From: Altererythrobacter sp.
GTDB taxonomy: Bacteria; Pseudomonadota; Alphaproteobacteria; Sphingomonadales; Sphingomonadaceae
Direction: 5' to 3'
NCBI GenBank assembly: GCA_013002295.1
Contig: JABDKI010000041.1
Span: 1-42,291 of the forward strand
Length of the DNA: 42,291 nt
The position numbers and the translations under genes are program-made. The notes beneath the pieces were generated by a model. It was not told where the DNA came from and made no database searches. It saw nothing but the letters and a program-made list of their open reading frames with translations. This document shows, piece by piece, positions 1 to 42,291 of the stretch (position 1 is its first letter; every line of letters starts with the position of its first letter).

Positions 1-569
1 CCTTCGATCCGCGTGACACCTTGTGCTTCCGCGATTTTCCTCAGGTGCCGTCCATAGGCGATGGCATCGAAATGGTATGCATGTGGCAGCAGCTCGCTGA
101 GTCGTCCCGGGTTGCGGGGATCGAACCCGAAACGGGCAAGGTCGGTCGCTGCGCGGCCCAAGAACAATTCTTCCCATCTGGGATAGTCGGCTGCGCCCGC
201 CTGCTGTCCAAGGCGCCACCAATGATGCATCCTGACCAGCGCGTCGAGCTCTTGCCCGACACGTCCGAAAGCATGAAGGTACCGATCACCCACATTGCCC
301 CAGTTCTCGAACTGGATTCCCGCTTTGAAGGTGCCCTGCGTGTCGCGCAGAAAGGCAGCTTCATCGACGCCGCAGAAATTGTTGAACTTGCGGATCGGCG
401 GGATGGTCGCTTCGCCTACACCAACGACGCCGATCGCATCGCTTTCTAACAGCTCGATTTCGGCTATGCGACCGAATATGCGCGACAGGAATGTTGCAGC
501 CATCCAACCGGCCGAACCACCGCCGACGATGAGAATCTTGCGCAAAGGATCGCTGCGAGGATCAGTCAT
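1..569 (-). CDS. Flavin-dependent tryptophan halogenase family protein (N-terminal part, cut by left edge)
   Basis: This gene is missing from the ORF track because its stop lies outside the window. Reading the minus strand from ATG at 569 gives an open frame of 189 codons to the edge. Residues 12-25 hold the FAD-binding Rossmann glycine motif (ILIVGGGSAGWMAA). GVGEATIPP follows at about 50-58, and TFKAGIQFENW at about 80-90 carries the lysine (about K82) that aligns with the catalytic Lys79 of PrnA. These are hallmarks of the Trp_halogenase (PF04820) family. The WxWxIP motif would lie beyond the edge, so halogenating activity cannot be confirmed. The ATG overlaps the stop of the TPR-sulfotransferase by 8 nt (ATGACTGA), so the two are probably translationally coupled. 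Members next to TonB receptors in this order are common, and most have unknown substrates. The family call is firm; the substrate is unknown. Confidence 0.9.
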   Translation of the reverse strand, partial: MTDPRSDPLRKILIVGGGSAGWMAATFLSRIFGRIAEIELLESDAIGVVGVGEATIPPIRKFNNFCGVDEAAFLRDTQGTFKAGIQFENWGNVGDRYLHAFGRVGQELDALVRMHHWWRLGQQAGAADYPRWEELFLGRAATDLARFGFDPRNPGRLSELLPHAYHFDAIAYGRHLRKIAEAQGVTRIE

Positions 570-2331
570 GCGCAAATTCTCCCAAAGCATCGCGCAATGG
601 GCCTAGCCAAGGTCCATAGGCTTTCCAAGCGCTGATGCCCTTGCGATTGAGCGGCTTGCGCACTTGCTCACTGCTCGCGGTTGCAACGGGTTCTTTGGAA
701 AGGTGGAACTCAAGCACTTGCGGCTCGAACGGGATATCGATCGCTGAGAACATGGAACTGGTCTCACTCTCGGCTGAATCCACCAAAGCTTCGTAGCCCT
801 GAAGATGGATTCGCCCCGGGAAGCGTCGTGACAATGTGTCCGTCTGGCGAACATAATCCCCGTAAAACAGGCCGATATCGGATAGATCGCTGGCGGCTGG
901 ATGCCCTCTGGCGAACAGCGTCTTGAAGTTTGACCAGCAACAATCCATCGCGTCGCGCCGAATGTCTATGATGCGCGCCTGTGGCAACATGCGCAGGATC
1001 AAGGGCAAATGGCGCCAGTTCATGTGAAGCTTGTCGACAAAGAAGCCGGCATTGGTCTTCATGCGCTCTTTCGCGCGAGCGACATACCATTGCCCCATAT
1101 TGGCAAGAGCGGCATCGCTCAGACCTGCGATAGCCTGTTCTAGCTTATCCTCGCCTGCATCTTGGCGCAGCCGATCGACCATATGCGGCACGATAGAGAG
1201 TTCGCCTAACGCCTCGATGCCGGAGTGCTGGCCCAACATCCTCTCGACCAAGGTTGAGCCGGCTCGCGGCATACCCAGAACGAAGATCGGTACTGGCTCA
1301 GCGGGGTCGGGCCTGTGCGCAGATGGTTCTGGATCGTCCCCTAGTGCGCCAAGGTATCGATCAACTTGCGATGTGATGTCATGCGCGTCATAGGGCTGCG
1401 CCAGGCGGCGAAGCCTGTTGCCCGCTGCGAACTGAGCAAAGGCCTGTTCAGCCGCACCTTGTGCGTCGTGCGCAATGCCCAGCGCGAAATGAAGATTGCC
1501 AGCGTGCTCGGGCTGGTCACCGCGTTGTGCAAGCGCCTGCTCAATCTGCGTGACATCACCCGCTGTAAGGACAGATGCATCCAGATCAGCAAGACTCCAC
1601 CACGCGCGGCCATGACAGGGATCCTCTGCAATCGCGCTACGATAGGCTTCCGTGGCTTCTTCACGCTTGCCATCAAAACGCAGGCTGTCGCCAAGGTTGG
1701 TCAGCGCGTCGGGTGATCGCGGATCGAGCCGAACCAGTTCCCGATTGGCCTTGGTCGCGGCAGCATAGTCACCGCGCTCAGTGTGAATGCGCGAAAGCAG
1801 ATTGACCAGCTCGGCATCATCGCGGCGTTTTTCAGCCACTGGCTGGATGACACGCAAGGCATCGGTCAACCGATCGGTCAGCATCAATGCATTAGCATAG
1901 AGAATGCGCGCACGCAGGAAACCCGGGGCGCGGCTGAGCACTTTTTCCAGCATAGGCAGCACTTTGTAGGCTACGCCCAGCGCAATTCCGGCCTCCGCCG
2001 ACAGTGTCAATGCGGCCAGATCATCGGGTTCATGCTGCAAATGTTCAGCCAAGATCCGGCTGGCTTCGCCAAATTCCTGCGCAGTCATCTGCTGTGCGGC
2101 CTTGGTCAGCGCCGGCACCGCAGAGCTGTGATGGATAGCGGCGATTTCTGCCTGCTGTGCTTCAGCGGCCTCACCTAGCTCTCGGTGTGCAGCTGCCGCA
2201 GTGCGCAAGAGCCTGGGATCGCTAGGCGACTGTTTCAAGCGCCCTTGCGCCTCCGCCAGTACAGAACGGATGTCGGCTTCACTCTTACCGGAAGTTGCAT
2301 TCCCGTTAGTCACGATGTCATGCTCATTCAT
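562..2331 (-). CDS. TPR-repeat sulfotransferase
   Basis: The product is 589 aa from the chosen ATG at 2331. The ORF track start at 2379 adds 16 residues that run back into the upstream gene. The ATG at 2331 gives an 8-nt overlap with that gene's stop (ATGAATGA), the same arrangement as at its own 3' end. Residues about 20-290 are helical repeats of TPR type, for example ALTNLGDSLRFDGKREEA. A sulfotransferase domain runs from about 347 to 580: PIFVLGMPRAGSTLVERML is the 5'-phosphosulfate-binding loop for PAPS, and the RRDAMDCCWSNF segment near 457 fits the 3'-phosphate site. No signal peptide is visible, so action is probably cytoplasmic. TPR domains usually bind polypeptide, which makes a protein or peptide acceptor plausible, but no substrate can be read from the sequence. 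Confidence 0.9.
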   Translation of the reverse strand: MNEHDIVTNGNATSGKSEADIRSVLAEAQGRLKQSPSDPRLLRTAAAAHRELGEAAEAQQAEIAAIHHSSAVPALTKAAQQMTAQEFGEASRILAEHLQHEPDDLAALTLSAEAGIALGVAYKVLPMLEKVLSRAPGFLRARILYANALMLTDRLTDALRVIQPVAEKRRDDAELVNLLSRIHTERGDYAAATKANRELVRLDPRSPDALTNLGDSLRFDGKREEATEAYRSAIAEDPCHGRAWWSLADLDASVLTAGDVTQIEQALAQRGDQPEHAGNLHFALGIAHDAQGAAEQAFAQFAAGNRLRRLAQPYDAHDITSQVDRYLGALGDDPEPSAHRPDPAEPVPIFVLGMPRAGSTLVERMLGQHSGIEALGELSIVPHMVDRLRQDAGEDKLEQAIAGLSDAALANMGQWYVARAKERMKTNAGFFVDKLHMNWRHLPLILRMLPQARIIDIRRDAMDCCWSNFKTLFARGHPAASDLSDIGLFYGDYVRQTDTLSRRFPGRIHLQGYEALVDSAESETSSMFSAIDIPFEPQVLEFHLSKEPVATASSEQVRKPLNRKGISAWKAYGPWLGPLRDALGEFAHD

Positions 2332-3109
2332 AGCCCAGGATCGTGCGGAGGCCCGGGCTTGCGAAGTCGACCATCGCACGCTGTTGCTGGCTCAGCTCAT
2401 CGGGGAGAGAGGTGATCTTGCCCGACAAGTTCTGCTTGGCCGTACCGCTGTTCGCAGGGTCTGAACCGATCTTCACCCGCGCACGCCAGTCGCTTGGCAT
2501 GGCGATACCGCAAGCCTCAAACAGATCGCGGAAATATGCCTCTGACGCGGGCGTTTCCAAATCACGGAGCGCAGCTACCAGCTCTTCATATCGTACCAGG
2601 TGAACACCGGTGCCGAGCCACGCCACTGCGTTGTGGGCATAGGTTTCCTTTAAGGCAGGCAGGGCGCGTGGAATACCGAAAATGACCATGCTGATCAGGT
2701 CATCAGCGCTGATCGGAGCTGACTTCAACATTTCAAGCTCGCCGGTAAACTCGTCGGAGAGCATGAAGCGCGCCTTGGAAAGCACCCAGCTATAGGGATC
2801 GCGCACCAGCAGCAGTTTGCGCGCGACGCTAGTCGAAATGGCGGAAACGTCCGAATGGAACAGGTGCCCCCAGCTCAGTTTGGCTGGCGGGCCATCAAAT
2901 GCGGCCAGATGATCACGCAGGTTTCCGTACTGAATGAAATCGCGGTCATAGTGCTGCTCGACCGGGACAAACATTCGGATGATATTGCGCAGCAAATGGC
3001 TGCCTGACTTTGGCACTGAGTTCAAAAACAGATGCTGTTCCAGCGGCGCTTGCTCGAATTCAGCATTGCGCGCATTCAAATCGTCAGGTTTCAGGTGAAT
3101 CTCAGGCAT
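2324..3109 (-). CDS. Sulfotransferase family protein
   Basis: The product is a single-domain protein of 261 aa. VPKSGSHLLRNII near residues 32-45 matches the PAPS 5'-phosphosulfate loop, and KLLLVRDPYSWVLSKARF near 95-112 matches the 3'-phosphate-binding RxxxxxxS region. Together they define a PAPS-dependent sulfotransferase fold. No signal peptide or membrane segment is seen. The gene starts 98 nt after the TonB receptor stop, behind a terminator hairpin, and overlaps the TPR-sulfotransferase start by 8 nt. Two different sulfotransferases in one operon suggest either two acceptor sites or a catalytic/accessory pair. The acceptor is unknown; the family call is secure. Confidence 0.88.
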   Translation of the reverse strand: MPEIHLKPDDLNARNAEFEQAPLEQHLFLNSVPKSGSHLLRNIIRMFVPVEQHYDRDFIQYGNLRDHLAAFDGPPAKLSWGHLFHSDVSAISTSVARKLLLVRDPYSWVLSKARFMLSDEFTGELEMLKSAPISADDLISMVIFGIPRALPALKETYAHNAVAWLGTGVHLVRYEELVAALRDLETPASEAYFRDLFEACGIAMPSDWRARVKIGSDPANSGTAKQNLSGKITSLPDELSQQQRAMVDFASPGLRTILGYE

Positions 3110-3150
3110 GATCTATTTCAATGTAACGGGTCAATGAGGCCAAGCCCAAT

Positions 3151-3183
3151 AAAAAAGGGGTGACGGACAATGCCCGCCACCCC
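3151..3183 (-). terminator. Rho-independent terminator inside the receptor operon
   Basis: On the minus strand GGGGTGGCGG pairs with CCGTCACCCC (10 bp with one G-U wobble) across a 7-nt loop and is followed by six T residues. It lies 25-57 nt after the TonB receptor stop and 42 nt before the downstream sulfotransferase start. It should end most receptor transcripts, leaving read-through for the enzymes. Confidence 0.85.
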
Positions 3184-3207
3184 TCTATTGTCCGCTAAGC
3201 GTTCGAC

Positions 3208-6200
3208 TTAGAACTTCGCGCGGGCTTGCAGGAAGGCGCGACGACCAAGGAAGTCATACTGCGATGCCTGCGGCACATTTGCGAAAGCAGTCACGAGACC
3301 GGAAACCTGCGGGGGTTCTGTATCGAACAGGTTCGCAACACCCAGCGTGATCTCAAAGCGATCATCGTCGAAGCTCTGCGTGATCGAGGCATTGTGATAC
3401 CAGACTGCATTCGTGCGCGGCACGACACAGTATGGTTCGCCATAGACCACCTCGAACGAAGGTGTTGGGTTACACAGACCGCCGAAGTCTTCGATGTAGT
3501 CTGCTTCACTCGACGAGGCGCCGATAACCGTGACACCATAGAGAAGTGTCGTGTTACCCTTTTCCCATGTCGTGATGAGATTGCCAGTGAACTTGGGATC
3601 GCCAACGTCACCGTTCAGTTTCTCATCTTCTGTCAGGTTTGCTGCATCAGAACCGAACGTAATGATCTGGTCCTTGGTTTGCAGTGTCGCTTGGCCAAGC
3701 AATGACAGTTCACCCAAATCACCAAGATCGTGGCGAACACGCAGGGTAAAGTCGATGCCCTTGTTGCTCTGTTCGTCAATGTTGATGAACTGACGGTTCA
3801 CGAAACGAATATTGTTGATGTCGCCATCCTGACCGCGCTCGAAGAACGAACAGAAAGGATTGTTCGGGAAATCAACCGAATCGTAGCAACCTGACACGAT
3901 CTGGAATGGATTGAGTTGTGAAATCTCACCTTCAACCGTAATGTCGAAGTAGTCGATCGTCAGCGCGATGTCCGTATCCGGCAAGAAGTCGAATGACGGT
4001 GTCAAGATCATGCTAGCCGTAAAAGCAGTCGACGTTTCCGGTTCAAGTACACCCAGACCGCCTGAAGTGAATACAGATACCTGAATACCTGCACCCGTGT
4101 GGTCAGCAGGAATACCAGTGGCTGGACCGTTCAGGAAGCTCTGGTCGGCCTGGCAATTGGTTGCGATACGCTGTGTGATCGTGCCGTCATCCAACTGTTC
4201 CTGCCAGCGGACACAAGGGTCCACATTACGCTGACGCGCACCGCTTGCCTGACTGCCAAGGAATTGCTCGAACAAGGCTGGTGCGCGGTAAGACGTACCA
4301 TATGTCGAACGCAGACGCAGCCAATCGGTCACGGTCCAGTTGCCAGTTAGCTTGTAGGTCCAGTTGCCGTTGCTGGCGTCGCTACGGCCATCGGGAGCGG
4401 TTGCGCTCACATTGGTGACACGAGCAGCGGCCGAGATTTCAAGGTTCTCGACCAACAGCTTGTCGCGGATCAGCGGAAGGTTGATTTCGGCAAAGGCTTC
4501 CTTCGTCGTTGTCCGGCCGCGAGTGGGCGTCGACGAGAAGTTGTTCGCAAAGCCGTTATCGACAAAGTCATCCGGATTGTTCGGATCACCACCTGGAACC
4601 AACGCATTGGTAATATCGCCTGGCGTATCATCGATCTCGTCGCGCCGAATTACCGCACCCAGAGCGAAGCCAAACGGACCAGCGGGCAGTTCGAACAGCT
4701 CGCCAGAAACAGACGCTTCTGCAAACATTTGCTCGTAAATTGTTACGCCAGTCTCCTCACCGACCAGATACTCGACTTCCTCGGGAGTGAGGTCACCGGC
4801 CATGACCCGCGGATCAACCCAGTTGATCTGCAGGCACGGCTTGTTCTCGATAGCTGTAAACAGTCCGGCGCAACCGTATCCATAAGCACGATCAGTCTGC
4901 TGTGTGATACTGTCCTGCAAGATTTGCTGCAGAGTGTATTTGCCTTCAGACCGGCTGTATTGGCCATGCACATCATAAGACAACTTGTCTGTCAGGTCAC
5001 CACGAACGCCGAGGACACCGCGATAGTAGTCGACATCGATCCAGTTGTCGTATTGATCGAGGATACCAGTCGGGCTGATGAAAGCTCCCAGACCGCCAAA
5101 AGAAGTCCAACCCGGGAACGGATCGTCCGGATCGCCCGGAGCATAAAGGTCTGTGTAGCCGAAGTTATAGAACTGCGAGTAGGTATCAACATAAGTCTCG
5201 CGACGGTTGAAAAGCCCTTCCGCGTAAACTTCCACGCCTTCGGTCAGTTCGAATGCCGCATCGGCATACAGCGTGAAACGCTCGGTTTCCGGAATGACAG
5301 TGCTGGCCTGCTCAAACGGGTGATAGGCGTTACGCAGAATGTATGCGTTAGGGTCTTCATAGCTGACCGCGAACCAGCCCGGAGGCGTGATTACGTTGCC
5401 AGGATTGACCGCAGGGCCGGGAGGTGGAATGAAATTACCAAGGTTATCGTTACCATAGCTGAACTGCAGCAGCGAGACGATGGTTGGGTTGAAGAAGTTG
5501 GGATCCTGATCCTGAAGGTTGTCTGAGAAATATGTCCATACATGGCCCCAGAGCGTTCCATTCGGGCAGCCCAGTTCGCCTGTTCGCGGATCGATCAGAT
5601 CAAGCCGACGCTGGCCATCTTCGCTGAAGACATAATCTTCAGGACAGCCAAGGAAATCGCGGTCCTGTCGCTGCAGTTCGCGCTGCTTGTAATAGTCGCC
5701 TGCGAGAAGGATGTGACCGCGGTCAAACTCCTTGCCCCAGGCAAGGCTTACGCTGGTTTCTTCACCGCCTTCTTCGAAAGTTTGCGAACGGAAGAAATCG
5801 AACTCAAGACCATCCGTCTGCTTTTTCGTCCGAATGTTGACCACACCTGCCACAGCGTCTGAACCGTAGATCGAGGATGCGCCGTCTTTGAGCACATCAA
5901 CTTGCTCAATGATAATGCCCGGCAGAACGTTGAGGTCAAAGGCCGAAACAGCACCACGCGTACCAGCGGGGCCAGCGCGGCGGTCATTCAGCAAGACGAG
6001 CGTACGTTCTGCACCCAGTCCACGCAAAGACACCGTCTGCGCACCGGGACCACCATTCGAGATGGTGTTCGCAGAGATCGCTGACGTAATCTGGGTCGAT
6101 CCATTGGCAATCGGAGACTGCTGGATGATTTCCGCAGCAGAATTCAAACCTTGTTTGCGCTGCAAGTCTGGATCGATGATTGTTAGCGGCGAAGCGCTGG

Positions 6201-6411
6201 TCGTTTCATTCCGGCGAATACGGGAGCCGGTAACGATGATCGCCCCCTCGTCCGCTGCCTGTGTGGAATTGTCATCCAAAACCACTGCTTGATCTTCATC
6301 GGCGTCCTGCGCAACCGCTGGCGTTGCCAGCGTGATGGCCAGGGCCGAAACCCCGGCGCTGGTCAGCCAGCGCACGGCCTTTGGATCCGAGAATCCGGCA
6401 CAACTTTTCAT
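3208..6411 (-). CDS. TonB-dependent outer-membrane receptor
   Basis: The product is 1067 aa from ATG at 6411, chosen over the track start at 6465 because it gives a clean signal peptide (MKSCAG... to TPAVAQ, about 35 residues) and follows an AGGGGAA ribosome site. A plug domain follows: IIVTGSRIRR, TVSLRGLGAERTLVLLNDRR, and EQVDVLKDGASSIYGSDAVAGVVNI. The rest is a long beta-barrel ending in the aromatic C-terminus FLQARAKF. It should sit in the outer membrane and import a ligand using TonB-ExbBD energy. There is no N-terminal STN signalling extension. Cysteine pairs and many tyrosines in acidic stretches (for example IDVDYYRG) lie in the barrel. It is the first gene of the cluster with two sulfotransferases and a halogenase. 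The substrate is unknown. Confidence 0.95.
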   Translation of the reverse strand: MKSCAGFSDPKAVRWLTSAGVSALAITLATPAVAQDADEDQAVVLDDNSTQAADEGAIIVTGSRIRRNETTSASPLTIIDPDLQRKQGLNSAAEIIQQSPIANGSTQITSAISANTISNGGPGAQTVSLRGLGAERTLVLLNDRRAGPAGTRGAVSAFDLNVLPGIIIEQVDVLKDGASSIYGSDAVAGVVNIRTKKQTDGLEFDFFRSQTFEEGGEETSVSLAWGKEFDRGHILLAGDYYKQRELQRQDRDFLGCPEDYVFSEDGQRRLDLIDPRTGELGCPNGTLWGHVWTYFSDNLQDQDPNFFNPTIVSLLQFSYGNDNLGNFIPPPGPAVNPGNVITPPGWFAVSYEDPNAYILRNAYHPFEQASTVIPETERFTLYADAAFELTEGVEVYAEGLFNRRETYVDTYSQFYNFGYTDLYAPGDPDDPFPGWTSFGGLGAFISPTGILDQYDNWIDVDYYRGVLGVRGDLTDKLSYDVHGQYSRSEGKYTLQQILQDSITQQTDRAYGYGCAGLFTAIENKPCLQINWVDPRVMAGDLTPEEVEYLVGEETGVTIYEQMFAEASVSGELFELPAGPFGFALGAVIRRDEIDDTPGDITNALVPGGDPNNPDDFVDNGFANNFSSTPTRGRTTTKEAFAEINLPLIRDKLLVENLEISAAARVTNVSATAPDGRSDASNGNWTYKLTGNWTVTDWLRLRSTYGTSYRAPALFEQFLGSQASGARQRNVDPCVRWQEQLDDGTITQRIATNCQADQSFLNGPATGIPADHTGAGIQVSVFTSGGLGVLEPETSTAFTASMILTPSFDFLPDTDIALTIDYFDITVEGEISQLNPFQIVSGCYDSVDFPNNPFCSFFERGQDGDINNIRFVNRQFINIDEQSNKGIDFTLRVRHDLGDLGELSLLGQATLQTKDQIITFGSDAANLTEDEKLNGDVGDPKFTGNLITTWEKGNTTLLYGVTVIGASSSEADYIEDFGGLCNPTPSFEVVYGEPYCVVPRTNAVWYHNASITQSFDDDRFEITLGVANLFDTEPPQVSGLVTAFANVPQASQYDFLGRRAFLQARAKF

Positions 6412-6771
6412 GAGTTTTCCCCTGTCGGGCTGATAAGCATCAGCTAAGTGTCCAATGTTCGCCAAAAAAGGCTTTCAGCCCATTCAACGTTCAGTCCCGA
6501 ACTTTGACTAGACTACAAAATCACCCATTCCGCAAGGCTCTCCAGTCACTTATGACATAATGAAGGGTTTGCTGTGTCTCGGCGGCAACACGCGCATGCC
6601 GCGGGAAGGGTCAACATGTAACGGCATCCGTTCTATCATAATGGTTTCACTACGAATTGGTTTGGGGCGCTAGTCAGAATACGATACTTCTTTGGGAAGA
6701 AAACGCCTACTGGCCATGCGGCGAGAATGAGCCCTGCACCAAGCAGCTGGTTACGAAAAAGGACATGCTCA
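6412..6771. other. Divergent intergenic region between receptor and CoA-transferase
   Basis: This stretch of 360 bases has no gene. It holds the receptor leader with a small hairpin (GCTGAT, 4-nt loop, ATCAGC at 6429-6444), a possible receptor promoter with an overlapping dyad, and the CoA-transferase ribosome site (AAAAAGGA, 8 nt before ATG 6772). The remainder shows no recognisable element. Confidence 0.6.
6486..6535 (-). promoter_or_regulatory. Candidate receptor promoter with operator-like dyad
   Basis: On the minus strand TTGCGG (6530-6535) is separated by 17 nt from TCTAGT (6507-6512), a fair sigma-70 type pair. Immediately downstream, over the expected start site, lies AA-N-GTTC-N6-GAAC-N-TT (6486-6505). 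A repressor-type site is the natural reading, but no regulator is identified. Confidence 0.4.
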
Positions 6772-7866
6772 ATGGGTAAGCTTTCCGGCATTACAGTTAT
6801 CGATCTGACGCAGTTCCTACCGGGACCGATGATGACGGTCATGATGGCGGATCAGGGCGCGGACGTTATCAAGGTCGAACCGCCGACCGGGGATCCTGCG
6901 CGCGTGCAGGAACCATTCGATACGTATGACGAGACCGAGCATTCGATCTGGTTCGCAAATTTGAACCGCGGAAAGAGAAGCGTGGTTCTCGATCTGAAGA
7001 GCGAGGATGGTAGATCCTCACTGCGAGAACTTATCAAAAGCGCTGACGTGTTTGTCGAAGGCTTTCGTCCTGGGGTAATGCAGCGGCTGGGCTTTGATTA
7101 TGATTGCGTCAAAGCGATCAAGCCTGACATTGTTTATTGTTCGATTTCGGCGTTTGGCCAGGAAGGTGCGTTGGCGCATCACCCCGCTCATGACATGGCG
7201 GTCCAGGCGCTCGCAGGTTTTCTGGCGGTCAACGACGGCCCAGATGGCACGCCAGTGGTGCCTGGCGCAGCGAGCGCCGATCTCGCAGCTGGTCTCACCG
7301 CATTGTCAGCGGTGCTGATGGCGCTGCTTGGGCGTGATCGTACTGGCGAGGGCGCCTATATCGATTGCGCTATGTTCGATAGTTTGCTGCCGTGGTGCGC
7401 TCACACCGCTGGGAGCGCCATTGCAGGCGGCGCGAGCCCCGTCAGCCAGCGTCAGCGTTCGCTTGGCGGCGCGGGCTTCTATCAGATCTACATGACCAGT
7501 GATGGCATGCATGTCGTGCTGGGTGGGCGAGAGATCAAATTCGCGCAGAATCTTCTGAAGGCACTTGAGCGGGAAGATTTGCTGGCCGTGGCAGAGGCGC
7601 CGGCGGGCGAACAAGATGAATTGATCGCATTCTTGCGCGACACCTTCGTCACCAGAACCCGGGACGAATGGGTCGCCTGGTTCGCAGACAAAGACGTAGC
7701 GTTCGCTCCCGTGCTGAATTTCCGTGAAGCCCTGGACGAGCCGCACATCGCTGAGCGGGGTCTCTGGATCGAAGCAGCAGGCGGGGGCCATCACATTGCG
7801 CCTTCCATCCGCTTTGCAGGCGAGGACTGGATACCGGGCAAAGTACCGGGTCTAGGTGAGAGCTGA
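6772..7866 (+). CDS. CaiB/BaiF family (class III) CoA-transferase
   Basis: The product is 364 aa from ATG 6772 (MGKLSGITVIDLTQFLPGP), which has an AAAAAGGA ribosome site 8 nt upstream. The ORF track start at 6727 adds 15 unlikely residues. Family signatures are GPMMTVMMADQGADVIKVEPP near the N-terminus, NLNRGKRSVVLDLKSEDGR, DVFVEGFRPGVMQRLGFDY and YCSISAFGQEG. HDMAVQALAGF carries the likely catalytic aspartate near residue 141. The family moves CoA between carboxylic acids or epimerises 2-methylacyl-CoA esters, and the sequence alone does not separate transferase from alpha-methylacyl-CoA racemase. The gene is monocistronic and divergent from the receptor. It is a cytoplasmic enzyme with unknown substrate. 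Confidence 0.9.
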   Translation: MGKLSGITVIDLTQFLPGPMMTVMMADQGADVIKVEPPTGDPARVQEPFDTYDETEHSIWFANLNRGKRSVVLDLKSEDGRSSLRELIKSADVFVEGFRPGVMQRLGFDYDCVKAIKPDIVYCSISAFGQEGALAHHPAHDMAVQALAGFLAVNDGPDGTPVVPGAASADLAAGLTALSAVLMALLGRDRTGEGAYIDCAMFDSLLPWCAHTAGSAIAGGASPVSQRQRSLGGAGFYQIYMTSDGMHVVLGGREIKFAQNLLKALEREDLLAVAEAPAGEQDELIAFLRDTFVTRTRDEWVAWFADKDVAFAPVLNFREALDEPHIAERGLWIEAAGGGHHIAPSIRFAGEDWIPGKVPGLGES

Positions 7867-8095
7867 ACGCAAGTGCACGCCATACCTTGGGCGTCGACAT
7901 ATATCGCGCCAGTTCGCCTGGTTCAGACTCATTTCCTCGCGAAAGAAATGGAGACGGTCACAGCTCAACAAGACCGACAACAAAACCAAGCACTAGCTTG
8001 TGGCGATGCTTTGTGTTGGTCTAACACTGTGCGCGGAGACTAATCGTCGGCAGCTATTCCTGATGGCGATTTCACTGGACGGGGGATTTGGCGGC

Positions 8096-9907
8096 GTGAG
8101 CAATGATCTGGCAAGTGATTGCTTCCGGCCACGCCTCGCGTTGCGGTTCGGGATTACGGGGCATCGGCCACCGCGGCTAAAGTCAGAACATCACCAGCAT
8201 GTCCGCGATCACTGCGCGCAGTTGTTCGAACTGGCTGCCAAATCGCTCTCTGACATTGTCGAAGAGCATCCCGGCATTTTTTCATCTGAGCCGGCCGAAA
8301 CTGTACTAGTTTCATCGCTCGCAGAAGGAGCAGACGTTCTTGCTGCGGAAGCTGCGCTGGGAAGCGGTGTCCGTTTGGCTGCATGTTTGCCATTTCCCGC
8401 CGAAGTATATGCAAAAGACTTCGGTGAAGTTGAATGGCGCAGCACGTCCTCTTTGCTTGATCAGGCGCAATCGGCCATGGCGCTGGCTGACTTCAATGGC
8501 GGTGACGAGGCGGCATATGAACACGCCGGGCGCCTCGTTCTCTCGCAATCGGATATATTGATCGCGGTTTGGGATGGAGAAGCCGCGCGCGGTAGAGGAG
8601 GGACCACGCAAGTTATTGCAGAAGCGGTCGCTCTGCATCAGCCGGTCATCCATATCGATGCCTCCGGAAAATCGCCTCCTGAATTGCTGTGGAGCGGTTT
8701 GCACGATGTTGTGCCAGACCGCCCGTCATTGGACGGCGTAGAGCGAACCGACGCGAAAGAAGCGTTGCCGCGACTGATCCACGCGCTTTGCGCACCGCCT
8801 TCAGGAGAGGAGCAGGCTGCGCTTAGAAAATTCGTTCAACCGCATCCCGACAGAAGTGAACGCCATTTTGCGTGGCCGGCGCTTTTGGCTGCAACAGGCG
8901 CTAAGAAGTTGCGCAAAACCTCTTTTCACCCTCCGAAACCGAGCGACAGCGTGGAATCTTTGCGCAATCATGTGGGGGCTTTCGCGGGGCAAGAGCGTTT
9001 TGGGGCACAATTGACTGAAGAGGTTGCGCGCCGGTTTGGACGGGCAGATGCCGAAGCGGGCTATTTCGCGCTGCGTTTCCGATCAAGTTTTGTGGCCAAT
9101 TTTGCCTTGGCTGGTCTCGCGGTCATGCTAGCCTTGTCAGGGCTGTTGTTCCCCGACGGGAAGAAATGGCTGATAACGGCTGAGTTGATCGTCATTCTGG
9201 TGATTATCATCAACACGCACGGAGCCAACCGGTCAAATCTCCACCAGCAATGGCTAAATCTGCGCCACCTGGCAGAGCGACTGAGGCTGCTGGCCATGTC
9301 TGCGACGCTTGGGCAACTTTCTCTTAGAGCGGTGGAAGATGGCACAACGCAACCTGGCTGGGTTAGTTGGTACGCCAGAGCGACCGCGCGAGAATTGGGG
9401 CTGGCGGGTCAAACATACGACCAAGCCTACCTCACTAAGGTACGCGCATCGATGCTGGAGCTCATTGATGATCAGGCGAGTTATCACGAAGCGAATGCGC
9501 ATTCGATGCATCACGCCAATCATGCGCTGCACCGGATGGGCGACGCGTTTTTCGTCGGCACGATTCTGGCCTGCCTTGCCTATCTTGGCACAGCAATTTT
9601 TGTTGGCAAGCCGGGCAACCTCGGCCCCTTCGGCGTGACAGAATTGGTCACTTTTGCAACCGCACTTTTTCCGGCTCTCGCTGCAGCGCTCTACGGCATC
9701 AGGATGCAGGGCGATTTCGCTGCGACAAGCGAACGATCAACGGTCATCGCCCGACAACTTGCTCAGCTGCGCAGCGCGATCGAGCGCGATCCACTAAGTT
9801 ACGAACGGCTGATTGATCGTTCGCGCAGGCTTGGCGAGATCATGCTGGCTGAAATCCACCAGTGGCGCTTGCACTATGAGACGCGTCCACTGAGCCTTCC
9901 GGGTTGA
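8096..9907 (+). CDS. SLOG-domain protein with SLATT-like multi-span membrane domain
   Basis: The frame is open from 8000 (635 aa). GTG 8096 is preferred because GGGGGA lies 9 nt upstream and the SLOG core then starts within about 15 residues; ATG 8063 is an alternative. The N-terminal third has RFGITGHRPPRL, VSSLAEGADVLAAEAAL and SDILIAVWDGEAARGRGGT, matching the Rossmann-like SLOG superfamily that binds nucleotides. The C-terminal half has four hydrophobic spans (ORF residues about 363-383, 390-408, 515-537, 544-566). Between the pairs, HQQWLNLRHLAERLRLLA resembles the conserved W-R-AE-LR helix of SLATT/DUF4231 proteins. In that literature such pairs are proposed nucleotide-sensing, pore-forming defence effectors. 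The gene stands alone, with no nucleotide cyclase beside it. The domain assignments are by eye. Confidence 0.75.
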   Translation: MSNDLASDCFRPRLALRFGITGHRPPRLKSEHHQHVRDHCAQLFELAAKSLSDIVEEHPGIFSSEPAETVLVSSLAEGADVLAAEAALGSGVRLAACLPFPAEVYAKDFGEVEWRSTSSLLDQAQSAMALADFNGGDEAAYEHAGRLVLSQSDILIAVWDGEAARGRGGTTQVIAEAVALHQPVIHIDASGKSPPELLWSGLHDVVPDRPSLDGVERTDAKEALPRLIHALCAPPSGEEQAALRKFVQPHPDRSERHFAWPALLAATGAKKLRKTSFHPPKPSDSVESLRNHVGAFAGQERFGAQLTEEVARRFGRADAEAGYFALRFRSSFVANFALAGLAVMLALSGLLFPDGKKWLITAELIVILVIIINTHGANRSNLHQQWLNLRHLAERLRLLAMSATLGQLSLRAVEDGTTQPGWVSWYARATARELGLAGQTYDQAYLTKVRASMLELIDDQASYHEANAHSMHHANHALHRMGDAFFVGTILACLAYLGTAIFVGKPGNLGPFGVTELVTFATALFPALAAALYGIRMQGDFAATSERSTVIARQLAQLRSAIERDPLSYERLIDRSRRLGEIMLAEIHQWRLHYETRPLSLPG

Positions 9908-9942
9908 ACCCTTCAAGGCATTAACTGTGATTGGTTAGGCGC

Positions 9943-10719
9943 TTAGGCGCTACATCCCTTGCATGCTGCATCCTTTGCGATGGTGAGGGTGCGCATGCCG
10001 GGTTTCATCCCGTCCAAAATGTGCAGCTTGCCGAATTGCGGATCGCCAAACGCGCTCACCCCTTGGAGCAGCGCGCGCACGGCCTGCATTGCGCCGAAAG
10101 TGCCGGCCCATCCGGCCATTGCGCCCAGCATTCCGTCCTCAGCGCAGGTGTCGCAGTCTTCTGCGTCGAAAGCGTCACCTACGAAACAGCGATAGCAGGG
10201 CTGGCCAGGCAAGTGGCCTGCAAAGGCACCGACTTGACCCTGAAAGCGACCCACGGCGGCGCTGAGCAACGGAACTCCTGCAGCAACAGACGCATCTGAT
10301 ACGGCGAGCCGGGTGGCAAAATTATCTGTCCCGTCAAACACAAGATCAGCGTCGCCGATCAGAGCCCCAGCGTTGTCCGAACCAATGCGGGTGTCGCTGA
10401 TCTCGACCTGCAAGGTTTCGTCAAAGTTGGCGAGCCAGCGTCGCGCACTGGTGGCCTTGCCATGGCCGACATCACGGCTGGTGAAGATCGTCTGGCGCTG
10501 CAGATTGCTGGCATCGACTGCATCGTCATCGATCAGAGTGAAGCGCCCGATCCCGGTTGCAGCGAGATATTGCAGGGCAGGGGAGCCAATGCCGCCAAGG
10601 CCTACGACCACAATATGTTTCTGCGTCAGCGCGACCTGCCCAGCGCCGCCGATCTCCGGCAATACAATATGGCGCGCAAAACGGTCCAAACGCTGTGGAG
10701 AGAGCGGTGCAGAAGTCAT
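9943..10719 (-). CDS. ThiF/MoeB/HesA family E1-like adenylyltransferase
   Basis: The product is 258 aa. RYxRHIVLPEIGG-type start, then VVVGLGGIGSPALQYLA (ATP-binding glycine loop near residues 37-52), IDDDAVDASNLQRQ and DGTDNFATR are the MoeB/ThiF core. A CxxC pair near the middle (CYRC) and another at the C-terminus (CKGC) fit the structural zinc site. The family adenylates the C-terminal glycine of a ubiquitin-like sulfur carrier (MoaD or ThiS) for molybdopterin or thiamine synthesis. No carrier gene is adjacent, so moeB and thiF cannot be told apart here. It follows dnaA on the same strand after a 97-nt spacer that holds an unusual repeat array, and converges on the SLOG gene. Confidence 0.9.
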   Translation of the reverse strand: MTSAPLSPQRLDRFARHIVLPEIGGAGQVALTQKHIVVVGLGGIGSPALQYLAATGIGRFTLIDDDAVDASNLQRQTIFTSRDVGHGKATSARRWLANFDETLQVEISDTRIGSDNAGALIGDADLVFDGTDNFATRLAVSDASVAAGVPLLSAAVGRFQGQVGAFAGHLPGQPCYRCFVGDAFDAEDCDTCAEDGMLGAMAGWAGTFGAMQAVRALLQGVSAFGDPQFGKLHILDGMKPGMRTLTIAKDAACKGCSA

Positions 10720-10726
10720 GGGACAA

Positions 10727-10780
10727 GCTGTTTACAGCCTGTGCACAGCCTGTCGACAGCCCTGTGAATAGAGCTGTCGA
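10727..10780. repeat. Tandem 11-12 bp TGT-N2-ACA array between dnaA and thiF-like gene
   Basis: Three consecutive 11-bp units CTGTTTACAGC, CTGTGCACAGC and CTGTCGACAGC, each a TGT-NN-ACA palindrome, are followed by two degenerate copies (TGTGAATAG and TGTCGATCA). The TGT triplets begin at 10729, 10740, 10751, 10763 and 10775, so they repeat every 11-12 bp on one helix face. Read as 9-mers they also resemble weak DnaA boxes (TGTGGATAA). An ATTTCA-TGT-TGAAAT hairpin lies beside it at about 10791-10805. Confidence 0.6.
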
Positions 10781-10816
10781 TCAATCCGGGCATTTCATGT
10801 TGAAATTGTGTGCGAA

Positions 10817-12280
10817 TTAACTCTCTAGCTGGCGCAAGAGGCTGCGTACGTCGCCGTCCATATCCGCATCGCGTTTGCGCAAATCTTCGATCAGGCGCAC
10901 TGCGTGGATAACCGTCGAGTGATCGCGACCACCAAACTTGCGGCCGATTTCAGGATAGCTGCGCGGCGTGAGAACTTTCGACAGATACATCGCTACCTGA
11001 CGCGGGCGAACCACGGCACGCGCGCGGCGCTTGGATGACATCTCGCTGCGGTCGATCCGATAGAATTGGCAAACCGTCCGCTGGATTTCGTCGATCGTGA
11101 TCCGGCGTCGATTAGCCGACAGGATATCGGTCAATTGTTCTTCCGCAAGATTCAGCGAAACTTCTTGTCCCGTCAGCTGGGCATAGGCGATCAGCTTGTT
11201 AAGGCCGCCCACCAGCTCGCGCACATTGCGTGTGATCGTGCGAGCGAGAAAATCGACCACATCGTCCGGCACGTTCAGAGGCGCGAAACGCGACAGTTTG
11301 GAGACGAGGATCTTGCGACGCAGTTCTATATCGGCGGGCTGAATATCTGCCACCAAGCCCATCGACAAACGGCTCAAGAGACGTGGCTCCACCCCGTCTA
11401 GCGCTTGGGGTGCACGGTCAGCAGCGAATACCAGGCGCTTGCCTTCAGCGAGCAGCGCATCAATCGTGTAGAGCAGCTCTTCCTGAGCGCTCGCCTTACC
11501 AATAATGAATTGGATGTCGTCCACCAGCAGCAGATCAAAACTGCGCAGGCGCGCTTTGAATTCGATCATCTGGTTAGCTTTGAGCGCCTGGACAAACTCG
11601 ACCATGAAACGCTCTGCGCTGCAGTAAAATATGCGCGCGCGGGGGTGCGCCTGAAGATAAGCGTGACCGATAGCGTGCAGCAGGTGCGTTTTGCCCTGGC
11701 CGGTCGCGGCCTTGAGATAAAGCGGCGAGAACTGCGGCTGCTCGGTTGCGGCCATGCGCTCTGCGGCATTCTTGCCCAAAATGTTGGTTTCACCGGTTAC
11801 GAAGGCGGCAAACGTCAGTGAGGGGTCAAGGCCCACGGAACTGGTGAAGCCAGCTTCGCCAATGGTTCCAGCTGCAACTGCGATGGCGCTGGTGTCCGCA
11901 TCATTTGCAGGGCGACGGCCATTGTCGAGCATCAGCTCAGGCAGTTGGCGACGGCCCGGGTGAACAGAGATGCGTACCTTGCGAACTTCGCTGCGCACAA
12001 TCTTCCAGGCGAGCTGCAAGCGGTCATGAAAACGATCATTGACCCAGTTAGCGCTGAATTCGGTCGGGAGGAAAAGATCGAGTGTGCCCGATTCCTTGCA
12101 TACACTGCCCAGCTGGATTGGTTTTATCCATTGGCTGTGCAGTTGGTGGCCCAAATCCTTGCGCAGGCCCTGGCTAATGTCAGCCCAGTCTGCAGCCAAG
12201 TTTACGGCTTCTGCATCTTCCATCAAATCTTCATCGATCTTGCGCTTTGTCGAACTGCCATTGTCATTATTTTGCGCCAT
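10817..12280 (-). CDS. dnaA: Chromosomal replication initiator DnaA
   Basis: The product is 487 aa from ATG 12280 (MAQNNDNGS); the track start at 12400 adds a basic stretch unlike DnaA. Domain I is the ADWADISQGLRKDLGHQLHSQWIKPI region. The AAA+ domain has Walker A in AATGQGKTHLL (Lys about 197), Walker B in LLLVDDIQFIIGK and the arginine-finger box PRLLSRLSMGL. Domain IV has the DnaA signature GGRDHSTVIHAV in the box-binding helix-turn-helix. DnaA-ATP binds DnaA boxes and melts the origin. The first glycine of the P-loop is alanine here, which is unusual for the family. Upstream is rpsT in the same direction. Three GANTC methylation motifs lie between rpsT and dnaA, as in CcrM-regulated alphaproteobacterial dnaA promoters. 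Confidence 0.97.
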   Translation of the reverse strand: MAQNNDNGSSTKRKIDEDLMEDAEAVNLAADWADISQGLRKDLGHQLHSQWIKPIQLGSVCKESGTLDLFLPTEFSANWVNDRFHDRLQLAWKIVRSEVRKVRISVHPGRRQLPELMLDNGRRPANDADTSAIAVAAGTIGEAGFTSSVGLDPSLTFAAFVTGETNILGKNAAERMAATEQPQFSPLYLKAATGQGKTHLLHAIGHAYLQAHPRARIFYCSAERFMVEFVQALKANQMIEFKARLRSFDLLLVDDIQFIIGKASAQEELLYTIDALLAEGKRLVFAADRAPQALDGVEPRLLSRLSMGLVADIQPADIELRRKILVSKLSRFAPLNVPDDVVDFLARTITRNVRELVGGLNKLIAYAQLTGQEVSLNLAEEQLTDILSANRRRITIDEIQRTVCQFYRIDRSEMSSKRRARAVVRPRQVAMYLSKVLTPRSYPEIGRKFGGRDHSTVIHAVRLIEDLRKRDADMDGDVRSLLRQLES

Positions 12281-12627
12281 TCCCCAACCCAATACCTCTT
12301 TATCCTCGGAGTCGACCCGAGGTTGCATTTTTGCCCAAAACTTGGCCAAGCTTCGCCATTGCGCGGAGTCACCTTCTCTGCGCTTTGCCCCTGTGTCCAA
12401 AACTGTAAATGTCCGAGATGTCCCGCCTCAGACAGCTATGTTTTATGAAGCTCTAACGCTTAAGCGCAAGGACGTTTTCGTAAAAAAAGCGAAATATTTC
12501 GGTTGACTCGGCTCTAACCCGCAGGCTTGCGTTGATGTCGTTGATATACCTACATTTTCGCGATTTGAGCGATGCGAATCGTGGAAAGTCCTAGGTTTAG
12601 CGCTATCGGCCTTGTCGCACGCCGCGC
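12281..12627. other. dnaA upstream region with three GANTC sites
   Basis: This stretch of about 347 bases has no gene. GANTC motifs sit at 12309-12313, 12366-12370 and 12505-12509. A CCTCGG-N7-CCGAGG hairpin at about 12305-12323 would fall in the dnaA leader just before an unusual GGGTTGGGGA ribosome site. An A/T-rich block (about 12476-12500) may hold the promoter. No consensus DnaA box (TTATCCACA) was seen in it. Confidence 0.5.
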
Positions 12628-12664
12628 AAAACAAAAGGGCCGCACCCGTATCGGGCCGGCCCTT
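12628..12664 (-). terminator. Terminator after rpsT
   Basis: On the minus strand AAGGGCCG pairs with CGGCCCTT (8 bp), with an inner CCCG/CGGG helix, followed by TTGTTTT. It lies 51 nt past the rpsT stop and isolates rpsT from dnaA. Confidence 0.8.
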
Positions 12665-12714
12665 GTGCATGTTTCACGCAATTCCGAAGCGCCGTTTGAC
12701 GCCTCAACGCCGAA

Positions 12715-12975
12715 TCAAAGTGCAGCGACTCGCTTCGAGAGGCGCGACATCTTGCGAGCAACTGTGTTCTTGTGCATCACGCCGCGAGCAACGCCGCGCG
12801 CCATTTCAGGCTGTGCAGCTTTCAAAGCTTCGGCTGCCGCCGCCTTGTCGCCTGCTTCGCATGCTGTTTCGACTTTCTTGACGAAACCACGGATACGGCT
12901 GACGCGCGCGGTGTTTACGTCCGCGCGGCGATTGTTGCGACGAATGCGCTTCTTTGCTTGTGGCGAATTGGCCAT
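12715..12975 (-). CDS. rpsT: 30S ribosomal protein S20
   Basis: The product is 86 aa from ATG 12975 ([14 protein letters not shown]); the track start at 13002 adds nine residues not found in S20. It is strongly basic and all-helical with a typical S20 ending ([13 protein letters not shown]). It binds 16S rRNA early in small-subunit assembly. The length is normal for the family. It lies between mutM and dnaA on the same strand, a common alphaproteobacterial order, and has its own strong terminator downstream. Confidence 0.97.
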
Positions 12976-13115
12976 GTTTGTCCTTGCTTCTCGATCACCC
13001 AACGTGACCGGATCTGAATTATCTAGTGTGTTCGAAAACGGCGATTCACTGCCGGAAAGGCGCGCACATAGTCCTGCCCTCGCGAATCGTCAACCTATTC
13101 TGGGGGAGTGATAGC

Positions 13116-13931
13116 CTACTTTTGGCACCTGGCGCAGAACCATGTGCTGCGTCCGCCTTGAGCAAAGCGGCGGATGATGCCGCCATCTTCGCGGCGGCAA
13201 GCTTCTCCCTCGCGTCCATAGACATCAAAGCGTGTGGCAAAATAGCCGAGTTCGCCATCCGGTGCAGCGTAATCGCGCAAGGTAGAGCCGCCATCATGGA
13301 TCGATTGAGTGAGCACTTCCTTGATATGCGGAACAAGCCGATCAAGCTGGGGCCTGGTCACTTTGCCGCCAGCCTTGCGGGGATGAATCCCCGCGCGCCA
13401 AAGTGCTTCGCACACATATATATTGCCGAGACCCGCCACGATCCGCTGGTCGAGCAGGCAAAGCTTGATGGCTTGCTTGCGGTCTCTGAGCGCGGCCTTG
13501 AGATAGGCAGGGTCGAGATCCTCACTCAGCGGCTCTGGCCCCAAGGCGGCAAACGGCGCCCATTCGCCCAGCGCATCTGTCGCGATCAGATCAACCGAAC
13601 CAAAGCGGCGCGGATCGCACAGGGCAAAATGATGGCCACCTGACTCCATGATCAGGTGGTCGTGTTTGTCTGGCTTGGCCGGATCGATCCGCCACCGGCC
13701 GCTCATGCCCAGATGGAAAACCATCGTCTGATCGCGGTCGGTATGGATCAGGCCATATTTTGCGCGGCGCGACAGGCCGGTTACGGTTGCGCCGGTCATC
13801 ACTTGAACCAGCCCATCCGGAAATGGCCGGCGCAAATTGGGTCGATTGAGCACCAAGCGATCGATCCTTGCGCCATCAAGGAACCGGGTAAGCCCGCGAA
13901 CCGTTGTCTCTACTTCTGGAAGTTCAGGCAT
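13116..13931 (-). CDS. mutM: Formamidopyrimidine-DNA glycosylase (Fpg/MutM)
   Basis: The product is 271 aa and starts MPELPEVETTVRGL, with the catalytic Pro2 and Glu3. LSRRAKYGLI holds the essential beta-hairpin lysine. The helix-two-turn-helix region LDQRIVAGLGNIYVCEALW follows. It excises 8-oxoguanine and formamidopyrimidines and cleaves the strand by beta/delta-elimination. The C-terminal zinc finger normally has CxxC-x16-CxxC. Here the first pair reads CRRE, so the second cysteine is replaced by glutamate while FCARC is intact. This may be a lineage variant with Glu or Asp as ligand rather than a broken gene, because the rest is canonical. The gene is divergent from ubiE and upstream of rpsT. 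Confidence 0.96.
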   Translation of the reverse strand: MPELPEVETTVRGLTRFLDGARIDRLVLNRPNLRRPFPDGLVQVMTGATVTGLSRRAKYGLIHTDRDQTMVFHLGMSGRWRIDPAKPDKHDHLIMESGGHHFALCDPRRFGSVDLIATDALGEWAPFAALGPEPLSEDLDPAYLKAALRDRKQAIKLCLLDQRIVAGLGNIYVCEALWRAGIHPRKAGGKVTRPQLDRLVPHIKEVLTQSIHDGGSTLRDYAAPDGELGYFATRFDVYGREGEACRREDGGIIRRFAQGGRSTWFCARCQK

Positions 13932-14035
13932 GTTTGTTTGTGTAACCTATGTGCCCAAGGAGATCAGGCTTTCAAATCAGAAATGCCCCATAACACCCTT
14001 TGCCATGCTCGCAATTCATCCTAAGGCGCCCCGCT

Positions 14036-14767
14036 ATGACTGATAAGGTTTCTTTCGGCTACGAAGATGTCGATCCACAAGAGAAGACGCAGCGTGTTGG
14101 TGCGGTCTTTTCCAATGTCGCGCGCAAATATGACATAATGAATGATGCCATGTCTGGAGGTATGCACCGGGTCTGGAAGGACAGGTTCGTTCGCCGGGTC
14201 AAACCGCAGCCGGGCGAAGCCACTCTGGACATGGCAGGCGGCACAGGCGACATCGCCTTTCGCATGGCCGCACGCGGGGCCGAGGTTGTGGTTGCTGACA
14301 TCAATCAGGACATGCTCGACGTCGGTATCGAACGCGCGATGGAGCGCGGGATTGATGGCCTGTCATGGTCGTGCCAGAATGCCGAAACGTTGAGTTACCC
14401 GGCAAACCAGTTTGACGCTTACACCATTGTGTTTGGCATTCGGAACGTGACACATATCGACAAGGCCCTGGTTGAGGCGCACCGCGTGCTGCGGCCCGGC
14501 GGTCGCTTCTACTGCATGGAATTCGGCACGACCGACTGGCCAGGCTTCAAAGAGATCTACGATTTATATTCGCACCAGATCATGCCCAAGCTGGGTAAGG
14601 CGATCGCCGATGACGAAGACAGTTACCGTTATCTGGCAGAGTCAATCCGCCGCTTCCCGCTTGCGCATGTATTCGAAGCTATGATCAAGGATGCGGGTTT
14701 CAGAAATACGCGCGTCGAGAAGATTTTGGGCGGGGCCGTGAACATCCATTCGGGCTGGAAAGTGTAG
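14036..14767 (+). CDS. ubiE: Demethylmenaquinone/ubiquinone C-methyltransferase UbiE
   Basis: The product is 243 aa from ATG 14036 (MTDKVSFGYEDV); the track start adds 12 residues. The N-terminal ARKYDIMNDAMSGGMHRVWK is a UbiE family signature. LDMAGGTGDIAFRMA near residue 63 is the S-adenosylmethionine site, and FGIRNVTHIDKALVEAHRVLRPGG is the second family block. It methylates the benzoquinol ring carbon in ubiquinone synthesis. ubiB begins 2 nt after its stop, so the two form an operon for one pathway. It is divergent from mutM with a spacer of about 104 nt. Confidence 0.96.
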   Translation: MTDKVSFGYEDVDPQEKTQRVGAVFSNVARKYDIMNDAMSGGMHRVWKDRFVRRVKPQPGEATLDMAGGTGDIAFRMAARGAEVVVADINQDMLDVGIERAMERGIDGLSWSCQNAETLSYPANQFDAYTIVFGIRNVTHIDKALVEAHRVLRPGGRFYCMEFGTTDWPGFKEIYDLYSHQIMPKLGKAIADDEDSYRYLAESIRRFPLAHVFEAMIKDAGFRNTRVEKILGGAVNIHSGWKV

Positions 14768-14769
14768 GG

Positions 14770-16329
14770 GTGACAAGACCCTCAACCCATATCTGGCGCT
14801 TGCTCAAGTGGGGGCGCAAGCTCGCAAAGCATGGCGCTTTGCGCGGGATCGAAGCCGATCCTAACGCGCCGGTGCAGGTCAAACGATTGGTTCGGCTTGC
14901 GCGTATTGGCACATTCCAGCCTACGACGCCTGACTATGCAACCGCGTTCAAGGCTATTGGACCAGCGGCGATCAAGCTGGGGCAAACGCTGGCCACACGG
15001 CCCGATTTGGTGGGCGAGGAGGCCGCACACAATCTGCTCGGATTACAGGACGATTTGCCGCCGGTCGCTTTCAGCGAGATTGAAGCGTCGATCGCGGCCA
15101 CTTTTGAAAAGCCGCTGAGCGAGCTGTTTCAGGAAATCGACCCCAAGCCAGTCGGCGCCGCATCCATCGCGCAGGTTCACCGCGCGGTGACAAGCGACGG
15201 CCGCAAGGTTGCCTTGAAGGTGTTGCGCCCCGGCATTCGCGAACAGTTCGCGCGGGATATCGAGACCTATGAATGGGCCGCTGCGCATTTGGAGGCATTG
15301 GGCAGTGACGAAGCGCGCCGGCTGCGTCCGCAGCTTACCATTGCCAATTTCAAACGCTGGACCAATCGCGAGCTTGATCTGCGGCGTGAGGCCGCGTCCG
15401 CTTCCGAGCTTGCGGAGAATATGAAAGGCTTTGCGGGTTACCGTGTCCCGGAAATCGACTGGGATCGCACCAATGGCCGGGTGATGACAGTCGAATGGAT
15501 CGACGGCACAAAGATCAGCAAAGTCGAGGAGCTGAAGGCCAAGGGCCATGACATGGACGAACTGGCGAACCGGCTGGTTCTGGCGTTCCTGACGCAGGCG
15601 ATTAGCGGCGGCTATTTCCATGCAGACATGCATCAGGGCAATCTGTTCGTCGAAGATGACGGCACGATTGCCGCGATTGACTTTGGCATCATGGGACGGA
15701 TCGATCGCCGTGCGCGCCAATGGTTGGCGGAGATATTGTATGGCCTAACCACGGGCAATTACCGGCGTGTGGCGGAAATCCATTTTGAAGCGCAATATGT
15801 GCCGAGCTATCACTCGGTTGACGAATTCGCGACCGCCCTGCGCGCGGTTGGGGAGCCAATGCGCGGCAAGCCAGTGAAGGAATTGAGCGTCGGGCAAATG
15901 CTTGATGGCTTATTTGCGATCACCCGCGACTTTGACATGCAGACACAGCCGCATTTGCTGCTGCTGCAAAAGACCATGGTAATGGTTGAGGGGATCGCGA
16001 CGCAGCTCAATCCCGAAATCAACATGTGGGACACGTCTGCGCCCTATGTGCGCAATTGGGTGCGCGATGAGCTTGGCCCCGAAGCGGCGCTGGCCGACGC
16101 TGTGAAAGAGAATTTCTCGACCTTGCTCAAGCTACCCGATTTGCTGCGCCGGATGGATGAGAAATTCCCGGCCAAAGGCGGTGCGCCAGAAGCGCCCCCG
16201 CTGCCGGAAATCGAGCTGATCGTCGGGCCCACTGCGCCCAAGCGACGCAGCTGGCTGGGCTATGTCGCTGCAGCCGCGGCCGGAGCAGGCGTGCTTTACG
16301 GCGCGACGATGCTCGGCTGGATTGCTTAG
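14770..16329 (+). CDS. ubiB: Ubiquinone biosynthesis protein UbiB (atypical kinase-like ATPase)
   Basis: The product is 519 aa with a GTG start 2 nt after ubiE. It has the KxGQ motif (IKLGQTLATRPD near residue 68), the alanine-rich loop GAASIAQVHRA (about 130), HADMHQGNLF (about 283) and AIDFGIMGRID (about 302) of the UbiB/ADCK atypical kinases. A C-terminal hydrophobic span (about 493-515) anchors it in the inner membrane. The family is needed for coenzyme Q synthesis, probably as an ATPase that helps present lipid intermediates to the Ubi complex. The stop codon overlaps the convergent DUF4345 gene's stop (TTAG). Confidence 0.96.
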   Translation: MTRPSTHIWRLLKWGRKLAKHGALRGIEADPNAPVQVKRLVRLARIGTFQPTTPDYATAFKAIGPAAIKLGQTLATRPDLVGEEAAHNLLGLQDDLPPVAFSEIEASIAATFEKPLSELFQEIDPKPVGAASIAQVHRAVTSDGRKVALKVLRPGIREQFARDIETYEWAAAHLEALGSDEARRLRPQLTIANFKRWTNRELDLRREAASASELAENMKGFAGYRVPEIDWDRTNGRVMTVEWIDGTKISKVEELKAKGHDMDELANRLVLAFLTQAISGGYFHADMHQGNLFVEDDGTIAAIDFGIMGRIDRRARQWLAEILYGLTTGNYRRVAEIHFEAQYVPSYHSVDEFATALRAVGEPMRGKPVKELSVGQMLDGLFAITRDFDMQTQPHLLLLQKTMVMVEGIATQLNPEINMWDTSAPYVRNWVRDELGPEAALADAVKENFSTLLKLPDLLRRMDEKFPAKGGAPEAPPLPEIELIVGPTAPKRRSWLGYVAAAAAGAGVLYGATMLGWIA

Positions 16330-16727
16330 GCGTCTTCGTCAGGAACCAGAGCGGTATGCGGCAGCATCCGGCTGCCAAACAAGGCCAGGATCACTGTTAC
16401 CGATTCAACGATGATCGGCAGAAACCAGCCATCATGCGAACCATCGACGGTCAAAGTGTAGAGCCGACCGATGATCGCGATGCCCATCAGGGCAGCCGAC
16501 ACCAGCAATGGATCGCCTTTGCGCGCCCATGCGCCCCAGATCATGCACCCGCCAGCCACAACAAAGAACGCGGTCATATCCGCGCGAATAGAAGCCAATC
16601 CCTGCGTTCCTTGGGGTGCAATTCCGAAATCAGCGCCCGAGCCGACTGGATCGAGCAGGAAACCGATCCCCATCAGCACGAAGAACAATCCACCAACAAA
16701 CAGCAAAGCGCGTAAAACCAACGCCAT
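16326..16727 (-). CDS. Small four-span membrane protein (DUF4345-like)
   Basis: The product is 133 aa with four hydrophobic segments: LLFVGGLFFVLMGIGFLL, ADMTAFFVVAGGCMIWGAWA, LLVSAALMGIAIIGRLYTL and FLPIIVESVTVILALFG. The pattern ASIRADMTAFFVVAGG is typical of DUF4345 integral membrane proteins, whose function is unknown. It lies on the opposite strand between ubiB and coaBC and interrupts the ubiE-ubiB/coaBC-dut arrangement. Its TAA and the ubiB TAG share bases, leaving no room for a terminator between the convergent genes. Confidence 0.75.
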   Translation of the reverse strand: MALVLRALLFVGGLFFVLMGIGFLLDPVGSGADFGIAPQGTQGLASIRADMTAFFVVAGGCMIWGAWARKGDPLLVSAALMGIAIIGRLYTLTVDGSHDGWFLPIIVESVTVILALFGSRMLPHTALVPDEDA

Positions 16728-16845
16728 ATCGTCTCTCCCCAGAAACCGTTTGGCTTTAGTTAGCCTGTTGTTAGGAAAGCGCTAGGCAAAACTTAACCAC
16801 TCTGCTGCAAGGGTTGGCTGGGCTTTGCTGTGCGGCTAGGCTCAA

Positions 16846-18672
16846 ATGGCTTATGCGAAACAGGGAGCTTTTGGCCAACATGCGTCTATCGCAGCTGACT
16901 GCAATCGGGGGGAACTCTTGAGCGGCACTGGACCGAGGATTTTGCTCGTGGTGGGCGGCGGTATCGCTGCCTACAAGTCATGCGAGCTTGTTCGCCTGAT
17001 CCGCAAGGGCGGGGGCGATGTCACTTGCGTGTTGACGCAAGGCGGACAGCAATTCGTGACACCTATGGCGCTGGCTGCATTGAGCGAGAACGAGGTTCAC
17101 ACCACGCTTTGGGACCTCAAGAACGAAGCCGAGATGGGGCATATTCAGCTCAGCCGGGAAGCCGATCTGGTTGTGGTCTGCCCTGCGACAGCCGATCTGA
17201 TGGCAAAAATGGCTGCCGGGATCGCTGATGACTTGGCGACAACGCTGATCCTCGCGACAGACAAGCCGGTGATGATTGCACCTGCGATGAATGTCCGCAT
17301 GTGGGAACACGAAGCGACCCAGCGCAACTTGCAATGGTTGCAGCAAGCGGGCGTTAAAGTGCTGCACCCGGATGAAGGCGCGATGGCTTGCGGCGAGTTT
17401 GGCTATGGCCGTCTGCCCGAACCGGAAGTTATCTGGAGCGAGATCGCCGGCCACTTCGGCATCGAAGTCGAAGTGCCAGGGAAAGCTGAACCAGCAGTTC
17501 TCGAAGCTCCGGTTGAAGAAGAAATTCTCGAGGAAGAGGCGGAAGCCGAGGTCGAAGCGATCGAGTCAGAGGCGGCGCCAAGAGGCGGCGGATTGGGCGG
17601 ACTGCTGGCGTCGATTATCCCGCGCTCGACCGCCAAACGCACCGCCGATCAGATCGAAGCAGAATATCTGGAAGAGCAGGAAGCTGCTGCTGCCGCCGCC
17701 GAAGAAGAAGCTGCCGAAGGCGAGTGTGAAGCTGAAGGCAGCGAAGAGACATGCGATGCAGCCGAGGAAGAGGTTGCGGCCGATCCTGTCGCTGACGCTG
17801 GACCCCTGCTTGCATCAAAGGGTGGGGCAAGCTCCGCCCCGCCAACCGATCCCGCTGCGATCAATCATACAGTCAAAACCGGAACCGGCGATGCCGAACC
17901 CGAACCCATCGATGGCGACGAATTTGAGGGCGCACCGGCCATGCCGGCTGATGTCGAAGTGGCTGAAGACGACGCGCTCGGCGGCGGTGCCTTCAAGGTC
18001 AAGAAGGGGCATCAGCCGCTCAAGGGCAAGCATATGCTGATCACAGCGGGCCCGACGTGGGAAGCGATCGATCCGGTGCGCTACATCGCGAACCGTTCGT
18101 CGGGTAAACAAGGTTTTGCCATCGCGGCAGCCGCAGCGGCACTTGGAGCCAAAGTCACGCTGGTTGCCGGCCCGGTCTCGCTGCGCACGCCTGACGGTGT
18201 TGACCGTGTGGACGTCGAAAGCGCAGTCCAGATGTCAGACGCTGTGAAGAAAGCGCTGCCCGCGGATATCGCCGTTATGGTGGCCGCTGTCGCTGATTGG
18301 CGTCCGAAAGAATATCGCGGCGAGAAAATGAAGAAGCGCGGCTCTGCGCCGCCAGCTCTCGTCCTCGAAGAGAACCCCGACATCCTCACCAATGTCGCGG
18401 CAGGTGAAAACCGGCCAGCGTTGGTAGTTGGTTTTGCGGCTGAGACCGAAGATGTTCTCGACAATGCGAAACGTAAGCGCAAACGCAAGGCGGCTGACTG
18501 GATTGTCGCCAACGATGTCTCAGGCGATGTGATGGGCGGTGACTTGAACCGCGTCCAGATCATCAGCGAAGATGGCGTCGACACGCTGGAAGAAATGCCA
18601 AAGATGGACATTGCCATGGCTCTGGTCGAGAAAATGGCCGAAACGCTGCAGGGTAAGAAAGAAGATGCCTGA
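16846..18672 (+). CDS. coaBC: Phosphopantothenoylcysteine decarboxylase/synthetase with long acidic linker
   Basis: The product is 608 aa. The CoaC domain (about 28-205) has [17 protein letters not shown], the catalytic His in MGHIQLS (about 99), PAMNVRMW and the active-site Cys in [12 protein letters not shown] (about 182). The CoaB domain (about 389-608) has [24 protein letters not shown] and [12 protein letters not shown]. Together they turn phosphopantothenate plus cysteine into phosphopantetheine for coenzyme A. The family is usually near 400 aa. Here about 180 extra residues, rich in Glu, Ala and Asp (for example [16 protein letters not shown]), separate the domains. ATG 16846 is the track start. 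TTG 16918 with GGGGGGA 4 nt upstream is a strong alternative that starts right before the CoaC core. The stop overlaps dut by 8 nt (ATGCCTGA). Confidence 0.95.
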
Positions 18673-19123
18673 TCCCGTAAACGTCCAGGTGAAACGCTTG
18701 CCGCATGGCAATGGGTTGGACTTGCCGCGTTACGCGACGGAAGGCGCGGCGGGCATGGATGTGGTGTCTGCAGAGACTGTGACGTTGCAGCCCGGCGCGC
18801 GGCATGCTGTCGCGACAGGCCTTGCGGTGGCTATCCCGCAAGGGTTCGAGATTCAGGTCCGTCCACGGTCAGGTTTGGCGCTCAAGCACGGGATCACCGT
18901 TCCCAACACGCCAGGCACAATCGACAGCGACTATCGCGGCGAGCTGAAAGTCATCATGATCAATCACGGCGCAGAGCCATTCCCGATCGAGCGCGGTGAC
19001 CGGATCGCACAGCTCGTGCTGGCACCGGTGACCCAGGCCGGGTGGGATGAGGTTGCCGAGCTTGACGAGACGGCGCGAGGGGCAGGCGGCTTCGGCTCAA
19101 CCGGCGGCGCTGCGAAGCTCTAG
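18665..19123 (+). CDS. dut: Deoxyuridine 5'-triphosphate nucleotidohydrolase
   Basis: The product is 152 aa from ATG 18665 ([12 protein letters not shown]); the track start at 18572 is a shadow extension inside coaBC. All five trimeric dUTPase motifs are visible, including [43 protein letters not shown] and the C-terminal [10 protein letters not shown] arm. It hydrolyses dUTP to dUMP and pyrophosphate, which keeps uracil out of DNA and feeds dTMP synthesis. The 8-nt overlap with coaBC points to coupled translation, and the coaBC-dut pairing is widespread in proteobacteria. Confidence 0.97.
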
Positions 19124-19130
19124 CTAAATG

Positions 19131-19158
19131 AAAAGGGCGGCGCCATACGGTGCCGCCC
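19131..19158 (-). terminator. Terminator of the DUF4136 lipoprotein gene
   Basis: GGGCGGC and GCCGCCC (7 bp perfect) surround a 10-nt loop, and on the minus strand TTTT follows. It lies 26 nt after the lipoprotein stop. The plus strand lacks a T tract, so it is a weaker stop for dut. Confidence 0.75.
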
Positions 19159-19184
19159 CAATCCAACCCCGTCCAAGGGTAAAC

Positions 19185-19880
19185 TTAGTCGCCTTGGCGG
19201 ACCACTTTGGTCTCTTCCGGCTTGATTGTAATGCGCAAAGTCTCACCTGAATTTCCGGGGAAGTCAGTGAACATCGCCTCAACCAAATTGGGCACCAGAT
19301 GCTGCAAGCGGTTCGAGGTCGAAACGGCCTGCGCCTTGCCTTCGAACAGACGTTCGCCGGTTTCGGCGCGGTCAATCTTCATGTCGATACCGCTGGTGTA
19401 AACGGTATAGCTGCGAACCTCTGGGCCGCCGAACCACGGATCATAAAAGCCATAGCCCCATGCGCCGCGGAAACGGCTGCGATAGAAGCGCGAACGATGA
19501 TAGCCGCGATACCATGGGTCCAAAAACGGATCGTATAAGCCGCTGCCGCCGGTGGTGCGAACCTTCTCGCGGCCATTGTCTACGCCATAGTCAAACCGCA
19601 CAAGCAGGCTGGCGTTCTCCGGCTCAGCCTCTGCATAGCCAAGGCGGGCCATCTGGGCCTCTACCATGTCAGCATAGAGCGCGAACTCAAGGCCGCCTGC
19701 GAGCGCCGGATCGTCGGCCACAACGGCAAAGGTTTCACCCTGGGGTGCTGGCAATTGCGACTGGAAGCGCGACACATCGGCCTTGAAGCCCGGTGATGCA
19801 CATGCTGCGAGGCCTGCCAGCAGCAGGGGCACAGCAGCGAGTTTGAAAGTCCGCGAGCGAACTGATTTGAATACGGTCAT
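19185..19880 (-). CDS. DUF4136 domain lipoprotein
   Basis: The product is 231 aa. A signal peptide ends in the lipobox LAAC (LLAGLAAC), so it is probably a lipoprotein in the periplasm. The mature part matches DUF4136: residues near 45-90 (FAVVADDPALAGGLEFALYADMVEAQMARLGY) and the C-terminal VSTSNRLQHLVPNLVEAMFTDFPG. A Tyr/Arg/Phe-rich stretch (YRGYHRSRFYRSRFRG) forms the middle. The family has no known function and is common in proteobacterial envelopes. It is transcribed alone toward dut and ends in its own terminator. Confidence 0.85.
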   Translation of the reverse strand: MTVFKSVRSRTFKLAAVPLLLAGLAACASPGFKADVSRFQSQLPAPQGETFAVVADDPALAGGLEFALYADMVEAQMARLGYAEAEPENASLLVRFDYGVDNGREKVRTTGGSGLYDPFLDPWYRGYHRSRFYRSRFRGAWGYGFYDPWFGGPEVRSYTVYTSGIDMKIDRAETGERLFEGKAQAVSTSNRLQHLVPNLVEAMFTDFPGNSGETLRITIKPEETKVVRQGD

Positions 19881-20028
19881 TGTTCCACCTTCACATTATC
19901 CACGCGCCTAAAACACGCAGGAGCCGGCACGGTCGCTCAAAATGCAGGCTGTCATCGATAGGGTGTTTTGTAAAGGAGGCGGGCTGAACGAGGATTTAAC
20001 GATCTCTGGTCTTAACTAAGCTTGAAAA

Positions 20029-21048
20029 TCAGCCTCTTACGAGGCCTAAGGCTTTGTAAGTAGCATCCAATGTTGGTGTTCCCAGCTCGCGAGCGCGGGC
20101 TGCACCCCGTGCGAGAATCGCATCCAGGGCTTCGCGATCGTCCTTCAACTCGACAAATCGTGCGGAGATAGGCGCCAGAGATTCGACCAGCAGTTCGCCT
20201 AATGCTGGCTTGAACGTGCCAAAACCCTGGCCGCCAAAATCGGCCAGTACGGTATCAGCGCTTTTGCCGGCCAGCGCGCTGTATATGCCAACCAGGTTTT
20301 GCGCTTCCGCGCGTCCTTCCAGTCCCTCTGCCTCGCTTGGCAGTGGTTCGGGATCAGTCTTCGCCTTCTTCACCTTCTTCATGATGTCGTCAGCTGTGTC
20401 GGTCAGGTTGATCCGGCTCATTTCAGACGGATCAGACTTGCTCATCTTCGCACTGCCATCACGCAGGCTCATGATCCGCGCAGCCTCGGGCGGAATGATG
20501 GGTTCCGGCAGAGTAAATACCGGTGCCTCTTCAGTCGCGAAGTCATTGTTGAACTTCTGCGCAATATCACGCGCCAGCTCGAGGTGTTGTTTCTGGTCTT
20601 CGCCAACGGGCACGTGGGTTGCTTGATACAGCAACACATCTGCGGCCTGTAGCACCGGATAGGCGAAAAGAGCGATCGATTGCCCCTCGCGGTTCTTGCC
20701 GGCCTTGTCTTTCCATTGCGTCATGCGGTTGAGCCAGCCCATCCTGGCGGTGCCATTCAGCAGCCATTGCAGCTCTGAATGCGCCGGGACTTGTGCCTGA
20801 TTGAACAGGATGGCCTTGTTCGGATCCACGCCGCACGCGACGAGTGTAGCAACGAGCTCCAATGTGGATGCGTACAGCTCTTTGGGATCATGTGGCTGCG
20901 AAATCGCATGAAGATCAGCGATGAAGATCAGGCACTCGCCGCCAGCTGCAAGTGCGTCATCCTGAAACTTTACATAATTGCGGATGGCGCCAAGGTAATT
21001 GCCTAGGTGGGGCTTGCCCGTGGGTTGAATGCCGGAAACGACGCGCAT
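20029..21048 (-). CDS. trpS: Tryptophanyl-tRNA synthetase
   Basis: The product is 339 aa, normal for the bacterial enzyme. The class I motifs are present: HLGN (the HIGH equivalent) in QPTGKPHLGNYLGAI and KMSKSD. The SIALFAYPVLQAADVLLYQATHVPVGEDQKQHLEL block is the family core that binds tryptophan and dimerises. It charges tRNA-Trp in the cytoplasm. It starts 21 nt after murJ on the same strand, so secB-murJ-trpS may be one transcription unit. A short GCCTC-GAGGC hairpin followed by TGATTTTC overlaps its last codons. Confidence 0.97.
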   Translation of the reverse strand: MRVVSGIQPTGKPHLGNYLGAIRNYVKFQDDALAAGGECLIFIADLHAISQPHDPKELYASTLELVATLVACGVDPNKAILFNQAQVPAHSELQWLLNGTARMGWLNRMTQWKDKAGKNREGQSIALFAYPVLQAADVLLYQATHVPVGEDQKQHLELARDIAQKFNNDFATEEAPVFTLPEPIIPPEAARIMSLRDGSAKMSKSDPSEMSRINLTDTADDIMKKVKKAKTDPEPLPSEAEGLEGRAEAQNLVGIYSALAGKSADTVLADFGGQGFGTFKPALGELLVESLAPISARFVELKDDREALDAILARGAARARELGTPTLDATYKALGLVRG

Positions 21049-21069
21049 TTGAGATTCTCTATCGTGTAA

Positions 21070-22647
21070 TTAGGTTTGGCGGCGCATTAGGCGCTGGAGG
21101 GTCGCCTTGTCGAGTACGCCGAGAATGATCGCGGCAATCGCATAGGTGAACATGCCGGTGCCAATGATTGCGACAAGTCCCATTGCTTGCTGGCTAAAAG
21201 TGCCGACAAACCATGTTTCTATCTGCGTCATCAGCCACCACAGCGCCGCGCCCATTGCTGCGGCCGCGATGGTTATGCGCAGGATCCGGCCAAAGATCCG
21301 GCCAGGCATCCGGTAGAATCCGCGAACGTGCAATATTCCGGCCAATAGCGCGATATTGGTCCAGGCCCCCACAGCTCCGGCGATCGCCAGTCCGACCACG
21401 CCGATGCCCATCACGAAAATGAAGTAATAATTGAGCGCCGCGGTGACAGTCAGGCTGATCGCGGCTGTGATCACCGGGGTGCGGGTGTCCTTGCGGGCAA
21501 AGAAATTGGGCGTGAGCACTTTGACCAGCACATATGCAGGAAGACCGATCACAAGTCCGGATACAACCATGCCTGTAGTGCTGGCATCTTCCAGTGTGAA
21601 CGCCTGACCGGCCATGAAGACCTGGACAAACGCAGTACCGGTAAAGAACAGTGCAATGGCGCAAGGGACCGTCAGCAGCATGGATAGCTCGATCGCATTG
21701 GACTGCAGCCGTGCAGCATCCTCATCCTGCTCGCGCCCCAAGTAGCGGGAAAGCGCGGGCAATATAGCTGTGCCCAGCGCGATGCCGATAATGCCAAGCG
21801 GCAACTGGTTCCACCGGTCCGCCATTTGCAGATGGGTGTAGCTGCCGACCGGAAGATTGGAGAGGAAGAATAGGTCGATCACCCGGCTGATCTGATACAC
21901 GCCTGCACCAAAGATCGCGGGCAGCGCCAGGATGCCTAGCTCCTTTACGCCGGATGTGAGTTTGGGTGCGACCAGCGATAGGCTGAAGCCGGCGCGGCGC
22001 ATGAATGTCCACAGCCAGACTACTTGCAACAGACCAGACAACGAAACCGCGATCGCCATCCATTGCGCAATTTCGCGGCGAGCCTCCAAGCCTTCGCCCA
22101 ATGTCAGGCCATACGTCAACGCGATTATCAGGCAGATATTGAGCAGGATCGGCGCAGCGGCAGCGGCGGCGAAACGTGACAAGGAGTTCAGGATCGCCGC
22201 GATTAAAGTCGCGACGCTCATAAACAAGAGATACGGGAATGTGACGCGTGCCATCAAGACAGCGATCTCGAGATTGCCTTCCTGTGCGGTCAGCCCATCA
22301 GTGACGAAGTATTCGACAACCCACGGCATCACGATCAGCGCAATTGCGCCAAAAACGATCAGGATCGGCAGAAGCACGGCGAGCACGTTTTCCGCAAAGG
22401 CACGGGCCTCGCTGATGTCCCCATCATCTTTCATACGCCGGTTAAACAGCGGCACGAATGCGCTTGCGAATGCGCCTTCTGCAAACAAGCGCCGGAAGAT
22501 ATTGGGCAGCATGAATGCCAGCTGCCAGGCGTCGCCCATCGCTGTCGCTCCCAACACGCGTGCGATCAGGATATCGCGTACGAAGCCGAACACGCGGCTA
22601 ACCGCTGTTAGCCCGCCGATCGTTCCGACATTCTTGAGCAAGCTCAT
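21070..22647 (-). CDS. murJ: Lipid II flippase MurJ (MviN)
   Basis: The product is 525 aa and polytopic. The N-terminus (KNVGTIGGLTAVSRVFGFVRDILIARVLGA) and FRRLFAEGAFASAFVPLF are strong MurJ/MviN signatures. Arginines of the central cavity lie in them. About 14 membrane spans follow across the length. It flips lipid-linked peptidoglycan precursor (lipid II) across the inner membrane. The gene sits between secB and trpS on the minus strand, 76 nt after secB. Confidence 0.96.
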   Translation of the reverse strand: MSLLKNVGTIGGLTAVSRVFGFVRDILIARVLGATAMGDAWQLAFMLPNIFRRLFAEGAFASAFVPLFNRRMKDDGDISEARAFAENVLAVLLPILIVFGAIALIVMPWVVEYFVTDGLTAQEGNLEIAVLMARVTFPYLLFMSVATLIAAILNSLSRFAAAAAAPILLNICLIIALTYGLTLGEGLEARREIAQWMAIAVSLSGLLQVVWLWTFMRRAGFSLSLVAPKLTSGVKELGILALPAIFGAGVYQISRVIDLFFLSNLPVGSYTHLQMADRWNQLPLGIIGIALGTAILPALSRYLGREQDEDAARLQSNAIELSMLLTVPCAIALFFTGTAFVQVFMAGQAFTLEDASTTGMVVSGLVIGLPAYVLVKVLTPNFFARKDTRTPVITAAISLTVTAALNYYFIFVMGIGVVGLAIAGAVGAWTNIALLAGILHVRGFYRMPGRIFGRILRITIAAAAMGAALWWLMTQIETWFVGTFSQQAMGLVAIIGTGMFTYAIAAIILGVLDKATLQRLMRRQT

Positions 22648-22723
22648 CGCGTTACCGCATCCTTCCCGTCAGCCGCCCTTGTGTCGAAGCGGCTGACCAG
22701 AAGCAAGAGTGCGCGCCGCGTGC

Positions 22724-23269
22724 TTACGCGTTGCCTTCAGGTGCGGCAGGAGCTGTACCGCCCGCTGCTTCTTCCTGTGCGCGTTTGGCTTGCAGCTGCT
22801 GTACATAGAGGCCGTTGAAATCAACCGGGTCCATCATCAACGGCTGGAAGCCGGCATCACGAACCGCATCTGCAACAACTGCGCGCGCAAATGGGAACAA
22901 CAGCCGCGGAGCTTCAGCAAACATGAAAGCGTGCGCCTGATCCTCAGGCACATTGCGAATGCCAACCAGGCCGCAATAAACCAGCTCGACAAGGTATGAA
23001 TTGCCCTGTGATGTCTTGGCTGTGACGTTCACTTTCAGCTCAACTTCAGTCACTTCGTCGCTGATCTTGTTGGCGCCAATGTTGAACTGCAGATCGATCT
23101 GCGGCTGTTCGGTCCATTGGAAAGATCCAGGCGCATTGGGATTCTCGACAGACAGATCCTTCACATATTGCGTGATGATCCCGGCAGTTGGCAGATTGTC
23201 TGCGCCATTGCCGCCAGCAGCTGGATTGGGGTTGTCGAGGTCTGTCAGGATGTCGCCTTCATCGGCCAT
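22724..23269 (-). CDS. secB: Protein-export chaperone SecB
   Basis: The product is 181 aa, slightly longer than the E. coli protein because of an Asn/Gly-rich N-terminus and an Ala/Pro/Gly tail. YVKDLSVENPNAP, INVTAKT-type beta strands (VELKVNVTAKTSQGNSYLVELVYCGLVGI) and the LLFPFARAVVADAVRDAGFQPLMMDPVDF block define the family. It is a cytosolic tetramer that keeps preproteins unfolded and hands them to SecA. It is divergent from the Tim44-like gene, and this secB/timA/mltA/smr neighbourhood is conserved in alphaproteobacteria. Confidence 0.96.
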   Translation of the reverse strand: MADEGDILTDLDNPNPAAGGNGADNLPTAGIITQYVKDLSVENPNAPGSFQWTEQPQIDLQFNIGANKISDEVTEVELKVNVTAKTSQGNSYLVELVYCGLVGIRNVPEDQAHAFMFAEAPRLLFPFARAVVADAVRDAGFQPLMMDPVDFNGLYVQQLQAKRAQEEAAGGTAPAAPEGNA

Positions 23270-23501
23270 GTTGAATGCTCTTTCGCGTCAAATTTTTCAA
23301 GAATTAGGTCGTGTCTGCCGCTCTTTCAGCGGCCTTGCGCGCCGCCTAGCACCCGAATTGCTGGCCCGCAACCGGCCTGACTATCGATGCATGCGTGCAA
23401 TGCCGCGCCAAAAAGGAACGTTCCGCGTGCTTCCAGCGTTGTGAATTTCATTGGAAAGCCCTATCTAACAGGTGAGGGGCGTTTAAGGGCGAGTAACTCG
23501 C

Positions 23502-24191
23502 TTGCCAAAAGACTGGATAGATCAAGTGATTGTCGAAATTGTCATTCTTGCCATGATTGCCGCCTTCTTGGGGCTGCGACTTTATTCTGTGTTGGGCGAG
23601 CGGGCCGAACATGAGGAAGAATCAGTGCCGCATCGCTTTGATGCGAATGACGATGATCGCCCGTCTCAGGTCGCTCCCAAGTCGGGATCCCAGCCGGTTT
23701 CGCCGATTCGCCCTCAACCCCGTTTGAATGGTATGATTCCTGCGGTTGAGCGCGGTATCCGCGATATTTCCGCAGCAGACCCAAGCTTTGACATCACCAT
23801 GTTTCTGGAAGGTGCCAAGGGCGCTTACCGGATGGTGCTGGATGCTTTCTGGGCGGGTGATAGCGAAACACTCAAAGAGCTGTGTGATGATGACGTGTAC
23901 GCCGGTTTCGCCGCTGCGATTGAAGCGCGCGAAGCAGCCGGTCAGACGCTCGATAACAAGCTGATCCGTATTGAAGAAGACCGGATCCATTCGGCAACGC
24001 TCGATGGAAACATGGCGCGTGTCGCAGTTCTGTTTGTGGCGGATATCGCGGCAGTCACGCGGGATAAGGACGGCAATGTTATCGCTGGCTCGCTTGATGA
24101 TGCCGTCGAGAGCCGTGACGTCTGGACCTTCTCGCGCAATATTTCCTCAGGCAGCCCTGACTGGTTGCTGGATGAGACCGACGAAGGCTGA
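23502..24191 (+). CDS. Tim44/TimA family membrane-anchored protein
   Basis: The product is 229 aa from a TTG start at 23502; GTG 23526, with GGA 8 nt upstream, is an alternative that begins at the membrane span. One hydrophobic N-terminal span (IVEIVILAMIAAFLGLRLYSVLG) precedes a charged, proline-rich linker. A Tim44-like domain (about 85-225) begins with DPSFDITMFLEGAKGAYRMVLDAFWAGD. The fold is shared with mitochondrial Tim44 and bacterial TimA. It is probably anchored in the inner membrane and exposed to one side, with a proposed role in protein or membrane homeostasis. The following mltA starts 32 nt later on the same strand. Confidence 0.88.
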   Translation: MPKDWIDQVIVEIVILAMIAAFLGLRLYSVLGERAEHEEESVPHRFDANDDDRPSQVAPKSGSQPVSPIRPQPRLNGMIPAVERGIRDISAADPSFDITMFLEGAKGAYRMVLDAFWAGDSETLKELCDDDVYAGFAAAIEAREAAGQTLDNKLIRIEEDRIHSATLDGNMARVAVLFVADIAAVTRDKDGNVIAGSLDDAVESRDVWTFSRNISSGSPDWLLDETDEG

Positions 24192-24223
24192 GCCTTTCGC
24201 GCTTTTACAATAGGGGAAACGCA

Positions 24224-25405
24224 ATGAACTGGCGCCGATGGCAATCAGCGTCAGCGATATTGTGTATGCTCGCGCTGATGGGCTGTGCACGGATAATGCC
24301 TGCACCGCAGCCATCCATCGAAAATGCTGCCGCACTTGGCGTGGTGAGCGGACCTGACCTTGCGGAGTTGCGACTTACCGAGAAAGATGCCTCGGCAGCT
24401 CTCGCCAGTTTCATCGAATCCTGCCCTAAAATTCTCGTGCGTGATGATCAGAGCGGGCTGACACAGCGCGCCGATTGGCAAGATGCGTGCGATGCCGCGC
24501 TGACATGGTCTGCGACAGACCCACTTGGTTTTTTCGTTGCATATCTCACGCCGGTCCGTGTCGGTGATGGTGCGGCCTTTGCCACCGGCTATTTCGAACC
24601 GGCAATCGCAGGATGCCGGGTGCGCCATGCAGGGTGTGAGACACCGGTTTACGCCATGCCCCCGGAATTGGTCCGCGCTTGGCCGGATGATGTGCCCGAA
24701 TCCGAACGCGAGGGGCAACCGCCGCTAGGTCGATATGCCGCCGATGGCAGGTTTGTTCCCTATTACGAACGAGCAGAGATCGAAGCAGGGGCACTGGCCG
24801 GGCGTGGGTTGGAAATCGCCTATGCGGTTGACCCGATTGAGTTGTTTTTCCTGCAAATCCAGGGTTCCGGCCGGATCATCACGCCAGATGGTGAGACCAT
24901 CCGCATTGGTTATTCGGGGCAGAACGGCCGCGAATATGTCAGCATCGGCGGCGTGATGCGCGAACGTGAGCTTTTCGGAGACGAGGTAGGAAAATATGCG
25001 CCTTCCATGCAGGGGATCGTCCAGTATCTGCGCGAAAACCCGGAAGATGGCGCCGCATTGATGCGGCTCAACAAAAGCTGGGTGTTCTTCCGCGAATTGA
25101 GCGGCGATGGCCCCTTGGGTGCATTGGAAGTGCCAGTGCGCCGCGAAAGCTCTGTTGCGGTTGACCCCCGTTTTGTGCCGCTCGGCGCGCCTGTCTGGCT
25201 CGATCTGGACCGTGACGAGGCAGACGGGCTGTGGATCGCGCAGGACACGGGCGGCGCGATCAAGGGCGCCAACCGGTTCGACACATTTTGGGGGGCGGGC
25301 GATGAGGCGCGCGAAATCGCCGGCGGCATGAGCGGGCGCGGCCAAGCTCTGGTAATGCTGCCGAAGGTGTCGGCCGAGCGGCTCAAGCCGGCGAACACAC
25401 AATGA
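24224..25405 (+). CDS. mltA: Membrane-bound lytic murein transglycosylase A
   Basis: The product is 393 aa and starts with a signal peptide ending in the lipobox LMGC, so it is an outer-membrane lipoprotein. The MltA domain has TGYFEPAIAG, PLGRYAADGRFVPYYERAEIEAG and AYAVDPIELFFLQIQGSGRI. The C-terminal 3D domain (QDTGGAIKGANRFDTFWGAGDEAR) carries the catalytic aspartates. It cleaves the MurNAc-GlcNAc bond and forms 1,6-anhydro ends, for peptidoglycan turnover. It has a GGGGAA ribosome site. Its stop overlaps the smr start by 4 nt (ATGA). Confidence 0.95.
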   Translation: MNWRRWQSASAILCMLALMGCARIMPAPQPSIENAAALGVVSGPDLAELRLTEKDASAALASFIESCPKILVRDDQSGLTQRADWQDACDAALTWSATDPLGFFVAYLTPVRVGDGAAFATGYFEPAIAGCRVRHAGCETPVYAMPPELVRAWPDDVPESEREGQPPLGRYAADGRFVPYYERAEIEAGALAGRGLEIAYAVDPIELFFLQIQGSGRIITPDGETIRIGYSGQNGREYVSIGGVMRERELFGDEVGKYAPSMQGIVQYLRENPEDGAALMRLNKSWVFFRELSGDGPLGALEVPVRRESSVAVDPRFVPLGAPVWLDLDRDEADGLWIAQDTGGAIKGANRFDTFWGAGDEAREIAGGMSGRGQALVMLPKVSAERLKPANTQ

Positions 25406-25968
25406 GCATTCCTCGCGGTTTGAGCGCAGAAGAAGCGGCCGCCTGGGCGAAACTGGCGTCTAGCGTCACGCCTTTGGAGGGGCGCAAATTGCCGCAAGTC
25501 CAACCAGGCGCATCGCACAAGCCAGCATCAACCGCGGTGCCGCCAAAGCCGATGCCGCAGCATTCCCGGCGCCCCGCAGCACCGGTCAGCAAAAACGCCC
25601 GCCCAGTGCGACCGCATGATCAAGGTGGGCTCGACGGGCATTGGGACCGCAAGCTGAAGGCTGGCGATATTGCGCCAGATTTTACGCTCGATCTGCATGG
25701 CCACAATCTCGACAGTGCGCATGCGCGGCTGATGGACGGGATGGCGCAAGCGCGAGCCATGGGCGCGCGCATGGTGCTGTTGATTGCCGGCCGCTCACGC
25801 CCGGTTGATCCGGCTGATCGCCAGCACCGCAGAGGCGCTATCAGGGCAAAGCTGCTAGATTGGCTTGCGGCCAGCGAACACGGTGATGCAATCGCTGCCA
25901 TACGCAAGGCGCACCAGCGCCATGGCGGCTCCGGTGCGCTTTATCTGGTGCTGCGGCGCGGGCGATAA
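25402..25968 (+). CDS. Smr/MutS2-type domain protein
   Basis: The product is 188 aa. The N-terminal half is basic and proline-rich (PVSKNARPVRPHDQGGLD). The C-terminal Smr domain runs from about 92 to 185 with LDLHGHNLDSAHARLM, the LDLHG motif of the family, then VLLIAGRSRP and ALYLVLRRGR. Smr domains are nicking endonucleases or ribosome/mRNA-associated nucleases in various lineages; the role of small stand-alone versions in alphaproteobacteria is not settled. Translation is coupled to mltA by ATGA. Its stop is 1 nt from the convergent DUF2306 stop. Confidence 0.88.
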   Translation: MSIPRGLSAEEAAAWAKLASSVTPLEGRKLPQVQPGASHKPASTAVPPKPMPQHSRRPAAPVSKNARPVRPHDQGGLDGHWDRKLKAGDIAPDFTLDLHGHNLDSAHARLMDGMAQARAMGARMVLLIAGRSRPVDPADRQHRRGAIRAKLLDWLAASEHGDAIAAIRKAHQRHGGSGALYLVLRRGR

Positions 25969-25969
25969 C

Positions 25970-26506
25970 TCAACCGAACAGCCACACATTCATCAAGCGG
26001 CCCGGCAGCGCGAAAGCTACGACGCCGGGAATGGTCAGGGCGCCGAGATAGAGGCCCAGGATCTCTTTTTTGTGACCTTTGATATCGCCGCGGCGCGCCG
26101 CCACAACAAGCTTGTATGATGCCCAGAACGTCATGGGAATGAACAGGTGAATGAAGCTGAAGCTGCCGCTGGTCTTGATGAAGACTGCAGAGGTAGCGGT
26201 GACGAGCATCAGTGCGACCCAGATCTTGCCGAGCAGCTTGTGCATCTTCGTACCCTTGCGGGCGAGCAGCAGATATCCGCCGAGCGGGATGGCTGGCAGT
26301 ACGGTCGTCACATGGATCATTACCGCCAGGTAACGTGTGGCGATGTGACTTGGAGCAATACCGAGAAGCCCGCGAGCGACAGCGTAGAACGCTGCAAATG
26401 TGAGAGCGGCTGCGACAATCGTGACGATTGAACGCTGCACCGGGGAGATGTCGAAACCGCTTTGGGGGTGGGTGTTTGAAAAGGCTGGTTGGGACAAGGA
26501 AGTCAT
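25970..26506 (-). CDS. DUF2306 family membrane protein
   Basis: The product is 178 aa from ATG 26506 (MTSLSQPAF); the track start adds 20 residues. There are four or five hydrophobic spans. The motif series VMIHVTTVLPAIPLGGYLLLARKGTKMHKLLGKIWVALM, FSFIHLFIPMTF and RRGDIKGHKKEILGLYLGAL is typical of DUF2306, a predicted inner-membrane family with conserved histidines that may bind haem or metal. The function is unknown. It is divergent from a LytTR transcription regulator, which is a natural candidate to control it. Confidence 0.8.
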   Translation of the reverse strand: MTSLSQPAFSNTHPQSGFDISPVQRSIVTIVAAALTFAAFYAVARGLLGIAPSHIATRYLAVMIHVTTVLPAIPLGGYLLLARKGTKMHKLLGKIWVALMLVTATSAVFIKTSGSFSFIHLFIPMTFWASYKLVVAARRGDIKGHKKEILGLYLGALTIPGVVAFALPGRLMNVWLFG

Positions 26507-26664
26507 GTTTCGGCTCCGTTCGAATTCGTGTCGAAGCCAATCTGCTGCGCGCCCGTTTGCCGGCAATATGGAATGCGAGATTGGGCAAGCTGCTTCGTGA
26601 AATGCGCATGCTTCGGGCCGTTTGCCACTTTACGAAGCGCGAACGGGCAGCCACAACGCCGCAA

Positions 26665-27468
26665 ATGAACGCACCCGCCAAATCGCCTCGCAACCGCATT
26701 GCCAGAAAAATCGTGATCGATTTGTCGATCATGACGGCGATCGGCGTTGTACTGGCCTTCATCGGCCCTTTTGGTAGCTTTGCTGAGCCTCTGACTTATC
26801 GCTTGGTAAGCTGGGTCGTTTTCGCGTGGATTGGTTATGCCATTTACAGCCCGATGGGATGGTTTGTTGACCGTTTCCATGTCGCACTTGATTTGCCGAA
26901 TCAGGCGCTTTGGGTTGTGGGCGTTGCGGTTGCGACCATTCCGATGACGGCCATTGTTTGGGTTATGGGGTTCCTGCCTCGCACCGTTCGCATGCCGACG
27001 CTGGACGAGGCGCTGACAAGCTATTTCTATGTTTTCATCGTTGGCGGGGGAGTGACAGCGTTATTCTACATGATCGAATCGCGCGGGCCGGGCGAAGGCG
27101 CAGGGCTGACCGACGTTGCCGTTTCACTGCAACCGACATCAAAGCCCAGCACAGTCAATGCTAGATTGGTCGACCGATTGCCGCCCGAGCTCGGGACTGA
27201 GATCATCGCGTTGGAGATGGAAGACCACTATGTCCGCGTGCACACCGCGCTGGGCAATGAGCTGGTCTTGATGCGCATGCGCGATGCGATTGCAGAGCTG
27301 GACGGGATTGACGGGTTGCAGGTTCACCGCAGCTGGTGGGTGGCGCGCGGTGCTGTTTCCGACGTCCAGCGCGAAGGCCGCAATGTCCGTTTGGCGCTTG
27401 ATACCGGTGTCGAAGCACCGGTCAGCCGCGCCAATGTACAAGTTCTGAAAGACGCTGGCTGGATCTAG
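26665..27468 (+). CDS. Membrane-anchored LytTR-family DNA-binding regulator
   Basis: The product is 267 aa from the preferred ATG 26665 (MNAPAKSPRNR); ATG 26602 is possible, and the track start at 26428 overlaps the divergent gene. Four membrane spans fill residues about 15-140. A LytTR domain follows from about 171 to 265 with IIALEMEDHYVRVHTALGNELVLMRMRDAI and LQVHRSWWVARGAV, the classic LytTR strands. There is no response-regulator receiver domain and no histidine kinase nearby, so the membrane part may sense directly. Its stop shares the palindrome CTAG with the convergent Pr6Pr gene. It lies between two membrane-protein genes it may regulate. The signal is unknown. Confidence 0.88.
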   Translation: MNAPAKSPRNRIARKIVIDLSIMTAIGVVLAFIGPFGSFAEPLTYRLVSWVVFAWIGYAIYSPMGWFVDRFHVALDLPNQALWVVGVAVATIPMTAIVWVMGFLPRTVRMPTLDEALTSYFYVFIVGGGVTALFYMIESRGPGEGAGLTDVAVSLQPTSKPSTVNARLVDRLPPELGTEIIALEMEDHYVRVHTALGNELVLMRMRDAIAELDGIDGLQVHRSWWVARGAVSDVQREGRNVRLALDTGVEAPVSRANVQVLKDAGWI

Positions 27469-28082
27469 GCCAGGTCGCGGCGAAGGAGCTTGCGCAGCGC
27501 AAGCAACACTGCGCCCATGGCCACAAAGAACAGGCTGAGCCCGATCATGTTGAGCAGCAATTGCCCCCATCCAAGCGATGGCAAATCCAGAAAGAAATAG
27601 GCATAGAATCCGGTGCTAGCCCCATAGATCAGCGCAAAGGCGGTGTAGATGATCGGGAACACCATCACCCATGGCAGCGAACGCCAGGTGAGATGCGCGC
27701 GGTCAAAAAATACCGCCCACCAGAGAACAAATGTAGCCGGAATGATCGTATGAAAGTTTAGGTTGGTCCACCAATCAAGGCCAACCGGGTGATGATCTGC
27801 CGCTAGCAGCGCGTGATACACCAGTGCGACAATGGTTAGCGCCGTGGCGAGTGCAAAAGTCATGCGCTCGCTGATCGGCCTGCCCGCCGCGATCCACAAC
27901 ATAGCAACGCCGCCTGCAAAATTGCTCCAGATCGTGAAGAAACGGAACAGCAGCGCGAAGTTCTCCAGCGGTGAGGTGCCCGGTTCAGTGTTGATTGTGG
28001 TCTGCAATGCCAAAGTGCCAAGTGCAACGAAGCCGACAATACCCGCACCAGAGCGCCCGAGAGTTGAAACTTGATCTTTCAT
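27465..28082 (-). CDS. Pr6Pr family membrane protein
   Basis: The product is 205 aa with six predicted spans. NFALLFRFFTIWSNFAGGVAMLW, LVYHALLAADHHPVGLDWWTNLNFHTIIPATFVLWW and IIYTAFALIYGASTGFYAYFFLD match the Pr6Pr family (related to FAR-17a/AIG1). The conserved His and Trp residues in the second block recall the serine/threonine hydrolase-like membrane fold of that superfamily, but no activity is established for bacterial members. It is convergent with the LytTR regulator, with shared stop bases. Upstream it faces the katG terminator. Confidence 0.82.
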   Translation of the reverse strand: MKDQVSTLGRSGAGIVGFVALGTLALQTTINTEPGTSPLENFALLFRFFTIWSNFAGGVAMLWIAAGRPISERMTFALATALTIVALVYHALLAADHHPVGLDWWTNLNFHTIIPATFVLWWAVFFDRAHLTWRSLPWVMVFPIIYTAFALIYGASTGFYAYFFLDLPSLGWGQLLLNMIGLSLFFVAMGAVLLALRKLLRRDLA

Positions 28083-28122
28083 CCGAGCGCATTAGCGCCA
28101 AGCGATGCGTGCGCCTACCCGC

Positions 28123-28156
28123 AAAAGAAAACCCCCGGCCACTGAGGCCAGGGGTT
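28123..28156 (-). terminator. katG terminator
   Basis: On the minus strand AACCCCTGGCC pairs with GGCCGGGGGTT across a 5-nt loop (11 bp with one mismatch) and runs into TTTTCTTTT. It is about 50 nt past the katG stop. A second imperfect hairpin (CCCTGGAAG/CCTTCCGGG) lies between at about 28165-28190. Confidence 0.8.
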
Positions 28157-28206
28157 AACTGCGACCCTGGAAGACAGTGGGCCTTCCGGGCTAGCTAATG
28201 ATCGGC

Positions 28207-30405
28207 TTAGCCGTGGTACTTCGCGTGACTGATGTCGAAGCGATCGGCATCCATGACCTTGGTCCAAGCTGCGACGAAGTCACGCACCAGGCGTTCTTCA
28301 CCGCCGGCCTCGGCATAGGTCTCACCCACAGCGCGAAGCTGTGAGTTTGAACCGAAGATCAGGTCTGCGCGGGTAGCGCGGAACTTCTCTGTGCCGGTTG
28401 CACGGTCGCTGCCGATGTAGAGTTCTTCGTCGCTGTCAGCTGCCGCCCACTTGGTCGACATGTCATATAGATTGACGAAGAAGTCGTTTGACAGCGTGCC
28501 CGCACGGTTAGTCAAAACACCATGGTCGGTGTTGCCGCTAACGGCGCCCATCGCACGCAAGCCGCCAACCAGAGCGGTCATTTCAGGGATAGAAAGGCCC
28601 AGCAGATGCGCCTTGTCGATCAGCAGGTCTTCGGTCTTCACGCTGGCCTTGTTGCGCAGGTAGTTGCGGAATCCGTCTGCAAACGGCTCCAGCGGCCCGA
28701 AGCTTTCCGCATCGGTCTGCTCAGCGCTAGCATCGCCGCGGCCTGTGGTCACGCCAACTGAGACACTGTGGCCGCCATCCTTGGCGGCTTTCTCGACCGC
28801 AGCTGCACCTGCCAGCACGATAGCGTCCGCCATCGACAGATTGCCGCGAAGCTCGTCCAGCTTGGACAATACCTTGCTGAGTTCGTCCGGATCGTTCGCC
28901 GTCCAGCCGCTTTGCGGGGCCAAGCGCAGACGTGCGCCGTTCGCGCCGCCGCGGTGGTCCGAATTGCGGTAAGTTGATGCCGAAGCCCATGCCGCCTTGA
29001 CCAGCTCGCTGACCGTCAGGCCGCTACCCAGAACTACTGACTTGAATGCGGATACGTCGCCATCAGAAGGTTTGGTGCCCGCTGGTACAGGGTCCTGCCA
29101 GATCAGCTCTTCTGCCGGCACTTCAGGGCCGAGGTAACGGACCTTTGGCCCCATGTCGCGGTGGCACAGCTTGAACCATGCACGCGCGAAAGCGTCATCA
29201 AGAAGTTCAGGATTGGCGTGGAAACGCTCAGAGATCTTGCGATATTCCGGGTCCATCTTCAGCGCCATATCGGCGGTGGTCATGATGGTCGGAACCTTCT
29301 TGCTCGGATCGCGCGCATCGGGTGCCATGTCTTCCAGATCGGGATTGACCGGGGTCCACTGCTGCGCACCTGCTGGGCTCTTGGTGAGCTCGTAGTCATA
29401 TTTGAACAGCAGGCGGAAATAGTCGTGGCTCCACGAAGTCGGGTTGTTCGACCACGAACCTTCGATGCCCGAGGTGGTGATATGGCCCGCGTCGATCTCG
29501 GCCTGGTCGGTCAACCAGCCGAATGCCTGATTGTGCAGAGCCTCACCTTCTGGTGCGCCACTGAACGTATCTGACGGAGCTGCGCCATGCGCCTTGCCGA
29601 AAGCGTGACCGCCAGCGGTCAGAGCGACGGTTTCCTCGTCATTCATTGCCATACGTGCGAAAGTCTCGCGCATGTCGCGTGCCGATAGCAGCGGATCAGG
29701 ATTGCCGCCCGGTCCTTCCGGATTGACGTAGATCAGGCCCATCTGGATTGCAGCGAGCGGGTTTTCCAGATCGCGGCCATCGTCTGGGACAATACGGGTT
29801 TCCGCACCTGTATCGACCCACAGCTCTTCCGTGCCCCAATAAACTGTTTCCGGTTCGAACACGTCCTTGCGTCCGCCGCCGAAGCCGAACACTGGGCCTC
29901 CCATGCTTTCGATCGCGACATTGCCGGCTAGGATGAACAGGTCAGCCCAACTGATGTTCTTGCCGTATTTTTGCTTGATCGGCCACAGCAGGCGGCGTGC
30001 CTTGTCGAGGTTGCCATTGTCTGGCCAGCTGTTGAGCGGCGCAAAACGCTGCTGCCCGCTGCCGCCACCGCCGCGGCCATCGCCAGTGCGATAGGTGCCG
30101 GCTGCATGCCATGTCATGCGAATGAAAAACGGGCCATAGTGGCCATAGTCGGCCGGCCACCAGTCCTTGCTGTCTGTCATCAAGGCAGTGAGGTCAGCTT
30201 TCAGTGCATCGTAATCGATCGCATTGAACGCTTCGCAATAGTCAAAATCCTCGCCCATTGGGTCCGCATTGCGGCCGCCCTGCGTCAGAATTTCGGTATT
30301 GGCTGTCTCTGGCCACCAATCCTTGTTGGTACGGCCTAGCAACGGGCGTGTGCCTTGCTCTGCGTGGAAGGGGCAACCGCTCATTTCACCGGTCTTCGCG
30401 TCCAT
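28207..30405 (-). CDS. katG: Catalase-peroxidase KatG
   Basis: The product is 732 aa from ATG 30405 ([14 protein letters not shown]), preceded by AGGAGAG; the track start adds 28 residues. The distal haem pocket is [11 protein letters not shown], with the Trp of the Met-Tyr-Trp adduct. [11 protein letters not shown] supplies the adduct tyrosine, and [17 protein letters not shown] holds the proximal histidine. The C-terminal half repeats the peroxidase fold. It degrades hydrogen peroxide as catalase and peroxidase in the cytoplasm. A possible promoter (TTAGCC-17-TATACA), a leader hairpin and a dyad upstream fit peroxide-type regulation, for example by an OxyR-like activator, but no regulator gene is adjacent. 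Confidence 0.98.
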
Positions 30406-30443
30406 AATGTGCTCTCCTATAGGGGTGTCTGAATTCCTGCGCT

Positions 30444-30463
30444 GGTGCGACTCGCATCGCACC
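30444..30463 (-). promoter_or_regulatory. katG leader hairpin
   Basis: GGTGCGA and TCGCACC form a perfect 7-bp stem with a 6-nt loop (CTCGCA), 39-58 nt before the katG start. It would fall in the 5' leader if the predicted promoter is right. A GANTC motif (GACTC, 30449-30453) lies in it. Confidence 0.45.
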
Positions 30464-30479
30464 CATTGCTTATTCAACG

Positions 30480-30508
30480 TGTATAGCAAACGGATCGATC
30501 CCGGCTAA
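30480..30508 (-). promoter_or_regulatory. Candidate katG promoter
   Basis: On the minus strand TTAGCC (30503-30508), a 17-nt spacer and TATACA (30480-30485) form a weak -35 with a good -10. A weak -35 would fit activator dependence. The predicted start is near 30473. Confidence 0.4.
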
Positions 30509-30540
30509 GTGAGATGATCCGATAAGTTTGAGTGAATAAA

Positions 30541-30563
30541 TCAATCAATAGCGGTTTGATTGA
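30541..30563. promoter_or_regulatory. Perfect dyad upstream of katG
   Basis: TCAATCAA, a 7-nt spacer and TTGATTGA form a perfect 8-bp inverted repeat about 80 nt upstream of the predicted katG start site. The position suits a LysR-type activator, but the regulator is unknown. The plus-strand small gene starts 120 nt away on the other side and could share the site. Confidence 0.45.
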
Positions 30564-30682
30564 CTGAATCGATCAAGCGGGAGCCCATGGCAACCCCATC
30601 TTAAGAATGACGAGCAACCACCCGTTACAACCCTTCGGCTACGTTTCATGCCGTATTGATCAACAAGCCATTGGGGTTTTCG

Positions 30683-30913
30683 ATGTCGAAAGTTAGTTTG
30701 GGCACTTTGCTGGCCGCAGTCGCGCTTGTTGTGCTGGCTGTTGTGTTTGACGTGCCGTTTATGCGCGGCGGCAGCGGGGTGATCCTGCTGGTCGGGCTGA
30801 TCTATGCATATACTGTCGCCAAGCGCGAGGTAGAGCTGCTGCAATATGCGGTGAATCATCACGATGATGAAGATGCGGACGAAGATGTGCTCGTTCTGGT
30901 TGAGCAGGCGTAA
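30683..30913 (+). CDS. Small two-span membrane protein with acidic tail
   Basis: The product is 76 aa from ATG 30683 (MSKVSLGTLLAAV) with GGGG about 6 nt upstream; a TTG at 30656 would add nine residues. Two hydrophobic segments (LGTLLAAVALVVLAVVFDV and SGVILLVGLIYAYTVAK) are followed by a helix and an acidic tail (HHDDEDADEDV). I do not recognise a family. It lies upstream of katG in the opposite direction and ends 11 nt from the convergent aroC stop. The codon usage and clean membrane pattern support a real gene; the function is unknown. Confidence 0.65.
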   Translation: MSKVSLGTLLAAVALVVLAVVFDVPFMRGGSGVILLVGLIYAYTVAKREVELLQYAVNHHDDEDADEDVLVLVEQA

Positions 30914-30924
30914 ACCTCAATAAC

Positions 30925-31992
30925 CTAACCGCATTGCGCATTGTGCAGCAGCTTGTGATCGGCCAGCACCAGCGCCATCATCGCTTCCACTACGGGTGTC
31001 CCGCGGATGCCCACGCAGGGGTCATGCCGCCCCTTGGTGCGGATCTGCGTTGCTTCGCCATCCGATGTAATCGTATCGACCGGGGTCAGGATCGAGCTGG
31101 TTGGCTTGAATGCGACGCGGCATACAACCGGTTGTCCGGTCGAGATACCGCCTGCCGTACCGCCTGAGTGGTTGGCGGCAAATTCAGGGCCATTCTCGCC
31201 AGGCCGCATCGCATCGGCATTTTCCTCGCCGGTTAGCCGAGCAGCATCGAAGCCGTCGCCGATCTCTACGCCTTTGGTGGCGTTGATCGTCATCATCGCC
31301 GCAGCCAGATCGCTGTCGAGTTTGGCATAGACAGGCGCACCCCATCCGGCGGGCACACCCTCGGCCACGCATTCGACTACCGCGCCCAGTGACGAACCCG
31401 CCTTGCGCGCGGCGTCGACTTTCTCTTCCCAGCGTTTTGCGGCCTTTGCATCGGGGCAAAAGAACGGGTTATTGCCGATTTCGGCAAAATCGATGTTGTC
31501 GCGATCGATTGTGTCACCGCCGAGCTCGCACACAAAGCCGGTGATCTTGACTTCCGGAATGATCAGCCGCGCAACTGCGCCTGCCGCTACTCGCGCCGCA
31601 GTTTCGCGCGCGCTGGATCGACCGCCGCCGCGATAGTCGCGAATGCCGTACTTCGCGTCATAGCTGTAGTCGGCATGACCCGGACGGTAACTCTTGGCGA
31701 TTTCTGAATAGTCCTTGCTGCGTTGATCGCTGTTTTCGATCATCAGCGAAATCGGCGTGCCGGTGGTCTGTCCTTCGAATACGCCGGACAGGATGCGGAC
31801 AAGATCCGCTTCATTGCGTTGCGTGGTAAAGCGGTTTTGTCCCGGCTTGCGGGCATCCATGAACGGCTGGATATCTTCTTCAGACAGCACGATGCGCGGC
31901 GGGCAGCCGTCCAGTACCGCGCCCAATGCAGGCCCGTGGCTCTCACCCCAGGTGGTAAAGCGCAAAACGCGTCCGAATGTGTTCCAGCTCAT
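30925..31992 (-). CDS. aroC: Chorismate synthase
   Basis: The product is 355 aa from ATG 31992 ([20 protein letters not shown]); the track start at 32241 is a false extension across the divergent ruvA promoter region. [41 protein letters not shown] and the C-terminal [20 protein letters not shown] are the three chorismate synthase signatures. It converts EPSP to chorismate with reduced FMN, the last common step to aromatic amino acids. It is divergent from ruvA with a spacer of about 116 nt. Confidence 0.97.
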
Positions 31993-32108
31993 GTGGCTTC
32001 TAATGTCGCAAGAGTGGGCAAGTGTCCATAATCTCTGGACCAAGCATTTGTTTGCGGGCAAGAACAAAAGGCGCTCAAACAGCAAAGCGGTAGCGCAGAA
32101 GGAAACGC

Positions 32109-32714
32109 ATGATCGCGAAACTGTCAGGCAGGCTGGACGAAACCGGCGACGATTGGGCGATCGTCGATGTTCAAGGCGTCGGCTATCTGGTCCATTGCAG
32201 CACCAAGACGCTTGCCGCGCTGGGTGAAGTGGGTGAAGCATGCACCGTCCACACCGATCTGCAGGTGAGCGAGAATGATATGCGCCTGCTCGGCTTTGCC
32301 GAAAGTGCAGAGCGCGACTGGTTTAGGCTGCTTACTCAGGTTCAGGGCGTGGGAAGCAAGGTCGCGCTCGCAATCCTTTCGGCGCTCTCAACCGGTGAAG
32401 TGCGTGATGCCTGCGCGGGCGGAGACGCCGCAATGGTTGCGCGTGCGAATGGGGTAGGGCCGAAACTGGCCGGACGTATCGTCAACGAGTTAAAGGACAA
32501 GGCTGGCGCGCTTCCTGGTGGCGGCATGGCTGGTGCCGCAATGGGCGCTGTACCAAAAGGTGGTGCGAGCGCCGATGCCGTGAGCGCGTTGGAGAATCTG
32601 GGCTTCAAACCAGCGGTAGCCGCGCAGGCTGTCGCGCGTGCGCAGGCCGAATTAGGCGAAGATGCACCGGAAGCCGATCTGATCCGCGTGGCACTGAAAA
32701 AGGCGGCGGGATAG
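32109..32714 (+). CDS. ruvA: Holliday junction branch-migration protein RuvA
   Basis: The product is 201 aa with an AGAAGGAA ribosome site. The OB-fold domain I ([30 protein letters not shown]) is followed by helix-hairpin-helix motifs ([17 protein letters not shown] and [22 protein letters not shown]). A Gly/Ala-rich linker leads to the domain III helices ([22 protein letters not shown]) that bind RuvB. RuvA tetramers hold the Holliday junction while RuvB pumps DNA. The downstream genes are a DsrE-like gene (8 nt gap) and ruvB, so the usual ruvA-ruvB pair is split by one gene. Confidence 0.97.
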
Positions 32715-32722
32715 GAGAGCGT

Positions 32723-33268
32723 ATGACTTTGAGAACAGGAATTCTGGTTAGTTTGGCGCTGATGACATCGCCACTGTCAGCCCAAGACCTGTCCGCATTC
32801 ACCACCGGACCGGTGTTTGAGGACTACGGCCCCAATGCGCCTGTCGAGGCGGATTTCGATATCCCTGAGGGCGCAGAGTTCAAGGTAGCTTTCGATGTTG
32901 CTGAGGGAGCAGACGCGGGCGAGCTGAACCGGACACTGCAAAGCGCCGCACGTTTCATCAACATGCATGTCCGGGCGGGCGTGCCGCTAGAGAACATCGA
33001 GGTTGCGGTTGTCGTGCATGGTAAAGCGTCGGAAGACCTACTCGGCGCGGCAGAATATGCCAATCGCCGCGAAAGCGCGGAAAACGCAAATATCGCGCTG
33101 ATCGCGGCGCTTAGGGATAAGGGCATGCGCGTGATTATGTGCGGGCAGAGCGCTGTCGCCTACGGCATTTCGAACGACATGCTCGCGTCGGGCGTGGAAA
33201 TGGCGCTGTCGGCCATGACTGCGCATGCGCTGCTCCAGCAAGATGGTTATACGATGAACCCGTTTTGA
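32723..33268 (+). CDS. DsrE-family protein with signal peptide, inserted between ruvA and ruvB
   Basis: The product is 181 aa with GGAGAGCGT 4 nt before ATG 32723. An N-terminal signal peptide ([17 protein letters not shown]) implies a periplasmic location. The mature part fits the DsrE/DsrF-like fold: [44 protein letters not shown] and [16 protein letters not shown] with the conserved cysteine. Cytoplasmic relatives handle sulfur relay; exported ones have no known partner. It lies 8 nt after ruvA and 1 nt before ruvB, so it is co-transcribed with the repair genes, although its location differs. A purely operonic rather than functional link is likely. Confidence 0.8.
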
Positions 33269-33269
33269 G

Positions 33270-34307
33270 ATGACTGATCCTGCCCCCTTCCATACGCCCG
33301 ATCGGCAGCCGGACGATCCAGATGCGGCGCTGCGCCCCAAGAGCTTGCGCGAGTTCATCGGTCAGGAAGGCGCGCGTGAAAACCTGAAGGTGTTCATAGA
33401 GTCCGCCAAGTCGCGCGGCGAAGCGATGGATCACACGCTGTTCTTCGGCCCGCCGGGGCTCGGCAAGACCACGCTGGCGCAGATTGTTGCCAACGAGCTG
33501 GGCGTAGGGTTCCGTGCCACCTCAGGCCCGGTGATCGCAAAGGCCGGCGATCTGGCCGCGCTGCTCACCAATCTCGAACCGCATGACGTCCTGTTCATTG
33601 ACGAGATCCACCGGCTCAATCCGGTCGTCGAGGAAATCCTCTATCCCGCGATGGAGGACCGCGCGCTCGACATCATTATCGGCGAGGGGCCGGCCGCGCG
33701 TAGCGTGCGGATCGATTTGCCGCCCTTCACGTTGATCGGCGCGACTACACGGCAAGGCTTGCTCACCACGCCATTGCGCGATCGATTCGGTATTCCGGTG
33801 CGGCTGAATTTCTACACGCATGACGAACTTGATCTGGTGGTAACGCGGGCTGCGAACCTATTGGGGCTCGACATAGACAAACAGGGCGCGCGCGAGATTG
33901 CGCGCCGTTCGCGCGGTACGCCGCGTGTGGCGGGGCGCTTGCTGCGCCGCGTGCGCGATTTTGCCCATGTTGCGGGGCAGGAAACCGTTACCAAGACGAT
34001 TGCGGACGATTCGCTCACACGGCTCGAGATTGACAGGCTCGGCCTCGACGCGATGGATCGCAAATACCTCTCCATGATCGCCACCACTTACAAAGGCGGG
34101 CCTGTGGGTGTGGGCGCGTTGTCAGCCGGGCTGGGCGAGCCGCGCGATACGGTTGAGGATGTGATCGAGCCCTATCTGATCCAGCTGGGCTTGCTTGCGC
34201 GCACCGAGCGTGGACGCGCGCTTAATGATGCCGGGTGGCAGCATCTGGAAATAGAACTGCCCGCCAAAGTTGATAGCGGGCAGTCTGGTTTGTTCGATGG
34301 CGGCTAA
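33270..34307 (+). CDS. ruvB: Holliday junction branch-migration helicase RuvB
   Basis: The product is 345 aa. [26 protein letters not shown] opens the AAA+ core. Walker A is [16 protein letters not shown], Walker [17 protein letters not shown], sensor 1 [20 protein letters not shown], and the C-terminal winged helix includes RYKG-like [35 protein letters not shown]. It forms hexamers on DNA and drives branch migration with RuvA. It starts 1 nt after the DsrE-like stop. Its 3' end is 4 nt from a convergent small gene. Confidence 0.98.
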
Positions 34308-34311
34308 CGGC

Positions 34312-34629
34312 TTAGTTGCCCGCTTGGCGGATACCTGCGCCCTTGGCCTGGAATTCGGCAGTGGAGATCTGACCCTTGCGAGCGAGCTCATCCCATTCAT
34401 CCTGAGTGCCGCAAATGCGCTTGGTGAACCTTGATCCGATCACTTGGGTACGGCGACAGATGATTTTGTTCTCGTCAGTAGCCGGCTCTGCTTCTGGCTG
34501 AGACGCAACCTCGGTCTCGGTATTTTCCGCCGCAGTTGTTTCGACTTGGGTTTCCGTGTCGGTTTCGAGAGCGGGCTGAGTCTGTATGGTCAAAAGCAGT
34601 GTAGAGCCTGCAAGAAGAGAGGTAAGCAC
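34312..34629 (-). CDS. Small secreted protein with CRRxxVxGSRxxxRIC motif
   Basis: The product is 105 aa. The start MLTSLLAGSTLLLTIQTQ looks like a signal peptide. A Thr/Glu-rich, acidic, low-complexity stretch (TDTETQVETTAAENTETEV) follows. The C-terminal half has IICRRTQVIGSRFTKRICGTQDEWDELA, a two-cysteine pattern I have seen in many small hypothetical proteins of sphingomonads, of unknown function. A disulfide between the cysteines in the periplasm is plausible. It converges on ruvB with only 4 nt between stops. Confidence 0.7.
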   Translation of the reverse strand: MLTSLLAGSTLLLTIQTQPALETDTETQVETTAAENTETEVASQPEAEPATDENKIICRRTQVIGSRFTKRICGTQDEWDELARKGQISTAEFQAKGAGIRQAGN

Positions 34630-35061
34630 AAGAAATACTCCAGTTGGGTCGTGTACAGCGAATTCGGCTAACCCATCACGAAATTTTGCGACAGGTACAA
34701 TCTACGAACTGCATAGCTGGCCGATTGGTGGCTGCCGTTAACGATCGGGCGGCACGAGTCCCGCCTTGGGACAGCGTATTGCAAGGGGCAGTGAATTGGC
34801 AAGTTTTTCGCCGCAAGTCGTATCCAAGACTGGTTAATCACATTGTTTCGAATCGCAAAACGGGGCCACAAGGTTCTCAAGCGATGAGGCTCCTGGCTTT
34901 GTCGTCACGGTGGCTACGGCTCTAGTTTGGGGGTGAGCCGTAGCCACCAGTACCCGATTTGGTGCTGCTGCAAGTATTGCGACCCGTGCAAGTGGCAGTT
35001 CCGGATGCGATTGGCGATTTAGTCTCCCGCTGTGCATCGAAAGAGTGAACTTCAAATACAA
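34630..35061. other. Gene-free region between the small secreted protein and rhodanese genes
   Basis: About 430 bases hold no ORF that looks coding (the two track ORFs here lack a ribosome site and any recognisable pattern). The one striking element is the perfect hairpin at 34909-34948. The rest, including the expected promoter of the small secreted protein near 34650-34700, has no clear motif. A non-coding RNA is possible. Confidence 0.5.
34909..34948. repeat. Perfect 14-bp inverted repeat (hairpin)
   Basis: GGTGGCTACGGCTC and GAGCCGTAGCCACC pair perfectly across a 12-nt loop (TAGTTTGGGGGT). No T tract follows on either strand, so it is not a standard terminator. It lies in the middle of the gene-free region and 114 nt before the rhodanese terminator hairpin. 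Confidence 0.8.
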
Positions 35062-35103
35062 AGGGGTAGCGCTTGCAACCGCAGCGCTACCCCTCTTTTC
35101 TTT
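35062..35103 (-). terminator. Bidirectional terminator after the acnA-rhodanese unit
   Basis: AGGGGTAGCGCT and AGCGCTACCCCT (12 bp perfect) surround a 9-nt loop. On plus it runs into CTTTTCTTT, on minus into TTGTATTTG. It lies 22 nt after the rhodanese stop. The better T tract is on the plus strand, which would matter if a transcript enters from the gene-free region. Confidence 0.75.
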
Positions 35104-35115
35104 GTGCGTGCTACG

Positions 35116-35553
35116 TCAGCTTCCCGTCGGCAGCTCGATCGTCAGACCTTCGTCCTGCCATGCGATGATACCGCCTTCCAAGTGGCGAACCTTCGTTCCC
35201 CATTCGGCGGCCAGCATGTCTGCAGCCCGCTTTGACCGGCCGCTAGAGCGACAATAGAGGATCGTCTCGCGCGTTGCGTCTCGCGGAATGGCATCGGCAT
35301 CAAAGGTTTGCACCGGAGCATTGAGCGCGCTCGCAATGCGGCCACCTTCATATTCATCAGGCGTACGGACATCGATCAACACTACTTGGCCGCTTGCAAT
35401 CAATGCTGCGAGCTCCGAAGCTGGTAGAGTTTCGACTTCGGCAACTGATCGCTCTGGCACACCGGCCACGATGCGATCACCGCTGTTGTCGACGATCATG
35501 CAGCCTGACAGAGGCAACATGGCGGCGGCCAATGTGAGAATTGCGACCCGCAT
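35116..35553 (-). CDS. Rhodanese-domain lipoprotein
   Basis: The product is 145 aa from ATG 35553 (MRVAILTLAAAMLPLSGC), which gives a signal peptide with lipobox LSGC; the track start lies inside acnA. A rhodanese domain follows (LPASELAALIASGQVVLIDVRTPDEYEGGRI), with the active-site cysteine in ILYCRSSGRSKRAADML. It should sit in the envelope and could move sulfane sulfur or act as a thiol/phosphatase-like module; the substrate is unknown. The start is 1 nt after the acnA stop (TAAAATG) and lacks a purine-rich ribosome site, so it probably depends on ribosomes finishing acnA. Confidence 0.88.
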   Translation of the reverse strand: MRVAILTLAAAMLPLSGCMIVDNSGDRIVAGVPERSVAEVETLPASELAALIASGQVVLIDVRTPDEYEGGRIASALNAPVQTFDADAIPRDATRETILYCRSSGRSKRAADMLAAEWGTKVRHLEGGIIAWQDEGLTIELPTGS

Positions 35554-35554
35554 T

Positions 35555-38227
35555 TTAGGAGGCCAGCTTTCGCAACACGTAGTGGAGGATGCCGCCATTG
35601 CGGTAATATTCCATCTCGTTTGCAGTATCGATGCGGCAACGTGCGGTGAAGCTGAAGCCGGTGCCATCCTTGCGGGTGACTTCGACTTCAACGTCTTGCT
35701 GCGGGTTCAGGCCGGCAAGGCCCTTAATGCTGAATGTGTCATCCGCGGTCAGGCCCAGCGTCTCACGCGTGTCGCCGTCCTTGAACTGCAGCGGAAGAAC
35801 GCCCATGCCCACCAGATTCGAGCGGTGAATGCGCTCAAAACTCTCAACTACGACAGCACGCACACCCAGCAGGATCGTGCCCTTTGCTGCCCAGTCGCGG
35901 CTTGAACCGGTGCCGTATTCCTTGCCGCCGATCACAACCAACGGCGTACCATCGGCCTTATGCTTCATCGCGGCATCATAGATCGCCATCTGTTCGCCGT
36001 TGTAGGTGGTGTAGCCACCCTCGACACCCGGAACCATTTCGTTCTTGATGCGGATATTGGCAAAGGTGCCACGCATCATCACTTCGTGGTTGCCGCGGCG
36101 CGAGCCGTAGGAGTTGAAGTCTGCCTTCGCGACTTGATTGCCCATCAGATATTCGCCAGCCGGACTGTCTTGCTTGATCGCGCCGGCAGGGCTGATGTGG
36201 TCAGTTGTGACGGAGTCGCCGAGGATCGCGAGCGGCTTTGCATCGGTGATGTCGGTAATCGGCGCGGGTGTCATCTCCATGCCCTCGAAATAGGGCGGGT
36301 TCGCGACGTAAGTGCTACCCGGACGCCACTGGTAAGTGTCGGACGCTTCCACCTGGATCGCCTGCCAGTGCTCGTCACCCTTATAAACGTCGGCATAGCG
36401 GCGCTCGAACATGCCGCGGTCAATGTTTGCCACGCGGTGCTCGTAGACCTCCTTGTTAGTTGGCCACAGATCAGCAAGCATCACGTCATTGCCGTCCTGA
36501 TCCTGACCAATTGGAGTGTTGGTGATATCTTCAGTTACAGTGCCTTTCAGCGCGTAGGCCACCACCAGCGGCGGTGAAGCGAGGAAGTTCGCGCGCACAT
36601 CGGGTGATACGCGGCCTTCGAAGTTGCGGTTCCCTGAGAGGACTGAGGCAGCGACGATGTCATTGCCGTTGATCGCTTTGCTGATTGGTGGTGCAAGCGG
36701 GCCAGAGTTGCCGATGCAGGTTGTGCAGCCATAGCCCACCAGATCGAAACCAATCGCATCGAGATCAGACTGCAGGCCCGACTTCACAAGGTAATCCGTC
36801 ACGACCTGCGAGCCCGGTGCAAGCGAGGTCTTAACCCATGGCTTGGGCTTGAGGCCTTTCTCGACCGCCTTCTTGGCGACCAGGCCAGCGGCGATAAGAA
36901 CATCCGGATTAGAGGTGTTGGTGCAACTAGTGATCGCGGCGATCACAACATCGCCATCGCCAATGTCATGGTCCTTGCCTTCGACCGAAACGCGCGCAGG
37001 TGCAGACTTGCTGTAAACCTTCTGCAAGTCGCCATTGAACAGCTCGTCCACTTCGGAAAGGATAACCTTGTCCTGCGGACGCTTCGGCCCTGCCAGCGAC
37101 GGCACGACCGATGACATGTCGAGCTCAAGCGTGTTCGAGAAGACCGGCACATTCTCCGGCTCGAACCACATGCCTTGCTCTTTCGAATAGGCTTCGACGA
37201 GGGCGATCTGCTCTTCACTGCGGCCGGTCAGGCGCAGATACTCGAGCGTTTTGTCATCGACGCCAAAGAAGCCGCAAGTTGCGCCATATTCGGGCGCCAT
37301 GTTTGCGATGGTTGCACGATCAGCCAGCGACAGGTTTGAAACGCCCGGCCCGTAGAATTCAACAAAGCGGCCCACTACGCCAACTTCGCGCAGCATCTGA
37401 ACACAGGTCAGCACCAGATCGGTTGCAGTTATGCCTTCAGCCATCGCGCCGGTCAGCTTGAAGCCGACGACTTCCGGGATCAGCATGGAAACCGGTTGGC
37501 CCAGCATGGCGGCTTCTGCTTCGATGCCGCCCACGCCCCAGCCCAGAACGCCCAGACCATTGATCATGGTGGTGTGGCTGTCCGTACCGACACAGGTGTC
37601 AGGATATGCGACATTCGCCCCGTCCTGATCCGTGCTGGACCATACGCCTTTGCCGATATGCTCAAGGTTCACCTGGTGGCAAATGCCCGTGCCCGGAGGA
37701 ACCGCGCTGAAGTTCTGAAAGCTTTTTGAGCCCCACTTCAGGAAGTCATAGCGCTCTGCATTGCGCTGATATTCAAGCTCCACGTTCTTTTCGAAAGCCT
37801 TGGGGTGACCGAATTCATCAACCATGACCGAGTGGTCGATCACGAGGTTAACGGGAACCTGCGGGTTGATCTTGGCAGTATCACCGCCAAGCTTTGCAAT
37901 CGCATCGCGCATCGCGGCCAAATCAACCACGCATGGAACGCCAGTAAAGTCCTGCAGCAGCACTCGCGCCGGGCGGTACTGAATCTCGCTGCCTGTGACA
38001 GGATTCTTCTGCCAATCGGCGATCGCCTGAATATCGTCTGTGCCAACAGTGAAGCCGCCATCTTCGAAGCGCAGCATGTTCTCAAGCAGCACCTTCATCG
38101 AAATCGGCAGTTTCGAGACATCGCCAATCGTCTCCGATGCCTTGGCGAATGAGTAATATGCGTATTCCTTGCCGCTTACGTTGAGCGTTGAGCGGGTTCC
38201 GAGCGTGTCCTTGCCGACCTGAGTCAT
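35555..38227 (-). CDS. acnA: Aconitate hydratase A
   Basis: The product is 890 aa from ATG 38227 ([15 protein letters not shown]), with AAGGA 12 nt upstream; the track start adds 19 residues. The [4Fe-4S] ligands are in [15 protein letters not shown] and [14 protein letters not shown]. The swivel domain has [35 protein letters not shown] and the [10 protein letters not shown] loop. It isomerises citrate and isocitrate in the TCA cycle. The length and motifs are those of the AcnA/IRP1 class. A GGCGAC/GTCGCC hairpin lies in the upstream region at 38317-38333. The gene is followed immediately by the rhodanese lipoprotein. Confidence 0.98.
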
Positions 38228-38420
38228 GGGAGAATTGTGTCCTTTCGTGATTTCGCGTGCCGCCAGCAAGGGTATGCGGGGCACCGCATGTGCTGCGCCA
38301 CCTGCGCTAGTGCACGGGCGACGTCAAGTCGCCGAGTGCCATACAGGGTTTTGCAAGAGTTTACACCGCGAATCATCGCCTTGTGGCAATACGCTGTCAG
38401 TTGCAGGAGGATGGATTAGA

Positions 38421-38531
38421 GTGATGCAGCAGAGCGATATCAAAACAGGAACTTTGAGCTTCTTTGCAGGCGTTTTCGCCGCTGGCTTGATGGTGTTTGG
38501 ATGTTTCTCAGCTGCTTTGGCTCTGTCTTAA
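38421..38531 (+). CDS. Tiny single-span membrane peptide
   Basis: This 36-codon frame starts at GTG 38421 (or ATG 38424) and ends at 38531; the ORF track shows it only as the tail of a longer shadow frame. AGGAGG lies 10 nt before the GTG, the strongest ribosome site in the region. The peptide is a short polar head (MQQSDIKTG) and one hydrophobic helix (LSFFAGVFAAGLMVFGCFSAAL). I do not recognise a family. It is divergent from acnA and lies in front of the convergent EamA gene. Real but unproven. Confidence 0.5.
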   Translation: MMQQSDIKTGTLSFFAGVFAAGLMVFGCFSAALALS

Positions 38532-38650
38532 GGAACCTACTAGGCTGTCGCCGACCTACCTGGGGCTTCTTGGTCAGGCGCGCCTTCTCTTCCAGGTTTC
38601 TTGCGGTCGCTCGTGACAGAGGCAAACGCCATCCTTCTGCAATTCTTTTT

Positions 38651-39550
38651 CTAAACAGCAGATTGCTCGGTTTGAACCGGCTTCTTGTCGCGTTTTGCGA
38701 TCAGCAAACACCCAATCACAATCAAAACCGCGCCGGTCAGCGTTGAAGCCGTCACCCGTTCACCGAAGAACAGCCAGCCAAAAAGCGCTGCCCACAGGAA
38801 GCCTGAATACTCCATCGGCACCAGCACTTGTGCTTCGGCGCGCGCATAGGCCCAGGTGAGCACAAATGCCCCTGCTACGGTCAACACAGCTGAGATTGCG
38901 ATGTCGCGCAATGCGGCAGGGTCAGGCAGCGTAAAGAACCACGGCGCGAATAGCAGCAGGACAAGGCACGCTACGCCGCTGTGAAAAGTGGTGGCCTCTG
39001 CCGGGCTTGAGACCAGCGCTTGTTTGCGAATGATGATGAAGTTCACTGCATAGAGCATGGCAGAAAAGAATATCGCCCCAAGCCCCAGCAGTGTTTCAGT
39101 CTGATATTCCGCTTCGCCCAATCGTCCGCTGACAATCACAACTGTCCCGGCAAGGCCAAGAATCGAAGCGAGGATTGATTCCTTGCGTATCACTTCGCCA
39201 AGCCAGACAGCAGCCAGATAAAGCGCAATCAAAGGCGCGATGAAGGAAATGGCAATGGCTTCTGCAAGCGGCAATTTGGTTATCGCATAAAAGAAGCTTA
39301 GCGCCATAAAACCGGACACCGTGCCCCGCAGAAGATGCAGCTTTAGAACAGATGGCGAAGGCCAGCGCCCTCCGCCGCCGAGCCAGATCGGCGCGATAAT
39401 CGCTGTACCCATGGCTGAGCGAAGAATTGATGCGCTATAAGCACCTGCGGCAAGTGCGGCCACTTTCATAAAGGCGTCCATCAAAGAGAGGAGCCCGACC
39501 CCTAGCAATGCAGCTGCAATTGGAAGCAAGATGCTGTGCCGTTCGGTCAT
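38651..39550 (-). CDS. EamA/DMT superfamily transporter
   Basis: The product is 299 aa with ten predicted spans in two EamA halves. The first half has GVGLLSLMDAFMKVAALAAGAYSASILRSAMG and GTVSGFMALSFFYAITKLPLAEAIAISFIAPLIALYLA, the typical EamA core. The second half repeats it (YARAEAQVLVPMEYSGFLWAALFGWLFFGERVT). The family exports metabolites or drugs across the inner membrane; the substrate cannot be told from sequence. It is monocistronic and divergent from the L,D-transpeptidase gene. Confidence 0.93.
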   Translation of the reverse strand: MTERHSILLPIAAALLGVGLLSLMDAFMKVAALAAGAYSASILRSAMGTAIIAPIWLGGGGRWPSPSVLKLHLLRGTVSGFMALSFFYAITKLPLAEAIAISFIAPLIALYLAAVWLGEVIRKESILASILGLAGTVVIVSGRLGEAEYQTETLLGLGAIFFSAMLYAVNFIIIRKQALVSSPAEATTFHSGVACLVLLLFAPWFFTLPDPAALRDIAISAVLTVAGAFVLTWAYARAEAQVLVPMEYSGFLWAALFGWLFFGERVTASTLTGAVLIVIGCLLIAKRDKKPVQTEQSAV

Positions 39551-39621
39551 GCGGCGGGCATAGCGACGCCCTGGCAGCGCGTCATCTCAATTAATCAATT
39601 CAGCAGTGCGAAAGGGCGCAA

Positions 39622-39650
39622 TTGATAGTGAGAGATAAGTGAATTACATT
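39622..39650 (+). promoter_or_regulatory. Candidate promoter of the first L,D-transpeptidase gene
   Basis: TTGATA (39622-39627), a 17-nt spacer and TACATT (39645-39650) form a reasonable sigma-70 type promoter. If correct, transcription starts near 39657, past the GTG at 39639, which argues for the ATG at 39702 as start codon. Confidence 0.45.
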
Positions 39651-39701
39651 GAATCTAGGGCATTGCTTGGCGCGATGCCGTTACATGGGATCGAACAAAG
39701 A

Positions 39702-41108
39702 ATGCGCGCTAAGTCTGGTAAATGGTTGGTCAGCGCGGCAATGGCTGCGCTCATGATGCATGCGCCAGCGCTTGGGCAGGATGCCGAGCCGGATGATCTC
39801 CTGACGCAGGCTGAAACGCCTCTTGAAACCCAGACGGAATCCAAATCAGAACCGCGCAACATGGAAGAAGCCTTCCCGCGCATGGTCTCCGACCCGATCG
39901 TGCAGGGCGAATACGGCGCTGAAGTTGTCCCACTTACGCAGGAATGGACGCCTGAGCAGGCATCAGCGCTCGCTCTTGTCATTCGAGATATCGACAAAGA
40001 AGGTCTCGATCCGGATGAGTACCGTCTGACAGAGATTATGACCGAGATCGGCCGCGGCGCGTCTGACCGCCTTAGCGAAATTGCGAGTGAAGCCTTCGTC
40101 TGGTTAGTTGAAGACCTGCGTGATGGACGCACACCAATGCAGGCGCGCAAGCAATGGTTCGTGATTGACCCTGATCGCGACGTGTATCGCAGCGGAGAAT
40201 TGATGCGGACGGCGCTAGAAACCGGCGATATCGCCGGTGCGTTTGAACGGATCAAGCCAACGCACCCAGATTACGCACGCTTGCGAGATGCTTTGGCGAA
40301 CACGCCTGAAGACGATGCGGAAACCCGCAAATTGATCCGAGCCAATATGGATCGCTGGCGCTGGCTTGAACGGGATCTGGGTGATCAATATCTGATAACC
40401 AATGTGCCCGAATACCAGCTGCGGCTTACTGTGCGCGATAAGATTATCAGCACATATCGCACCGTCGTAGGCAAGCCAGGCCGCACTGCGACGCCGCAAT
40501 TGGCTGAGGTGGTTGAAGGAGTCGTATTCAACCCGACCTGGACGGTTCCGCAATCGATTGTTGTCGGTGAAGGGCTGGGGGACAAAGTTCTCAACAATCC
40601 CTCTTGGGCTCGCTCGCAAGGCTACACACGTACGCAATACGATGGCTGGGTCAGTGTGGTCCAGCAGCCCGGACCCGCCAATTCGCTTGGCCGGATGAAG
40701 ATACACATGCCCAACGAGCATGCCATCTTCCTGCACGACACACCATCGCGCCATCTGTTCGCAAACGATATGCGAGCGCTAAGCCATGGGTGTATCCGCA
40801 CCGAGCGCGCGCTGGAACTGGCCATTACGATGGCGATTTTGGGGCGCGGCGTGACTAAGGATGAAGCAGTCGAAATCGCTACCTCTGGCAAATATACGCT
40901 GGTGCCAATCGAGCGCCGACTGCCAGTTTACATCACCTATTTTACCATGGCCACGGACATTGATGGTGAACTGGAAACCTTCAAGGATATTTACGGTCGC
41001 GATGCACCTGTCCTCGCGAGTTTCGATCTACCACGCAGAGCCGACCGTGCGCGCCACACCGATGAAGAGGTGATTGTAATCGAAGATGATCTGCAGGACG
41101 CGCCTTAA
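39702..41108 (+). CDS. L,D-transpeptidase (YcbB/LdtD-like, YkuD catalytic domain)
   Basis: The product is 468 aa from ATG 39702 (MRAKSGKWLVSAAMAALMMH), which gives a signal peptide ending at ALGQ; GTG 39639 is the track start but would precede the predicted promoter's start site. A peptidoglycan-binding-like helical region (EWTPEQASALALVIRDIDKEGLDPDEYRL) and a scaffold domain lead to the YkuD domain. There HDTPSRHLFANDMRALSHGCIR contains the catalytic Cys (about 364) and His. Such enzymes make 3-3 crosslinks in peptidoglycan or attach proteins to it, and resist most beta-lactams. It converges on a second L,D-transpeptidase with 3 nt between stops. Confidence 0.93.
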   Translation: MRAKSGKWLVSAAMAALMMHAPALGQDAEPDDLLTQAETPLETQTESKSEPRNMEEAFPRMVSDPIVQGEYGAEVVPLTQEWTPEQASALALVIRDIDKEGLDPDEYRLTEIMTEIGRGASDRLSEIASEAFVWLVEDLRDGRTPMQARKQWFVIDPDRDVYRSGELMRTALETGDIAGAFERIKPTHPDYARLRDALANTPEDDAETRKLIRANMDRWRWLERDLGDQYLITNVPEYQLRLTVRDKIISTYRTVVGKPGRTATPQLAEVVEGVVFNPTWTVPQSIVVGEGLGDKVLNNPSWARSQGYTRTQYDGWVSVVQQPGPANSLGRMKIHMPNEHAIFLHDTPSRHLFANDMRALSHGCIRTERALELAITMAILGRGVTKDEAVEIATSGKYTLVPIERRLPVYITYFTMATDIDGELETFKDIYGRDAPVLASFDLPRRADRARHTDEEVIVIEDDLQDAP

Positions 41109-41111
41109 GGT

Positions 41112-41810
41112 CTAAAACGTCCCTGGTGCATATCGCTGCATCAGGTTTGGCCTGTCTGGCTGCAAGGGTTCGATACTGACCGATTGGCGCGTGCCGTCGT
41201 CTTCAAGACCTAGACTGTCCGCGAAGAGCAATCTGCCGCCTGACAGGTTGGTGAGAGCGATCCGGAATTGCTCTTCACCCAAGGCGAAACAACCATTTGA
41301 GCGGCCCAAACGACCCCATTGCTCGATATGCGACGGCTCGGCATATTTGGCGCGGTGCATCACGATATAGCGTCTGAGTGCTGCATCATTGGTCGGATCA
41401 AGGCCTCCCAATCGCACGGACGTGCCGAAGCGTCCTTGATACCATTCCCACGTTACATAGGCGCCGCGGCTGGTCGCGTTGGAACCTTCCACATTGGAAT
41501 AGTTATTGAGCCAGCCGTCATGTTCGGGATCAGAGCCGGTGCCGTGGCTGACGTGGAAGCTTTGCACCTCTTCACGTTCCAGATTGACGAAGTGAAAGCG
41601 GCGCTTGGCCGAATGCAGGCCAAAGTCCGCAATGCCCACAATGTCACGTTTCCAGATAGCCTCGCCGGCACGGTCAAGTTCAGCTCTGGCTATTTCGAAC
41701 AATGCTCTGTCACGTACAGAGCCTTTCCGCACCTGCGCGAAAACGCGCGCGGGTGCGGCCAGTGCCGCACCGCTTGCCAAACCGCCAACCAATAGATCAC
41801 GTCGTTTCAT
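41112..41810 (-). CDS. Murein L,D-transpeptidase catalytic domain protein (YkuD_2 type) with Tat-like signal
   Basis: The product is 232 aa from ATG 41810 (MKRRDLLVGGLASGAALA); the track start at 42053 is an extension into the neighbour. The KRRDLL motif with a weakly hydrophobic segment resembles a twin-arginine signal, then AxA-type cleavage at VFAQ. The catalytic block is YIVMHRAKYAEPSHIEQWGRLGRSNGCFAL, with the cysteine near 174. HVSHGTGSDPEHDGWLNNYSNVEGSNATS earlier is typical of the YkuD_2 family. It is exported and probably acts on peptidoglycan. It faces the YcbB-type enzyme tail to tail. Confidence 0.9.
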   Translation of the reverse strand: MKRRDLLVGGLASGAALAAPARVFAQVRKGSVRDRALFEIARAELDRAGEAIWKRDIVGIADFGLHSAKRRFHFVNLEREEVQSFHVSHGTGSDPEHDGWLNNYSNVEGSNATSRGAYVTWEWYQGRFGTSVRLGGLDPTNDAALRRYIVMHRAKYAEPSHIEQWGRLGRSNGCFALGEEQFRIALTNLSGGRLLFADSLGLEDDGTRQSVSIEPLQPDRPNLMQRYAPGTF

Positions 41811-41854
41811 TGTACTGCCAGTATACCGCAAAACCGTATCAAAGGTGAAGCAAT

Positions 41855-42291
41855 TTAGCCTGCTTCGTGGATAGCCTTTGCTTGCATCCCTAGCCGGATC
41901 AAGTCGGGCATATGCTTCTGCGCCGCTTCGCGGAATTCCTCCAGCACGGCCAGCTTGGGGCTCCCTTCGGTCATAAGGGAAGCGACGACTGGGCCGCCGT
42001 TGTCGAGCCTTGAACGTGCAAGAAACGCCATGATTTCCGGTTTCTGTGACCATGCACCCCGATTCATCATGCTGATCATTTGCGCATAGGGGAATGTAGC
42101 AGGTGTATCGGTAAGCGGCCCCGGACTTGCGATCAGGTTCTTATCGTTATCATCGTCGAAATGGGCTTCGATATAGGCGGTCATTGCTGCGCTGAAAGTG
42201 ACGACTGGCACATGCAACGGCTGCAGAACAATCTCGTCGGCGCGGAACAGCGGCCCGGAGCGTTGCCGCGCTTCGAACGGCACCGCAGAGG
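41855..42291 (-). CDS. C-terminal fragment of an unidentified protein (open at right edge)
   Basis: The frame is open to the window end on the minus strand; the GTG at 42283 used by the ORF track is probably internal. About 145 residues are visible, ending LIRLGMQAKAIHEAG. Visible patterns are PLFRADEIVLQPLHVPVVTFSAAM, a DDDNDKN acidic turn and an MNRGAWSQKPEIMAFLARSRLDNGG stretch. There is no signal or membrane span. I do not recognise the family with confidence; a C-terminal part of an NAD(P)/FAD-dependent oxidoreductase is a weak guess. It starts upstream of the Tat-type L,D-transpeptidase gene on the same strand with a 44-nt gap. Confidence 0.6.
   Translation of the reverse strand, partial: SAVPFEARQRSGPLFRADEIVLQPLHVPVVTFSAAMTAYIEAHFDDDNDKNLIASPGPLTDTPATFPYAQMISMMNRGAWSQKPEIMAFLARSRLDNGGPVVASLMTEGSPKLAVLEEFREAAQKHMPDLIRLGMQAKAIHEAG

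Follow-up and report, generated by a model that had tools for sequence, protein, structure and literature searches.

Which molecule is modified by two sulfotransferases and a halogenase whose genes follow that of a TonB-dependent receptor (TBDR)? The window, an entire contig of 42,291 nucleotides from a fragmented draft genome of Altererythrobacter sp. (252 contigs, 2.1 Mb), holds such a group of genes. That a TBDR travels together with sulfotransferases, and in some lineages also with a halogenase, suggests that either the receptor or its ligand is chemically modified. Our tentative preference, held with less than even confidence, is that the receptor is the target, its aromatic residues being modified by the enzymes in the cytoplasm before export.

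Layout of the locus

The four genes lie in one direction and the last three are linked by 8-nt overlaps, just as the earlier note had read them; all are on the minus strand.

3208..6411, minus strand: TBDR, 1067 aa, with Pfam PF07715 Plug and PF00593 barrel; 22-strand-type barrel
5290..5682, minus strand: TBDR residues 244-374, the very long loop L2, delimited by the secondary structure of the AlphaFold model
5530..5550, minus strand: WGHVWTY, TBDR residues 288-294, motif WG[HQ]x[WY]xY; candidate modification site or ligand loop
3151..3184, minus strand: terminator-like GC-rich hairpin with T6, 3' of the TBDR stop codon, between receptor and enzymes
2324..3109, minus strand: ST1, 261 aa, divergent PAPS-type sulfotransferase
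562..2331, minus strand, ATG at 2331: TPR-ST (TPR-sulfotransferase), about 589 aa, with N-terminal TPRs and a C-terminal Sulfotransfer_3 domain (Pfam)
1..569, minus strand, ATG at 569: flavin-dependent halogenase (Trp_halogenase family, PF04820), about 189 of about 509 aa

The overlaps join ST1 to TPR-ST and TPR-ST to the halogenase gene. TBDR and ST1 are not joined in this way, because they are separated by a 98-nt gap containing the strong terminator-like hairpin; a GC-rich hairpin is present in all 31 homologous TBDR-ST1 gaps. The halogenase gene is truncated at the contig end, so that the region of its WxWxIP motif falls outside the window.

Conservation of the unit

The gene cluster is more than a product of chance: its order recurs in distant genomes, which bears out the earlier proposal that receptor and tailoring enzymes form a conserved unit. 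Of 301 genomes sampled from the order Sphingomonadales, 26 contain ST1. At 31 of 32 loci, spread over several families, ST1 lies directly 3' of a TBDR gene of one subfamily, with a gap of 78-133 nt. Such strict linkage of an enzyme gene to one outer-membrane protein gene, with a single orphan, is one mark of an outer-membrane-protein maturase pair, and it speaks for the receptor as substrate. So does the concordance of the ST1 and TBDR trees (Mantel r 0.88, 0/2000 permutations). Because the trees agree although members of the same genus are split between clades, the ST1-TBDR pair moves together. The orphan, an intact ST1 in a genome that lacks a receptor of the ST1-partnered clade (G323), weighs against receptor modification.

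TPR-ST is usually the next gene after ST1 and is missing from several loci. The complete four-gene order, whose reach had been put forward as a check, extends past close strains and is found in two genera; the halogenase was not seen at the first ten loci, and a wider sample added six genomes that carry the four-gene unit. A comparison of the two four-gene genera revealed nothing conserved beyond the four genes, again in line with a receptor target. What these comparisons show is joint inheritance of one particular TBDR subfamily and ST1, accompanied in most cases by a TPR-ST and in one clade also by a flavin halogenase; no other gene is constant. ST1 is the constant partner and the halogenase an optional late addition, two points that the earlier note missed. 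A literature search of open-access papers found no report of a TBDR-sulfotransferase pairing.

Might these genes be co-regulated neighbours that have no common substrate, the enzymes acting on glycans or envelope lipids and sharing only expression conditions with the receptor? The terminator-like hairpin that parts the receptor from the enzymes is compatible with this idea, as are the optional halogenase, the loci without TPR-ST and the orphan ST1. Set against it are the persistence of the ST1-TBDR pairing across 39-90% receptor identity and several families, the concordant trees and a linkage of TPR-STs and halogenases to TBDR genes that is seen repeatedly (see below). We consider this explanation improbable.

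The enzymes and their possible acceptors

ST1 of the window has no Pfam match, and Sulfotransfer_1 is weakly matched by 7 of 11 aligned members of its family (best 7e-5). Its predicted fold resembles that of SULT sulfotransferases (Foldseek E 3e-4, probability 1.0; model pLDDT 77), and K34, H82 and R103 are invariant in 32/32 ST1 proteins. With residue roles assigned by motif, ST1 thus combines the 5'-phosphosulfate-loop Lys, catalytic His and 3'-phosphate-binding Arg of a PAPS-dependent sulfotransferase with the SULT fold, and we classify it as such an enzyme.

The solved structures closest to the sulfotransferase domain of TPR-ST are those of protein-tyrosine sulfotransferases (TPSTs), with weak overall similarity (E ~3e-6). 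In TPR-ST, numbered from the ATG at 2331, R356, E377, K434 and S553 align with the catalytic Arg, Glu, Lys and Ser of TPST1; 26/26 sequences retain all four, which we count in favor of the receptor as acceptor. TPR-ST also shares the SxxQVxKPxN motif with TPST1 and TPST2, from which it differs in being bacterial, presumably cytoplasmic, and equipped with an additional TPR domain. The catalytic domain is thus TPST-like with its key residues kept; judged by these residues, TPR-ST is predicted to sulfate tyrosine, and its TPRs suit a polypeptide acceptor.

Could this acceptor be a ribosomal peptide encoded elsewhere, modified in the manner of RaxX by RaxST and then sensed or imported by the receptor? 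Tyrosine sulfation of a bacterial peptide by RaxST is known (PMC6637879), and the TPST-like domain of TPR-ST would fit. Both systems place a sulfotransferase next to a surface-exposed or secreted partner; here, however, that partner is a TBDR, and the comparison of the two four-gene genera revealed neither an adjacent precursor gene nor an exporter or protease near the unit, nor any conserved secretion genes. We also considered a peptide system encoded in cis and rejected it: all ORFs of at least 35 aa that are conserved between the two genera overlap the four genes. As only these four genes are common to both genera, there was no sign of a peptide precursor, and the space between TBDR and ST1 is not long enough for a small peptide gene. 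The flanks therefore did not yield the small peptide gene for which a search had been suggested, and we regard modification of a distant peptide as quite improbable.

The halogenase fragment matches PF04820 with an E value of 8e-54 (profile 1-177 of 458), and complete orthologues at two loci (L049 and L050) are 84-85% identical to it. The catalytic Lys motif TFKxGI, recognised before in the window, is retained in the fragment and in the orthologues, as befits a halogenase. The WxWxIP motif and the active-site Glu/Ser, which had been named as a check, are found at the same position in the orthologues of L049 and L055 (HSVGWQWRIPL, LEPLESTSIH); the window copy ends earlier. The nearest solved structures are 9luq, 6y1w and 6frl. 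These best matches of the orthologous halogenase, which include the BrvH/Xcc4156 class (6frl, 6y1w), are full-length and collinear, also across the substrate-lid region of Trp halogenases, and the Lys, WxWxIP and Glu/Ser are kept, so that the enzyme probably belongs to this open-site class. Unlike BrvH and Xcc4156, it is encoded in a unit of four genes, two of which are for sulfotransferases. We know of no native substrate for halogenases of this type. Neither BrvH nor Xcc4156, the closest characterised enzymes, halogenates free Trp; the active site of both is open, and peptides have been proposed as their substrates (PMC5945002, PMC7336383), which favors a polypeptide such as the receptor.

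Both TPR-STs and these halogenases adjoin TBDR genes of several families, the former at 27 of 34 loci family-wide and the latter at 17 of 20, versus 2/20 random regions in each case; the TPR-ST count derives from profiles built on diverse TBDRs, and 10/10 sampled calls were TBDRs by Pfam. Either linkage argues for the receptor as target. LacI, amylase or GH2 genes lie at some halogenase loci, and a carbohydrate ligand would lack an arene, which likewise points to the receptor.

The receptor as a candidate substrate

The protein contains both plug and barrel (Pfam; AlphaFold model pLDDT 72.7) and is accordingly a TonB-dependent receptor. Comparison with solved structures in the PDB returned only generic TBDR matches and indicated no ligand. 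It shares the plug and barrel fold with PfeA, CirA and BtuB, from which it is set apart by the 131-residue loop L2 with its WGxxWxY sequence. This loop joins two barrel strands of the model and is probably extracellular, judging by loop-length parity. WG[HQ]x[WY]xY is present in 29/29 distinct ST1-partnered receptors versus 0/31 other TBDR-like ORFs at the same loci, in support of receptor modification. In the alignment underlying the TBDR model, W288, G289 and Y294 do not vary.

Several observations weigh against a receptor target. The association of motif and ST1 amounts to roughly a single evolutionary split. Receptor positions specific to ST1 partnership are also scattered elsewhere, in the plug (T151) and in other loops, as would be expected if the ligand alone differed. 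One ST1-less receptor, at L077, retains the Tyr and has lost both Trp; the second TBDR of this locus groups with the ST1-less clade. The receptor alignment contains no Trp columns specific to halogenase-bearing receptors, and the four Tyr columns that are specific to them are wholly confounded with phylogeny. Linked receptors show no enrichment of Tyr in acidic stretches, contrary to what the barrel had seemed to offer. The previous interpretation, by which the enzymes sulfate and halogenate Tyr/Trp of an imported molecule or of the receptor itself, therefore stands in part: the conserved unit, the gene order and the halogenase and TPST motifs uphold it, and the peptide gene and the acidic-Tyr enrichment have fallen away.

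Alternatively, the enzymes may modify the ligand of the receptor or a small aromatic derived from it, which would be imported, or else made, sulfated and halogenated, exported and taken back. The fold of ST1 is nearest to small-molecule SULTs, the ST1-specific positions in plug and several loops resemble a ligand pocket, BrvH uses free indole in vitro (PMC5945002), and a prolyl-oligopeptidase-family gene lies near the TBDR at two loci (L016, L067). Conversely, no gene for scaffold synthesis, catabolism or inner-membrane transport is constant, and the receptors encoded next to TPR-STs and halogenases come from several families, whose neighbouring genes differ. We take modification of the ligand to be a real possibility, if one that we hold slightly less readily than modification of the receptor.

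How might the receptor be modified? ST1, TPR-ST and the halogenase depend on cofactors of the cytoplasm (PAPS, FADH2) and lack an evident export signal, which is why all three would act in the cytoplasm. We envision the unit as a mobile receptor-plus-maturase, in which the enzymes act on aromatic side chains of the receptor precursor while it is still unfolded, prior to Sec export, ST1 and TPR-ST sulfating Tyr and the halogenase halogenating Trp or Tyr. The best single candidate site would be WG[HQ]x[WY]xY (W288, W292, Y294), within extracellular loop L2. Once the receptor has been exported and has folded, charged or halogenated residues might surround the entrance for the ligand and adjust how it is bound, and the hairpin after the TBDR gene might hold the enzymes far below the amount of receptor. 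Aah-AIDA-I and TibC-TibA pair cytoplasmic heptosyltransferases with autotransporters in a comparable way: the gene of a cytoplasmic modifier adjoins that of its one outer-membrane target, which is modified before Sec export. Glycosylation is proven there, whereas sulfation and halogenation are inferred here.

Conceivably, though we consider it rather unlikely, extracellular TBDR loops in Sphingomonadales carry sulfotyrosine and halogenated Trp or Tyr, installed in the cytoplasm by dedicated enzymes encoded next to the receptor, a post-translational modification that nutrient receptors of this order would then generally share. If so, the native substrate so long sought for the BrvH/Xcc4156 halogenases would be at hand, the ligand specificity of receptors would be set by post-translational chemistry besides sequence, and receptor-based ligand prediction as well as phage or bacteriocin binding would also be affected. 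TPR-sulfotransferases are widespread here, and both they and the halogenases are now placed beside TBDR genes, with one receptor subfamily having a near-obligate small sulfotransferase and a matching loop motif.

Gene layout and spread of the unit

The four genes all lie on the minus strand, at the positions that the earlier note had assigned to them, and both 8-nt overlaps it described (ST1/TPR-ST and TPR-ST/halogenase) are real:

6411-3208, minus strand: TonB-dependent receptor (TBDR), 1067 aa
3109-2324, minus strand: ST1, a divergent small sulfotransferase, 261 aa
2331-562, minus strand: TPR-ST, a TPR-sulfotransferase
569 to the window edge, minus strand: flavin halogenase (Trp_halogenase family), first ~189 codons

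The window covers its draft-genome contig from end to end, and the remainder of the halogenase is therefore missing. A 98-nt gap between TBDR and ST1 holds a GC-rich hairpin and then T6. Elsewhere in the window, near a CoA-transferase gene, 8057-9907 (plus strand) encodes a 616-aa protein that has apparent membrane segments and matches no Pfam family at E 1e-5.

Profile searches located ST1 in 26 of the 301 Sphingomonadales genomes sampled. In a sample of the Alphaproteobacteria, hits were confined to the window's own family apart from two that were weak and partial; one further case lies on a Brevundimonas contig. At 31 of the 32 ST1 loci examined (window included), a TBDR of one subfamily stands directly upstream across a gap of 78-133 nt. 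TPR-ST comes next after ST1 at most of these loci, and was not found at L013, L020, L058, L062, L067 and L068. The halogenase is the fourth gene in the window, in the congeners L049 and L050 (TBDR 90% and halogenase 84-85% identical to the window's) and in L055, L056, L060 and L061, four members of another genus (TBDR, ST1 and halogenase 60-68% identical, TPR-ST about 47-50%). Because the four-gene unit recurs in a second genus at this level of identity, its order is not confined to close strains, a confinement that, by the earlier note, would have refuted its proposal.

The surroundings of the unit vary. In L067, from a different family, the ST1-TBDR pair is flanked by four other, divergent halogenases (L067:4107-9096 and 13708-15324; 30-37% identical to the window's), and amidase and S9 peptidase genes share the region. 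A tandem pair of complete TBDR-ST1-TPR-ST units occupies L066:3099-14988, with a third TPR-ST on the opposite strand. Units often adjoin an apparent clpB gene (L014, L020, L021, L062, L077), some with other TBDRs nearby, much like a receptor-gene insertion hot spot. An indoleamine 2,3-dioxygenase family gene (L049:4393-5724, minus strand) lies near the halogenase in two congeners and is not conserved in the other genus.

The earlier note had proposed searching the flanks for a small peptide gene. The flanks differ between the two four-gene genera, and the only ORFs of at least 35 aa conserved between them overlap the four genes, which argues against a cis-encoded precursor peptide and against a biosynthetic cluster.

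Enzyme identities and linkage to receptors

Pfam gives no match for the window ST1 and weak Sulfotransfer_1 matches (best 7e-5) for 7 of 11 aligned members. Among solved structures, an AlphaFold model of ST1 (pLDDT 77, pTM 0.76) best matches cytosolic sulfotransferases from humans and plants (E 3e-4, probability 1.0, modest TM). K34 (PKSG loop), H82 (SWGHL) and R103 (RDP) are invariant in 32/32 members and, assigned by motif rather than superposition, would take the expected places of the SULT Lys, catalytic His and 3'-phosphate Arg. In TPR-ST, the C-terminal half can be aligned to protein-tyrosine sulfotransferases 1 and 2, which are the best PDB matches other than TPR proteins (E about 3e-6); 26/26 TPR-STs from ST1 loci retain the Arg, Glu, Lys and Ser typical of TPSTs. 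Complete halogenase orthologues at the same gene position (504-509 aa) keep the Lys, WxWxIP and Glu/Ser motif; their nearest solved structures are 9luq, Xcc4156 (6y1w) and BrvH (6frl), with tryptophan halogenases ranking behind. Neither BrvH nor Xcc4156 halogenates free Trp, and in both the substrate site is open; a peptide has been proposed as the native substrate (PMC5945002, PMC7336383).

Using profiles built from diverse TBDRs, we found a receptor within 3.5 kb at 27/34 TPR-ST loci and 17/20 halogenase loci, against 2/20 arbitrarily chosen control regions from the same genomes. The Fisher values (6e-7 and 1.7e-6, respectively) overstate the certainty, as related loci are not independent, and the linkage represents several independent associations, not 44. 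Pfam confirmed 10/10 sampled TBDR calls. The receptors next to TPR-ST genes belong to three main TBDR families and occur in three main gene arrangements.

The enzymes may act on the receptor itself, which is the favoured reading, or, as the main rival explanation holds, tailor its ligand or a related small molecule. LacI, alpha-amylase, GH2 or Cupin_8 genes are present at some halogenase loci; since a halogenase needs an electron-rich arene, we infer that the ligand, where it is a sugar, is an unlikely substrate, which favours the receptor. In cluster A (L154-L175), TPR-ST lies directly upstream of the TBDR, with an apparent APC-type amino-acid permease in the inspected loci and FAD-oxidoreductase-like and Rieske-oxygenase-like genes nearby (names read from sequence). 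This recurrent gene set hints at amino-acid-like or aromatic ligands.

Co-inheritance and the loop motif

Distances among ST1 proteins closely track those among their TBDRs (Mantel r 0.88; 0/2000 permutations). Congeners are split between clades, for example the window and L051 within one genus, and the two genes therefore seem to be transferred or lost together. Receptors that come with a halogenase group into a single clade of the TBDR tree, and those without ST1 into a second. The basal position of a group that has ST1 (L013, L067, L068) suggests an original presence of ST1 followed by a single loss, with weak support at the deep nodes. One comparison genome, G323, has an intact ST1 yet no receptor of the ST1-partnered clade, which counts against strict coupling:

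L057:9487-10281, plus strand: orphan ST1 of G323, catalytic residues intact; genome rated complete

A DNA-pattern search of G323 for the receptor motif described below matched solely a penicillin-acylase-like gene. The orphan adjoins an apparent S-adenosylhomocysteine hydrolase gene, at a place where related genomes (L108, L109) carry an ST1-less receptor belonging to the same clade.

About 260 columns are conserved in at least 90% of 31 ST1-partnered receptors, and 16 of them are lost in the ST1-less clade. Four (W288, G289, W292, Y294) cluster within seven residues, WGHVWTY (288-294) in the window receptor; the motif WG[HQ]x[WY]xY occurs in 29/29 distinct ST1-partnered receptors and in 0/31 other TBDR-like ORFs of the fetched loci. 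The contrast is a pointer rather than a test, because it reflects essentially one evolutionary split. In the receptor model (pLDDT 72.7) the motif sits in a 131-residue segment (244-374) joining two barrel strands, predicted to be extracellular loop L2 from the alternation of long and short strand connections in this region of the barrel. The other ST1-specific positions are spread over the plug (T151) and further loops, which makes a ligand-pocket signature, as the ligand-tailoring alternative would have it, equally possible. A second TBDR at L077:5452-8511 (plus strand), which is divergent from the TBDR-ST1-TPR-ST unit there, carries a stop codon in frame near its N terminus and has neither an ST1 nor the WGxxWxY motif.

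A possible mechanism

How might the unit work? We envision that the enzymes of this conserved receptor-enzyme unit, in which catalytic residues are intact, the receptor loop carries a matching motif and two enzyme families are generally TBDR-linked, would be cytoplasmic and modify the receptor precursor ahead of Sec export, most plausibly at the candidate site offered by the L2 motif. Autotransporters that pair with cytoplasmic heptosyltransferases offer an analogy. By inspection, 31/31 TBDR-ST1 gaps open with a GC-rich hairpin immediately after the stop codon of the receptor, and about a dozen also hold a run of at least five T. Partial termination there, if real, would leave the enzymes much less abundant than the receptor, as expected of catalysts working on an abundant protein; the hairpin does not discriminate between the competing explanations.

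Thus, the earlier note's observation of a receptor with tailoring enzymes is confirmed, and its interpretation, with peptide, receptor or ligand as substrate, is supported in part, the argument from conserved ORFs going against a peptide encoded in cis. We found no paper on a TBDR-sulfotransferase pairing in the open-access library searched, which is not proof of novelty. The TBDR-sulfotransferase unit with an optional halogenase is conserved and apparently undescribed.
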